Assembly (NCBI GenBank): GCA_963855995.1
Contig: OY979718.1
Location: 28,739,282 to 28,803,281, forward strand
Length of the DNA stretch: 64,000 nucleotides
Source of the DNA: Muricea muricata
Taxonomy: Eukaryota > Cnidaria > Anthozoa > Malacalcyonacea > Plexauridae
Reading direction: 5' to 3'
Below the pieces are notes generated by a model. That model was given only the letters and a program-made list of their open reading frames with translations, did not search any database and had not been told where the DNA came from. Both the position numbers and the translations under genes were made by a program. How positions within the stretch are numbered: the first letter of the stretch is position 1; each line of letters begins with the position of its first letter. Below are positions 1 to 64,000 of the stretch, in pieces.

Positions 1-1859
1 CGAGCAACCTGGTCTGCAATCTACCCGTGGCTTGAATACAGCATTGCAATAGATAAAGCATTTTGTTTGGCGTGTAAAAACTTTAGCACATTGACGTCAC
101 AGAGTGACACAGCATGCACAAAAGTTGGTTTCTCCACCTGGTCAAAGGCGATGGAGTATAATCGCGGATTTAAAGCTCTCCTCCGATCACCTTCTTTCCA
201 TGACTCGTTGGGAAAGTTGCAAATCCAGAAAATCCAGTGGCTGATATTAGAAATATGTTAGACCCTGAAAGACAAAACAATCAAGAATACACGAAAACGC
301 TGTTGGACATCATTGGTACTTTTGTTTTGAAAGGATTGCGTATAGAGGACTCGCTCAATCATCAGGAAAGAATTCATCAATGTACTGCTACGCACTAACC
401 CAACATTCAAACAACTGCATAAAAGGGCGATTCAAACATACAAAGCGTACAACTACACATCAAAGCGATCTTCGCTCGAGTTAATAAAAGCCATGGCTTC
501 CAAGTTTTGACATCTGATAGAGGAACAGATAGACAAAGCGGGAATGTATTCAATTAATGCTAAGATAAATAATAAAGATAATGCGGGTCCTGAAGAGCTG
601 TTGACTTGTTTTAAGTTTTTAAACGACGAAGCAAGAGTTGAAAAACGCTTTTATGATCTTACTAGACTTAAAGAGACTGATGCCCAGACCATTGTGAATG
701 AAGAAGTTTTGCCAAAAGTTGAAAAATTGGGCTTGTCCGCCATTCTTCTGGTGCTTGGAGCAGATGGAGCTTCTGTGATGTTACGAAGATGTAGCTGCTA
801 AACCCCGGAAATCTTATTCTTGGCTGCTCTATATCCACTGAGCTGTGCACCGTCTGAATTTGATTGTAGCGGTTTATTTTCGGACAGTGAATGAAGCATG
901 TAATGTGATAAATATCCACAAGACTCTACACATCATTTTTAACGTCGCCAGCAACAGAGAAATGTTCGAAGCTATCCATAAAAAGTTGCATCCAAAACAG
1001 CCCATAATTGCAGCCTCCTCTATAACAGACTCCGAGCAATTCTCGTAAGCCTTCAGAAGATTGGTGCTTGCAATTCAAACCAAGCCGATTCAGCAGCTGC
1101 TCTCTATCACAAGATTTTCTTTGGAAAATTTGTTATCTCTCTTTGTTTTGTTCTTCAGGTCTTGTCAATAATGCATGTATTAAGCTAGAGATCAATGTTA
1201 AATGGCTAAACGTAGCCAACGAGATGGTACTGTAAGCAAGCTTGTCGTTGAGATGGAAACCGACGACATCATTGAATCCGAGGACCCCGACTACGAGGAT
1301 CCCGTGCATGCTTTCAGAAAAGAATTCTGAAGATCTGCATGCCCTCGTCAATTTCGTGAACATCTCAAGGCAGCTTGCTGTTCTCATGCTCCTCGGAGAG
1401 CTGGAACGACGTTTCTCTAGCGAGAATACTGATATACTGGGAGGTCTGGAGGCTTTAGACGCAAAACTGACATACCTGCATTACACGACTTTATCCAGTC
1501 TCGTTGTCAAATTTGGAGCTTGTCTCAATATTGACTCTGCTTTGCTTAAAATCGAGTGTGAATGGGCGAAGACTCTAATTGCGGATGGAAGGAGCATCCT
1601 CACCGACTTGTACCCCAATTTATTCAAGGTGATCACCATATCGAAGACCTTGCCAGGTCGCACTGCAACCGTGTTAGGAAGCTTCGGTGCTAGGAATCGG
1701 ATATTGAGCTGGGCTTGTAATAGCTTAGACAGTTGGTTCACCAATGGCATTATGTTGTTATCGATGAACAAAGACCTACTAAAAAATATAAACCTGAGCA
1801 AAGTGCTTAATCGTTGGACAAAAAATATTCTCGAATTGTACCCTTCAAATTGTCACTGA
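1..1859 (+). pseudogene. hAT-family transposase relic (TTF zinc finger / DUF4371 type)
   Basis: Three consecutive pieces in different plus frames look like one DUF4371-class hAT transposase. The start (about 1-260) has the TTF-type finger context, with 'FCLACKNF' followed by 'GFSTWSKAMEYNRGFKA'. The middle (544-801) has a run ending 'GADGASVM', corresponding to the family's 'GYDGASVM' catalytic-core segment. The start of the next piece (845-1048) has 'HRLNLIV', the family's 'AHRLNL' motif. 1242-1859 continues as an open frame of about 200 residues that would be the C-terminal half. Stops and frameshifts separate the pieces, so this is a dead copy truncated by the window start. Host genes derived from this family exist (ZMYM-like), but the breaks argue against one here. 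Confidence 0.75.
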
Positions 1860-2078
1860 GACGAAAGTCAACCTCCGTATTTTGACCAAATTTTTCATCT
1901 AGCTTATTTAAACATAGATAAAGAACTAGTGTCTAACGTTTGAGTCGATTTTAATGTATACTTTAAAACATATGAGCCTTCAAAATCAGTGAAATTCGCG
2001 TCTGATATTAAAATTTTTGCTACAGGGCAGTTTTAGATTCTTTAAGAACAAAACTATGTCCTCCGACAACCGAAGACT

Positions 2079-2280
2079 CAGTGGCGGATCCAGCGTAGGT
2101 CAAAATAAATTATAGCAGCCCAATTTTAAATTCAAATAACTTTATAACAATGTCATTGGTTATGAATTTCCAAAGAATAAAATCTTACCAATGAAATTCC
2201 TTTGAAGGTGTTTTAAAATGTAAATATATCCAAGAATGAGCTGTAGTAATTTATTTTGACCTACGCTAGATCCGCCACTG
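2079..2280. mobile_element. hAT MITE, copy 1
   Basis: A 202-bp element with nearly palindromic ends that begins CAGTGGCGGATCCAGCG and ends in the inverse. It is flanked by a perfect 8-bp duplication, CGAAGACT (2071-2078 and 2281-2288), the hallmark size for hAT. The terminal inverted repeats extend about 40 bp. It has no coding capacity. Two further copies are at 42293 and 46291. Confidence 0.93.
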
Positions 2281-2288
2281 CGAAGACT

Positions 2289-2826
2289 TATGTTCATTAA
2301 TGATGGAGCAGCATGGTGAAGATGCAAAGAATATAGGGAAAAGTTTCTAGGTGTTGAGAAAATGTCGGGGGAAATATGAATGTTCACTCAAAGATATTAT
2401 TTATCAAAGAGCTTAAGCCTAGTTTAAACAAACAATCGCACTCGATAAATACTTAACATTCTCTATAAGCATATTTGCGTACGGTTTTGTGTGTTTTGTT
2501 GTCGAATTGTTAGTTTGAATGTCAATTTGCATGTTTGATTATTGTAACTATGTTAATTAGAAGATTAAGAGCGCTTTAGAACTCTTAAATTTGAAACTTT
2601 CGCATATGACGAATAGCTAATTTGCTTGCGCAATTATTTGTAAACGCTACTTATAATCAAGTAGTTAACGGTCTGTAATCATTTGAACTTGAAAATGAGG
2701 TCAAGATGACTTCGAAACGTCGTTCTGTTATAAATTTATCATCGTTATCACACTTGTCTAAATCTATATCAAAAAGTTTATTGATAAAACAATTTAGTGA
2801 TTAATTTGCAAATATGTATATCAGCT
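2289..2826. other. No gene recognised; AT-rich
   Basis: No coding region or repeat was recognised between the MITE and the DIRS-like element. At about 2693-2722 there is a short stem followed by CGAAACGTC, resembling the terminal motif of many Penelope-type elements; it is too degenerate to call. Confidence 0.4.
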
Positions 2827-3299
2827 CTTATCTATATTCATAACCGTACCCTAGAGAATTAGTGTATTTTAACACAATTGGCGATATTACACCAGACATA
2901 CAGAGAGTTATATGAAATATACGAGCGCTCAAAGGATGAAAAAACCCCACCGTAAGGCCGTTCTGAGGGAATAGCTTGTTCTTTTTCAGCTCACTCAAAC
3001 GCAAGACTAACCACACTTCAACATGAAAATTATTGCTTTCATTTTACGTTCTCTTCTCAGTTACGGTTTTTGTGCAACTCTGTCTATTCTGAGCATTAAG
3101 TGCATATTAAGTAATACGATCGTTACAATGATTCTTTGTTAATTGTTCCGTGCAAAACAGTTGTGCATTGTGCTATGTGTGCGCATATCCGGATTATTGT
3201 TAATTAATTAGTTTCAGCTGTCATAATGTCAACTCAGCTAATCCCGTATAACATGAACAAGGGCGAATCGTTCGACAAATCAATTTTTGCGGCAGCAAT

Positions 3300-3933
3300 G
3301 TACTGTTCTAAGACTTTCAACCTCCCTGACGAAACTGATCTGTTTTAGAAGACTCTAAACAGATAGATACATAAGCTGGAAGAAATTTCACGTCAGAATC
3401 TTTGATGGATGACAGCTCACTAAAGCGAAAGAACCCGGCATAACCAATCAGACACAATGCAACCATCCGGATATGGACAAGGAAGGACAGTTATCTGTGA
3501 TTCTGGATTTAACCAGGGCTTTCAGCATTCCAGATGTGACAGGCTCTTTCTTCACCGTGGGCTTCGCTAGGACTCTGTGAGAAGCGTGAACTAATCCAAT
3601 AACCAGTGGGTCATCCCCAGCTTTTGGCAATCCAGCTAACTGTGTGGCCCAATCTATAATGTAAACCTCTACTCTGATAGGAGATGGCGATCTAGCTTCG
3701 CTCAACAAGCACTGCAGATACAAGGCTACTTGGTAAGGGTTGGCAGGCATATGGGAGATTCCAATAGATGAGGCCCATCGCTTCCAGCGTTTGAACCCAC
3801 CGACACATGACCTGATAGTAGTTTCCGCTCTGGAACCGAAAATCGTACGTTGATTGTACCTGGCCGGCAATATGTTGCAGCCCGGGTGGTATACAGGCAG
3901 CAAACTCTTTCCACATATCTGATTCAAACACAT
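3300..3933 (-). pseudogene. Tyrosine recombinase of the DIRS-like element (partial)
   Basis: The open piece 3448-3933 reads as the N-terminal SAM-like core-binding domain seen in DIRS 'XerD-like' proteins: 'AETTIRSCVGGFKRWKRWA', then 'MPANPYQVALYLQCLL'. A frameshift near 3450 moves the reading frame. The continuation to about 3300 reads 'LIGYAGFFRFSEL', which carries the first catalytic arginine of the tyrosine-recombinase fold, and then 'SSKTDQFRQGG'. The H-R-Y part of the active site was not found further on, so the domain is truncated or too decayed to recognise. It lies after the second A repeat, which is unusual (see findings). Confidence 0.8.
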
Positions 3934-3997
3934 TTGTAATGAAAACTAGAACAACACTTAAAAGTTGAAATTCAGGCGCCTATCATCTCTTTGGATT

Positions 3998-4212
3998 CGG
4001 GCACAGAGGGCTTATTGTATTTTGGGCACAGATAGTCCCATTGCACTCGAACACAGATACTTCCATGTATACGGGCACAGATGGTCCTTTTGCATTTGGC
4101 ACAGATGGTCCCATTGCATCGGGCACAGATGGTCCCTTATATTCAGACAAAGATCATCCTATTGCATTCGGCACAGATCGTCCCTGTCTATTCGGGCAGC
4201 TTGCCCCATTGC
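3998..4212. repeat. Minisatellite with about 24-bp unit inside the DIRS-like element
   Basis: About eight imperfect copies of a unit like 'GGGCACAGATGGTCCCATTG' in head-to-tail order. The period is close to a multiple of three, so plus-strand frames stay open across it and give a spurious repetitive ORF. It lies between the recombinase and the A2 repeat. Confidence 0.85.
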
Positions 4213-4315
4213 CATTGCTTACAGTCAGGCAATATAAAATTATGATAGTAACATATACATAAGTAAATTTGAGTAAACCTCCAGTGAAGACACCAAGATG
4301 AATAATACCATGCAA

Positions 4316-4389
4316 CCCGACCTTAAATACACTTATCAGATCCCTTAGTTATTCATACCAATAAGAGCATATTTTTCTGCTAATTAACA
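4316..4389 (-). repeat. DIRS-like split direct repeat A2 (and B1 at 4407-4430)
   Basis: A 74-bp block identical in length to 6696-6769, with about seven substitutions and no gaps, starting CCCGACCTTAAATA. Seventeen bases further on is the 24-bp block CTTATCTATGTTCATAACCG..., which recurs at 2827-2850. Confidence 0.85.
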
Positions 4390-4679
4390 AGCGCGGAAAA
4401 ATACATCTTATCTATGTTCATAACCGTACCTAACTCCGTGCATCTCATAACTAAAAGCAATATATACAACACCCCTTGCTATCGCGTGCTCACTGGAGGA
4501 TGCACGCTTCAAGAGTACAAAGAAAGCAAAGGCAAATGCAGGTCAATCCTGTGGCACTACCGTAATTCAAATCGCAAAGTGATATAAAGACACTCACTAT
4601 AACCTTGGATAGGCTTATATTAAAATATGATGGAATTTACACTCAAGACAGCGTTCCACAAAGTAGAGCATTTGTACCT

Positions 4680-5788
4680 CTAGAGGTTGAAGTCAACCCG
4701 TACAGCTAACATGCGAAATGTTACGTCCTGGTTCCCAAAAATTCTGCCACAACTACCAGGGCTAAACGCATTTTTATAAGGTGGCAAGTCAATACAATCC
4801 CCCACGAATTCTCTAAAGACATTATTTTCGCCACAAACCATCGGATCGGCCAAAACGGAGCTGAATACCACAGTGGGAGAATGAGTGCTCCCTGGGCTTT
4901 GCAATTGGACATATGTAGAAGAACTCTATGAATGACACAAATAGGAGGACAAACATAATTATTCTTCCCGTTCCAATCCGTCACAAATGCATCGACGCCT
5001 TCTGCGCGCACCGGGACTCCAATATCTAGAATTAAACCTGGCAATTTTTGAATTAATGTAATTAGCAAAACGATCTATAGAATCAGACCCCCAAACTAAA
5101 TCTATCTTGCGAAAAGTATCCCACGAGAGGCCCCAATCGTCAGAGTCATAAAATGCGGCTCAAAAAGTCAGCTTGGTCATTCGTGGACCTAGAAATCTCT
5201 TCCACCTCTATAGAAATGCTATGGTTACAATATAATTATATATCGAAAGAGCCTCGGCTTGTAAATGAGGCTTAGTACTCCCACAGGAAACAATATTTGT
5301 TAAATTCTGATTGTCTGTGAACCATTTAACCGTTAACCAGATGTAAGACCGAAAGGTAATACTGTAAATTCATAAAATTTCATTCCACCATTCACTGTGG
5401 GCCATTTGAAAGACAAAAGTCTTGTGTGTTCTACGCAAATATCAATATGATGATACGCTGATTTAAGGTCAAAACAAAAAGTAAACTTGCCGCTGCATGG
5501 GAAACATTTGAAGCACACATCGCAAATCTTCGTACTTGATGGGTTGTGTGACAACAAATAAATTTAAATCAGACAAGTCTAAAATAAGCCGGAACTTCCC
5601 TGACGAGTGGACAACAACATGCAATGGATTACAAAATTCAGGATGATTCGCAACTTCTCGCACACAGCAACGGGCCAGCAATTCCGAAATAGCTGCGCGA
5701 ACAAAACCATCGCATCGCTCGGCTGAAGATCGATTTTCAATTGAATATGCCGTGGGGTTAATTCTAAAGGGAATTTTGTACCCATTCT
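4680..5788 (-). pseudogene. Reverse transcriptase and RNase H of the DIRS-like element
   Basis: Reading leftwards, 5788-5579 gives 'IQLKIDLQPSDAMVLFAQLF', 5681-5469 gives 'NPLHVVVHSSGKFRLILD', and 5557-5333 gives 'FDLKSAYHHIDI' (RT motif A with its aspartate) and 'VLPFGLTSG' (motif B). The sequence then jumps straight to 'WFTDNQN' (about 5300), an RNase H motif, so RT motif C (the YxDD box) is deleted. The end, 5068-4721, reads 'GVDAFVTDWNGKNNYVCPP' and 'LILPLWYSAPFWP', the conserved tail of DIRS RNase H. At least four frame changes make it non-functional. Confidence 0.85.
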
Positions 5789-5918
5789 CTATGATATCTA
5801 AAACAAATTCTGAATGGTTTCACGCCAAAGCGATGAACAAGAGCGAAGTTTACCATGAAAATTTTCTGAATAATGAACACCTTGTTCGATTTCCCAACAA
5901 TCCTCAACTTCAGGATTG

Positions 5919-6670
5919 TTAAGCATTTGGCTTGTTTTTGACAGAACAGGAACGGGCCCAATGTCCTCGTTTGCCGCATTGAAAACACAAGTCGAGAGTT
6001 TTGAAGGAGTTGCCAAAAGTTGTCGAGTATCTCCTTTGGGGCCGAAAATACACAATATTAGGTTGCGGGGGCTCAAATGCACCACTGTGTCGAGCAGGCG
6101 TAAAGGAATTAGAAACAGCAGTAACTGGCTTTGTCTGAACCGTTTTACGCTTCTTTTCCTGCAAGAATTTAACACGAGCTCCAGCAAGTTTCTCTGCTTT
6201 TTTAATCTTAGACGCGTCGGCTTCATCGTCCGCTAATTCATCATCAATATATTCTTGGACCGTAGCCCAACCGAACTCCGATTTATCGGCTAATTTGACA
6301 AGTTTTTGTCTATTAAGTGTCAGAGACATACCTTCGGCCAGCTCTTCCTTAGCTTTGACAATATTAGGGCCGTCCAATGCGTTCAAAGCGGCGTTAGTCT
6401 TCTGGATAACCTTTTGATTGAACTTGAACTGATGTTCGTTTCCTTTCTTCTTGAAGAAATAGTTATCAGCCTGACTCTCAGCTGCTATTCGACTCGACAA
6501 CTCAGCTTGAGCTGATAACAGGTTGCTCTGAAGATTCCGTATTTGAGAATCCACGGCAGAAAGAACAGCCTGCTTCTGAGCGTCCAATATAGGACCCAAA
6601 TCAGTCGGAATGAGCAAGGTTGTCCCGATATTACATAAGTACCGCTTCGTTCTTGCTGTTCTTCAGCCAT
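5919..6670 (-). pseudogene. Gag-like ORF of the DIRS-like element with CCHC zinc knuckle
   Basis: The minus strand starts at ATG 6670 ('MAEEQQERSGTYV'), changes frame near 6617, then runs 232 residues: a predicted helical, Gln/Ala-rich region, an acidic stretch 'YIDDELADDEAD' and a C-terminal 'CFQCGKRGHWARSC' CCHC knuckle. This matches the ORF1 architecture of DIRS elements found in invertebrates. It sits just inside repeat A1, as expected for the first ORF. Confidence 0.8.
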
Positions 6671-6695
6671 AAACGATTCAAAATACCTTGATACA

Positions 6696-6769
6696 CCCGA
6701 CCTTAAATATACTTATCAGACCCCTTGGGTATTCATACCAATAAGAGCATATTTTCCCGCTAATTAGCA
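6696..6769 (-). repeat. DIRS-like direct repeat A1 (5' end of element)
   Basis: A 74-bp block matching 4316-4389, located 26 bp upstream of the gag-like ATG. It marks the probable 5' end of the element. From 6770 to 7127 no feature was recognised apart from the splice acceptor of the next exon. Confidence 0.85.
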
Positions 6770-7127
6770 TTCTAGCAGCTCTTTCTGAAAGACAAATTTC
6801 TAAATTCATCTAAAAGCAAGAACAGCACCAGTGTTACAAATTTACCCAACAAGAGCTTTGGTATATGAAGTGAAATAAAGAATAGCGTTTGTCACTATAG
6901 GCCAGCTATTTTAGGACAGCAGATTGTGACATACTTTTTGCTTAAAAAGATTACTATTTTTTATTTTTCTAATACTTTCTAAAAATCAAACAACCAAGCA
7001 AATTTTAAATATTCAAACAATCTGCACAAATAGAAAATAAGTGAGAGCAATTCCAAATTTTCCGGTTTTTCATACTCTTTGAAATTCTGCCAAGAAACTT
7101 TCTAATTTTTGTTTACCTCAATTACAG

Positions 7128-7403
7128 GTACTGAAGCAGCTTCATGTTGTGGATCTCTCTGTGGCGACTTGGCTTTTGATATTCACCCCATTTCTCAGTT
7201 TATTTATGATGATACGAAACCTTTCATCGCTTGCTTGGTTATCGCTATGTGCAAACTTTCTAATGGGATTTGCAATTGTATCCATATTCTTCTACTTAAT
7301 TACACATACAGGAAGTCCAAGTGGATTGCCATGGTTTACTGGATGGTCCGTTTTTCCACTGTTTTTTGGTGTCGCTGTGTTCGCTTTTGAAGCAATACCT
7401 ATA
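7128..7403 (+). CDS. SLC36-like amino acid transporter, internal exon (first one visible)
   Basis: The exon is bounded by acceptor TTACAG (7122-7127) and donor GTAAGA (7404). Its 92 codons are open and read like SLC36/PAT transporters of the AAAP superfamily, which symport small amino acids with protons across plasma or lysosomal membranes. Two hydrophobic segments are visible. The block 'FTGWSVFPLFFGVAVFAFEA' is the family's highly conserved 'W..PLFFGTAIFAFEG' region, and the preceding 'LSLCANFLMG' matches its 'LSLLANVLM' helix. The exon ends in phase 0 after '..EAIPI', and the next begins 'VLPLENEM', the family's universal next motif. Upstream exons with the first transmembrane helices were not found in 1-7127. 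Confidence 0.92.
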
Positions 7404-8583
7404 GTAAGAACGGCGGGCGATCATCGTATTATCTTTCCAAATGTGCAAACTGTGAACTATGAGCGTGCAAGGGATGATACATTTTTTTATTTAGGCGCCG
7501 ATACTCCTGAAATTACTCTTGTAGCAAGTGAATTTGCCGTTTAAGTTTCCTATGTACATGCGCTCGATGCTGTTTCAGAGAAATAATTTCGTAGTTGGTG
7601 ATGAAAATAAGCAATAATTCATTATACTTTGTGCGTTCATAATTTACTGTTTACGCTTTAGGAAGGACAACCTTTATTGGATTAACTGCATGTATAATTC
7701 AATCATGCCATGCAATGTTAACATATTTTTGCATTTGGATAGCTCGAGCTAGCTTATCATATTTGTCGTCCCGTCACTATAAATAAAATAGGTGTTCTAT
7801 GCTGTAGCAATACCCAGGTCAATGTCTTTTAACGTTTTGACCAACGTTTTGATTTGGACAGCAAGACTTAATGAAACAAATAATTCACGTGAAAGATAGA
7901 TCGATAGTTTATTAAAATTTTTACATAGCAGCCTACAAGGGCACACACACGCACACGCACAAACATAATGTAAGTTATTGTAGATAGGTTCATATTAGAC
8001 CTCCAAAAACACCACCACGGCCACAATAAAATTAAACACAACCAACCGATACTTGGGATTAAACGATAAATCAATTGCATGCATTTATTATGAATTAATA
8101 TTTAAGAAAATCACGATATACTAGATATTAGAGAACACAATAACAAAGCGACATCATATCGATATAACACATGGGGTATAACAACCAAACGGTAAAATAG
8201 ACGTTGGAGAAAAAGAAAAAAAGGAAATAAAAGTACTAGTATATATATTGAACAATCTTTACTGATTTATTCGCTTTTTGATACACATTATGTGCTTTAA
8301 CAAAAAACATGTAACAAAAGCTCGATGTTTGAGGTCGAGTATGAACACTTAAGCCCTCTTTACCAATTCTGGCATGCAGCAATCACAGCACAAGATAGCT
8401 ATAACAAGCCCTATTTCAGTAGTTAGCTTGCAACATGACATAAGCCACCCATCCACCCATCCCATGCACGGTGAGCTTTCGGCTGCGTTAAGAAGCACGA
8501 GTAATGTTTACTCAGTCGATAGCTCTCTCATGCTGCAGGCTTTACAACAAAACAATAGTGTTAAATATCAATTTGTCATTTAG

Positions 8584-9326
<743 letters not shown>

Positions 9327-9506
9327 ATGCAAGAGTCTAGTTCTGAAAACCGAAGGGCTGATGGTAGCGAAGAAAGGTTTACAAAAATTTCAGAAAGAGA
9401 GCTGAATTTCTTGCTGGAAAGTCGCCAGTCAAGGACAACCAAAAATTCAACATTCGTGGCTGTCTTTGCTTTTAAAGGCAGGCACCAAAACAAACTCGGC
9501 TTTTAA
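9327..9506 (+). pseudogene. Crypton-like / KIAA1958-like N-terminal fragment
   Basis: A 59-codon ORF. Residues about 17-45 read 'RFTKISERELNFLLESRQS' then 'RTTKNSTFVAVFAF', the characteristic N-terminal opening ('F..vt..ei..lL....s..TkkaT') of animal proteins built around a Crypton-type tyrosine recombinase. The frame then leaves the family and stops, so it is a truncated insertion. It lies in an intron of the SLC36-like gene. A C-terminal piece of the same protein class lies at 62888-63290 on the other strand. Confidence 0.55.
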
Positions 9507-9900
9507 ATACAGAAAAAACTACAGACTATAGTAAGAACAGAAATTGTTTTCCAAAAGATAAATTTAATCATTTTCACATTGTCATTGCCTTTGCCATATG
9601 TTTTTTTTTCATGCAATGACTTTACAGGAGACATGAAATTCAAGCAAAACCGTTAACTTTACGACACTTTTATAGTGCATCCATATCTTCGAAAATCTTA
9701 ACTACCAAATATCCACTCCGCAGTACCTTCAATAGAAAACTTTCGCGTTATCCTCTGCAAGTTCGACGACAACACAGAGCTGCACAATTACTCCACGGCT
9801 TTGGCCGGTGGTATGTTTACCTCTTGCTCGATCGGCAGCGTCCAGATCGTGTTTAAATCGAACAGTGATTAGTTTTTTGGCAACTTGTATAAGTTTCTTG

Positions 9901-10190
9901 TAATTTAATTTAATTTAATTTATTTAGCTTTGTCACAAGGGCAGGGTCACCACAACAGCGTGAGCCAATTACTGTGGGCCCGTAGTACCTATCCCACCCT
10001 GTCAACTTTCCCTGTGGGAGGAAACCGGAGTACCCGGAGAAACCCACGACTTTTGGCAAAACGTTGACTTTACTCTTTTCACATGAGGACTGGGTTCGAG
10101 TCCACCTTATTGAGGATCGACCTCGGAACCTTAGAGGTGAAAGGCGAGTGGTCTGACCACTACACCACCGAAACCCCACGGGCGTTGTAC
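9901..10190 (-). mobile_element. tRNA-derived SINE
   Basis: On the minus strand a tRNA-like head contains 'TGGTGTAGTGGTCAG' (matches the pol III A box TRGYNNARNGG) followed by a weak B-box-like region. A central block with 'AAACCGGAGTACCCGGAGAA' follows, and the element ends in (AAATT)n, seen as TTTAA repeats at 9901-9923. That order of head, core and short-repeat tail is SINE structure. The central block resembles a SINE core seen in several animal phyla, though I cannot assign it with certainty. Confidence 0.7.
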
Positions 10191-10212
10191 GTTTGCATGG
10201 TGAATACAATAT

Positions 10213-12041
10213 ACTTGTTAAGCTTTGTGGGAACACCACGTAAATTAATTATTGCAGAGCTTTCGATCCGTAAGCTCGGATCTTCATCAGTGCTGTAATA
10301 ATATGTGAATTCAAATAGTCATATTATCCCCGAGCCAACGGCGTGAAGCGCCGTTCCGGGCGTAAGCCCGGGGCGAGGGTTACTAATTTTGTAGAGCGGA
10401 GTTCAAAGTCGTTGCTCGTGGTAGTTAAGTAATAAGATAGATATGTCATGACGTTTATGCTAAAAATTTAGTTTCATAAATATTTCAAAACGTCTAATGT
10501 AATTAATAGGTCGTATCAAACGTCGTATTTTATTCAAGATTTAAGCTTATATTAGGCGTAATAACATGCCGATGACAAATGTTGAGCAATTTAAAAAAAT
10601 TCTCAATAAAACAAGGATTAAAAACTGATATTTTGTCATTTTGAAAAAATATACAGAAAGAATAACAATTGCCGTGTTGCTATGACAATAAACTATTTAA
10701 GGACGTCATGTAATTCCGAACATAAAGTTGCATGCTCTTATAGTTAGTGGCGAGGGGTTGCTGTATGCATGTATTTCTAGTTTATTATATAAAGTACAGT
10801 ACTTTATGGGGATTTCGGGCGCTGATAAAACTGATAATTTGACATGCGAGATGATATGACAATTGTGAAAATTACACATGTGAAAATTATCGCTTTTCAA
10901 ACAATCATCAATCATAGCTACTGTAGTCCCCGAGCCAACGGCGCGAGGCGCCGTTCCGGGCGTAAGCCCGGGGCGAGGGTTACTAATTTCGTACTAGTGG
11001 GAGTTCAAAGTCGTTGCTCGTGCTCGTTAAGTAGTAAGATTGGTATGTCATGACGTCATCCTCACTGATCTCAACAATATGGCGGACTATCATGAATGGC
11101 TAACACTGATTGGCCAGATTTAAAATTTATGTTGTTGATTGATTAATCACGAATTCAGCTGACAGCAAATATCTAAATTTGCTTTTTGCACTACAATATT
11201 TTGTATTTTTGCAAAAAGATTTGGAAACTCTCACAACCAACGAAGGATGGTCATTTCTAATCTCAAAAATATGGCGGACTATCAGGAGTAGCAAACACTT
11301 AAAGCATCTAAAAAGGCGAGAACTGAAACGAAAACGACTGCGACAAGACTCTTGAAGAGAGATTAATTCTGGAAAAATACAGAAAAGCGCCAAGATTTGA
11401 CTATGGCGTGAAACACAAGGCAGGTTTGTTGATAATACGTATTTTATATACTTGTGTTTTAATGCTCTATAAAGGCCGGCGTAGCCGTAGACCTCCAGTC
11501 TATTCACTGATTAAATTCCAGAGTAAGTTTATGTTTTGTAAATGCAAGACTGTTTTCTTATTACTGTATTTCAAAATATTGACGAACTTTACATCTAAAA
11601 GAATATGAACGAAGATACAAAATTGGCTTGAAACGGTTTTATTTCAAACTCAAAGTTTATGAAGATAAAAATTTCAAAACGTCTAATATATGTAATTAAT
11701 AGGTCGTATTTTATACGAAATTTAAGTTTACATTAGGTGTAATAATATACCGATGACAAATGTTGTGCCATTTTAAAAAATTGTAAATAAAACAAGGATA
11801 AAAAACTCAATATTTTGTCATTTTGAAAAAAGAATAACTACAGTATTGCCATGTTGCTGTGACAACAACCTATGTAAGTACTTCATGTAATTCCGAAAAT
11901 ACAGTTGCATGCTCTTAGTTCGTGGCGAGGGGTTGCTGCATGCATGTATTTCTAGTTATGGCACTGATGAAGATCCGACCTTACGGATCGAAAGCTCTGC
12001 AAAAATAAATTTACGTGGTGTTTCTACAAAGCTTAACAAGT
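10213..12041. mobile_element. 1.8-kb element with about 80-bp inverted ends and internal repeats
   Basis: The ends 10213-10293 and 11961-12041 are inverted copies (about 90% by eye): 'ACTTGTTAAGCTTTG' through 'CATCAGTGC'. Within lie two pairs of direct repeats: a GC-rich block at 10327-10453 and 10927-11055, and an AT-rich block of about 300 bp at 10482-10783 and 11671-11957. The GC-rich block holds two hairpins, one around 'AACGGCG..CGCCGTT' and one 'CCGGGCGTAAGCCCGG'. A 40-bp block with 'ATATGGCGGACTATCA' also occurs twice (11066 and 11261). No transposase was recognised. A decayed terminal copy is at about 55385-55475. Class unknown; a Penelope-like or foldback element is possible. Confidence 0.7.
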
Positions 12042-12432
12042 AAACTTTATGTTATATTTTTAAGCTCCTTTGTAACTGTTGGAAAATTTGCGATGTTTTT
12101 GAAAGGTTTTTGGACAAGAATTCGCCTAAATATTGTTGACTATGTTGCTGTCGCGCCGTTCGAACCGAGCTGTTTTTGTTGCTAAGAAACATCTTAAATG
12201 ACATGTAAAGAGAATTTCATTATTGATCTAATGAATAAAGTTTGTTGTTGCCCTGTAATTTCTTCTTATATTATAAAAGAATTAAAAAAGCTCGTCTCGT
12301 GCCTTTATGGTGTAATCATAGATATAGTAGGTCTAGATTGCTGACTCATGGTATAATTACAATTGCGTAGGCGTGACCTATATCATAAATCCAAGATGGC
12401 GCAGGAACCAGGCAAAAAACTATCAGACTCTA

Positions 12433-12893
12433 CAGGGTGTCCCAAAAAAAACGGAACCCGCATAAATTAATTATGCAGTCGTTAAAGATATTATTCGCAA
12501 TAATGTAATTATTATTCACAGTAGTGTGATGACTTGACATTTCTGTACCTCTGGGATTTCATATTTTTGTGCAGCATATGTCAAAGCAGAACAAGTTAAA
12601 AGTAATGTCTTACATTAATTCTAAATGCAATTGTTTAAAATCATTATTGTGTATTTTTTACACAGGCTTATTTCAACCTTGGGAATCTTATTACAACATT
12701 ATAGCTGGAAAAAATGGCATTTCTTTCCTGTCTTTCATTTTTGTGGTTTCTGAACAACTGTGCGGAATTTAAGATTCAGTTCAGTGCTGTCAATTTGTGA
12801 ATCATAATGCATACAACATTAATTTATGCGGGTTTCGTTTTAAGTGCATACATAATTGATTTATGCGGGTTCCGTTTTTTTTGGGACACCCTG
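12433..12893. mobile_element. mariner/Tc1-type MITE
   Basis: A 461-bp element with ends CAGGGTGTCCCAAAAAA and its inverse, flanked by TA (12431-12432 and 12894-12895). The inverted ends run on to include 'GGAACCCGCATAAAT'. The opposite arm of the surrounding inverted duplication still has the uninterrupted 'GACTCTACAAGGAAATC', proving the insertion and the TA target. No transposase inside; a 67-codon frame in the middle matches nothing I know. Confidence 0.93.
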
Positions 12894-13047
12894 TACAGGG
12901 AAATCCATGTTTTTCGTGATTTAAAACGTCTCGTTGCTTGGAATCGCTTCAAAATCAACATTTTTCCGAAGAACTAGTTACTACGGAAGTTTTGAGCACA
13001 ATTTGTATAATTTCTGTTGAGTTCCTCGTGAAAATCTCGCTCGTGAA

Positions 13048-13200
13048 ATGTGTTGTGAATTGGTCACTTGGTCAGTTCGAGACATTTGTCGTCCAAAATA
13101 TGTATTTTTGACCGGCTTTGGCCTCTTGGGTGTTATTGTGACCTACAGCTATCCTAAATCAAACATTTACAAAACGGTGGAGCAAGATGTTCGCGTATAA
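13048..13200 (+). pseudogene. Left copy of exon-like ORF 'MCCELVTWSVRD'
   Basis: A 50-codon ORF in the left arm that starts like the right-arm copy ('MCCELVTWSVRDIC') but has a stop where the other arm reads through and continues. It includes a hydrophobic run 'FLTGFGLLGVIVTYSY'. This arm also lacks the GTGAGT donor seen in the right arm, so it looks like the decayed copy. Confidence 0.5.
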
Positions 13201-14121
13201 ATGGATTACTCGCTTGATTTGTGTGGTGTGTGATTTTCATTTACAATCATGTATACTGTAATGCAGTGTCACAGTGTGTCGATGAATCTATAGACCAAGA
13301 TGATACATTTTTTGTACGTTGCCAATTTGAAAATTATTTTAACGGTATTTGTGTTCACTTCATACAATGTCTTTCACGCTTAATTAGGCTTAATTAGGTT
13401 AAATTTGTGTTGAGTGTGTGTAAACTACCCAGACTGAAATGTTTTATTTTGCGCATAAAAGATCCTTTTCACCAAAAAATTTCGCGCAGAAGTGTAAAAA
13501 ACTTCTAGAGTCTAATCAGGTGGTCTGGGTTCAGTTTAGTTGATGACGCTCAGACTCAGTAAATAAATTTATCATCATCAATTTATCATTATCAATATTG
13601 AGCACAGTTGGCAGGTTAGCCTAGATTTTCTGATGATTTGTGCAAAATTCTTCATGAATCATTAATGATTTTATAATCACGACTAATTGTTCATTGGAAT
13701 ATAGCAACCATTAGAATATTGCTTTACCATACTCGCATGTTTGCAAACTTTGCTCCAATGTTGCACATTAAGCTAGGAAGCAGGTGCATGTTGCATTCTA
13801 TGTACAGTGTATGCAAAAGTATGCCAAAGTTTACCATTATGTTAATTTTAAAGTAAACATATTGTTTAAATTCAAATAAAAAAATTTCGGTCATTAAACT
13901 GTGGACTGTTCAGTTAATTCTACCCACATTTCACACACGATTCACACAAACGAAACTAGCTGCTGTAGCACCAGTTTTCGATTATATTTTGGTAACGCAT
14001 ATTACATAATTCAGAAAATATTTATTTGATAACCTATCCGTCTTTGAAGTTCGAAAACAGTACGTTGGCTTGAAGTCGTATCTATGTAGTAAATATTACT
14101 AACGTATCAGGTATCACTCAC

Positions 14122-14299
14122 CACACAAATCAAGCGAACAATCGATTTGCACGCGAAGATCTTGCTCTATCGTTTTGTAAATGTTTAATTTAGGATAGCT
14201 GTAGGTCACAATAACACCCAAGAGGCCAAAGCCGGTCAAAAATACATATTTTGGACAACAAATGTCTCGAACTGACCAAGTGACTAATTCACAACACAT
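14122..14299 (-). CDS. Possible first exon of a small membrane protein (right arm)
   Basis: On the minus strand an ATG at 14299 opens about 59 codons: 'MCCELVTWSVRD', a 16-residue hydrophobic segment 'LTGFGLLGVIVTYSYP', a polar tail, and then an in-frame consensus donor GTGAGT (GT at 14120-14121). About 170 bp upstream lies 'CCAAGATGGCGCGGG', a YY1-like core-promoter motif common near animal transcription starts. A single transmembrane segment near the N-terminus would suit a type II membrane enzyme or signal anchor, but no family is recognised and no following exon was found. It may be a captured host exon. Confidence 0.35.
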
Positions 14300-14555
14300 T
14301 TCACGAGCGAGATTTTCACGAGGAATTCAACAGAAATTACACAAATAGTGCTCAAAACTTCTGCAATAATTAGTTGTTTCCAAAAAATGTTGATTCGAAG
14401 CGATTCCAAGCAACGAGACGTTTTAAATCGCGAAAAACATTGATTTCCTTGTAGAGTCTTATAGTTTTTTGCCCGGTTCCCGCGCCATCTTGGATTTATC
14501 ATACAGCTCACACCTCCTATTCTATGAGTAGCAATCTAGACCTACTATGTCTATA

Positions 14556-14685
14556 GGTGTAATAATGCACTCGGGAGAATGTTGGGAGAATACTCGAGAA
14601 GCCTGTAAAACACTCGGCTACGCCTCGTGTTTTACAAGCTTCTCTCGTATTCTCCCAACATTCTCCCATCGTGCATTATTACACC
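14556..14685. mobile_element. Palindromic MITE (130 bp)
   Basis: Nearly perfect palindrome, GGTGTAATAATGCAC ... GTGCATTATTACACC, with a GC-rich hinge 'CTCGGCTACGCCTCG'. Inserted in the right arm of the inverted duplication; the left arm (about 12305-12325) lacks it. Confidence 0.85.
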
Positions 14686-15202
14686 ATAAAGGCACGCGGC
14701 TCGTTTTTTAATTCTTAAATAACTCGAAGATTCCAAACATCATTCATGCTGCAAGCATTTTGAAATTTTTAAAATAAGTATTTTAAAATAACAAAAATTT
14801 TGTAAGTCCACTGTATTTTTCTACCTAGATTGGATGTTATTTTAATAACGATTTTTATTATATAGTTGACAGTAAGATACTGAAAATACACCGTAAGATA
14901 TTTTCCATATCTTCACTAGTGAAGATATCGATCACATGATCATTTCCCGCCAAAAATTTTGTATTTTCAAAATGGCGATGTTTGTAAGAGCAGCGAACCA
15001 ATTTTCACCTTTGTTTAAAGAAAAAAACTACATGTTTGTGCCGAAAAATAGGCAATAATACAAGAAGACATTAAAATGATGAACAGGTATTGTTTTAGTT
15101 TACATAATATTGAAATAAAGCCATGTTTTTAGCATTATTGATCGAAAATTAATATTACTGACTTGGGCCTTAAATTGTTTACAACTATATAATAAACAGA
15201 AC

Positions 15203-15339
15203 ATTACACGGCGGTTTGAAGATATGAATTTTATCTTCTCGTGGTGAAAACAATATTTTACTCACTCGCTGCGCTCGTTTGTAAAATATTGTTTTAACCA
15301 CTCGAAGATAAAATTCATATCTTCGCACCGCCGTGTAAT
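15203..15339. mobile_element. Palindromic MITE (137 bp)
   Basis: Long palindrome from ATTACACGGCGG to CCGCCGTGTAAT with the hinge 'CTCGCTGCGCTCG' at 15261-15275. Arms of about 60 bp with few mismatches. It abuts the end of a LINE reverse-transcriptase fragment. Confidence 0.88.
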
Positions 15340-15344
15340 ATCCT

Positions 15345-15768
15345 CTATATATACCATTTGGATTCAATGAGCGATACAATTGAGTATCATCCGCATTACT
15401 GCGCGCTCCTTGCAAAAGATTCTAAATAACACGTCGCCTTCATAAATGATAAACAGCAGTAGGCCGAGGCAAGAACGTTGAGGAACTCCATGATTTTCTT
15501 TAAGATTTAAAGCAAGGTTCGAACCAAAGTAGAACGGCATCACTAATAACTCTAAGAGTACTCTAACTGCAAGGCGTTTTAGATCTAGGAAAACCAATAT
15601 TGAAGCCTGCTGAGTATTCATGTTTAGGTTAATGTCCTTAGTTACTTTAACCAAAGCTCTCTCTCTGTGCTGTGGTACAGCTGACGATGTGAGAAATAGG
15701 ATAGGATAAAGCTTATTCATTGATGGATGGTTATTCAGTTGTTGGAAGACCACTTTGTCTGGGAGCAA
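15345..15768 (-). pseudogene. LINE reverse transcriptase fragment
   Basis: Minus-strand reading gives 'ALVKVTKDINLNMNTQQASI', then 'LDLKRLAV' where active elements have 'LDLSAAFD', then 'GVPQRSCLGLLLFIIY' (RT motif B, normally GVPQGSCLGP), and after a frame change 'ADDTQLYRSLNPNG' (motif C, Y/ADD). This is the L2/CR1-like pattern. Motif A is damaged and the piece is cut off at the palindromic MITE. Minus sequence upstream to about 15990 may belong to the same copy. Confidence 0.75.
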
Positions 15769-17606
15769 TGTAAATTGCTAATAATAAGGCGAAGGTTCAG
15801 AAAACTAGAACCAAGATCCACCATTTCATCAGCAGACAGCCAATAGCCTCCTTCAAGATTCGAAACGCATAAGGAATGTGGCAACTGGAAGTAGGGTGTC
15901 TAGAAATACCAGCATTAGAAGTGTCGCATGGGACAAAGTGCGCTATATATACCGGTGTTTGAGATCTATTTTGGTACATCACCATCATGGAGAGGATGTG
16001 TATGAATTATTGAGAGTAAATTAAGGGAATCGAATTCCCATTCGAAGTTGCTGAAGCTACTTTCTCGACTAGCAAGGTTCCTTTGTTGAGCAGAACTGTT
16101 CCAACACCTCTCGATTCAAAACGAGGACAATCTGACAGGCAGTGGATGGGAACTGCCTGTTTTGCCGCCTATGTCATTAGCAATAAAGCTCTTCACTTGT
16201 GCAATGATTGTCATTTATATCGAAACATATTTTACATCGTTTAAGAATTCCATTGTTTCGCTGTTACAGTATTTTTTGAAACACGAGACGTAACAGCTGT
16301 TTCCAGTAAAATGTAGGCGTCTTTCAGAAAATATTCAATGCATTTGTAACTAATCCTTAGTGTTTGTTTAGACGGAGGACATGCTGTCATTTAGGATTTA
16401 ATATATTTGTAAAATTTAGTACATTTTAACACGGAATACTCTATACTGTTTTGAGAAATACTCCACCTTCATGGTCTTTTTGACTTCTCAAGTTAGAGAA
16501 GCTGACGTCATTTAAGTCATTTTTTAAAAACGAAAAAATGTGTAAATGTCACCGAAATTTTGTTTGCAATTATCTGGCACATCAAGGGAGCTGTCGCTCA
16601 CTACCAACTATCAACACACGCAACGCAAGAATTCTATAACTTCTACTCGATATCGATAGCAGATGTCATCTACATAAATACAATACAATACAATACACAA
16701 ATCAGGTACTTAACAATGAATAACAAATAAGTATCGTGCAAAATGGCAATAATTACCGATTTTGTCCCGGTTGTGTCCAGATCGCAATATAAACAACGAA
16801 TAAATACGGTATGAATAACAACGTTTCAAAGCCATCTTTCGAGTATAAACAATCCTGTAAAAAGGTTGCGTAAGTCTGGGAGAAATGGCACTAATGCCAC
16901 TAACATGGCTCCCCTAAATTGTTCGAGTTGTCAATTTACACTAAGCTCCCTGATGGAGAGTCCTTATCACCGTTCCCTGCCTTGAGCAGCAATATCAGCT
17001 TTTATATGGTTCGTTCTAATACAGATTGATTGCGTATTCTCTGACCTTTCTTGTAGTTTGTATCACCCTTGACAACCTTCACATTTCTGACCAATCCATC
17101 GTCGTCCTGATGTGCCTTTTCTACCCTCGCAGTTCTCCAAAGATTTCGAGTGGTCGTGTCCTCCTTTAATAAAACGATATCGTAAACGTCTATATTGCGA
17201 CGGGGTTTATTTCATTTATGCATTTCTTGCAACGCCATCAAGTAGCTCTTCTTCCATCGCTCCCAGAAGCAGTTGGAAAGGTACTGCACTCGCCTCCATC
17301 GTTTAACGAGATACATGTCGTTCTTTTAGAACTCACCTGCAGGGAGTGGCATTAATACCCGCGTCTTCATCGTCAAGAAATTATTTGGAGTTAGCGGCTC
17401 TTCATCCACAGAATTTGTTCCTGCTTGCATTTGTTTGACGGCTGTTTACGCTACACCCAACTTCGTAGAGCAGTGTACACAATAATTCTTCGTCTAGTTG
17501 GGTTCCTTGCTGTTCGAGTAGTCCATCTAGCGCGTTACGCACAGTTCGAATCATTCGCTCCCAGATGCCGCCAGCGTGACTTGCAGCGGGCGTATTTAGT
17601 TTGAAA

Positions 17607-17948
17607 TCAAAAGTCGCATTCTCGTTTAAGCAAAAAATGGTCTATTTGTTTCAACATCTCGCGTAGTTCTGTTCGTGCGCCTACTAGGTTTTTACCCTGG
17701 TCTGAGCGTAGCTGACGAATCGGACCTCGTCTGGCAAGAAAGCATCGAAGTACAATGATCAATGAGCTAGTTTCCAGAGTTTTCGCCACTTCAAGATAGA
17801 TCGCGCGGGATGACAGACACGTAAATAGTACTCCGTAGCGCTTTAACTCCTTTCTTCCCTGTTTGATATGCCACGGACCAAAATAGTCTACGCTGCAGTA
17901 GGTGAAGGGAGCTTCTGATTTCGGTTTGTCCGTTGGTAGATTCGCCAT
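17607..17948 (-). pseudogene. BEL/Pao integrase fragment
   Basis: Reads 'EAPFTYCSVDYFGPWHIKQG' (first catalytic aspartate in 'VDYFGP'), then 'SRAIYLEVAKTLETSSLI' and 'IRQLRSDQGKNLVGA' (second aspartate in 'RSDQG.N'). This is the integrase core of BEL/Pao elements. The third catalytic residue and the DUF5641 tail are not continuous in frame. Sequence 16881-17606 is the decayed remainder. Confidence 0.88.
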
Positions 17949-18784
17949 TTTTTGCTCTTGAACGTTGCCTCGGTGCTTACTTTACCACAATACAGTTGGT
18001 GATGTGATGTCCAACCGCAAAACGTCCGTCAATTATCCAGTAGCCATTAGCTCTCAACTCAATTAATGTCATACCGCGTCCTTGATGGACGGTGTCGTAT
18101 TTTCAAGGTCGTCACACGTTAGACATGTCCTTTTCGTGGAATGATGGCGGGATGCTTTACGTGATAAGATTCGATCGTTTTAACCGTCCTCCAACGCGTA
18201 GAGCACCTTGGGAGTCAAGGAAGGGTGCCAAACGATACAGACAGCTGGCCTTCTTTAGCGAGGTCGTGATCTTAACTTCATCTTCGTGTTTAGGGTCCTT
18301 CTTCTGAAGTGAGCGCAATGTTTTAATCTCTTCGCCAAATTCCCATTCTTATACCATCCGTATAGTCTGTAGCTCAGCCTTCTGAAGATCCTCGTCGTTG
18401 ATACTTACCGCGTTCTTCACTCGTCTGTGGGAGGAGCTGGGATCTGAAATACAACATTTCAGACGATTCTTAAGATTCGCACAATTGGCGATCGCACGTT
18501 TGCTCGATACCGGCAGGAAAAATGGTCTGGCGGTCGAGCATCGATGGACATGTGGCCTCCACCGTTCCGGTCGCTAACGATTTCACCTTTTTTACTTCCG
18601 GGTCACCTTTGGCAAGTACCCATTCTTCCTGCGTTGGTAATTGAAATTCTGGATCCCAGAGAATGGGCGGGCTGGTCGTTCAGCCATCGAGCATTCTCTA
18701 GGACCTGCTTGGCGGTGAGTCCTCCTGACTCGTCGTCGGCTGGGTTTTCTTCACTTTCCACATAGCTCTATTGCTCTGGTGACG

Positions 18785-19330
18785 TTACATTTGCTGCACA
18801 CGATTTGCCATGAACACTTGAAATCGTTTCGCGTCGTTGCTGATGTATCCCAATACCCCCTTACTGTCAGTCCAGAACATGTGGACGATGTTCTCGTAAC
18901 TCAACTTGATGTTAAGGATAGTGCTAACCTTAACTGCGACCAGGGCGACTGACTGTTCGAGGCGCGGAATCGTGATATGCTTGAATGGTGCAACTCTGGA
19001 TTTCCCCATGATGAAGGCACAATGAACTTTCTGATCTGTATTCATTTGGCGAATTTAAGAACACTGTCCGTAACCGGTGGTATTTGCGACTGAGAAGTGA
19101 TGTTTCTCGACGGTGGCTGCATCTTCGAATCCGACTGTTGCGAGCATCTTCATTTTGTCAAGAGTGAGTAAATCGCTTCGAAACTTCTCCCATCTCTGAA
19201 GCGCTTTTTCTGAAACCGATTCGTCCCATTCTGCCTTGTTTCGGCATAGGTTCTGAAGGATCTGTCTTCCAGTTAACAAGAAGGGAGTTGCAAATCCTAG
19301 GGGATCGTATATGAAACTTATAGTAGACAA
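18785..19330 (-). pseudogene. BEL/Pao RT-to-RNase H region
   Basis: The 19330-19055 frame reads 'ISFIYDPLGFATPFLLTGRQ', a Pao-type signature (Pfam Peptidase_A17 region) that follows the RT palm. The 19045-18785 frame reads 'IPRLEQSVALVAVKVS' and 'HMFWTDSKGVLGYISND', matching the RNase H-like block 'IPRLEL.aA..a..l' and 'WTDS..vL.wI'. A frame change separates them. The stretch 17949-18784 between this and the integrase is decayed. Confidence 0.88.
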
Positions 19331-19443
19331 AATGCCACGACGTTTACACGGTTTTAGTAGCTTGAATGATTCGGACTCAATACACCACTCGGTGCCTAAT
19401 TTTCGCTCAATAGCAGGGGCGTTGTCACTGAAATCTAGATTCT

Positions 19444-20421
19444 TCAGATTGGTTGCTCGATCATCAGGCGGTATGGCAGTCTGGACAGGACGTCTCTTGA
19501 TTTGGACACGAACTTGTGTAACCTGAGACCACCTCGAGAAAGCACATCCTTTGTCTTCTGGATCATTGATACAGCTTCTGACACAGATCTTAAGGACTTC
19601 AACCCGTTGTCGACGTAAAAGTCTCGTTTGACGAAATTCGCAATTTCTTCACCGAACTGAACTTGATAGGACACCGATTAAGCCGCTCATTTGGTCGGGA
19701 CTTTGTAACAATTGCTGGTTAAGTGACTCGCCACGATAACTGGCACTGCAGTCAAATACAACGCACAGTTTATCTGGTTTCTGCGGCCGGTAAACTCATG
19801 ATGTGGTATGTACCACACGTGGATTCCATTCGATTCGTCTTCGGAGACAGGTTCAGCATAACCTCGTTGCAATAGATCATTCATAAAGGACGTGTAGTGT
19901 TGATGGTAGCGCTGATCTTTCTGCATTCGGGTCTTGAGTTCTTGTAACCGATGCAAAACAAGTATCTTGTTATTTGGTAACTCCGGCAATCCGCTGTGAA
20001 ATGGCAATGGAATTTCGTAATGGCCGTTTGGCATCTTGTGAATTCCACTCTTTAATTGCTCCAGAAAGTTCATATCGTCCAAGGAGATTGGGTTGTGATC
20101 TACAGAAAAATCAGAAAAATCAGATTCCATGATGCGTCTAATTTCCCATGGGTTAATGACTTCCTTAGCTGACTTCGTTACGCGAAAGGTGCAAGCTCTT
20201 TCACATTTCTTCTGAATAATGATTACTGGATGGCTACCGATTCTGAGCACAATACCTTCAACATTGTCCGTGTCGATCTCTTTGTTGGTTATGTTTCCGA
20301 CTATTCCCCATCCCAATTCTGTCCTTTGAGCGTAGGGTTCATTGCCCTGTCCAGGGATAACCTTTCGTGGTATGAGTGCGCGGGGACAGTTTGCGCCTAT
20401 CAACAAACTACATAAATACAA
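19444..20421 (-). pseudogene. BEL/Pao protease-RT region
   Basis: 20421-19687 is a 244-residue open frame. It starts in the aspartic-protease tail ('RTELGWGIVGNI', the 'T.fGWvv.G' motif that precedes RT in Pao elements) and runs into RT ('YEIPLPFHSG', 'YAEPVSEDE', 'IHVWYIPHHEF'). 19674-19444 continues with 'FVKRDFYVDNGLKS', the Pao RT active-site motif, where YVDN replaces the usual YVDD. The ORF start runs into the right LTR, showing that the junction is a deletion, not an intact 5' end. Confidence 0.88.
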
Positions 20422-20955
20422 TACAATACAATATAATACACAAATCAGGTACTTAACAATAAATAACTAATAAGTATCATGTAAAATGGCAATAATTACC
20501 GATTTTGCCCCGGTGGTGTCCAGATCGCAGTATAAACAACAAGTAAATACGGTGTAAATATCGACGTTCCAAAACCATCTTTCGAGTATAAACAATCCTG
20601 TAAAAAAGTTGCGTAAGTCTGGGTCCGGTAGCCAGTCCGGTGGCCAGTCAGATCCGGTAACTTAATGAGCCAAAAAGACCATGAAGATGGCTTTATTTTC
20701 TTAGAATAAAACATATATTTCCTAAAATGTCCTAAATATCAAAACATGTCAAATCCCCAAGTCTGCATGTGCACTTCAAATTTGGCAATATCATATATAC
20801 ACTATTATGCAGACTTAATGATTCAAGCATTCGTGGTAAAATAATTTTTAAAGTGCATTCTGTCACAGAATATTTCGAATAAATTTCGATGAGAATTTGA
20901 AGGTCTTGAAGACCTTGAAGAAGGTGTGCACGGGCCTTCGACAGCTGCGTAGCAA

Positions 20956-21084
20956 ACTCGATAATTGGAAGAGGCCATATTCATATATTCGTGTTCGCAG
21001 ACCAGAAAACAATGCATTTCAAAAGAAAACGGTGCATGAAGAACACGAATATATCAATACACCTCTCCCTCCCCAATTATCAAG
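20956..21084. repeat. Imperfect foldback of about 130 bp
   Basis: 'AACTCGATAATTGG' and 'TATATTCGTGTTC' on the left are mirrored by 'GAACACGAATATA' and 'CCAATTATCAAGCTT' on the right. Small loop, several mismatches. No coding sequence recognised. It lies 70 bp before the next SLC36-like exon. Confidence 0.5.
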
Positions 21085-21151
21085 CTTGCTAAGCAACACG
21101 ACGTTTCTGAATGAATATAAAAATTAAATTATATTTTGATAATTTTTTTAG

Positions 21152-21321
21152 GTTTTTCTCGATTGTCAAATTGACTGTGGCAGTTGGTGTATTTTTCTCG
21201 TTCTTTATTCAAGCCTATGTGGCACTTAAAATAATTGAACCATGTATAGTCGAGAAGCTCCCAGAAAGCTTACATTTGGTGACGGATACAACCATCAGGA
21301 TTCTTTTAGTTTTCCTGACAT
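21152..21321 (+). CDS. SLC36-like transporter exon (late transmembrane region)
   Basis: Acceptor TTTTTTTAG (ends 21151), donor GTAAGT (21322). 170 bp. Joining in phase 2 to the 8584-8750 exon gives '..NLPGTAFFSIVKLTVAVG', which aligns with family '..NLP...LYQSVKLLYS.G'. It continues with 'FFSFFIQAYV' (family 'FFTYALQFYV') and ends '..LLVFLT' in phase 1, where the family has 'LV.LTC'. Two hydrophobic segments. Confidence 0.93.
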
Positions 21322-21771
21322 GTAAGTGAATTCATTAAATCTACAGTACCTTAACTACAATATTGCAAGCTAGTGAGAGATTGCATTTACATGCATGTAC
21401 AATCATTGACACGGTTATCACCATTTGCCGTCGCGTACCAGTGCTGACCTTTGCTACCCATTAGCGTGTACAGCCCGACGATTTAGTTCCAATATTGTAG
21501 TAGAGACAATCAATTTCTAAAGAAATGAATAATGATGGTTTGCATTCCCGGCTAAATTATTGGACTGAGTACGCCCGTATCACCACCAGCTTCCGGGCGA
21601 AACCTTTGCTCGAAACGTTGTATAGGTAGACCCTGGGGGGGATTGCGTAATATTAAACATGATAGTTTGGCTTGATTTTAACAACTTTTCATGTACTAAT
21701 TTGAAATATACTGTTCGGCCATACGAACCATAAACTGAAAATAATGGATGGAATGAGGAAAAAATTGCCAT

Positions 21772-22891
21772 GAGAAGTATTTGGAAGCTTTATACTCTCC
21801 TTGGGCATTGCTGAAGGCCAAACAGCCGAATGGTTAAGTTTTAGCCTGGGATATTTCTAGACTTTACATGATCATTAGAATAACCTTACATTGGTAAACT
21901 GAGTGTTAAATTTTCATCTCGATCACAGCAGGTTGTCGACAACATCAGAAAGGGCCGCAAATTATACAAACATTTTTCAATTTGCTCCACTCACGCAGTC
22001 ATCAACCCTAAATATGCTAGATTAAAAACCTACAGGTGCCTTGGCTTACCACGATGTTGATCATCGATCTCATACATCCAACTATGTCTATGTGCCCTTG
22101 AGTGCTCTTCGGTTAAATTAGAGATTTTCAATGCGATTTTACAACTTCGTCCCCCCCCCCCCTCCCTTCCAGGTTTTCTGTATTCTGTGGTGGGAATCTA
22201 TTTCGTTTCGCTGCCATCTGTCTACAACTAGCTAAATGTACACAAATCTATAGATTTTTTGGCCACTTATTACAAATATCAATGTTGTCACGCACACAAA
22301 CCTGTAGTTTTTAAGTATATTACCAACAAATATCAACAATTTTAACTTTTTCAAAACAACACGCCCCCATTTTTATCTCAGGATGCGTCATGCAATCTAT
22401 TGTATACTCGCTCGTGTATTATTAGTCTTCTGCTGTTCTCGCACACTACTTTACGCTGTTACACGCTATTTTAGGGTGTGGAATTAGAGTGCAACTGAAA
22501 ATTAGCTGTTGATAACGTCCCTAAACGATGTTTTCAAGTTTTTTGGCTTTTCGCCAAAGAAATTAAATGTGGCAATATGATTTGGAATACACAGTTACTT
22601 TTCAAAGAAGCATTTCGTTTAAGGTAGAACATTTAAAGTGGCTGAAAATAAAAATACAAGATCTTGGGCCGCCTCTAAAATACAAGGTCTTCGGTTGCAA
22701 CTGCCAAATTAGCTGCAAATTAATTGCCAAAAAATACAGATAACCATCACTTAAAAGTTGCTCATTTCTCAACAAATTTGAGATGGTCTATGCTGTGGCT
22801 TTTCCTTTTCCTAAAAGCAATAATCGATATCTATCCTAACTACAGAAACCTGTATTAAATAATCACATAACGTATTTGTGAAACAAACTGT
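21772..22891. other. Intron sequence, nothing recognised
   Basis: Start of the 13.6-kb last intron. Contains a poly-C run at 22150-22162 and AT-rich DNA. No coding or structured element seen. Confidence 0.5.
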
Positions 22892-22899
22892 TTGAAGAG

Positions 22900-23413
22900 A
22901 CTATATTCTATTATATTTTACTTTAAGTCACTAAAACCTTTTTCACCTGAAAAAGCATTAACGCCTGGGAAACAACGGCACAACTCTTCCCCAAGAACAT
23001 CAGAACCTGCATTTACATGTCTTTTATATGCGGCTTTTCTATCCTCCGCCAACAGGTGCTTTTGCGCCCATCATTCGCCGCATTGCAGTGCAAGGGAGAA
23101 TTTTATCGCAAGTGTTCATTGCCTGTTTAACATGCAAAACATCCCAGTATCTGCCTCTTCATGATCGCTTTTCAACGCAACACACTCATCACAAACAACA
23201 GCACCATTTTCAGCAGGACAATTTATGACATTTTTGTTTTGACGTGGTAAACATATTTGAAACGCCTTGCATTTTCGAGTAATTATACGTTCTCCAATCT
23301 TCACTCAAGAGCATCATAAGTGATTTTTTATTTTCCCCGCAACTCATATATTTCTTCCACTGCCTTGAAATGGGTTGATGTATACCAACAACGGGAGGTC
23401 TTTGCACGCTCAA
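22900..23413 (-). pseudogene. Decayed transposon-associated protein fragment
   Basis: The minus strand reads 'QPISRQWKKYMSCGENKKSL', then '..LSEDWRTYNYSKMQGV', 'PAENGAVVCDECVALKSDHE', and 'EADTGMF'. The series '..QWKKfl..g.NK..L..Fl...W', then '..HEEADTR....HA' is one I associate with a large uncharacterised repeat-like protein family in cnidarians and other invertebrates. Several frame changes and stops follow. The family name and activity are not known to me, so this call rests on recalled pattern only. Confidence 0.5.
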
Positions 23414-23635
23414 ATCGTCTACTTGTTTCCGCTTAATTCTTAATGCTCAAATCGGGTTAGCAATCTGCCACGAAATCCAGCCTTCACGCATTGCATTGCT
23501 TTGCAAGCTTAACAAGCATTTCAAATATTGCATCTGACAACTCACCAAAGGTGAGAAATAATATCCAAATGAATAAAACAAAAAAAAATTTAGTTTCGTT
23601 AATACTGCAAATCATTTTTTTAAAATACTTTTTAA

Positions 23636-24854
23636 GGTGGCTCCCTACGGTTTTAGTTAAAAACTGCATTGTAGCCGTTAAGACCGTCTCATTTCTGCAT
23701 CTTTCATTATAAAACTATGAAATTCAGTACAAGTGTTATTGAAGTCTTGCTGAAGATTTTAAATTGGTGATTTTGCGCTAGAAGATGGTTGCCATGGCAA
23801 CAAATAGATAAGAATATGGCTTGCGTTTCGTCTTCTTTCCGCAATTTTCGAGATTTCCTTCGGTGAATTATTTTTTAATTGAACATGTTGTATGGTACTG
23901 ACGTAAGGGTTTCACTTACACACTTTAAAAAATTCTATCAATAGGTTTTTTTATTATCCTGCAAAATGTCTAAAATCAATATAAAAAAAAATTTCTTTGA
24001 TAAAATTTTTAGAAAAAATGACATTTCAAGCACTTGATCGATGGTAATTGATGAGCAAAATTTTAAAAAAATTCAGCGAAGGAAACGGGCAAAATTTACA
24101 GTTTAACTTCATATATTTTTGCTTTGACGTCATAAAATTTTTGAAACCCGTTTTTCACGCGTAGAGTCTGGCACATTTCGTGGACGGCAACCAGAACAGC
24201 GAGAAATGCGTGTTTTTGATAATAGCCGTAGTATTTTTTCGTTTGAAATTTTTGGTTTAACCTTATTTAAGAAGAGATTAAAAAGACATTCATATTGCCA
24301 AAAAGTAAAAATAAGACATAATAAGGCATCAAATCAAACCACTGCTTTTTAAATTTATTCTCGTCATGAAAACCGATGTACGAAAATATTATCGAAACTC
24401 ATGACTGTATGCACGACAGTTATAAGACTATGTTATTAAAACACAACAGACATCCGACCTTAATTAAACAAGAAAACTTACATAAGCTTCGGTAACATTT
24501 CAGAAGAGCCATGAAGTCGATAAATACAGTACAAAATGGTTCAGTCGGGGTCCATACACTTTCGTAAAATTGCGACAAAAATTATAATACCAGACATAAA
24601 AAAGCGCCTAAAAATTGTTTTAAAACTGATTTAAAGCACCTAATACTTGAACTTGGAAACACAAACGATTGCAAGGAAGAACTGTCGTCTTTTGTGTGTA
24701 GAAAAACAAAAATATCGGCAAAAACAATGTTTTCAACTTTGAATGTGAAAAATTTTATTATAGTTGGCCACGAACATTCCACTCGTGATTCGCGCGGACA
24801 GCGTCTGATCTCTATAAATCCGGTTATAACTGAACAAAACCATAGGGAGCCACC
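23636..24854. mobile_element. Non-autonomous DNA transposon with TTAA target sites
   Basis: Inverted ends GGTGGCTCCCTACGGTTTT (23636) and the inverse ending at 24854, flanked by TTAA at 23632-23635 and 24855-24858. TTAA duplication is used by piggyBac and Kolobok superfamilies. 1219 bp, AT-rich interior without a transposase. Confidence 0.85.
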
Positions 24855-24858
24855 TTAA

Positions 24859-25274
24859 TAGATTTCAGACAACAATTTTTTCACATTTATGGGAGACTCT
24901 GTATGACCTATGTTTATTTAGTAAAATCACGCCAATTACAAAAACAAAGCCATAAAGACGAAATGAAATCTTAGCAATGTTCTTCGGTTACAAAGTATTG
25001 CGTATTTGCCAACTAAAATAACACAGAAGCAACGCCTAGTTTTGTAATACCGTATCATTTCTAGCTTGAAGAACGGCCATTTCTATTATTATAGCATTGT
25101 CATGAAAGTTACTGATGTCAGTTTCAACGGGTCCAGCTTCATCCTCGATGATTTTTAGTAGTCGACTTGGCAGTTTTGATGAGACCTCCTGTTAAAACGA
25201 GTTTCTTTATTTCCTCATGCGATGTAGACATCGAAACTGATATTGAAGTTGTATCAGCAAAACTTGTCACAAGA
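24859..25274. other. Junction region downstream of the LINE
   Basis: No coding feature recognised. The minus-strand frame 25375-25139 overlaps the LINE end and continues into unrelated sequence, so the LINE's 3' part (thumb end, 3' UTR, tail) has been lost here. Confidence 0.45.
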
Positions 25275-26996
25275 TCAAAACTGAAATACGTAATTCCATA
25301 CCTCACAACAGTATTCCAGAATAGAACGTATAAGCGCGAAGTATATGTTGGTAAGATTAGCAGGAGGGATACCACCGCGGCATAATACCCGAAGACCGTA
25401 TAACCGTTTGGAGGCCTTGGTGATGATTGATCGAATTTGCTCGTCCCATTTAAGATTATTTTGAATAATTAAACCCAACACTTTGTGCGATTGTACCGTT
25501 TCTACCACGTGACCATCAATTGTCAAAGATGGTAGCTGCGGAGTTTCTTTAAGAAAGGAAACCTGGAGTTCTTTGCACTTTTTGGCATTCAATTTCATAC
25601 AATTGTAAGTTGCCCATGAATCGATAGAATCAAGAGTTGACTGAGTGACCGAGAAGCTGTTCGATGTAAGATTTTCAGAAGATGAGACATCGTCTACAAA
25701 TTTCCACATTTTCGTGCCTGGGGAATTTACTCTTAAGTCATTAATCATAATGAGGAACAATATTGGACCAAGTTTAGTCCCTTGAGGAACCATGGCTGTC
25801 ACTGGGAGCCAACTTGAAAAGGATTCTTCAATTTTAACTCGTTGTCTTCGATCACAAAGAAAGTTTATAATCCAGGGTATTAAAGACCGCCTAACGCCCA
25901 GGTCTAGCAGTTTTTCAATGAGAATATTGTATCCAATGCGGTTGAAGGCCTTCGAGAAATCCAAGAAACTAATACGAATGTATTTACCATTGGAATCCGA
26001 ATCCAAGTGAGAGAGCCAAGAGTGGAGCATGTCAAGGGGGCAATAGGTGGTCGACGTTCCTTTCAAACAGCCAAATTGGCAGGGGTCAATCTTTCCCTTG
26101 ACGTCGTCAATTAGCCAACTTACAACAAAGTCTTCCAGCAGTTTGTAGAGGCAAGAGGTCAACGATATTGGTCTGGTATCTCCTTCACATTCAGGTTGTT
26201 GTACCTTCGGGATTGGAATGATATTGGATTCTTTCCAAATTCTCGGGACGACGCTAGAGGAAAGGGATGCATTAAAAATGGTGGTAACTGGATCGGCTAG
26301 CACGTGAGCGAAATCTTTTAGAAATCGACTTGGTACATTATCAAGTCCTGTTGCTTAAAAAGGTTGGAGGGCCAATAGTTTTAGACAGACTTCGTAAGGT
26401 TGAACGGATAAAAAGGCGTCATTAGCCGGTAAGAATGCGGGCAGTAAATTTACGTCAAATGTCGGAATATCCGCATTGCCAGAGACGTAAAATTCGTTAA
26501 GGGCACTTGCTAGTTGCTCGTCGTTCAGAGTTTCCCCGTTTCTTTCTAAAGACAAATGTTTTGTTTTCTCAGGTTTACCGGACATTTTGTTGACCATTTT
26601 CCACCATCTACGACTGTCAGTGTTTCTTAGATGCTGGACTTTATTCTTATAAAAGGACTTTTTTCTTTCCCTTATTTCGTATTGGACCTTGCGTCTTAGT
26701 GAGAGCCAAAGGGGATTGTTTCTGCTATGGAATGCTTTCTGACGGTCTCTTATGAGGGTTTTAATGGCTGGTGTTACCCAAGGTTTATCGGAATGGTGGA
26801 ATTTTACCAACTTAGGAGGAAATATACGGTCAATTGCTTGCACAAATTGTGATGTAAAAGATGGTGCTAGATCGTCAACTGTGGCTGTAGGCCCAAGTTC
26901 ATTGAACCAATCATGGCTTGTAGCCCATCTCCCAAAAGCGTCAATACAAGATCGATGGTATCGACGTACCAAACGTTTAGTAGACTTGGTGTGCAA
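25275..26996 (-). pseudogene. LINE reverse transcriptase (ORF2, C-terminal part)
   Basis: 26996-26355 carries the linker '..PWVTPAIKTLIRDRQKAF' and 'RRWWKMVNKMSG'. 26303-25275 is a 342-residue open frame with RT motifs: 'ESNIIPIPK', 'DTRPISLTS', 'LDFSKAFNRIGYN' (motif A; Asp, then Phe-Asn for the usual Phe-Asp), 'VPQGTKLGPILFLIMINDL' (motif B) and 'KFVDDVSSSE' (motif C, FVDD). A stop near 26350 separates the two frames, and the thumb end is cut at 25275. The motif order and spacing place it in the CR1/L2/Rex1-like jockey group. Confidence 0.93.
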
Positions 26997-27092
26997 ACTT
27001 GGGTTTGACTTCGTTAAGTCGGGAGACCATGTGACAATATTGTGATCCGAGGATCCAAGTGGGGCTAGAACTTGGGGGGCTTCATAAAGATT

Positions 27093-27795
27093 TTATAGGT
27101 TGGTAATTATGAGACTTAGAATAGCCGAGCCTCTCGTGGGTGCCTGAACCAATTGCTTTAAGTTATGTCTTGATAAATGGTTCGCTGTTTGGAAATCGTT
27201 AAAATCGCCTAGGATAACAAGGCCGCAATTGGGATATTGGTTGCATAGAGTATCCGCGCTACTGGTTAAATATTCGTTTAGGAGGTAATGTTCATGTTCG
27301 GGCAACCCAGGTGGGTGGTAGACCACACAGACTGCAATGCCTGAAAGGGGTCTAGGTAGGCGAGTGGGGGCGTAGCCAAAGCCACAAGCACTCAAAATTG
27401 TCGCTTTCAAGGTCAATTCGACGCTTAGCATGGATATGCTCAGAGAGATGTACACAAACCCCACCTCCACGTCGATGAGGGCGATCCCTTCGGAAAATGT
27501 TATAACCCCTAATTGAAACAAGGTTATCTTCTATATCGTCGTTCAACCATGTTTCCGTCACAGCCACCAAATTTACTGAGTTCACAGATAGATTTGCGAT
27601 AAGTTCATCAACCTTTGGTAAAAGGGAACGTGCGTTTATTAAAACCAATTTTGGGAGCCTGGATTTCGTAACCTTGTTCGTTTCAACATGGATACACCGT
27701 CTTACTCGTATTAAGTTAGATGCGTTCCGCATATTTTGCTTAGGTCTGTGACGACGGTTACGGTAAGAAATTCTGACTGGGATTGTGTGAGCCAT
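27093..27795 (-). pseudogene. LINE apurinic-type endonuclease (ORF2, N-terminal part)
   Basis: 27795-27352 reads 'LVLINARSLLPKVDEL' (family 'NarSl.nK'), 'VAVTETWLND' (catalytic glutamate), 'GYNIFRRDRPHRRGGGVCV'. After a frame change near 27360, 27521-27093 reads 'VCVVYHPPG' and 'LVILGDFND' (catalytic GDFN). These are the metal- and DNA-binding motifs of the exonuclease/endonuclease/phosphatase fold. Its ATG (27793-27795) overlaps the ORF1 stop by one base. Confidence 0.93.
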
Positions 27796-28993
27796 TATAC
27801 AAATGTAGAAAGAGTTCCGTTATGGGTCAGATTAATTTCCCTCACCAAAGGGTTCTTGATGTCATCCTTTGCACGCCAGGGTTTGCAGGTAACATATTTA
27901 GGCCAGAAGTTTTCTTCTTGCACTAGTGAACTGGCAGCCGAAGGGACATGAATCTTCGATGAGAGTACTCCTCTACGACGACTGGGGAAAATAGATATAT
28001 ATGTTGGAATTATGTTTTTCTTATTTAGATAAGAAAGGATCTGGTTTTCATTCACATTTTCTGCGATGCCAGTTAGAAAAAATTTCTTTGTTTTTCTTCG
28101 CTTGCGTTCCACCCCAATAAAGCCGTCTGGATCGCAAGACATCTCCTTGGTTTTGCATGGTGATTTTTGAGAGATAGATTTGTGTTTATTGCTTGTAACA
28201 GTCTCGCAAGATGACGCTATATCTGCGTACGTTAACATATATCCTTGCGTTGGGGTTTGCTCAACGTTTAGTACTTTATTATTAGATTTTAACCGTTCAG
28301 TTGCACTAAAGTCAGTCTGTTCGTTAGGGGCAAGAGAGCTAACATCAACAGCTTCGCTTGCACCATGGGTGGATTCTTGGTTACCATGTTCAAAACCAGT
28401 TATATAATTAACTGGTTCCGATGCGTTGCTAACGTTAAGATTTGTAAATTCGTTTGACCCACTGGGACTATCATCTATTGCTTTGTTGCCATCGCAAATG
28501 GTTTCGTGATTACCATATTCAAATGCCTCTCTCGCTGTATTCAAAGTTATATCGCAATGGACGGCTTATATTTATCCATAAAGTTCTGGAGTTGCGACAT
28601 CGCAGATGTTATGTGAGTGATCGTTCCTGATAAAGCTTAGATCGCTTCTGAATTCACCGACTGGCCCCGTTGGAGGTCTCCGAGAGTATCACAGACGGCA
28701 GCCGATTGCATGCTTGGCTGCCGGTCGTCTGATATAGGTGCTTCGAAAGAACACATCAGCTTGCACAGACTTTGCATGATCTCGTTCGTTCTAGCTCCGT
28801 CAAGACGTAAAACATTCTTATTCTTTTTCCATAATATAGTAGAATCACCAAGAGTAAAAAGTTTTCTGTCCCCACCCGGCTGTGACCATGTTCCTTCAAG
28901 ATTTAGGTCGTCCTTTACGAACTGTTTCAACGATTCGTAGTCGCCAGACCATGCAAAACATAACTTTTCAAATAGTTTTGATGCCATAAGCAT
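27795..28993 (-). pseudogene. LINE ORF1
   Basis: Two frames, 28993-28637 and 28544-27795. The first starts 'MLMASKLFEKLCFAWSGDYE' and contains a short mixed alpha/beta-looking stretch ending 'TNEIMQSLCKLM'. The second has a low-complexity N/S/E-rich linker and then 'KKFFLTGIAENVNENQILSY', an RRM-like opening (beta strand then helix), followed by 'YISIFPSRRRGVLSSKIHV', with the basic stretch expected of an RNA-binding ORF1 protein. Stops around 28550-28630 separate them. Confidence 0.75.
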
Positions 28994-29046
28994 ATCAATC
29001 GTATGGCTTAGTTCAACTCCGATCCAAATTATAGATATGATAAATT

Positions 29047-30680
29047 ATGACCAATTCTCACCGCACTGTCCTGGATCCGCCACTGTACAGACCACCCAAC
29101 GCAGGTCAATCTTGGTGGGGGAACTTTAACTCGTTCCTAGAAGAAGTATCTTCCCGCTACATCAACATGATTATTTGTGGAGACTTCAACTTTCCGAAAC
29201 TCCATTGGCATTTTCCATCTGCTACTTCATCCGGTGATGACGTTACATTCACGGGACAATTAAATGATTTCTTCCTTACCCAAGTCAACACCTTGCCCAC
29301 ACGAGGAAAAAACGAATTAAACCAAGTTATCACCAGCCTACTACATCAGATCGAGAACATTTCCAAACTTAAGCCAATGGACAGTGGTTTGTTTACCGAT
29401 CATGATACAATTGTTTTCAACTTAAAAACATCATCCTGTTCTATCAGGAGTTCCAAAAGAAACAATTTTAGGTCCCATGCTGTTTCTATTATACACGATA
29501 CATCATCAGGCCTTGTCTTCAGCCAAGACAAATGCAAATGTCACCGTGTAACAGGAAAAAAGAATTCCATCAAACACGAGTACAAAATCAACAGCAAATC
29601 CCTGGTAGTCATCGAAAAAGAGAAAGATCGCTGTACTAAGGCAAACACGATGCTTGGTTTCCTACGTAGGGCTGCAATGTAAATTACAGATGTCAAGATA
29701 CGCCGCACACTCTACCTGTCAATTGTTCGCTCAACGTTAGGTTACGCTATTCAAGTCTTGTCACCAAAATCGATCGACTTAACTACGACGACAAAGCGAA
29801 TTCAACGACAAGCTACAAATTTCATTTGAAGTTACCATTCGTGTGCGCAGAAACGTACAAAGACAGATTGATTACCTTAAAGTTACTCTCAAACACCAAC
29901 TGGCACGAATACCTTGATATTATGTTTTTCTTTAAAGCCATAGACAATTTTGTAACTATCGTATCTCGAATGAAGTCCTTCCGCAGCCGATTATCTCATC
30001 AAGGGCTTACTAGAACCACAGTCGACACGAACGTGCTTTTGCTCCGTTCTCGCAAATGTAAGACGCTGACATATCAACGCTCCTTCTTCATCAGAGTGGT
30101 AAGAACTTACAACTCTCTTCCAGAAAGTCTAATGCAAAAGGATCTATCGCTGGTACGATTTAGATCATTGTTACTAGACATCTACCACAACGCTACCAGG
30201 GCAGTCTACAATGTGGACGATGTTAGAACATGGAAGACTGTTTTCATTAAAATGCAACATATCGCGCAAACTCAAGCAGCAATTAACGTGCTGCTATTAG
30301 CACATGTTAAGTAAAACAGTTTCAATTCATATGTTAGTTACGTTTTTCCCATACACAAGGGCGCACAGTAATTGGCTTCAAGCTGTTGTGGTGTCCCCGC
30401 CTTTCAGTTGTTGTTTTTATGTTACCTTTGTTCAACCTCGAAGCGTACGGCTTGTGCACCTTCTCTTTGTATGTGTGGTCTACATATATGCCAGGTTTTT
30501 GAGTGAATTTCCTATTTTCCAAATTTTGGCTCTTAAATTTAAGCTATAAATGACGACATGAGTTTTGCTGTTTTTTTTTGACGTCTGCGCCTTGGGGTTG
30601 AACAGAAATGGTTGTGTACCTGCATGTTGTTTGTTTGCGTAATTATAGGCGAAGCTAAATAAATAGATAAATAAATAGTT
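29047..30680 (+). pseudogene. Internally deleted LINE of another family
   Basis: 29047-29250 reads 'MIICGDFNFPKLHW' (endonuclease GDFN motif). At about 29443 another frame gives 'GVPKETILGPMLFLLY', RT motif B. 29826-30314 gives the post-RT domain '..SYQ..SFFIRVVRTYNSLPESL', as in many LINEs. RT motifs A and C are missing, so at least two internal deletions occurred. The copy ends in 'TAAATAAATAGATAAATAAATAG' type tail at 30656-30680. Plus strand, so opposite to the LINE just left of it. Confidence 0.85.
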
Positions 30681-30972
30681 ACCTTGTGATGTTTATTTGC
30701 TGATCATCTAAAACTTCACCTTTAATTCCCGTGTCACGCTGCGACGTTTCACTATCTTCATTTGATAAATAATTCTCTGCTACGTTACTTCGTGGGGCAT
30801 CATGAAGACTACCACTTGCACGATAGCGTTTTAAAAATCGACTGACAGACATGCGAGAGACTTTTATTCCTTCCTTCGCCAAAATTCTCGTGACAGCAAT
30901 GACACTTCAATTCGCTTCCGTAGAGAGAGAAACGACTCGGCTTCGAGCATATAACGACAGCTTTCCCATTAT
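30679..30972 (-). pseudogene. Tc1-like transposase N-terminal scrap
   Basis: The minus strand from ATG 30972 reads 'MGKLSLYARSRVVSLSTEAN', a stop, and then 'SVIAVTRILAKEGIKVSRMS' and 'VSRFLKRYRASGSLHDAPRS'. This is the paired-like helix-turn-helix of Tc1/mariner transposases, ending in the typical '..tGs..d.pRsG'. The DDE catalytic region does not follow. About 95 codons. Confidence 0.7.
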
Positions 30973-31134
30973 TGAAATAAAATATAAACCAACTTAAGCG
31001 AAGAACAGCTTCTCAGACACGCACAAAAGAACAGAATACAATGTATGGGTGTTTAGTGACAGAACCGAAGCCGAAGTCGGGCTATTATCGTATTCTTCCG
31101 TAAATTGAGATCAATCTCAGTAACAGTGGGAAGC

Positions 31135-31210
31135 ACGCGGTCGATACGAGGGCGGCACGCGGGCGAACCGCGGTTGGCCCGCAAGCGAGCCGCCCTCGTG
31201 TCGACCGCGT
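31135..31210. repeat. GC-rich perfect-arm hairpin
   Basis: Arms of 22 bp with one mismatch, ACGCGGTCGATACGAGGGCG... and its inverse, around a 32-bp loop that also contains CCGCGG. CpG-dense and about three-quarters G+C, while the surroundings are AT-rich. The GC-rich stretch runs on to about 31270. No gene start recognised. Confidence 0.8.
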
Positions 31211-31271
31211 CGAGCAAGCAGGCGAATCGCGGTTAAGCTGTGGTTGGCACGCGGTTGACCGCGGTTTTCTG

Positions 31272-32289
31272 TTAAGTTACTTCTAGGCAGTACTGTACTT
31301 TTAGCATATACGATCACATTTTTGGTTCGCCTCTTTGGAATATGGAAAACCACCAGTAGGGGAAATCTTTCTAGCAATCTTTCTTTTAAGTGAAATTTCC
31401 TTTAGTTGGATGCATCAATTATGCCTTCGACCTCTTTGATCTTCACAATGTAAAAAATCTCGTTGTTGTTTATTATTCTAGCTATGAAAAATCGTTCACA
31501 AAATACGTCGAAGTATTCCTGACATGATTCGATATTTCTATTAAGAAGAGTCACGAGTTGCAAAGTTATTGTTAACATCTTCAAATTATCATCATGGAGT
31601 GACATTGTCGTGCCTACCTGCCCTGTCATTAAGAAACAACTTTTCGTTTTTACAGATTATGCAAATGTGAGGCAGAATGTTTCCATTTTGTTGTATGTTT
31701 AGGTATGTCAACAACTTTGATTGAGTCCGACCATACCTAAATATGGCATAAAATAATTAGTACATTGTGAGAAATTTTTCTTATTATTTCATCCTTACCT
31801 TGTGGTTCAGGTGCATTTTTATCCGAATCTGATAAATGTAACGCCAGGCGTTGCTTCTCACATCTGACCGTAGCTCATTTTATTAAAGTTTTGTTCGTAA
31901 ACTTGGAATAACACCCTCTGTGCTTTGCTGAATTTTGCTATTTTCGTCAACGTGTGTGTCTTCTCAGAAATTTGTGTCAAATTTCTCTACATTCCCTAGC
32001 AACATCGCTAAAGCAGTGAAAAGGCACACAGGCCGTGTTTTTTAAGCTGGAAGTATTTTGCGCACGTAGTATGTGCATCACAGTAGACGAAAAAAGACTG
32101 GAACGAGTATCTATATCGTATATTAAATGACGTATCTTCGAAAAAAAACTAGGCGGCGTGCTGTTTTGAAAAGGTAAAACTTGTCGATCTTTGATGGCAA
32201 TAAAAGTCATACTAAAAATCTGCAGGTTTGTGTGCGCGACAACATTGATATTTGTAATAAGCGGCCAGAAATCCATAGATTTATGTATA
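31272..32289. other. Intron sequence, nothing recognised
   Basis: Short unrelated frames on both strands, none resembling a known family. No structured repeat seen. Confidence 0.45.
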
Positions 32290-32544
32290 TTAAAGACGGG
32301 TTACAGTCCGTTCTGCGCATGTGTGTCGGTTTGTTACATTATATGCTCTTGTCATAAAGTAGTACCTGTCATGAATATATATTACCCGCACTGTACTTTT
32401 TCAAATGACGCGCAAAAATTGCAGAAATTGAATACTGCACTGCACCTTTTGTTTAATCATTATCAATGCATAATATGTCACACCATATTATCCCACCGAT
32501 ATCGGATGTAATTATCACTGGTATTATATCTTTTTCAAAACATC

Positions 32545-33415
32545 ATGGCTAAAGCTTTTGATAAGAGTTTTAATACTGTCGACGCACTCGAGATAAGCCA
32601 AAAAGAAGAGCTCATATCTGTGCAGAATTTCGACAATCGCGAATTGCATTCGGGAAAGAGGGAGACACTTTTGTTGGCGCAAAAGTTTGAGCCAGCATTG
32701 TTCGAGCGTGCGCCATGCAGGAAATTCCTTGTGCTTGAATAATCGCAGAGCGCAAGCAAGTGATAGTGATGATTCCTCTTCATCGGTGAGTTTCTTAACT
32801 TATATTTATACGATTATAGTAGTCTTTCACTGCGATTTTGTGCATAACGGTATGTTTCATAATCTTTATCTAAACGCTTTATACAAAGTGGCTTGAATAG
32901 TATTGAGAGAACTGATTTCAAACGTATTTTGTATGTAAAATTTCTCGTTTTGACCGTTTAACTTGCACACTACAGAAAGCTAAATTTGCATACACGTAGG
33001 CTGATAATATTGTAAACGTACTGTGTCTTGATTGATAGCAACTTTTTTCGTTAGGACTATACTTTGCCTAAAAATGATTCGGCGTACGAGGAAGAGGAAA
33101 ATTCAAGCAGAGGTAGAGCAGCTGCGAAAGCATGGGGACCTGGACGAGGAGCGACGGCAAGCTCCAGATTGGTGCAAAGGCAGAAACTGGGTTGTTATGC
33201 CAACATAGGAAGAGAACAAGTGTTGCACAAGCACACTGCGGCCTTGCATTTCAACAACACCACTTTTTCTCACAACTTGTCCTCAATCCAAATGTGCTTG
33301 ATCTTGCAATGCGTTTAGAGAAGATGTTCTTATGTTAGATAATATCAGGAACAGTGAAAAATTTAGACATGTGCACTACGTACAGGCTGGCAAAATGACA
33401 AACATTAGAAAATCA
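32545..33415 (+). pseudogene. P2X7 intracellular-domain-like protein, two-exon relic
   Basis: The first exon region (32545-32785) is open in two frames and ends '..ASDSDDSSSS' at a consensus donor GTGAGT (32786). An acceptor (TTCGTTAG, about 33055) precedes the second exon. There one frame reads 'RRQAPDWCKGRNWVVMPT', a stop, then 'EENKCC', which matches the cysteine-rich core of P2X7 C-terminal-like domains ('WC.C..C..MPt..E..CC'). Next frames give 'LVLNPNVLDLAMRLEKMF' and 'LDNIRNSEKFRHVHYVQ', also family-like. Two cysteines of the WC.C..C group are replaced, and frame breaks follow. In P2X7 this domain binds zinc and GDP; stand-alone copies are common in cnidarian genomes. Confidence 0.72.
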
Positions 33416-34200
33416 TTATAGTGTTGCACATCTATTTTATATTTATTAATACTGTAAATATTATCATTGTGTTACCTCTTCCAAATCATTTTTGATGTCA
33501 GTGTAAATTATTTCAGTCACAACCAGTGTTCTGTTGCAAGCAATATTGCAATAACGGAACGCTGCTAAAGCATATTGAGATTGTTATTTCCAACAATTGA
33601 ACAAAGCAAATTTATAAACAAAGCTTCTGTTAGCTTTAGCTTTTATCAAACAAAAAGCCACCTAGTCAATGCAACCTCATAACCAGGCTATGGTATATTT
33701 ATTTGGCAAATTAGCATTTGAATGCTGCTCAATTTAGACAATTTGCAGTTTGTTTAAGTTTAAATTGTTCAGGAATTCTGGTCTGTTGACGATGTTGGGT
33801 TGAGTCACCGGATAATTGCCACATTGTTTCTGTTTGAGTCTCTGCGTTGCTAAAAACATCACAGAAGGTGAAGCAGAGAAGAACGTGTACAGAGCAGAAA
33901 ATAAAAAAAGTGATTTTGGACTATATAATTGTCGAGGAGAAACTCGGCGACATCCTTGTCTGTTTTGAGGCTGCATGTGTTCATCTTGAAACGCTCTCCA
34001 ACTTTCAAAAGCTTTAAATCAACACACCGTAGAAGCATTTCGCTTCCTATCATACTCCTTTCTCGCCTCAGACCTGCCAGAACAGCTCACATTTGGATTC
34101 GCTTTGGAACTCGACGCCCTAGAATCAGCCCACACTCCCAATACAACAGGCGACAGCAGCGGGTCTGAGCTTAATACAAAGCGGCCGCGCGTGTATATTT

Positions 34201-34348
34201 AACAATTATTGGATGAGGCTAAGCGTGATATCAAGATTTATTCAGACCGAGGTCAACGTTATCTGCCGAAGCAAAGCTGAGGATGATAACTTTGACCGAG
34301 GTCTGAATAAATCTTGATATCATGCGAAAGCCGAATTCAATAATTGTT
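34201..34348. mobile_element. Palindromic MITE (148 bp)
   Basis: Palindrome from AACAATTATTGGAT to the inverse at 34348, with near-perfect inner arms 'GATATCAAGATTTATTCAG' over about 45 bp. Nested in the TTAA-flanked element. Confidence 0.85.
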
Positions 34349-34892
34349 TTATTATGCAATTATAATGTAATACGTAATCTGCTTTCCGTGCTTCGACATA
34401 GAACAATTCTAATACATTGCTGATGTCTGCCTTAGTTTTCGGTTCCTCTTCGTCCTTTTCTTGCAAGTAGGCTTTAAAAACTCACCCCGCTGACAAAGTT
34501 GCTCTTTTTGTATTTTTGGCATACTTGTTATCTACAAGTTCGTCCAATTGAGCCTCAGAAATAGTTGCGAATCTCGACGAAAACGCCATTACCGTCCCTG
34601 CATAGTGCAGACAATTTCCAATATCGTTGCAGGTGGCGGGACATTGAGAATTGTCTGTAGGCTATCAAAACTGAGATTGCGTAAGCATTGTATGATAAAT
34701 TACGTTATCGGACTAAGAACGAGAACATTACTTCGGAGTAGCAAACTCAATACAAAAATCATGCACATGCGCAGAACGGACTGTAACCACTCTTTAAACT
34801 TAGTGGTAAACGCATGGCAGCGAATTTTATTTTTTGGGCTACTCCCTAATTTATGTCTTGGAGAAGTAAACTGTATTTCATAATTTCTCTAG

Positions 34893-35137
34893 GTGGTTTA
34901 GCAGCGGCAGTTCCGCAACTACATAACGTGATTTCGTTGGTTGGAGCATTATCAATGTCGTTACTGGGTTTCGTGTTTCCGGTCACCATGCACTCTATAA
35001 CTTTCTATAATGAGCTTTCATGGATAGTACATGCTAAGAATGCATTTATATTATTATTTGGTGTGTTGGGGTGCTTGGCTGGTACTTATACAGCAATTTA
35101 TCACATAATTAAAACGATGCAAAGAACAAGCCAGTAA
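34893..35137 (+). CDS. SLC36-like transporter, last exon
   Basis: Acceptor TCTCTAG (ends 34892). Joining phase 1 restores the cysteine of '..LLVFLTC', followed by 'GLAAAVPQLHNVISLVGALS', the family's '..aiLiP.LdlvISLVGa.s'. Two more hydrophobic segments follow, ending 'FGVLGCLAGTYTAIYHII' (family 'lGfvGfv.GTY.al.eli') and a short polar tail, with stop TAA at 35135-35137. The C-terminal tail is shorter than in vertebrate SLC36A1. No AATAAA was seen in the next few hundred bases. Confidence 0.95.
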
Positions 35138-36715
35138 TTAGTTTAATAGCAATCTGTTAATTACTCATGTAAAAATTAGAACCGGTTAAATTACGCCCAA
35201 ATAAGTTAATTGTTGAATATCAGTTTCTCATCAGGACTGTCAACATCCATGTGTGCAGGCGGCATCAAAAAAAAAGGACTACAATCTTGGACAAAACCTG
35301 TTGAGACTAAGCTTCTAGATCATACTTGCTGTTGTTTTATCTCTCATAGGTACCTCAAAAGTTCATTCACACACTCCATCTAGCCCCATTTCAATGTTGT
35401 TCTTCATATTCCACAAATACATGTGAACGCTTTTACTAAAAACAATTTTTTAGTCACGCACGATTTGGGGTGGACGGGAAGATAAATAGCTCAATATTCA
35501 CAGATGTCTCAACAGTTTTGTCTGTGATTGTAGCATGGTATTAGTGATAATATTTTGCAGCTTTAAATTTCAGCTAGCATTCTTTTCAAATATACGACAG
35601 GAAATTGGCAATAATGACGACCGATGCGGTTATTTCCAAAATCATGTGGGTGGCAAATGAGAAACTAATATCCAACAAATAGTGGCTAAATGTCAACCAC
35701 AGCAATGTGACCACTACAAATCTATACTGGTTACAATTCCTGCTTGTTCGCTAGGATAAACATTGCTACGAGAGTCCCACAAGTCTCCAAATTGATTCGA
35801 CAACAAAATTTTGAGAAAAAATGTTGATTTTGTTATTAATAATGGATCGATTGATAAGTTATTTAACTTTATTATTTATAAAAATAATTTAGACGCTTTG
35901 ATTGGTTAAGAGCGGTGGATGAAATCGTCATGTCAAGGAATTTGCCCAAATTTGGAGTTATAACATCACCATGGAATATTGAAGACATATATTCAACATT
36001 ATGACGTAATTTGTTCGTATATTGAAAACATATATACGATCTTATGACGTCACACTAATTTAAGCTACTTACACCAAATGCGGAAAAATGCAAATGTTTG
36101 TTCCATTTTCAGTAGCCTGAGTCTTGTTTACAAGGCAAGCGTTTATCCTCAAGTCTGCTATAAATACAAATATGTAATAAAACAATTATTGAATTGGGTT
36201 GTTGTAGGATATGAGGAATTATTATGGCCCCGGTTTTGACCACACAATCTAGTATTAAACGAATATTCTTGGAATGATCTCCTGTATTTGGATTGGATAT
36301 ATACAATCGCGCAAGTGCATGAATTGTAATATACCAGTTTTTGCTGTAGCATATGTACCAGTTTGTTATCTGGCTGCCTGCAGGGATTTAACCTGGCAAA
36401 GCTTTGTCCTGAGATCTTTGTTGAGTTTTGTCATAAGGTACTTGTAGTTGCGATGTATGGTACTGCAGGGTTTGGCCGTAGGGTACTTGTTATGGTGGTG
36501 CAGAATACTGGAAAATTTTTGCTATTGGGTACTTGTTGTGGCAGTATTTGGTGCGAGAGTACTTGTTGTGGTATATGATACTATAACATTTAGCTGATCT
36601 TGATGCTTTTTGTTGCAGTCTTTAGTGCGCTAAGGTCTGCGTTCAATTTGGGTGCATTTTACAAATGCTTGTATGGTGTTTACCTCAACATTTTGTACAC
36701 TGTTCCTGAGATCGA
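35138..36715. other. 3' flank of the SLC36-like gene; no gene recognised
   Basis: Presumed 3' UTR start, then AT-rich DNA. At about 35975-36055 a 35-bp unit ('ATATTGAAGACATATATTCA' like) occurs twice, each followed by 'TTATGACGT'. A repetitive 'GGGTACTTGTTGTGG' pattern is at 36430-36570. No coding signal. Confidence 0.45.
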
Positions 36716-36844
36716 AATTCTACGGTGGCCCGTTAGGGACACGCATGTTCCGTAGAGAAACACATTCGTTCTGTGAAATTAAAGTTGCTTTCTTTGATAA
36801 CAGAGCTTTCTGTATAAATGCGCTGTGTTTCCTTAGGAATGAGT

Positions 36845-36965
36845 TCCGTAGAAATGTTCACGCTTTCCATATAAATGTAGACGCCTTCCGTATAAATGAA
36901 GACGCCTTCCATACAAATTTTATACATCCCTTCCGTAGAAATGTAGACGCCTTCCGTAGAAATCT
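36845..36965. repeat. Minisatellite with 21-27-bp units
   Basis: Five or six variants of 'GTAGACGCCTTCCGTAGAAAT' in tandem. A mirrored copy is at 41885-42010 in the other arm. Period in threes keeps frames open, giving spurious 'FRRNVDAF' type ORFs. Confidence 0.88.
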
Positions 36966-37051
36966 GAAACTTATGCGCGCGCATAGTCCGCCACCTCTGG
37001 CTGATATATATATCATATTACATATCGCATGTATGACTGTTTTTGGTTGAG

Positions 37052-37124
37052 ATGTTTTGTCAAAATTGTGGCACAAGGCTTTTTGATACGGGAAAATTTT
37101 GCCACAACTGTGGTGTAAAACAAG
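37052..37124 (+). CDS. Zinc-ribbon first exon, left copy
   Basis: ATG 37052 opens 'MFCQNCGTRLFDTGKFCHNC', then 'GVKQ', and the exon ends at consensus donor GTATGT (GT at 37125). Two CxxC knuckles spaced as in the zinc_ribbon_2 family ('YC..CG..l.....FC..CG') would bind one zinc ion. The rest of the protein would be in later exons, which I could not identify. Upstream is the minisatellite, so this may be an exon and its 5' flank copied together. The mirrored copy differs by one residue (R to K at position 9), so the coding frame is preserved in both. Confidence 0.6.
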
Positions 37125-37213
37125 GTATGTATTCGCTGCATAAAAGTTATATATTTATATATTCATGTTGCGGCAAAATATTACCTCATTATATATTCAT
37201 GTATGCGGGCATG

Positions 37214-37906
37214 AGCTGCAAGAATTTTCTTGTGTTGATATTTAATATAAAGTTATTGTATCAACCCATTGCTGTTAGCCAATGAGAGTTTCAAATTTCA
37301 AATAATACTACGTTACCTGCAAGGTAGGGAATGCTGCGGAGCTTTAATTATTTTATAGGTTATTGCAAAATAACATTTATGCAACCCAAAATATATTCAG
37401 TGAGATAGTGTGCATTACTAGCCTGCCAGTACATCACTCGGCTTGACTAAGTTTGTCTGCCAGAAGATATCATGTTTCAGGCTGGCTTAAGCATTAGGGG
37501 TCAAAAGGGGTCAACGATGAACGAAGTCGAAAAGCAAATGCCTTATCGATAAAGGATAATACGCTAACAATTTTCTTACAGCTACAGTGAACTCTGAAAT
37601 ACTTAGTTGTTGTATAATTACGTTTGTTGGAAATATTTGCTAGATCACAAACACACGAAATTTAAAACTGTCATAATTCCACGGCAAATAATGTCGCGTG
37701 AACAGCAGATGCGTTTTAGCACATAACATGAATATATTATGCAGCGTCTCTGTTCAACTGTGGTTTGTTAACTTCGATTACAGTTGACTAGCTATAAGCA
37801 CAAATGGTAATGTTGGAAAATTATTATCGGCAAAACAAACGTGCTTTAATACAGTTTCACAGACGCGATACTATGAATGTATATTAAAATGCCACTGCAA
37901 TTTAAT
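37214..37906. other. Diverged part of the left arm; no gene recognised
   Basis: AT-rich, with only patches (for example 'AAAAGCAAATGCCTTATC' at about 37533) alignable to the mirrored side near 41085-41110. No coding signal. Confidence 0.45.
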
Positions 37907-38030
37907 ACCAACCTCGTACCCAGGGTCCCTGTGTTTAATGTCGTGTACGCGTGAGGGACCCTAGCAAACTCTGACTGCCAGGTTACCAAATAATCCAAAA
38001 ATCTTGGATTATTTGGTGACCTGGCCTTGT
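37907..38030. repeat. Repeat block with hairpin, mirrored at 40869-40950 and copied at 39385-39475
   Basis: 37907-37990 ('CCTCGTACCCAGGGTCCCTG', 'GTACGCGTGAGGGACCCT') matches the inverse of 40869-40950. Adjacent 37980-38027 is a hairpin 'CCAAATAATCCA..TGGATTATTTGG'. A third, more diverged copy, hairpin included, is at 39385-39475 in the spacer. Confidence 0.85.
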
Positions 38031-40868
38031 TGGGCAATAGCTTACCGGGGGACGGAAATAAAAAACCATAAACTGATTCAAGCTGAGTTTTTTTATTCCT
38101 GATTGAAACACAGAGTGTGTGTTTAAAAGTCAGCTGTTTAAAACGATTTAATTTATACGCATTGTTCAAATTTTAAGCATATATTTGATCGTGATATAGT
38201 TTATCTAATTTTGATGTCATAAGTGATCAATTGAGTGGAAATTCGTTCAATTTAATAACACTGGTGTATGAAAGCGTCTTAACTCAATGGTCAAATTTTA
38301 TCCGCCTTGGACCCATGAGAATATATAAATCTTGTACAGAGCTCTAAATAAAAAAATCAGGTACTGTAAATGCCACCATATAAAAGTACGATCTCATGCT
38401 GTATATAATGTTTTATACTCAAACTAAATGCATACAAAATCCAGTCAGCCGAACATGGGCACTGGCCAGTGCAAGCGTGATATTTTTAAGGGCTTCATTT
38501 TTATGCACGTCAAAATATATCTATTGCATTCACATTGTCTTTGGAATGGTGAAGTATCACCAACTCTTTTTCATGTTTTTTTCTCTTGAATATCAATCTG
38601 TTTTATGTTGGATGCATTCAAATATTTCAGTCAAGCCTGTTTCCCAGCAAAGCATAACAAGGTCAAGGTCAAATATGAACATGGCAGGTTTGCTGGGAAT
38701 CGATAATAAATTAATGACTAAAAACTAAAGATAACCAACCACCATTATGGTTTTGAGCATATTGTTCTTATGTACAAGTGTTTGTGCTTGAAAGGATTTC
38801 AAATTTCCCACGTGCAATTATGTAGCTCTTATGATGAAAATGAGTATGCTAATTTGTGGAATACCAAGTGAGTTTGTTGTGTGAATTGTTTTATTTTTGT
38901 TCATGTATTGTTGGGTTTTGTTCCTATGTGTTATCGCTATCCAATATCCTAGCAAGCCTTTTGTGTTGGTACTTGACTTCTCCGCTTTGCCATGGACAAC
39001 TGTAATTGAAATAGCTGTATACAGCATGAAAATATTTTTATGTAGTAGTTCAAACCCCTGTACAATTACATGGGTCCATGGCAGATAAATTTTAACAATT
39101 GAGTTAAAATTCTTTGATACACTAGTACTAAAATGAATGAATTTCTAAATAAACTAAATGATCACAAATGACATCACAATTCGATAAATCGCATCACTAT
39201 CAAATGTAATGCTTAAAATTTAAAATGACCCATTCAATAAAAATCATTTTAAACAGTTGACTTTCAATTTAAATTCAAGGAATATTCGTGAAATATTCTT
39301 TATTTTCTATCCAGTATCATAGAAGAGTGTAAATAACACAATGTTGTTTATAATGTCTATGCCTAAAATGCCATTGCTGAATGGTAAGGTTGCCAAATAA
39401 TCCATGATGTTTGGATTATTTTTAACCTGGCAGTCATAGTTTATCAGGGTCCACCATGTGTACACCAAATTAAATATTATAAAGATAATTATTCATATTT
39501 GTGAAAGGTACAAGTTCATTTTCAATCCGTTATGTTGAGGTATATCATATTTTATGTTTTCCAATGATCTGTGGACAATATTATTGGTGTAATTTTTGTA
39601 GCAGCTGCATGGGGGTCAGGGAGGGAGGATCAAGAGGCTAATAGTAAGTTATAAATAAGGAAATATTAGTGCATTATTGTCTAAGTCATAAATAAGCAAA
39701 TATTTGGTTATTTGATTCGAAATGTAGTTTAATTTTTCACATAGTACTTGTTTATTAATTCCCCTGCCCCCTATCTTTGTGGTGCTCAACTTTTTGAGCT
39801 GGGATGATCACATTGAGCAAAGCATAACATAGATTTTGTTTATCATTTGTGAACTTGTCTACTAAAGTAGTAAAAAGTGTTATCTAGCTTAGAATGTGCA
39901 GTTGCAGAATATTTGGAATGAAAACTTACTTTATACCATGCCAAGCTGCATTGACCAGCTGTTAAATGGCAAAGCATGCATGTGTATAAATCTACAATTG
40001 GTCTAATATGTATATTAGACATTGTAAAACTCTCTTCCCCCAATGTAGGCTTTTGCAGGATTAGTTGGGATTAGTCAGTTCCTTGTCTTCTCATTGTTGA
40101 ATTAGATCAATAAGAAACCAAATGATTCCTAATCCCCCTTATGGTGGGAGAGCAGAGGCTTATACCGACTCGTGCAATCCACTACAATGAACATATACAC
40201 TTCCGCTGACCTGTGATGGAAAGGGGGGTTGAAACAACTAGCAAGTTTAATTGCTGCCAATCCTATTAACATATTAAGTAACTATATCAGGATTTTGCTG
40301 ACACATAACTGTACAAACATCATAGTTTTATGATCATGAATTAAATATTTAAAATCTCTACATGCCAAACTGAAAAATTCCAAGATATATTTACATAGAC
40401 ATGGAATGACAAAATTATGAATTTTAAATACATACAATTTTTAGATTGAATTCACAGCAATTTTTAATATTAACACAATTTTTACACTGAACTCATGCCA
40501 ATTTGAAATACATGAAACTTATAAATTGAATTCTGTCAGGTTCTTAAAATTGTCCTTTTATTCAACAAGAATCAATATTAACTGCACTTTAGATCTCACA
40601 CATTATATCATTATGAACGTGCACAAAATTATCGCCACTTTGATTGTAAAATTTGATTCATATAATTTTCACCTTTGCTTCGTTTGGACTCCTGCTGCCA
40701 CTGGGTACACAAAATTATATGAATAATCGTGTTTAGATATCTTTTATGTACTATTTAATATGAATTTATTTGCTTCACGATTGCAAAGTTGTTTGCCCTT
40801 CCCAACAATGGCCATCGCCCCCTGAACATAAAGTTGCAAATTGCATAATCTGCAAGATTTGTGACGTC
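38031..40868. other. Spacer of the inverted duplication; no gene recognised
   Basis: 2.8 kb AT-rich DNA. The open frames at 38396-38728 and 38897-39088 have no recognisable similarity and a composition like the surroundings. Contains the third repeat copy (39385-39475). Confidence 0.45.
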
Positions 40869-41645
40869 ACGGCATCAGAGTTTGCCAGGGTCCCTCACGC
40901 GTACACGAGATTAAACACAGGGACCCTGGGTACGAGGTTGTTTAATACGAGATTTAATATTGTCGTGCGAATAACAAACTCGTTTTAAATTCTAGTACTT
41001 GACTATTAACGCAAACAACAGACTTCAAAAATGAATATATTCAGAAAAACAAATTGTCTTCCTCTCGCATATATAATTTAACCTTGATAAGGCATTTGCT
41101 TTTAAGTTTTGACCACTGGATAGTGCATCGTAATACAAAATACAAACAAGATGTCTTACCTTTAATGGTCAAAATAGACTTGAAAAAGCTCTAAATTTCG
41201 ATGGGAATTCACTCTGTCCTTCTACTCAGTACAATAGCACAGAAAGCACATGGAAATGAGTGAGTTAAAAATGGGTGCTCTGCGCATAGCAAGCGCGCAC
41301 GACCACAATTCCATGCGCTTAATAAAATTTAGTTCAAAACTCCCTCTCTGCACAAATTAGGCTGCTGCTACGCTCGCTCGCTTCAGGCTCGCTCGCTTCG
41401 CAGCAATAAACTGATTATTACTAGAGTCATACGGGGGACTGTACACTCCCAAAATCGGAGTTGATATCCCATTTATCTCGTAGTCGTGAAGGACCTAACA
41501 CGTACTATATGTTGTTGTATACATTAGTGACAGTTCTCAGTTCTCACACTGAAAAATTCTAATTTTGACCGATACGCCGTGCCAAAGGGCTTCAAACAAC
41601 CGGCCCCTGATCAGTATTCAATTACATCACATGTGAAATTAAATG

Positions 41646-42145
41646 CCCGTATACGCGAATATATGAGGTATATTTTGCCGCAACATGAATATATAAATAT
41701 ATAACTTTTATGCAGCGAATACATACCTTGTTTTACACCACAGTTGTGGCAAAATTTTCCCGTATCAAAAAGCTTTGTGCCACAATTTTGACAAAACATC
41801 TCAACCAAAAACAGTCATACATGCGATATGTAATATGATATATATCAGCCAGACATGGCGGAATATGCGCGCGCATAAGTTTCAGATTTCTACGGAAGGC
41901 GTCTACATTTCTACGGAAGGCATGTATAAAATTTGTATGGAAGGCGTCTTCATTTATACGGAAGGCGTCAACATTTATATGGAAAGCGTGAACATTTCTA
42001 CGGAACTCGCCTACACTTTCTAAGGAAACACAGCGCATTTATAAAGGAAAGCTCTGTTATTAAAGAAAGCAACTTTAATTTCACAGAACGAATGTATTTT
42101 TCTACGGAACATGTGTGTCCCTAACGGGCCACCGTAAAATTCTCT
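41646..42145 (-). repeat. Right arm of large inverted duplication
   Basis: Inverse copy of 36716-37213, including the minisatellite (41885-42010) and zinc-ribbon exon. Small indels in the minisatellite are the main difference. Sequence 40951-41645 is the diverged inner arm; at 41355-41402 it has a 'CGCTCGCTCGCTTC' pair resembling the GC-rich hinges of the palindromic MITEs. Confidence 0.92.
41727..41799 (-). CDS. Zinc-ribbon first exon, right copy
   Basis: Mirror of 37052-37124: ATG at 41799, 'MFCQNCGTKLFDTGKFCHNC' then 'GVKQ', and donor GTATGT immediately after (GT at 41725-41726). All four cysteines are kept. Both copies point toward the shared spacer, so at most one can join a given downstream exon without inversion. 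Confidence 0.6.
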
Positions 42146-42292
42146 AATAACAGGATTTTTTTCTCAGACAATAAAACACATACAATCATTTTCACGCATA
42201 GACATCTTTTACAACTATACAACTGTATGGGTGTGGTTCTGTTCACAAAACGCGCATTGAGTTGATTGCTTAATTTTCACCGTCATCGGGCT

Positions 42293-42495
42293 CAGTGGCG
42301 GATCTAGCGTAGGTCAAAATAAATTACTACAGCTCATTCTTGGATATATTTACATTTTAAAATACCTTCAAAGCAATCTCATTGGTTAGATTTTATTATT
42401 TTGAAATTCATAACCTATGACATTGTTATAAAGTTATTTTGAATTTAAAATTGGGCTGCTGTAATTTATTCTGACCTACGCTGGATCCGCCACTG
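42293..42495. mobile_element. hAT MITE, copy 2
   Basis: 203 bp, ends CAGTGGCGGATCTAGCG and inverse, perfect 8-bp target duplication ATCGGGCT (42285-42292, 42496-42503). Same family as 2079-2280. Confidence 0.95.
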
Positions 42496-42539
42496 ATCGG
42501 GCTAATAGCTGAAAAACAGCATTCGAATTTCTGCTAGCA

Positions 42540-43960
42540 AATTTACTTCGATGGTTCCTTTTGTTTGCACGAATATAAATACTGGAACTATTAAGCAAAG
42601 CTCCTGCCCAACGCTCTCTTGCTTCTAATTCTTTGAATATTTTTTTTTGTAGTAGATCAAAATCTCCGACTTATTATGACTGGTAACTCGCTGGGGATGT
42701 TTGTTAAGATTACGGGAACTGATTGAACCAAGCTGTTCTGGTATAATTCCTAACACGTCTAAGCGATGAATATTTGTTTCTAAGCTTCGTTGTGTCGCTC
42801 GAATCGCTAACTGTGCTTAGCCTCAATAGTTTCTCCTTATGATTCGAAATTATAAGTTGTGGATTTGCGTATCGTTCTCTCAACAGTTGAATCGCTTCCT
42901 TCTAATCCTCCGTCGATAATGGAAATCCTGATATTGTTATTAGAAATACATTACATGCAGAAATCCCTCACCGTTTAAATGTTTCCTACTTTTGGAAAGT
43001 AAGAGTAAATTCTTGGTCACAAGATGCATTCCTAGTCCAGCTCAAGCACTTAGCTAATAGATGGCAATAACGTACCCTACCTCCATTGAGGCTGTAATTC
43101 TCCACTTGCTTGATCTTATATTCCCAGGCATTCTTGATTCTCTTCGGCAACTACATCTGTCGTAACACTTTCCACTTTCCCAGATGATTTGTGATTTAGA
43201 GTAAATTGTCCAAAAATTGCTTTCCAAATCGATAGAAATTTGTCAAATGCAAAACAATTACAGTCGCGTCGTAATACAAAAACAAAATATATCAATTCAG
43301 CCAAACACGACGTTCCTAGTCACCAGTCCAGCCTCGGAATTTATGACGTCAGTTGAAATGTCGAACGTCTAAACAAAACTAAACCGACACATAATGGCGG
43401 ATGACTCTCGCATCTCAGAATTAGTATCCCTCCCGCTGCTTGGGGATTAACGCCTTACCGATCCGAACGTTGTACCCCAATAAAATTATCGGGTACAACG
43501 TTTGATAATTTCAATATTTATGCAGTGTACTTGTGATTTTATGCATATAAAATGACCCTGACCCAAACCCTAACCGAGGTAATCCCAATAATTTATTGGA
43601 TACAATAATTTTATTGGTATACAACGTTCGGATCGAGTGTACCTGTAAGTTGTTCTCTAAAATAATTAAATTTGTGGATATGTGAGAGCTGCGAGTTCTT
43701 GTCTACCGCCGTTTCAAACGTATCCCAAAGCAAACTCCACTTCGCTGGATCTCCATTAAATGTTTGCAAGGATCATTTAGATTAGTATCCCATAACTTGT
43801 CTGCATTTCCTGCCTAAATTCAAGGGCCTCAAGCGTTTCGTCTTGGATGTCTTCAGCTTTCTTTAATGCTGCTAGTATTTTTGAATTGAATTCTCCTAAA
43901 GCCTTATCGTTCTCGGTCACTGACGTCAACAACAATGTCGACAATTTGCTATACATCATC
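42540..43960 (-). pseudogene. BEL/Pao gag (DUF1759) relic, interrupted
   Basis: Minus reading: 43959-43777 gives a helical 'DIQDETLEALEFRQE', about 43765-43640 gives 'LQTFNGDPAKWSLLWDTFET' and 'AVDKNSQLSHIHKFNYFREQ', the core of DUF1759 ('fdGdp..w..F...F...v..n..ls...KF.yL...l.G'). After an interruption (about 43635-42965, including a MITE at 43459-43635) it resumes with 'FLITISGFPLSTED' and 'LLRERYANPQLIISNHKEKL', again gag-like. Many stops. It is not the missing gag of the 16670-20623 element in position, but belongs to the same superfamily. Confidence 0.7.
43459..43635 (+). mobile_element. MITE with CGATCCGAACGTTGTA ends and telomere-like core, copy 1
   Basis: Ends CGATCCGAACGTTGTA and inverse, extended by 'CCAATAAAATTAT'. 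Contains 'ACCCTGACCCAAACCCTAACC' type sequence (43554-43580). 177 bp. A second copy in inverse orientation is at 53136-53321. It interrupts the BEL gag relic. Confidence 0.85.
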
Positions 43961-44470
43961 TTTTATGTTTTTACTGAGTCAGTTTTCTCCTTTTTTTCCA
44001 ATTTTCCGCCCGAGTTATGGTAAAAAAACACGCAGCATTACCTAGACGCTATTTTAAATGATAAATATCATACTATACATTGGGCATGTTATGTGTTCAA
44101 TCAGCCAAACAAAACTCGTTTACCCGTGGAGAGCATAGAATTATTCTCCATAAAGATTTTTGCAAGTCAATTATTATAATGGTAATTTGTTATGCTGACT
44201 AAGATTGCTGTAAACTCGAAGAACATTCATCAAAGCATCACAGAAATGTGAATAAATTTGATTTAAACCAGGAATAAAAAATTCTTGGGGGAATGTCCCC
44301 AACCCCCTACATCCCTCGCGGCTTCGGCGCTCGTTCTGTCCCTCGGTTTCATCACCCTGGCAAACCACAGAGAGTCAATCGCATCAATGATCTCGTTTCC
44401 AGACTGCTCTGGTTTCAATTAGATGAAGTTTTATTCTAAACAGAAATTGTTTTGACGGTTTCCAGCAAAC
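43961..44470. other. No gene recognised
   Basis: AT-rich with one GC-rich spot, 'CTCGCGGCTTCGGCGCTCG' (44315-44333), resembling a palindrome hinge without clear arms. Nothing else supported. Confidence 0.4.
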
Positions 44471-44489
44471 TCGTCAGCTCCACTGTCTG

Positions 44490-44560
44490 CGCGTGCGATT
44501 TCTAGCAAAAAAGGCAGAGGTTCGAATCCTGTCTGTGGCTTGTTTATTTTTAAATTTCGC
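44490..44560 (+). other. tRNA-like fragment with B-box consensus
   Basis: 'GGCAGAGGTTCGAATCCTGTC' region holds a perfect pol III B box (GGTTCGAATCC at 44517-44527) inside a plausible T-arm. No A box or acceptor stem is convincing, so this is probably a tRNA relic or SINE head. Nearby 44600-44617 has 'TTAGGTTAGGGTTAGGG', a telomere-like run. Confidence 0.3.
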
Positions 44561-44639
44561 CAAACCTTTTTTGCTTAACTTGCTTTACTTTTATACGATT
44601 TAGGTTAGGGTTAGGGATTCGATTATTTAAAATTTTAAA

Positions 44640-46290
44640 ACGAAAAACCAATGTTTTGTCTGACACTTACACGTGGGAACGAGATCAATGATGCGACTCA
44701 CTGAACATCTATGATGCGAGTGTATGAGTGTCTACGGTTTCGACATTTGCGGCGACGCCACTGAAGACATGCTTGACCTTGGTTAATTAACTAAAAATAT
44801 AATTTTCAAAGAGATCACGCAAAAGTTCATACTGTAGTTGATGGATTGGAGGCATTTTCAAAGGAAAATTTTGAAAGCAAACTTGCAAAGCAATGAGCAT
44901 TTGAAATGTCAAGATTTTGGCAAACAAAACAAAAACATAAGTTTTTATCAGTCTATGTCCATTGAGTCATTACTCCGAAAAATAGAAGTACGAAAGAGGA
45001 AAGTGTGTATTAATAAATGTCTTCTGCTTATTAGACATGTTCATTTTGCTAGATTAAAACGGTGTATTCGCTTTGCCAGTCATTGTAATTTTAAATAGAG
45101 TAATCAGTGGGTATCAGGGCGCTTATATAATATAAGCGCCCTGGTGCGTATGCGCTGTGAAAACACGCAATGAACCATGGCTGTTATTTTCTTCCGCTCT
45201 CTGCTTACAAAATAACGAGTGCAAAATGTTCATTTTTAGGCCCAACAAAAAAATTTTCGCGATCTCAAAAATTTAAAATTAAAGAAACAAAAGAGGCAAA
45301 ATCTTTAAAATTAAAGAGGCAAAGAAACAAAAATCTACGTGCATAGTTGAAAAGAATGTGCCAAAATGATTATAACTGCAAAGTTTAATTGAGAATTATT
45401 CGCCATCTGAATATTATAGCGAAGCGAAGTTTGTAGATTTCACATATTATTTGCATGGCACACGCTAAATTATACCCACTTTAAGCGGAAATAGGTGTTT
45501 AATTACTTCCGCCGCTAAAAACAGTACACAAATTGTAAAAACTTTCATGGCCACAATATTTGTATTTTATAATATTTCTCCATGAAAATTTGGCGGCCTA
45601 AACAAATGCATGCCTCTTTGGGATCACTGTTCTTTGTTGAAATCCACCTCGACTACATCACCACACACATTCAGTAAAATTTGACCCTAAAAGAAAATAA
45701 TTCCTGGTGTTAAGAAGACTGAAGTAAGCAATGTGAACACAAGAGAATACCAAGACTCCAGCTAATACAGAAGGCTCCAGTCAATAACTCGATTCGACAC
45801 ATCTGATAACGGATTGCACATTTGTGCATGTCATAGCTGGGAAAATGGCGGAAAGATAGTGGGAGATAACGATTTTCTTTAAAATGAAATGTAATTTATT
45901 CTACTTCAGTTCTTGCGTAGCACCGAAGCAAGCACTGTGTACATGAAAGAGTAAGGGAAGGTGGTTTCAGCGAAGGTTTCTACATAACCTACATCAATGA
46001 TCAGGGCGGAACCAGAAAAATTTCTGACGGGTGCATATCATTAAATGCCACACATTTCGGGGGGGGGGGGTTTATTCCCTGGAAAAAGTTGAAATCTTAT
46101 ACGAATTTTCCCATTAATATATACATAATATATGCACAATTTCAAGAATGTTTTACAAAAAAGGATGATAAAGAATAAGGTTAGTGGTTCATTTCCTTCT
46201 GAAGCAGATAATAATTATGAGAAGGTCATGGTATTAGTTTTACAAATTAGGTTAAAGTAGTCATATCTGCCTATTTCCTGCACATATTTC
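44640..46290. other. No gene recognised; one short perfect palindrome
   Basis: The open frame 44838-45098 (86 codons, basic, no homology recognised) may be chance. 45115-45143 is a hairpin with perfect 13-bp arms, CAGGGCGCTTATA/TATAAGCGCCCTG, and a 3-nt loop. A poly-G run is at 46060-46069. Nothing else stands out. Confidence 0.4.
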
Positions 46291-46493
46291 CAGTGGCGGA
46301 TCTAGCGTAAGTCAAAATGAATTACCACAGCTCATTCTAGGATATATTTAAATTTTAAAATACCTTCGAAGCAACTTCATTGGTTAGATTTCATTCTTTT
46401 GAAATTCATAACCTATGACATTGTTATAAAGTTATTTTGAATTTAAAATTGAGCTGCTTTAATTTATTTTGACTTACCCTGGATCCGCCACTG
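46291..46493. mobile_element. hAT MITE, copy 3
   Basis: 203 bp, ends CAGTGGCGGATCTAGCG and inverse, perfect 8-bp target duplication CATATTTC (46283-46290, 46494-46501). Third copy of the family. Confidence 0.95.
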
Positions 46494-47203
46494 CATATTT
46501 CTATGATACACTAATGAAAAGAGCTATGTAAACCCAATGTTTTTTTAATGCAATATAGTTCAATAAAATATGCCAATGTTTGTTAATGTTTGTCAAAGTA
46601 TGCAGACTGCAGATGATCATGAAAGTTAAGGACATACTACAGGCTTATCGTTATACTACTACTAGTGTAATATGATGAAGCTTTTTTTCTACTAAAACAT
46701 AAAATATGAAATTTAAATATATAAAAATTTATTCAATAATCCAATTAAACTAAACCAATTTTGTGATAATTGGATCATTGAATTGTCCTTATAAAGAGAC
46801 TTTGAAAATCCTGAGTGGAAGGGTTCTTAGAGTCATAAATAAATTTGATAGCATATTTCCCCCTTTAAAAAAAGGGGGTTTCCCCTTTAATACATTTGGC
46901 CATATGAAGCTCCATAAAGCAACAAAGCATTCCAGCCATTCTATCTTTCTCAATTATGAGTGTAGGATTTCTGCAAAACTAGTTAGACAAAAACTGGCAC
47001 CTTTACTTGGTGCGTAGAGATAGATTGTTTTATTATTATTATTATTATTATTATAAAATTCTTGAATGGCAGTCAACAAAAGGAAGACTGAAAAACTCAA
47101 GATACAATTAGGATTAAATATTAACCATGCTAAAACAATCAAGAATTAAGATATAAAAATATTAAAATAATTACTTAGAGTATAATAAGTTAAAAAATAC
47201 AAG

Positions 47204-48479
47204 TCAAAAAGCGTCCCATTTCTTTACACAATATGGCAGACAACTATCACCAAAACGTTTGGTATGACATTTGAAGAGTGGAATGTTCCGTGCATGTCTA
47301 AGGTTGTGCTCATGGTAAGTTGGGTGGGGCAATAACTCCGACAGTTCGCTTGACGTATCACATAAATTCTTTTTATAAAAACGCGTGCACAACAATTCTC
47401 TCCTTTCGGTAAGTGTGGGCAACTTTAACAAACTCAGGCTCTCCTGACATATTTGGCAAGATAATTCTCAGCGCACGTTTTTGAATGTGCTCAATTTGGT
47501 CGCTGAGTAAAATCGATAAGGAAGAGTGGCATACCGGGCACGCGTATTCAAGTTGGACGAACAAAGCTGCAATAAACCTTCTGAAGATCACAGGATTGTA
47601 CGCCATTACGTTCAAGTAACCTGAGCGGGTATAAACGCTTGTTTGCTTTGGAACAAATAGGGCTGACGTGCTTCGTCCATTTAAGATCGGATGTCAGGTA
47701 TACACCTAGTAGCTTTGTAGTTTGAACCATCTCTAGGTACTGATTATCAATCATCAATGGCTGGGATGACGGTTTGTTTTTTAAAATGATACAATAAATT
47801 CTTTCGTTTTTTAAACATTTAAATTCATATTGTTCGCAATTGACCATTGGTTAACCCTATCTACCTCAGTCTGTAAGGTTGATAAATTCAATTCGCCGAC
47901 TCTAACAACCTCTGACAAAACGCTGTCATCCACATATTTATATAAGGGTACCTGGCTAACCAAATCATTCACCATTATCAGGAAAAATAAGGGTCCAAGT
48001 TTGGTTCCTTGTGGTACACCAGCACTTATAGTTCTCCAGTTCGAAGTACAATTCTGTAATTTAACACGTTGTTGACGTTGTTGAAGAAAACTAGCGCACC
48101 AATTCAAAAGTACAGGTGGAACATTAAGTAACCTTAATTTATCAATCAGAATGTTATGATCAATTCGGTCAAACGCTTTCGAAAAGTCTATCATGCACGT
48201 CCGAATAAAAGTGGTAGGTTCCTCAAGAGCAGATAACCAATTATGAAGAAGATGAACGAAGGCATGCAATGTTGATGATCTTTTGGCACTTCCAAATTGA
48301 TAAGGATCGATATGAGGCATTAATGTGCAAGCAATCCAGTTAAAAATAAAGCCTTCGAGAACTTTGCTTATCACAGGGGTAAAGGATATAGCTAGGTCTA
48401 AGGTCGGAGTCAATAGACTGTGGTTGGGGAGTCTTCGCAAGTGGCAGGACTTCCGCACTCTTCCAAAGCTTAGGGACAT
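47204..48479 (-). pseudogene. LINE reverse transcriptase and C-terminal domain
   Basis: 48479-47811 has 'FIRTCMIDFSKAFDRIDHNI' (motif A), 'GVPQGTKLGPLFFLIMVNDL' (motif B) and 'YKYVDDSVLSE' (motif C, YVDD intact). 47847-47548 has 'KLLGVYLTSDLKWTKHV' (thumb) and 'ANKRLYPLRLLERNGV'. 47615-47373 has 'LEYACPVCHSSL' and 'IQKRALRIILP'. 47431-47204 closes with 'RFYKKNL..' and ends at a stop 47204. Two or three frameshifts break it; catalytic residues are otherwise intact. Confidence 0.93.
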
Positions 48480-49724
48480 GGCCTTCTCTGATGGAAGAAT
48501 TAAAAATGGACCAGACAGGATTGGAAATGATTGCTGCGCAATCTTTTAATACCCAATTTGGGATTTTATCAGGTCCCACTGATTTGCGTTCATTAATAAC
48601 AGATAGAGCAAGTTCTACAGCTTCTGAAGAAATAATGTACTCATCAGGGACATCTATGACCGGAATAGGGGTATAAGCTAAAGATAATAAATCATCAGAG
48701 ACACGGCTGAAAGATTCACTTATCAGCTCCGCAAGATCAACGTCCCTAAGTATTGTATCGTTCACTGTGATCCTTGTTATAAGTGGTGATTTCGATAAGC
48801 CAGAAAGCATTTTGATACCATCCCACCACTTGTGGGGATCTGTATCGTGTGTATTTATCAGCAAAAAATCGATGTCTCGCCTTTTTACAAAGTTTTATCG
48901 CCTTATTACGGTATACTTCACATTTTTGTGAATCATTTTTCACCCAAGGTTGCTGGCGCTTTTTGATGGCGTCTTTAACAAGGGGAGTGATCCACGGTTT
49001 GTCATTGGGGTGTTTTTTGACTGAAACAATAGGGAGACAGGAATCGATCGCATCATCAATTACGGCCTGGAAAGCTTCTAGCTGGTGCTCACAGGAATCT
49101 AACCGCATAATGGGTCTCCAATTAAAGTTTAATTTCTAAGGCGGCAATCAAATGTCTCTTATTGGATGCTCTAATATCACGTTTATGAAATCGCATTGTT
49201 GGTAAACTTGGGGTCGGTTTTCCCGTAGGTTGGAGAATGACACTGGAGTGATAAGATGATGCAACAGGCGGTAGAATGATAGATTGATAATACGGTAGTA
49301 CGGTTGAAAACGCTTGATCCAAGGTATTATTTCCCCTAGTAAGCTTTGTGACAAGTTTCTTAAGTTTAAACGAGGAGCACAAATTAGCCGGTTTGAATTG
49401 GTTGAAGTCCCCAAGAAGCATAATCGCAGAATTCGGGTAAGTAGCAAGAAGAGAATCAAGGGAGTTAAAAATATGTGAGCGAAGGATACGATCATCGCTC
49501 TGAGGAGGGTGATAGACAGTTCCCAATACAATAGAATTGATTCCTCTTGGTAGACGGTCCGTTTTTATAAGGAACCATTGAGTTTCGATCTCAGGCTCAC
49601 ACAAGTTGCCTAATTCAATAACATTAATAAGTCGTGAACTTATATACGTGCAAAGGCCTCCTCCTCGTTGATTATTAAATGTATCTTTTCGATAAGTCAC
49701 GTATCCAGGAATGCGGAGTAACAC
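48340..49724 (-). pseudogene. LINE endonuclease and linker
   Basis: 49724-49122 reads 'FNNQRGGGLCTYISSRL', 'VLGTVYHPPQSDD', and 'IMLLGDFNQFKPANL' (GDFN catalytic motif). 49108-48746 is the linker 'PNDKPWITPLVKDAIKKRQQ', and 48864-48340 contains 'DPHKWWDGIKMLSG' and 'KSVGPDKIPNWVLKD', the conserved block before RT motif 1. The endonuclease start is lost (no 'NiRSl' motif). Confidence 0.92.
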
Positions 49725-49760
49725 ACGTTGTGAACCAGTTCGCCTACTGTCTTAATATGC

Positions 49761-50489
49761 TAATTTAACAAAAGTGCTGCCAGTGTGTCGAAATGTCCCT
49801 TCGAGCTTAGCTTCAATTCGTCTGGCTTTCCATTCCTTGTATCTCATAGATTATCAAATTGCTCGCAATATAATTTTACAATCTTTTCGGCTTCGAAGGC
49901 GAAGGCTTAATGCAAGATCGTTTGGAACGCAATCAGCATCATATACGTATACATCATTCAAATATATTTGTTTGCTGCCGGGTTTGTATCACTGTAACGA
50001 ATTAGTCGAATACAGTCCACTCATAGAGTCAGTTGTTCACTCGATCTTTGTTACGTTGTCGCCTCGTTGTTGAATCGAATGAATCGCCCTGCTAGGTCAC
50101 TGTAGACTCCAAATGGATCAGTGCACCGATTTGAGCGCTCGCAACAAGCACGCGATGCATCGCTCAGCGGACTAAATCTACCGTGACGTAGGCTGTAGAA
50201 CAATGGGTTTCGTGACGTCACGGCAGATTTGACGCGAAAAAGGACTCGGGACCCATGCATTAACCGACGCAATGCAAATCTACCGTAACATAGTGATACA
50301 TTCTATTTTACCGTGACCTTGAAGTTTCACAGTGAACGACATATACATGTATTGCGTGCAATACAAGGGGAAAATTTTTTGCGAAACACTTTACTATTAT
50401 ATGCATGGCGCAACCGTAAAATGACATAAATTAGCGAATTTACTAGATTCATATTAATCTGACACTGCAGAGAACAACGAAAAATTCGT
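49761..50489. other. No gene recognised
   Basis: The 99-codon plus-strand frame 49774-50073 looks like an antisense shadow of LINE-like sequence. 50080-50290 is comparatively GC-rich and CpG-containing, with no start or element recognised. Confidence 0.4.
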
Positions 50490-50561
50490 TGTCTCGAGCG
50501 GGATTCGAACTCGCATCTTCGGGTTTCTAGACCGCCGCTCTACCAATTGAGCTATCGAGTC
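50490..50561 (-). tRNA. tRNA-like sequence, probable pseudogene (minus copy)
   Basis: 72 nt on the minus strand: D-arm 'TAGCTCAATTGGTAGAGC' (A box), T-arm with 'GAGTTCGAATCCCGC' (B box), and an acceptor stem GACTCGA/TCGAGAC pairing at 6 of 7 positions. The anticodon stem pairs poorly (3 of 5). With standard numbering the loop CTAGAAA would give anticodon AGA, but a serine tRNA should have a long variable arm and this does not. Best read as a pol III-promoter-bearing tRNA relic. Confidence 0.5.
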
Positions 50562-50734
50562 AACTGGGATTGGTAGCGAGTCTTATCCAATTTAAGTGCA
50601 CGAAATATTTTCGTGACGACTTAACGCTTGTCTTTGAGGACGCGCAGTGTTTCAATTCTATTTCAGAACCATCCTCAGAGATATGAAAAACTAGATTCAT
50701 ATCAATCTGACACTGCAGAGAACAACGAAAAATT

Positions 50735-50806
50735 GACTCGCTAGCTCAATTGGTAGAGCGGCCGTCTAGAAGCCTGAGGATGCGAGTTCGAATCCCGCTC
50801 GAGACA
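50735..50806 (+). tRNA. tRNA-like sequence, probable pseudogene (plus copy)
   Basis: The same 72-nt sequence as 50490-50561 in the opposite direction, with four to six changes; A and B boxes are intact but the anticodon stem is worse (2 of 5). Both copies are preceded on the plus strand by the same 45-bp block ending 'CTGCAGAGAACAACGAAAAA' (50441 and 50689), and the inverse of that block follows the second copy. Confidence 0.5.
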
Positions 50807-50839
50807 ACGAATTTTTCGTTGTTCTCTGCAGCGTCATGT

Positions 50840-51430
50840 AGTATGATTTTCGGTTTGAATATGTCTTTTTATAGTTTTCGACATTCTGTGTGTTTATATT
50901 TATAATACAGTATATTCGAAGATTCAGATTTCCCTGAGCCCTAAATCTTCCCATCGGTCTGAATCTGCCCCTGTCAGAGACTTTGTGTATGAAATAGATT
51001 TATTATCATTTCCTCACCCAATTTGAATAAAGCTCGTGAATAATTTGGGACCGTGATAAAAACTAAATATTTATTTCATTAAATGTATAAATTTTTCATT
51101 ATTATATCTGATTTGATGCTTACAGTCAACGAAACGGGATGAGAAATTAATATTACTTAAAATAGAACATTTCTTGCAAGCTAAAGTCATTAACTTTTAT
51201 TTAAAGAAAGAAGGGATCACGTTGGCCACCATCCCGTACGTAGTTACCAAATATCAAGTGTTGTAAAAATTTGAATGGCTGAATTCTAGTTCCCAAAGCA
51301 CAGCACATAATGAATAAATCATATGCACTGATTTTATCCCCAACGTTTAAAAGGTCAATTTCACCTAAAATAGATTTTAAATCAAAACAAAATGATTTCA
51401 TAAAGCTCGCTTAGGTCCTGAAAGACCCGG
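50840..51430. other. No gene recognised
   Basis: AT-rich. The minus frame 51401-51201 begins after a possible acceptor but does not match the C2CD5 end I expected here. Confidence 0.35.
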
Positions 51431-51551
51431 GCAAATCCCTCTCTCCTCCACAGAGGTTATTTAATTAACTTAACTTGCTCTTAAGCAAAACAAAAACCTG
51501 CTCTTAAACAAAGTAATAACAACAAACCGCTGAACACACTGGAAAATAGTA

Positions 51552-51790
51552 CACAGCAAAAAACGCACAACCTGTTCTGGCCTGATGAAAACAGCATTGA
51601 ACAATGTTTTGCTGCCCACATTGTTCAAGGTTGTCAACAATATTGTTCAACATTGTTACACCTGATTGCAGGCTAGTTCAGGCTCATCAACTTGTTCAGT
51701 ATTGTTAACAACCTTGAACAATGTGGGCAGCACGACATTGTCCAATGCTGTTTTCATCAGGCCAGAACAGGTTGTGCGTTTTTTGCTGTG
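51552..51790. mobile_element. Tc1/mariner-like MITE (239 bp)
   Basis: Ends CACAGCAAAAAACGCACAAC and inverse, flanked by TA (51550-51551, 51791-51792). Long inverted ends of about 50 bp, repeated 'TTGTTCAA' words inside. The opposite foldback arm shows the uninterrupted site. Confidence 0.9.
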
Positions 51791-51807
51791 TAGTTCGAGA
51801 GTAAAAG

Positions 51808-52868
51808 CAGTGGCGAAGCCAGCTTGATGCGAGTGGTCATGCTATTTCGCTACGAGCGCCGAAGGTGCGAGTCCGATGCACATGGGGGGGGGGGGGAACT
51901 TCCCCGGAAAATTTTGAAATCTTGACTCCCAGAATCGCCATTTGAGGCAATCTAAGCATGAAATTTGAGGGAATAGCTTGACCTAATGAAGGGCAAAATG
52001 TGGATATTTAAGCATATTTCGGACAACAAGATTGACAAAAAAATAGGAAAACCCCATTCACAGACATAGGCAGATATTGATAATAATTCGTATCGCCGTG
52101 TATTCCAAAATAATTAAGCGCCTGATCAAATTTCATGTCAATATTTATATCAATTTCACTGGAAAAATATATCCCGATCAAATTTTCTACCATTTTGCTA
52201 CCATTTACATATTATATATTGTTGTAATCGCTAGAGTATGATGAGCATAAATATAGTTGAATGAAATTCATAGTCCGTCTAGTTAAAAAGTTACAAGCGA
52301 ATTTACATGATGTGTTAGTTGCGTCTCGTCCATTTTCATGTCTAATATGTATCTCAATTGAACGGCTTTAAAATTTCCCGATCAACATTGGCATATTATA
52401 TATTGTTGTAATTGCTAGGATATGATGAGCATAAATATAGTTGAATGAAGCTCGTAGCACGTTTAGTTAAAAAGTTACAAAAAAATTTATATCGGCTTTT
52501 TTGGTGGTCATGCGCCAGAAGAGAAGCATGACAAGAAAGAATAATTTGGCGAAATACGCTGAAGACGGCTTAAGGCGATTTAGCCAATAGGATGGCAATA
52601 TACCTTATTGGAAGTCAGCCGGCCTGAATAGAGCATGACATGCGGGCATACTTATCCAGTTACCGTGCTCAATAGCCTGCATAAAGGCAAAATTACGGAA
52701 CAGTTCGAAATGGCCAAATATAATGCGAATTCGCTTAATTTTAAGAGATTTTTAAAGTAATATATTAAGTATTTTAAACAGCAATTTAATATTTTGAAAA
52801 AAACGTATTTTTAGACAAAATTTTTCTCATGCCCAGCATGACAAGCATGACCGCTAGCTTCGCCACTG
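51808..52868. mobile_element. Non-autonomous hAT element (1.06 kb)
   Basis: Ends CAGTGGCGAAGCCAGC and inverse GCTAGCTTCGCCACTG, flanked by AGTAAAAG and CGTAAAAA, an imperfect 8-bp duplication. No transposase. It contains a poly-G run (51885-51897) and an 89-bp direct repeat, 52208-52296 and 52392-52480, about 88% identical. A different hAT family from the CAGTGGCGGATC MITEs. Confidence 0.85.
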
Positions 52869-53135
52869 CGTAAAAAAGGGGAAAGCGAGGGAAAAAATAA
52901 CCTCCGCCAACTTTCTGCCGTTTTCTTGCTAGAAGTGTCGTTTTTTTGTCATGTTGCGCCTGCAGTATTTTTGCCACTAAAAACTGTCATGAACAAGAGC
53001 TGTTTCAACTTCAAATACGCTGAGATGAACAATTTTGAAAATATCGGAACTTTGGCATATATGATGCACAATACGATAGTGTTGTCGTATACCATTTGCT
53101 TCTAACATTTTCCCCTCGCATCCTACTTTAGCACC

Positions 53136-53321
53136 CGATCCGAACGTTGTAACCCAATAAAATTATTGTCTCCAATAAATTATTGGGATTGTTAGAGTTA
53201 GGGTCAGGGTTGGGGTCTGGGTCAGGGTTCACTTTATATGCATGAAATGACAATTCCAGTAGCTATTAGGGTTATCAAACGTTGTAACCAGTAATTTTAT
53301 TGGAATACAACGTTCGGATCG
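53136..53321 (-). mobile_element. MITE with CGATCCGAACGTTGTA ends and telomere-like core, copy 2
   Basis: Inverse-orientation copy of 43459-43635. Its core is expanded to a 40-bp run of TTAGGG-like words (53186-53226: TTAGAG, TTAGGG, TCAGGG, TTGGGG, TCTGGG, TCAGGG). Confidence 0.87.
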
Positions 53322-53777
53322 GTTGACTTTAGGACAGCAAACCTTTTCTATCTTCCATGCGTCCAAATGATGTTTATTTAAATTTAAATTTTTCAGCCCG
53401 ATTATATTCGCCAAGTTTTAGTTCAATGGCTAGCTAGGAGCCAATATACCCCCCCCCCCTGTGGCAGCCATATTTTAACAGAAAGTAGGCAGAGGTTATT
53501 TTTTCTTCGCTTTCCCCTCTTTAGCGCCCGCACTACTATTTTCTAGTGTGTTCAGCGGTTTGCTTCATGTACTTTGTTTAAGAGCAGGTTTTTGTTTTGT
53601 TTAAGAGCAGGTTAATTAAATAACCTCTTGCGGAGGAGAGAGGACAAATCCTGCGGTAAATTTTAAATTGGAACATAGCAATTAATTGTTGCATAAAGAA
53701 TTTCTGCATACGTACATTGACACGCGCAATTTACATGATGGGGTAAAAATGATAAGAAAATTTCGACATCACAATAC

Positions 53778-53924
53778 CTGATTTTTATGCGGGCTATCTA
53801 GCAGTACCATCTTGTTCATGCGAAATGATGTTAATGCATTTCCTCCTAAAGCCAAAACTTGTGCTCGTACTATAGCATGCACCTCGCCAATGAACACTTG
53901 AATAAAGTGGTTTAAACCACCGTT
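53778..53924 (-). CDS. C2CD5: C2CD5 C-terminal module exon
   Basis: Acceptor TTTTAG (53925-53930 region), donor GTATTG (GT at 53776-53777). 49 codons, phase 0 both ends, reading 'NHFIQVFIGEVHAIVRAQVL' then 'ALGGNALTSFRM'. Vertebrate C2CD5 has 'FLHAFIAEVFAMVRAHVA' and 'ALGGNAVVSY' here, and both end '..P.KNQ' at the same splice site. The following exon (family '..QCLINVSGD..') was not found between here and 50500; the foldback element (51438-53643) lies directly downstream. Confidence 0.93.
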
Positions 53925-54129
53925 CTAAAACAGAAATCTGTATGAAAATTATGCCCTTTTAATATCGCACGCATAGGACATTCGTGAAACTAAATAAGCT
54001 CACTATAAACCATTCTCTCCCACATCTTATTTTTATTAGGCATCTTTTGAATGAAACACATTGTTGCGCTAAAAGCTTGTTAAACGCTGTGTTCCTATAT
54101 AATGTGTCAAATCAAATATCGAAACTTAC

Positions 54130-54233
54130 CTCACGTACTGAGAGACTTTCACGAATAAAAAACAAATTGATGTTTCCCAAGTAATGTTCAGTATAGCAGC
54201 CCACTACACGTGACATAGGGGTAAGCTCTACGA
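54130..54233 (-). CDS. C2CD5: C2CD5 exon, 'LTPMS...YLGNINLFFIRE'
   Basis: Acceptor GACCAG, donor GTAAGT (GT at 54128-54129). 104 bp, phase 1 in and phase 0 out. Reads 'VELTPMSRVVGCYTEHYLGN' then 'INLFFIRESLSVRE'; vertebrate proteins have 'KMTPLSFIPG...YLGIINMFFIRE' at this position. It precedes 53778-53924 in phase. Confidence 0.93.
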
Positions 54234-54338
54234 CTGGTCGAAAACTATGAATACCGCCAGACTAGGAGAAACACGCAGAAGTTACTCAAAGGTTATGCCA
54301 ACCAGCGATAGAGTCAAAAATGCTGTAAATGTACTTAC

Positions 54339-54379
54339 CTTCAGCATTATTCTGTTCTCTAAACGACAGTCTGAACATT
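54339..54379 (-). CDS. C2CD5: C2CD5 short exon (41 bp)
   Basis: Acceptor TATGTAG, donor GTAAGT (GT at 54337-54338). Phase 2 in, phase 1 out: 'MFRLSFREQNNAE', whose last base joins the next exon to give '..AEVVELTP'. This resembles the vertebrate 'FRNRS...VGVVKMTP' stretch. The similarity is weak by itself; splice sites and phase support it. Confidence 0.7.
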
Positions 54380-54582
54380 CTACATAAATAAAGAATGTAA
54401 TGTATTACAACATGATTAGAGGTAAATACTAAAAAATGCAGTTAGAATTGCATCTCTGGTTGTAAATAACGACGTCCTTAGAGCGAAACACTAAAATATG
54501 TCACAAAATGCTTACGTTACTAAAGAAATTAGGCTACTAAGATTGTATGTTTTACAATCAGTTATTCAAGGAAAAAACCGTG

Positions 54583-54672
54583 TTTGTATACTTTTGTATT
54601 ACGCGGGAAAAAGCGTTGCCACATTACCACATAGTGGTAAAGCTTTTCCGTACGTAATACAAAAGTATACAA
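54583..54672. mobile_element. Short palindromic element
   Basis: Arms 'TTTGTATACTTTTGTATTAC' and inverse at each end, with 'GGAAAAAGC' and 'GCTTTTCC' inside and a hinge at 'CACATTACCACATAGTGG'. About 90 bp, in a C2CD5 intron. Confidence 0.75.
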
Positions 54673-54878
54673 AATTCGAAAAATTTACAGGACTATATTT
54701 TCCATATTTTACAATATTTCGCAACCAAACTTGACAGTTGTATGAAATTTAAGATGCCCTTTCCAGCTGTGCTAATTAATTTTTCAAATTCAAAAGTTTG
54801 TCTAATAGGGAAATGGCCTATTGCGTTGCAGATTGCAAAAAAAGAATGTAGCGTGCGACAATTCTTCAAGTATAATAC

Positions 54879-54977
54879 CTTTGTCATCTGCTTTCTTTTT
54901 CTGGAGGTTCTGCGACTCTTCATCTATCTCGAACTGTAAATCTTCTGAATCCTCAAACTTTCCAATTTTCAGAAGAG
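54879..54977 (-). CDS. Candidate C2CD5 exon (acidic linker)
   Basis: Acceptor TATATAG, donor GTATTA (GT at 54877-54878). 99 bp open: 'LLKIGKFEDSEDLQFEIDEE' then a lysine-rich tail. It could match the vertebrate '..NEELLQFPLEL' stretch and lies in the right order and strand. Its phase (ends with one base) does not directly fit the next exon, which needs two, so an unseen exon must lie between or this assignment is wrong. Confidence 0.45.
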
Positions 54978-55384
54978 CTATATAAACACGACAACACAAA
55001 CAAAATTAAAAGAACACAACTCCCACATGCATGAACAGTTCACTTGAAATTAGAGTGTTTTAAAACTAATTTCGGAATACGAACCAGTAGAAGCATGAAA
55101 TTAAAGATATGCAGATAGAAATACGAGATCAGAAATTTTATGAAGCTTACTCGTACCAGGCTCGTACTTAGAAAGGACATTTGCGGGGGCACGTCAGATA
55201 TAACTGCCTATACAAATTCACTCTTTAATAAGGTCTTTGTAGTTTGCAAAGTGAACAAGGATCAGTTTAAAGGCCAAAACATATTGTAGGTTTGATTATG
55301 TTTCATTAATTAAATTATTCGTTTCAGTTTATATTTGTTTAACACCAGTATAATTTTGCGGAAACTCACGTAAACTTATTATTA

Positions 55385-55475
55385 CATTGCTTTCGATCGG
55401 TATCTATGAATTCCCAAAGTAACAGATCGAAATATTTGCAACAAGAAATTTACGTGGTATTTCTACAAAATTAAA
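55385..55475. repeat. Decayed end of the 10213-12041 element
   Basis: 'GAAATTTACGTGGTATTTCTAC' region (55446-55467) matches the terminal block of 11961-12041, preceded by 'CAGATCGAAATATTTGCAA', a decayed form of its 'CGGATCGAAAGCTCTGCAA'. The rest of the element is not seen. Confidence 0.6.
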
Positions 55476-55564
55476 CTTCTAAATTTAAACTTTTGTGATT
55501 AAAGGTACGGAAAAACGATCCAGCTTTTCACCGACTCTAATACAGAAAGTAAGACTTACTTAAT

Positions 55565-55932
55565 TTGGAAAATGTTCAATTAAAACTGAAAGAAAGTGCA
55601 ATTTTAGCGTCAGAAAGGTACAGAGAAAACTTCTTAGAGGGCAACTTTGGTAAATACCGAACAATGACATCTGGGAAAAAAGGACAAAACACTGAGGTTG
55701 AATCAAATGGTATTAAAATTGAATCAACTGACAGTATTAAATTGTTTGGAGTATATATTGACAATAGACTGAAGTTCAATGAACATGTTAGTAATCTAAA
55801 TTTTAGAGTATGTATTTGGCATATGTGGGAGTAACATATTTGTAAATAGTTAAATAGTGTCCCCAATTAGCAGACTTATATCGGCTATGTATTCCTGACA
55901 CTGAAATAAAGTTTATGTATGTATGTATGTTT
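55565..55932 (+). pseudogene. LINE 3' fragment with (TATG)n tail
   Basis: An 89-codon frame ends with 'DSIKLFGVYIDNRLKFNEHV', the RT thumb motif of CR1/L2-like LINEs ('..iKlLGv.id..L.f..Hi'), then cuts to the 3' UTR 'CTGACACTGAAATAAAG' and a TATG repeat (55913-55932). Plus strand, internally deleted, inside a C2CD5 intron. Confidence 0.7.
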
Positions 55933-57671
55933 ATGTACTATTGATTTAAAATTGTACTGTACCAGGTACACTTTTCTTTTCTTTGTGCTTGCCAAGCGAA
56001 ATTTCTACAGGCAAATAATTACCAGCATCTCGTTGCTTAAGTCCAATTACGTACGCACTGACAGCGACCTAAATGGTTTTATAAATAAACTATATAAACC
56101 AAGTGCTCTAGGTGGAACGCCTTGTAAATCAACGGCTCGAAAATGCAATCTTGACTCTTGTGGAAAATATAATTTTAACGGAAAGATCCCCAAGACAGTT
56201 TAGGGGCAAAACATATTTTTTATTTCAAATTTCTAGGGGTCACGATACAGTCCTCTCTGCATGCAGGCTCACAGGATAATTACTCCTGGAAACCGTTGCA
56301 CAACACTTTTGATATGTTAGTGCATCTTATATTTCTTATCGATTTTTTAAGACCACATTTGTCTGTAACTTTCTACAATGTATTTTATTTCAGACAAACA
56401 TGCAAAGTCGCTTAGTTCAATATTGATAAAACCACGCATGATAGAAGCATGCATGACCATTATAATGAAACAGCAACAGCTAAATAATTTATACGACTTG
56501 CTAAAATTGAGCACAAAATTTGCCAGCCTACGAGAATGAATGAGTTTGATTCTTCTGTCACACACGTGATATGACAGTTCCAACAGTTTTCGTTTCAATA
56601 GTTTTCATTGTTTTTGTGAAACCAAAATAATAGCACTTGTGTGAGAGGAGAGTCACCCATGAGCTTGAAACTTGTTATACAAGCAAACCATCATAAACAC
56701 AACTTAATGTTTACGACTGGCCAAATTAGCTATAAAATTTCTTGCTTCAAAAAAAACCAATATGGGAAAAGCTCAGACATGCATAATGCGACCAACTTGG
56801 TGACATCGAATTAATTTTGTTTGATTTTAATATAAATTTGACCTATATACACAGGAATCACTATATCTATCATAATGCATTAATGACATGGTAGGATGAC
56901 AAAGGTGCAAGGCAATTGTCAGTCAAGTCGACAGACACACAGAGATTTTGGTGGTATGGGATAGAGATAAAGTACTCAGTTCACCACGTAATTTGGTAAG
57001 TGAGATACTTGAGATACACAATTCACGATCATATCCAGATGTAATCCTGTTTGTAAATTGTATAGTTATATTATAAATTAATGTATCATTAAGTGTTTTG
57101 TTTTCATTAGGGGACACTTTCCTATTACTACCTGAACACTGTCTGCCATTGGGATCTCCAAATCAAAACGAATGTTTGAAATTGAACAAGGTGACAATCG
57201 ACGAACTTTAAACCAAAAGCCCTACAAAGAGAGAGGTCTTTACACACTTGTACAGCATTGGATCTTAAAGCGGTGTTTTGGACGAACCAATATTGTTTGA
57301 AATCAAGAATGGCAGTTGAGAACGGCTGCCCCTATTATGAATTTTGTTTATCTATAGTTTAGGCTAATTATTGCAGTAATAGCAATGGAAACATGACATT
57401 GTACGAAATTTTCGCTTAATAATGTCTAAAATTCTAGTAATATTTTAAACGACATAAATGCAATTTTTGCAAACCCACAACTTCAATTGTACAAAACGTA
57501 CCGACTTTAAACTGTGCGGGCAGCACAGGAAAAATTAAAGCTTCGATGATTAATTTTGTTTGTATTGTATAAAATGACGAAACCAGGATTGAGGGAATTT
57601 AAGTGCAAAATGTCTTAGTTCGAAAGTATCTGTTAGCAATATGATAAATAATGGTAATTGCACTGAGTGGA
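55933..57671. other. C2CD5 intron sequence; no feature recognised
   Basis: AT-rich. At least one C2CD5 exon (family '..LYFKLR..PC.LC...F.v.LPE..') should lie between 58653 and 54977, but I could not locate it. No repeat recognised. Confidence 0.4.
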
Positions 57672-57776
57672 GTGCAATTTTGGTCAGAAATCAAACGCGT
57701 GATTACAAAATCGCGCTCCCGCTTCGCGGTCGTGCGATTTTGTAATCACGCGTTTGATTTCTGACCAAAATTGCAC
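57672..57776. mobile_element. Palindromic MITE with 45-bp near-perfect arms
   Basis: Arms GTGCAATTTTGGTCAGAAAT... with one mismatch in 45 bp, around the GC-rich hinge 'TCCCGCTTCGCGGTC'. The flanks repeat the word: 'GAGTGGAGTGCAATTT' before and 'CGAAGTGCAATTTCC' after, as if the terminal word was duplicated. Confidence 0.88.
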
Positions 57777-58652
57777 GACACGAAGTGCAATTTCCACTTT
57801 ATTACATTCATTTTGAAATCTAAAACAAGACACACCTCCCGCCTTCCTTCCGGTTCTTCTTCGGCGCGGTAGCATAGCAACAAGCGAACAAAATCGAAGG
57901 ACATATTTGTACAGGTATTTAACAAATGGAGAAGGTAATGAACTTGTTTGTGCATAAAATCTTGGCCAAAGGAATAGCAAGGTTAGTTTAAACATTCTAT
58001 CAGCTTTATTCGCGATTTAACAGGATTCAACAACGGATTTTTGAGCTAAAACATATTAAATTTATCTGGACTTACTTGTCGCTGCCATATTGCATTTCGA
58101 GCTTGTACTAGTTATTCAATGTTATTCACAAAGGTTTTATTTCTGTAATGTGTAGCATCGTTTGATTTGTTTGGCAACTTAGCTAGTGTTTTATCTGTTT
58201 TTCAGTGCTTGTGTACTAGCCTTTGACTGCCTGAGAAAATAGTATAGGTGATATGAGATTTGTTTATTTTGCTCTTTTGTCACCGTGATCAGATGTTTTT
58301 AAAATTTATTTGGTAAATTGAATGCATGCAGTTTGATTTGTTTTGTTGGCTAGAATCGGCAGCCATATATGCAATTGGGACCAAAAAAAATGCTATTAAT
58401 GAGCAGTTCTTTAATGCACCCAAAATGATGCGATTTGGGGATTAATCGCACTATTTTTGACCAATCAGAATGCTGGAAATACCATTGATTTCAAAATGAA
58501 TGTAATAAACAGTTTAATGAGTTTAAAAAGTTTTAGCAATTTTCTTGTTCAGTCTGCATGCACAGTGAAATATCGGGCTGAGGTTTTAAGTACAGACCTA
58601 ACGTTCCGTCAATAGTTTCTTAATTGTATCTTATATCTCTTCAAGGCATCAC
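57777..58652. other. C2CD5 intron sequence; no feature recognised
   Basis: No coding or repeat feature seen. Minus frames at 57684-57995 run through the palindrome and are not gene-like. Confidence 0.4.
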
Positions 58653-58742
58653 CTTAACAATACTGTCAAAGAGCTTTGAGACCAATTTAGTTTGATCGCT
58701 ATTTTCATAACACACAGAAATTCTCTTGACTGCAGTTATCAT
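58653..58742 (-). CDS. C2CD5: C2CD5 exon, 'MITAVKRISV'
   Basis: Acceptor TTTTTTTCAG, donor GTGATG (GT at 58651-58652). 30 codons, phase 0 both sides: 'MITAVKRISVCYENSDQTKL' then 'VSKLFDSIVK'. Vertebrate C2CD5 has 'MFTSVRVIRLSS', then a variable stretch and 'L.ENLLKSLYFKLR' at this place. It follows the 59439-59500 exon in phase. Confidence 0.9.
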
Positions 58743-59438
58743 CTGAAAAAAAGTTTTGAGAACACAAAGCTTAAAAAACAATGTTTTACGAAAGTCTGCT
58801 TCGAATTGAATTTGTGTGTAGTTCACAATAACGTGGCATATAAGCACTTAGAAATAAGCTTTCTTCCGATTTTCATGCCATATCCTCGAAAGTTAACATA
58901 TCACTTTGAATGAAAGGCAATCTAGTTTGTATGATTGATGGATAATTAAGATTCTATATATGGATGTGACAATTGCAAGGAATTCAAAGTAATTGTTTGA
59001 AAATAGCATTCTACATAATCTCTGCAGAGCTATGCAAGAAAAATTCGTTTTCGTTTTTGTTCGATAAAGAAAGATTTATGAAAGAAATACTTGAAATAGC
59101 CTGGAAGTATCTCTCCTTCCAATCTCTCATGCGTGTTTCTACACATGAACAAGTTTCAAGTTTAATTTGTTCCAGTCTGAGGACTAAATACTAAAGCAAA
59201 TTACAAAAGAATGCCTGGATTACGAGCCAGTATGAATATTATATTTGAAATGACACCTCAAAACTGCATCAGACTTGCCCAGCTTTTGACTTAATCATGC
59301 AGCTTCGATCCAGTTCGACGAGTACGAAAATATCCTAACTATTCTTCCAATGGATCAACATATAACTTCCCAGAAAAAAAGTAACAACTGCGTTGCATTT
59401 ACTGCGTTGAATATCGTTTACAGCGTTTTTACAGTTAC

Positions 59439-59500
59439 CTGCATTCTCTGTTCGGTTTTAGATACTCCGGGAACGACCTCGGTGGTACCACAATAAAAAC
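59439..59500 (-). CDS. C2CD5: C2CD5 exon, 'FYCGTTEVVPG'
   Basis: Acceptor ATTCTAG, donor GTAACT (GT at 59437-59438). 62 bp, phase 1 in, phase 0 out. Joined to the previous exon it reads '..PEGFYCGTTEVVPGVSKT', matching vertebrate '..PSGFYSCNTEIMPGINN'. Confidence 0.92.
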
Positions 59501-59627
59501 CTAGAATTACAAAAAGACGTGGCACTAAAAGTTTTAAAAAATTTACCATGCAGCTCCTCTCACATCGACACTTTTACAGCTTTATCACATTTTTCGTCTG
59601 CCTTGTCCACATTGAGGCAGAAAATAC

Positions 59628-59688
59628 CTTCTGGGGTAGGTGCATCAAAAAGGTACGTTATAACATCCTCATCTTGTGCGTCATCAAT
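59628..59688 (-). CDS. C2CD5: C2CD5 exon, 'IDDAQDEDV'
   Basis: Acceptor TTTTTTTTCAG, donor GTATTT (GT at 59626-59627). 61 bp, phase 0 in, phase 1 out: 'IDDAQDEDVITYLFDAPTPE'. Vertebrate proteins have 'IDDTDAMEDVHSLLTDVPPP' after 'AFVLE', which is how the previous exon ends. Confidence 0.93.
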
Positions 59689-60162
59689 CTGAAAAAAAAG
59701 CCGAACACTACGTAACTTGAGGAAAGCATAAATCACCTTTCCAACGTAGTTTTAGTTGCCTAAGTTTTAAAAACAAAAAGAAATGTGTAGAAATACGGAC
59801 ACTAAAACAGTTTGCTATAGTTAATAAAGGGTTGCTTATAGCTTTAAACATTGTACCCCAGTTATATAATCGTTCATTAGGTTATTCAAAAAGTTAAGCC
59901 TTAATTTCAATGGCACACATTTTGCACATTTTGGTATACTGCTTGTTTTACGTGTTGCAAAGTTAGTTACGTAGTTTTACAATGAAACAATATAGCAAGT
60001 AATTATTAGATTGGTTTTCTGACCGGAGGGCATTTTGGAACGAACTTTGAAACCGCTTTGGCAGCGTCACTTTGTGCCAACAGTTGTCGTATCCATGTGC
60101 GGCTGAAGGCACTAAACGACAAATTAAAACATCTAAACTGTATAACAAAACAATTATTTTAC

Positions 60163-60276
60163 CTCGAGTACAAAAGCTTCTCTATTACCAAATGAAGGAT
60201 CGAGCATGGCCTTTTCTTCAAGACTGTCACTTGACGCGCTTTCTGATTGATGGAGAATATTTGGTGATGACGTATC
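60163..60276 (-). CDS. C2CD5: C2CD5 exon, serine-rich linker ending 'AFVLE'
   Basis: Acceptor TTTGTTATAG, donor GTAAAA (GT at 60161-60162). 38 codons, phase 0 both ends. 'ILHQSESASSSDSLEEKAML' corresponds to the vertebrate 'LLRSQSESSDEVTELDLS' phospho-serine linker, and it ends 'GNREAFVLE' (vertebrate 'GKKDAFVLE'). Confidence 0.93.
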
Positions 60277-60495
60277 CTATAACAAATAAATAACACGAAC
60301 CCAATTACGATATTCATTGAAAAGAGTTTTAAAAATTGTCAATGAAGCAGCCATCTTAGGGTACTTCTCAGTATCAGTGACTTGAACGCAAAATTTATAG
60401 CGAGCTTCGTCGCAAGTTAGGTTAATTAAGCCTACAAACGATACTTCGTTCAGGTAAGTCAATCAAAAGTAGGCCAAAACACATAGTACACATAC

Positions 60496-60597
60496 ACTTA
60501 TCTCTTCGATTCCAGAGGATAATCTACTTTTAGCACTGAATTCCAAAATCTTTTTTTGAATGTTCCTTAATCGTTTTTCTTCATCTGTTGTCGACAT
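60496..60597 (-). CDS. C2CD5: C2CD5 exon, 'IQKKI' linker helix
   Basis: Acceptor CTTTTAG directly before ATG; donor GTATGT (GT at 60494-60495). 34 codons, phase 0: 'MSTTDEEKRLRNIQKKILEF' and onward. Corresponds to vertebrate '..SYEQHISHMQKKINDTIAK'. The ATG is internal, not a start: the upstream exon joins in frame. Confidence 0.88.
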
Positions 60598-60934
60598 CTA
60601 AAAGAAGCCTTATTAAAATCATCATTGAGATTATGTGTGGTAATACTCAATCATAGGTGCACTCTTGCACTAATAAACTTAGAGGATAAATCGATGTAAC
60701 ATCACGGCCTTATAGGCTTTACCGATTATTATCTTATCCCATTTACATCAAGCGTGATCGTATTTTTGACAAAAAATAGCCTGATAGCTAACTGCAGAAA
60801 AATATCAGAAAATACTGAGCCTGTAGCATGGGGCTTTGCAAAAAGCTCGAGGTTAATATTATTATATTTCTCTTTATTTCAAAAACAGTTAGTATTACGA
60901 TTTTAGAAATGTACGCCATTAAAACTGCACCTAC

Positions 60935-60997
60935 CTTGCCAACAACACGAAGTAATGGAGCCGGAGGCAAACACGAGAGATAAACAGCTGTTGCAGT
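60935..60997 (-). CDS. C2CD5: C2CD5 exon, 'TATAVYLSCLPP'
   Basis: Acceptor TAATTTCAG, donor GTAGGT (GT at 60933-60934). 21 codons, phase 0: 'TATAVYLSCLPPAPLLRVVG' then K. Vertebrate proteins read 'SATGVYLAALPTPGGIQIAGK' at this position, ending at the same place. It encodes the last strands of the middle YbjQ-like module. Confidence 0.94.
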
Positions 60998-61570
60998 CTG
61001 AAATTAAGGGTTAAAGGAAATTCAACCTGTGTGACAATGCACTGCTTACTAGATATGCAGTGAAACGTCTCGTTGTTGATTACGTGAGGAGAGAATTTAT
61101 GTCCTATATGACCGACATTTAAGACTAATGCCGGAATTGGTGTGCGCTTAGTATGTACGACCGTTCAATCCTGTACCTTTTCTTTTGTGACAGGATGTTT
61201 AAAAAAGAGCGCAGGCACGTACATATTATTTTTATTTTTTTATTTCTACAATTGGCTAAGCACATACGAAATAAGGCAAAGATTGAGAGGTGGAAAAATA
61301 AAAAGGCAGAAGCTGCATGGCCACAGAAAATAACAGGCTTTGCCAAATTAGCAAAACAAAAATTCACAATAACGGCGCTGTTAGACCATCCAACTTTTCT
61401 CTTCACCCGCGCGATGCACTACAGAACACTGGCTAAAAGTGCATGCATCCTAAGTAACCCAGCAACCTTTGTCTGCTTATGTTTCTAAATTAATCCAGCC
61501 ACCGCTTTCCTTACGTTGTTAAACGATTGGCGAAATTAGGTAGCTAAAAAGTATTTGCTCAAGTATTTAC

Positions 61571-61645
61571 CGCAAGAGCAATCATCATTGCTTCACCAAC
61601 TGAGACTTGAATTTGAAGACCAAATAAAGCATTCATTCCTCTTAG
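61571..61645 (-). CDS. C2CD5: C2CD5 exon, 'GMNALFGLQIQVSVGE'
   Basis: Acceptor TCTTTATAG, donor GTAAAT (GT at 61569-61570). 25 codons, phase 0: 'LRGMNALFGLQIQVSVGEAM'. Vertebrate C2CD5 has 'LKGMNALFGLRIQITVGENM', so this is the most diagnostic exon in the set. It gives the core of the middle YbjQ-like module. Confidence 0.97.
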
Positions 61646-61816
61646 CTATAAAGATAATAACATAGCGTATTCATCAGTGGAAAAGGCGCGAGAAAACATT
61701 TTATCATGTCTATCAACAAATTTCAAACCGAAACTTGATACGACCATTGCTCAGCAATTCACGGCGAATTTCAGAATTGTCACGGCCCGTTGAAATAACA
61801 TGAATTTATAGCAGAC

Positions 61817-61870
61817 CTTCAGTTTATTTGTTAGCTGACGGTGCAGTTCATACTCCATAAATGGGAGAAT
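61817..61870 (-). CDS. C2CD5: C2CD5 exon, 'LPFMEYELHRQL'
   Basis: Acceptor TTCATCTTTAG, donor GTCTGC (GT at 61815-61816). 18 codons, phase 0: 'ILPFMEYELHRQLTNKLK'. Vertebrate: 'LLPFMEYEVHTQLMNKLK'. Confidence 0.96.
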
Positions 61871-62217
61871 CTAAAGATGAAACAGTAATCACAAATAATA
61901 ATAGTTAATATAAGGAAGCATCTTTACAATTAGCTTGTTTACGATTTTAAGAGATAAAATCACTGTTATTCAATTTTTCGTTTCACAACACTTTTGGAAA
62001 CGGCCACGACCTTTTAAGCAATGGCCACAACTACACCATATAGCGGCATCATATACGCAAAGGTGCCCATTCACTTTTACATAATTTCAAAGCTATAAAT
62101 AGTCATTTCTCTTCGTGTGACAACTTCTCTTCATGTGTCAATTATAGCAAAGACATTGCGCCGCATGTATCGAGGTGTGGCCAAAATGCCATGCAGGAAA
62201 ATTTCAAGGATTCTTAC

Positions 62218-62275
62218 ATTACTGGTCAATTCTGCATTCGCTTCTCCTTTGTCTTTCCGTCTACTACGACAAACC
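62218..62275 (-). CDS. C2CD5: C2CD5 exon, 'VCRSRRKDKGEANAE' (most 5' exon visible)
   Basis: C2CD5 (CDP138) is a C2-domain protein that in mammals is phosphorylated by AKT2 and helps insulin-driven fusion of GLUT4 vesicles with the plasma membrane. The N-terminal C2 domain binds calcium and lipid; the middle and C-terminal modules are YbjQ-like folds of less clear role. This exon has acceptor CTTTCAG and donor GTAAGA (GT at 62216-62217); 58 bp, one base then 19 codons: 'VCRSRRKDKGEANAELTSN', matching vertebrate 'LCRLKKKAQAEANATAISN'. Exons for residues before this (family '..GKGCLIQAR') were not found in 62276-64000, where a MITE, a Crypton scrap and a palindrome sit. The gene runs right to left and is cut by the right window edge. 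Confidence 0.92.
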
Positions 62276-62307
62276 CTGAAAGAGGAAACGAAACGAGATA
62301 GTATAAG

Positions 62308-62520
62308 GGCCTGTTCAAACAGATGCAACATTGTTGGACCAACATCATCCAACACTTTTCAAATAGTGCTTTGTGCTATATCAATCTCAGTTATTTTAAG
62401 GTAAAAGTTCTCAACTTGCCTTGGAATGTCAAGCAATACGCTAAGGAAGCGCTTTATCAACGTGCTTCAACATTGTAGCGTGTTGTTGGTCCAACAATGT
62501 TGCATCCGTTTGAACAGGCC
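62308..62520. mobile_element. MITE with GGCCTGTTCAAAC ends (213 bp)
   Basis: Ends GGCCTGTTCAAACAGATGCA and inverse with inner 'TTGTTGGACCAACA' also mirrored. Flanks 'TATAAG' and 'TTAAGA' give no clean duplication. Lies 32 bp upstream of a C2CD5 exon, in its intron. Confidence 0.85.
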
Positions 62521-62714
62521 TTAAGACCTACAGTGTCAGCGACATGTTTTCTTTTTGGGCACCCAGCCGGTATGTATACTGTATATTAGTTCAAACTTGC
62601 CCGGATTTCTATTGTTATCAATAGGGTTTTATTTGGGTAAGATTCTAAAAGCAAGGGGAGGGATTTGATATCCCCCCGGGGAAAAGCGGGGTTGATGAAT
62701 ATAACTGAATTGAT

Positions 62715-62845
62715 TATTAATTTGTTAGGGGTTTATCTGTATACAACCCGCAGAACCCGGGTTTTATACAGATAAAACCTGCAGAACCAGGGTTTTATAT
62801 AGATAAAACCCAGCAAAAGGGATATAAAGTTTTATAAGGATAATT
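62715..62845. repeat. Tandem of short hairpin units
   Basis: Three variants of 'GGTTTTATACAGATAAAACC' (about 62721-62812), each itself an inverted repeat, separated by 'GCAGAACC'. Confidence 0.75.
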
Positions 62846-62887
62846 AAAGTCTAAAAAACACAAAAAGCAATCAAAATATCTTCTATA

Positions 62888-63290
62888 TTATGTCACACAA
62901 CAAAACAGAACAATGAATTTAGCTGAAGTAAATGTGCAGTTATTAAAATATCCCCTCTCTTGCATTTCAAGGCGTGCCCTTTTCCCATTTCGTTCCACTT
63001 CATCACATAGCATATCGTCCTTTAGAGTATTTTCCGCAATGTAACTTCGAATTCTTTTCTCCCCGCAATCAATATTTCGCGCCTTCTCGTCAATGCTGTG
63101 CGTTTCTTTGTTGACAAAAGTAACCTCACCATCTAGACACTTTGGAACAGCCACCTTCGTTTTGATATCTGGCATTTCATACCTCTGCAATGATCTCACA
63201 TCACCATGTCCAGTCCTTTCCATAATAAACCTCTCTGGTACAAATGTTAGCAAAAACGAGACATGGCCTTTTCACCAATTTTAAATATTT
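62888..63290 (-). pseudogene. Crypton-like tyrosine recombinase, C-terminal scrap
   Basis: The minus frame 63253-62888 starts '..RFIMERTGHGDVRSLQRYE', which matches the end of the Crypton/KIAA1958-type recombinase domain ('..i..rTGHrs...lr.Ye', with the tyrosine as the nucleophile). The remaining 100 residues are a polar, charged tail without recognised domain. The frame just upstream (63392-63201) overlaps in another frame and is not clearly related. The catalytic arginine and histidine region before it is missing. Confidence 0.6.
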
Positions 63291-63430
63291 TAGGTTGAAG
63301 CTTTTGCGTAGGTTCGAAGGTGCATAAAAATTTTTGGTAAACAACAATAGTTCACTTTCTGAAGATCTCATTTCCATGACACAAAGCATCATTCATTGTT
63401 TAGAAATCCTTACAAATTTGAATTAAGTCG

Positions 63431-63586
63431 GTTAATTACTTCGAACGTCGGTTTCGTAGCAATATACATCGCTCGGGAGCGTAGCCCTCAGAAAGCATCC
63501 CTCGGGCATACGGCCCTCGGGATGCTTTCTTCGGGACACCCCCTCGGGTTGTATATTGCTAAGAAACCTTGTTCTCGGTAATTAAC
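63431..63586. mobile_element. Palindromic MITE (156 bp)
   Basis: 'GGTTAATTACTTCGAACG' at the left and 'CTCGGTAATTAAC' at the right, with 'AGCAATATACA' and 'TGTATATTGCT' inside and an inner pair 'GAAAGCATCCCTCGGG'/'CCCTCGGGATGCTTTC'. The centre is GC-rich ('CTCGGGCATACGGCCCTCGG'). Confidence 0.85.
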
Positions 63587-64000
63587 TCTAACGTGACAGT
63601 GTGTCCGCCTCTGATATTCAAAGGTAAGTGGTTGAAATGTCCCGGCCACGTCATACAAAACGCAAAAATATTAAACAATACTTGAAGCAAATCGATCACG
63701 CGATGAAGAAGTCTCAGTAGGAAAGGTTTAGGCGCTTGCCCCGTTACCTTTTACCACGGCTTAAAATACTAATGACTAGCTATTGTATTTCCATGCGAAT
63801 ACTATAAACTTAAATCAAGAGCGGGATGGTTATCAATAAAATCGAAATCCGCAGTCTGAAAATCTTTCTGTTTCGATGAGTGTCATAGCCGGTCTGAAAA
63901 TTTTGTTCTGTTTCATTAGAAATTGATTGTTTCACAGTCAAAGTATTTGCGGAGCTCGACTTCCCACTACATCTCGGCGACGGAAGCAGACGGCCATGAT
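63587..64000. other. No feature recognised
   Basis: No C2CD5 exon, repeat or ORF of note was seen before the window ends. Confidence 0.4.

Follow-up and report, generated by a model that had tools for sequence, protein, structure and literature searches.

The small minus-strand exons between positions 53778 and 62275 raise the question of which gene they encode and whether that gene is intact. The window, meaning the whole 64,000-nucleotide stretch of DNA that was analysed, occupies positions 28739282-28803281 in the 453-Mb, 74-contig genome of Muricea muricata. Judged by the domains of the spliced product, it is nearly certain that these exons belong to an orthologue of C2CD5 (also CDP138 or KIAA0528), as an earlier note on this DNA had proposed. 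The window very probably holds the 3' half of an intact-looking animal C2CD5 gene, apparently present at a single locus of the nuclear cnidarian genome. This is an ordinary, conserved Muricea muricata gene whose introns are large; it is a further member of a known family and of low novelty. Among the titles listed by a literature search, none dealt with cnidarian C2CD5, although such a paper may exist, and a search of the text of PMC9238359 for CDP138 and C2CD5 found neither name.

Exons of the window

The exon set was re-derived from the sequence. Thirteen exons of 41-147 bp, with AG acceptors and GT donors, are found again between 53778 and 62275; these are taken to be the twelve exons, plus one doubtful, of the earlier note. 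With E10 and E11, the interval holds 15 coding exons on the minus strand, which join into 411 stop-free residues with every phase matching. Together with a terminal exon that carries the stop codon (45686-45624), they make 16 exons in one open frame, all with the same type of acceptor and donor.

E1: 62218-62275, minus strand, start phase 2 and end phase 0; the PF23025 match starts here
E2: 61817-61870, minus strand, ILPFMEYELHRQLTNKLK, cut from the sequence, in frame
E3: 61571-61645, minus strand, LRGMNALFGLQIQVSVGEAMMIALA, cut from the sequence, in frame
E4: 60935-60997, minus strand, cut from the sequence, in frame
E5: 60496-60597, minus strand, linker of low conservation
E6: 60163-60276, minus strand, AFVLE at its end
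E7: 59628-59688, minus strand, IDDAQDEDV..., end phase 1
E8: 59439-59500, minus strand, start phase 1
E9: 58653-58742, minus strand, within the fifth YbjQ-like domain
E10: 57132-57221, minus strand, GFWFKVRRLSPCSISNIRFDLEIPMADSVQ, apparently overlooked earlier; fills a gap
E11: 56023-56068, minus strand, VAVSAYVIGLKQRDA, 46 bp, end phase 1; apparently overlooked earlier
E12: 54879-54977, minus strand, phase 1 to phase 1
E13: 54339-54379, minus strand, start phase 1, fits E12
E14: 54130-54261, minus strand, FFIRE, PF23128
E15: 53778-53924, minus strand, ALGGNA, PF23128
E16: 45624-45686, minus strand, terminal exon, GQILLNVCGDVVEVDFNKEQ and stop codon, phase 0, good acceptor

Two stretches of the protein had been described as missing. 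They are indeed absent from the earlier exon set, but are present in the DNA as 57221-57132, 56068-56023 and the terminal exon. The junction from 54977-54879 to 54379-54339, previously held to be out of phase, is in phase, with phase 1 on both sides; the earlier phase sum was probably upset because the 46-bp exon, with its end in phase 1, had been left out. The borders of the small exons 54339-54379 and 56023-56068 could be off by a few bases.

A strict-motif scan for the last exon, down to 49700, gave no match. With a looser C-terminal motif and an acceptor, scanned down to about 30000, the sole candidate lies at 45686, and adding this exon lifts the PF23128 score from 26.9 to 34.7 bits (cut-off 27). 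Downstream of the stop codon, ATTAAA occurs at 45503 and 45389 and AATAAA at 44548 and 44435; no poly(A) site is claimed. Across the 16 exons of the window, the chosen frame is open 16 of 16 times, against 6 of 32 for the two alternative frames, a weak control because the exons were picked with the protein in mind.

Domains and similarity searches

The spliced 411 residues match two Pfam models named for C2CD5 well over their cut-offs, PF23028 with 82.7 bits (cut-off 27) and PF23025 with 75.1 bits (cut-off 29.1), whereas PF23128 just misses its own with 26.9 bits (cut-off 27). The Pfam E-values for this 15-exon protein are 2.6e-23 and 5.9e-21. When the full C part of the model is used, PF23028 ("C2 domain-containing protein 5, fifth YbjQ-like domain") reaches 83.0 bits, PF23025 218.6 bits over two stretches, and PF23128, the C-terminal YbjQ-like domain, passes its cut-off with E16. 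The N part contains a further stretch of PF23025 (105.5 bits) and a C2 domain (PF00168, 81.8 bits, cut-off 22), whose exons at 250440-213099 lie outside the window. The modelled domain order is thus an N-terminal C2 domain, three PF23025, one PF23028 and one PF23128, with a best Pfam E-value over the modelled protein of 1.3e-65.

A provisional human C2CD5 sequence served as query, and the Pfam evidence is independent of it. Searched with tblastn against 294 kb of the chromosome, this human sequence yields 15 pieces at E<=1e-3, while its reverse and each of 20 shuffled versions yield none. The alignment spans nearly all of both modelled parts, with an identity to the provisional human sequence of 65.5% in the N part and 45.3% in the C part. 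Within the 453-Mb genome itself, a search with the 431-residue window part, in which the best candidates were scored (16 of 16), gives 14 matches at E<=10, none of them away from this locus. Solved structures searched with the 411 residues returned no match at E<=1. Among prokaryote genomes and viral contigs, a query of 256 of the 876 residues gave 12 and 1 pattern matches, respectively, none of them a confirmed relative.

Upstream exons and gene layout

As a check, the earlier note had asked whether the exons continue past position 64000 into a C2 domain. On the DNA of the flanks, given here in window coordinates, 14 more C2CD5 exons are found beyond that position, with strand and protein order unchanged, and the row starts with the C2 domain at an ATG at 250440. 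All of the following are on the minus strand and colinear with C2CD5.

81913-81824, 82138-82022, 105242-105156, 127455-127341, 132443-132335: minus strand, upstream exons nearest the window
137431-137276, 171547-171487, 172578-172509, 196907-196822, 211587-211492: minus strand, middle upstream exons
213183-213099, 229666-229580, 245966-245880, 250440-250351: minus strand, 5' end; the last of these starts with the ATG

All 30 exons thus follow one another in protein order on a single strand of a single contig, between 250440 and 45624. The gene spans 204,817 bases from its ATG to its stop codon, with 202,186 of them in introns or the linker gap, and the model comprises 876 residues without a frame break, with start and stop codons present and the usual splice sites. 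The 14 introns between the 15 interval exons measure 77-1,431 bases, whereas upstream introns reach 34 kb, which is why many of the interval exons could be noticed together; the last intron (E15 to E16) has 8,091 bases and the one before E1 19.5 kb. Because about 205,000 bases are divided into some 30 small exons, simple reading-frame searches do not see this gene. Gene finders, too, easily miss or split a 205-kb gene with exons of 41-156 bp.

Upstream phases match with one exception, the linker: the exon before it ends at 137276 in phase 2, the exon after it starts at 132443 in phase 0, and the model lacks one or more exons between them. Acceptor scans between these two positions gave no in-phase set of linker exons. 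A stretch near 134130 looks similar, but its phase does not fit and it was not accepted. For the exon at 105242 the donor is ambiguous; visual inspection suggests a stronger competing site, the use of which would break the phase.

Alternative explanations

A decayed pseudogene or fragment of C2CD5, the exons of which survive only because the decay is recent, would be compatible with the long introns, two of which contain remnants of mobile elements (a retrotransposon and one of Crypton type), and with the linker exon or exons outside the window that the model lacks. Such decay is nevertheless very unlikely, since the 876 modelled residues run without a frame break between a start and a stop codon and with usual splice sites, and the genome search with the window part reveals no second locus that could be the working copy. 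Membership in a different family with YbjQ or C2 domains draws on the last domain, which matches the general YbjQ_4 model at just 34.7 bits; against this, the two models named for C2CD5 score far over their cut-offs behind a C2 domain, and the provisional human sequence aligns over nearly all of both modelled parts, making another family extremely improbable.

Equally hard to credit is that chance splice-like sites were stitched together to suit a known protein. Several exons have just 41-62 bp and were picked with the protein in mind, but the Pfam E-values go down to 1.3e-65, the reversed query and the 20 shuffles give no match, and the last-exon motif is matched only once. For the gene as a whole, chance joining is already refuted by these controls.

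Comparison with known proteins

Like vertebrate C2CD5, the protein described here has a C2 domain with several YbjQ-like domains behind it. The six aspartates checked in the C2 domain (D19, D23, D26, D76, D78 and D84, numbered as in the provisional human sequence), which we take to be its calcium ligands, are all identical. Serine 197 of human C2CD5 is presumably the Akt2 phosphorylation site; the residue aligned to it is Q, and there is no Akt2 site at that position, a feature that does not define the family across animals. A search for the motif RxRxxS/T found none in the 876 modelled residues, and the missing linker exon or exons might hold one. Where the middle part of the provisional human sequence has CxxC, the coral protein has CxxN.

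Bacterial YbjQ proteins are single-domain proteins that form oligomers. The bacterial YbjQ/putative heavy-metal-binding family (PF01906) matches the coral protein weakly, at 20.3 bits and below the cut-off of 23, and unlike the bacterial proteins, the YbjQ domain is here repeated and fused to C2. A near-full-length cnidarian C2CD5 opens the question of which traits of the mammalian protein are ancient, with the C2 aspartates and the YbjQ row as candidates, and which may be recent, such as the Akt2 site.

Proposed function

In mammals, C2CD5/CDP138 is described as an Akt2 substrate with a part in GLUT4 vesicle fusion (PMC4354152; PMC5636979). The second of these papers also names CDK5 and FIBP as CDP138 partners and cites a study in which CDP138 had no role in GLUT4 translocation, because of which the mammalian function is disputed (PMC5636979). 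C2CD5 is further described as required for noradrenaline secretion in mammals (PMC13090686).

Extending the mammalian work to this animal, the C2 domain would bind membrane lipid in a calcium-dependent manner, and the row of YbjQ-like domains would form a folded scaffold, perhaps a single-chain ring comparable to the oligomers of bacterial YbjQ. We propose that calcium-dependent lipid binding combined with such a scaffold would help vesicles to arrive at the plasma membrane or to fuse with it; by analogy, we lean slightly towards this membrane-traffic function in Muricea muricata. Since the aspartates are kept and S197 is replaced by Q, a calcium-responsive membrane-traffic factor without an insulin switch at that position would be expected, as far as one sequence can suggest.

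A more tentative and rather doubtful scenario is that the core of C2 and YbjQ domains predates the cnidarian-bilaterian split, and that the insulin control through Akt2 and S197, absent here, was perhaps added later, on the vertebrate side, to a secretion factor that already existed. The non-accepted stretch near 134130 reads RKRRTS, which fits RxRxxS/T and, if exonic, would count against such a late origin of the Akt2 control.

Repeats and mobile-element remnants

Several repeats lie in the introns of the gene and elsewhere in the window. The remnant in the last intron is outside the gene product.

47811-49724: minus strand, non-LTR retrotransposon remnant, RVT_1 at 47811-48479

A second non-LTR retrotransposon remnant with a reverse-transcriptase domain is found at 25275-26303 of the window, on the minus strand. 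The last intron also contains, at 50460-50836, a tRNA-like pair (Rfam RF00005, 54.9 bits on the minus and 31.3 bits on the plus strand) that sits in the two arms of an inverted repeat, 104 nt long and 94% complementary. The first copy is called tRNA-Ser (aga) by ARAGORN and is short for a serine tRNA. Between E9 and E10, at window positions 57641-57807, a MITE-like 82-nt inverted repeat is 84% complementary, with 3 nt between its arms.

Pieces of a Crypton-type recombinase, on the minus strand and with an interrupted frame, occupy a C2CD5 intron at about 135333-136706 (QRICH1 46.8 bits, DUF3504 71.3 bits, Phage_integrase 28.3 bits). The 19.5-kb intron preceding E1 includes an open reading frame of 121 amino acids at 62888-63253, minus strand. 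By eye it was considered a Crypton-type tail, an assignment that was rejected: its one Pfam match is below cut-off and at chance level, and the comparison with the upstream Crypton-type piece gives an E-value of 14.

Other loci

At 7149-7544 of the window, on the plus strand, there is a probable exon of an amino-acid transporter (Aa_trans 25.0 bits, cut-off 25.6). Elsewhere in the genome, COX1 is located on contig C74, on the strand opposite to cox2 and atp6, the latter two named from their translations; a tRNA scan of 4.3 kb around this COX1 (ARAGORN, bacterial setting) detected none. A second COX1-like stretch with one in-frame TAA lies on a large contig (C1:38414782-38416095) and may be mitochondrial DNA copied into the nucleus, or else foreign DNA.
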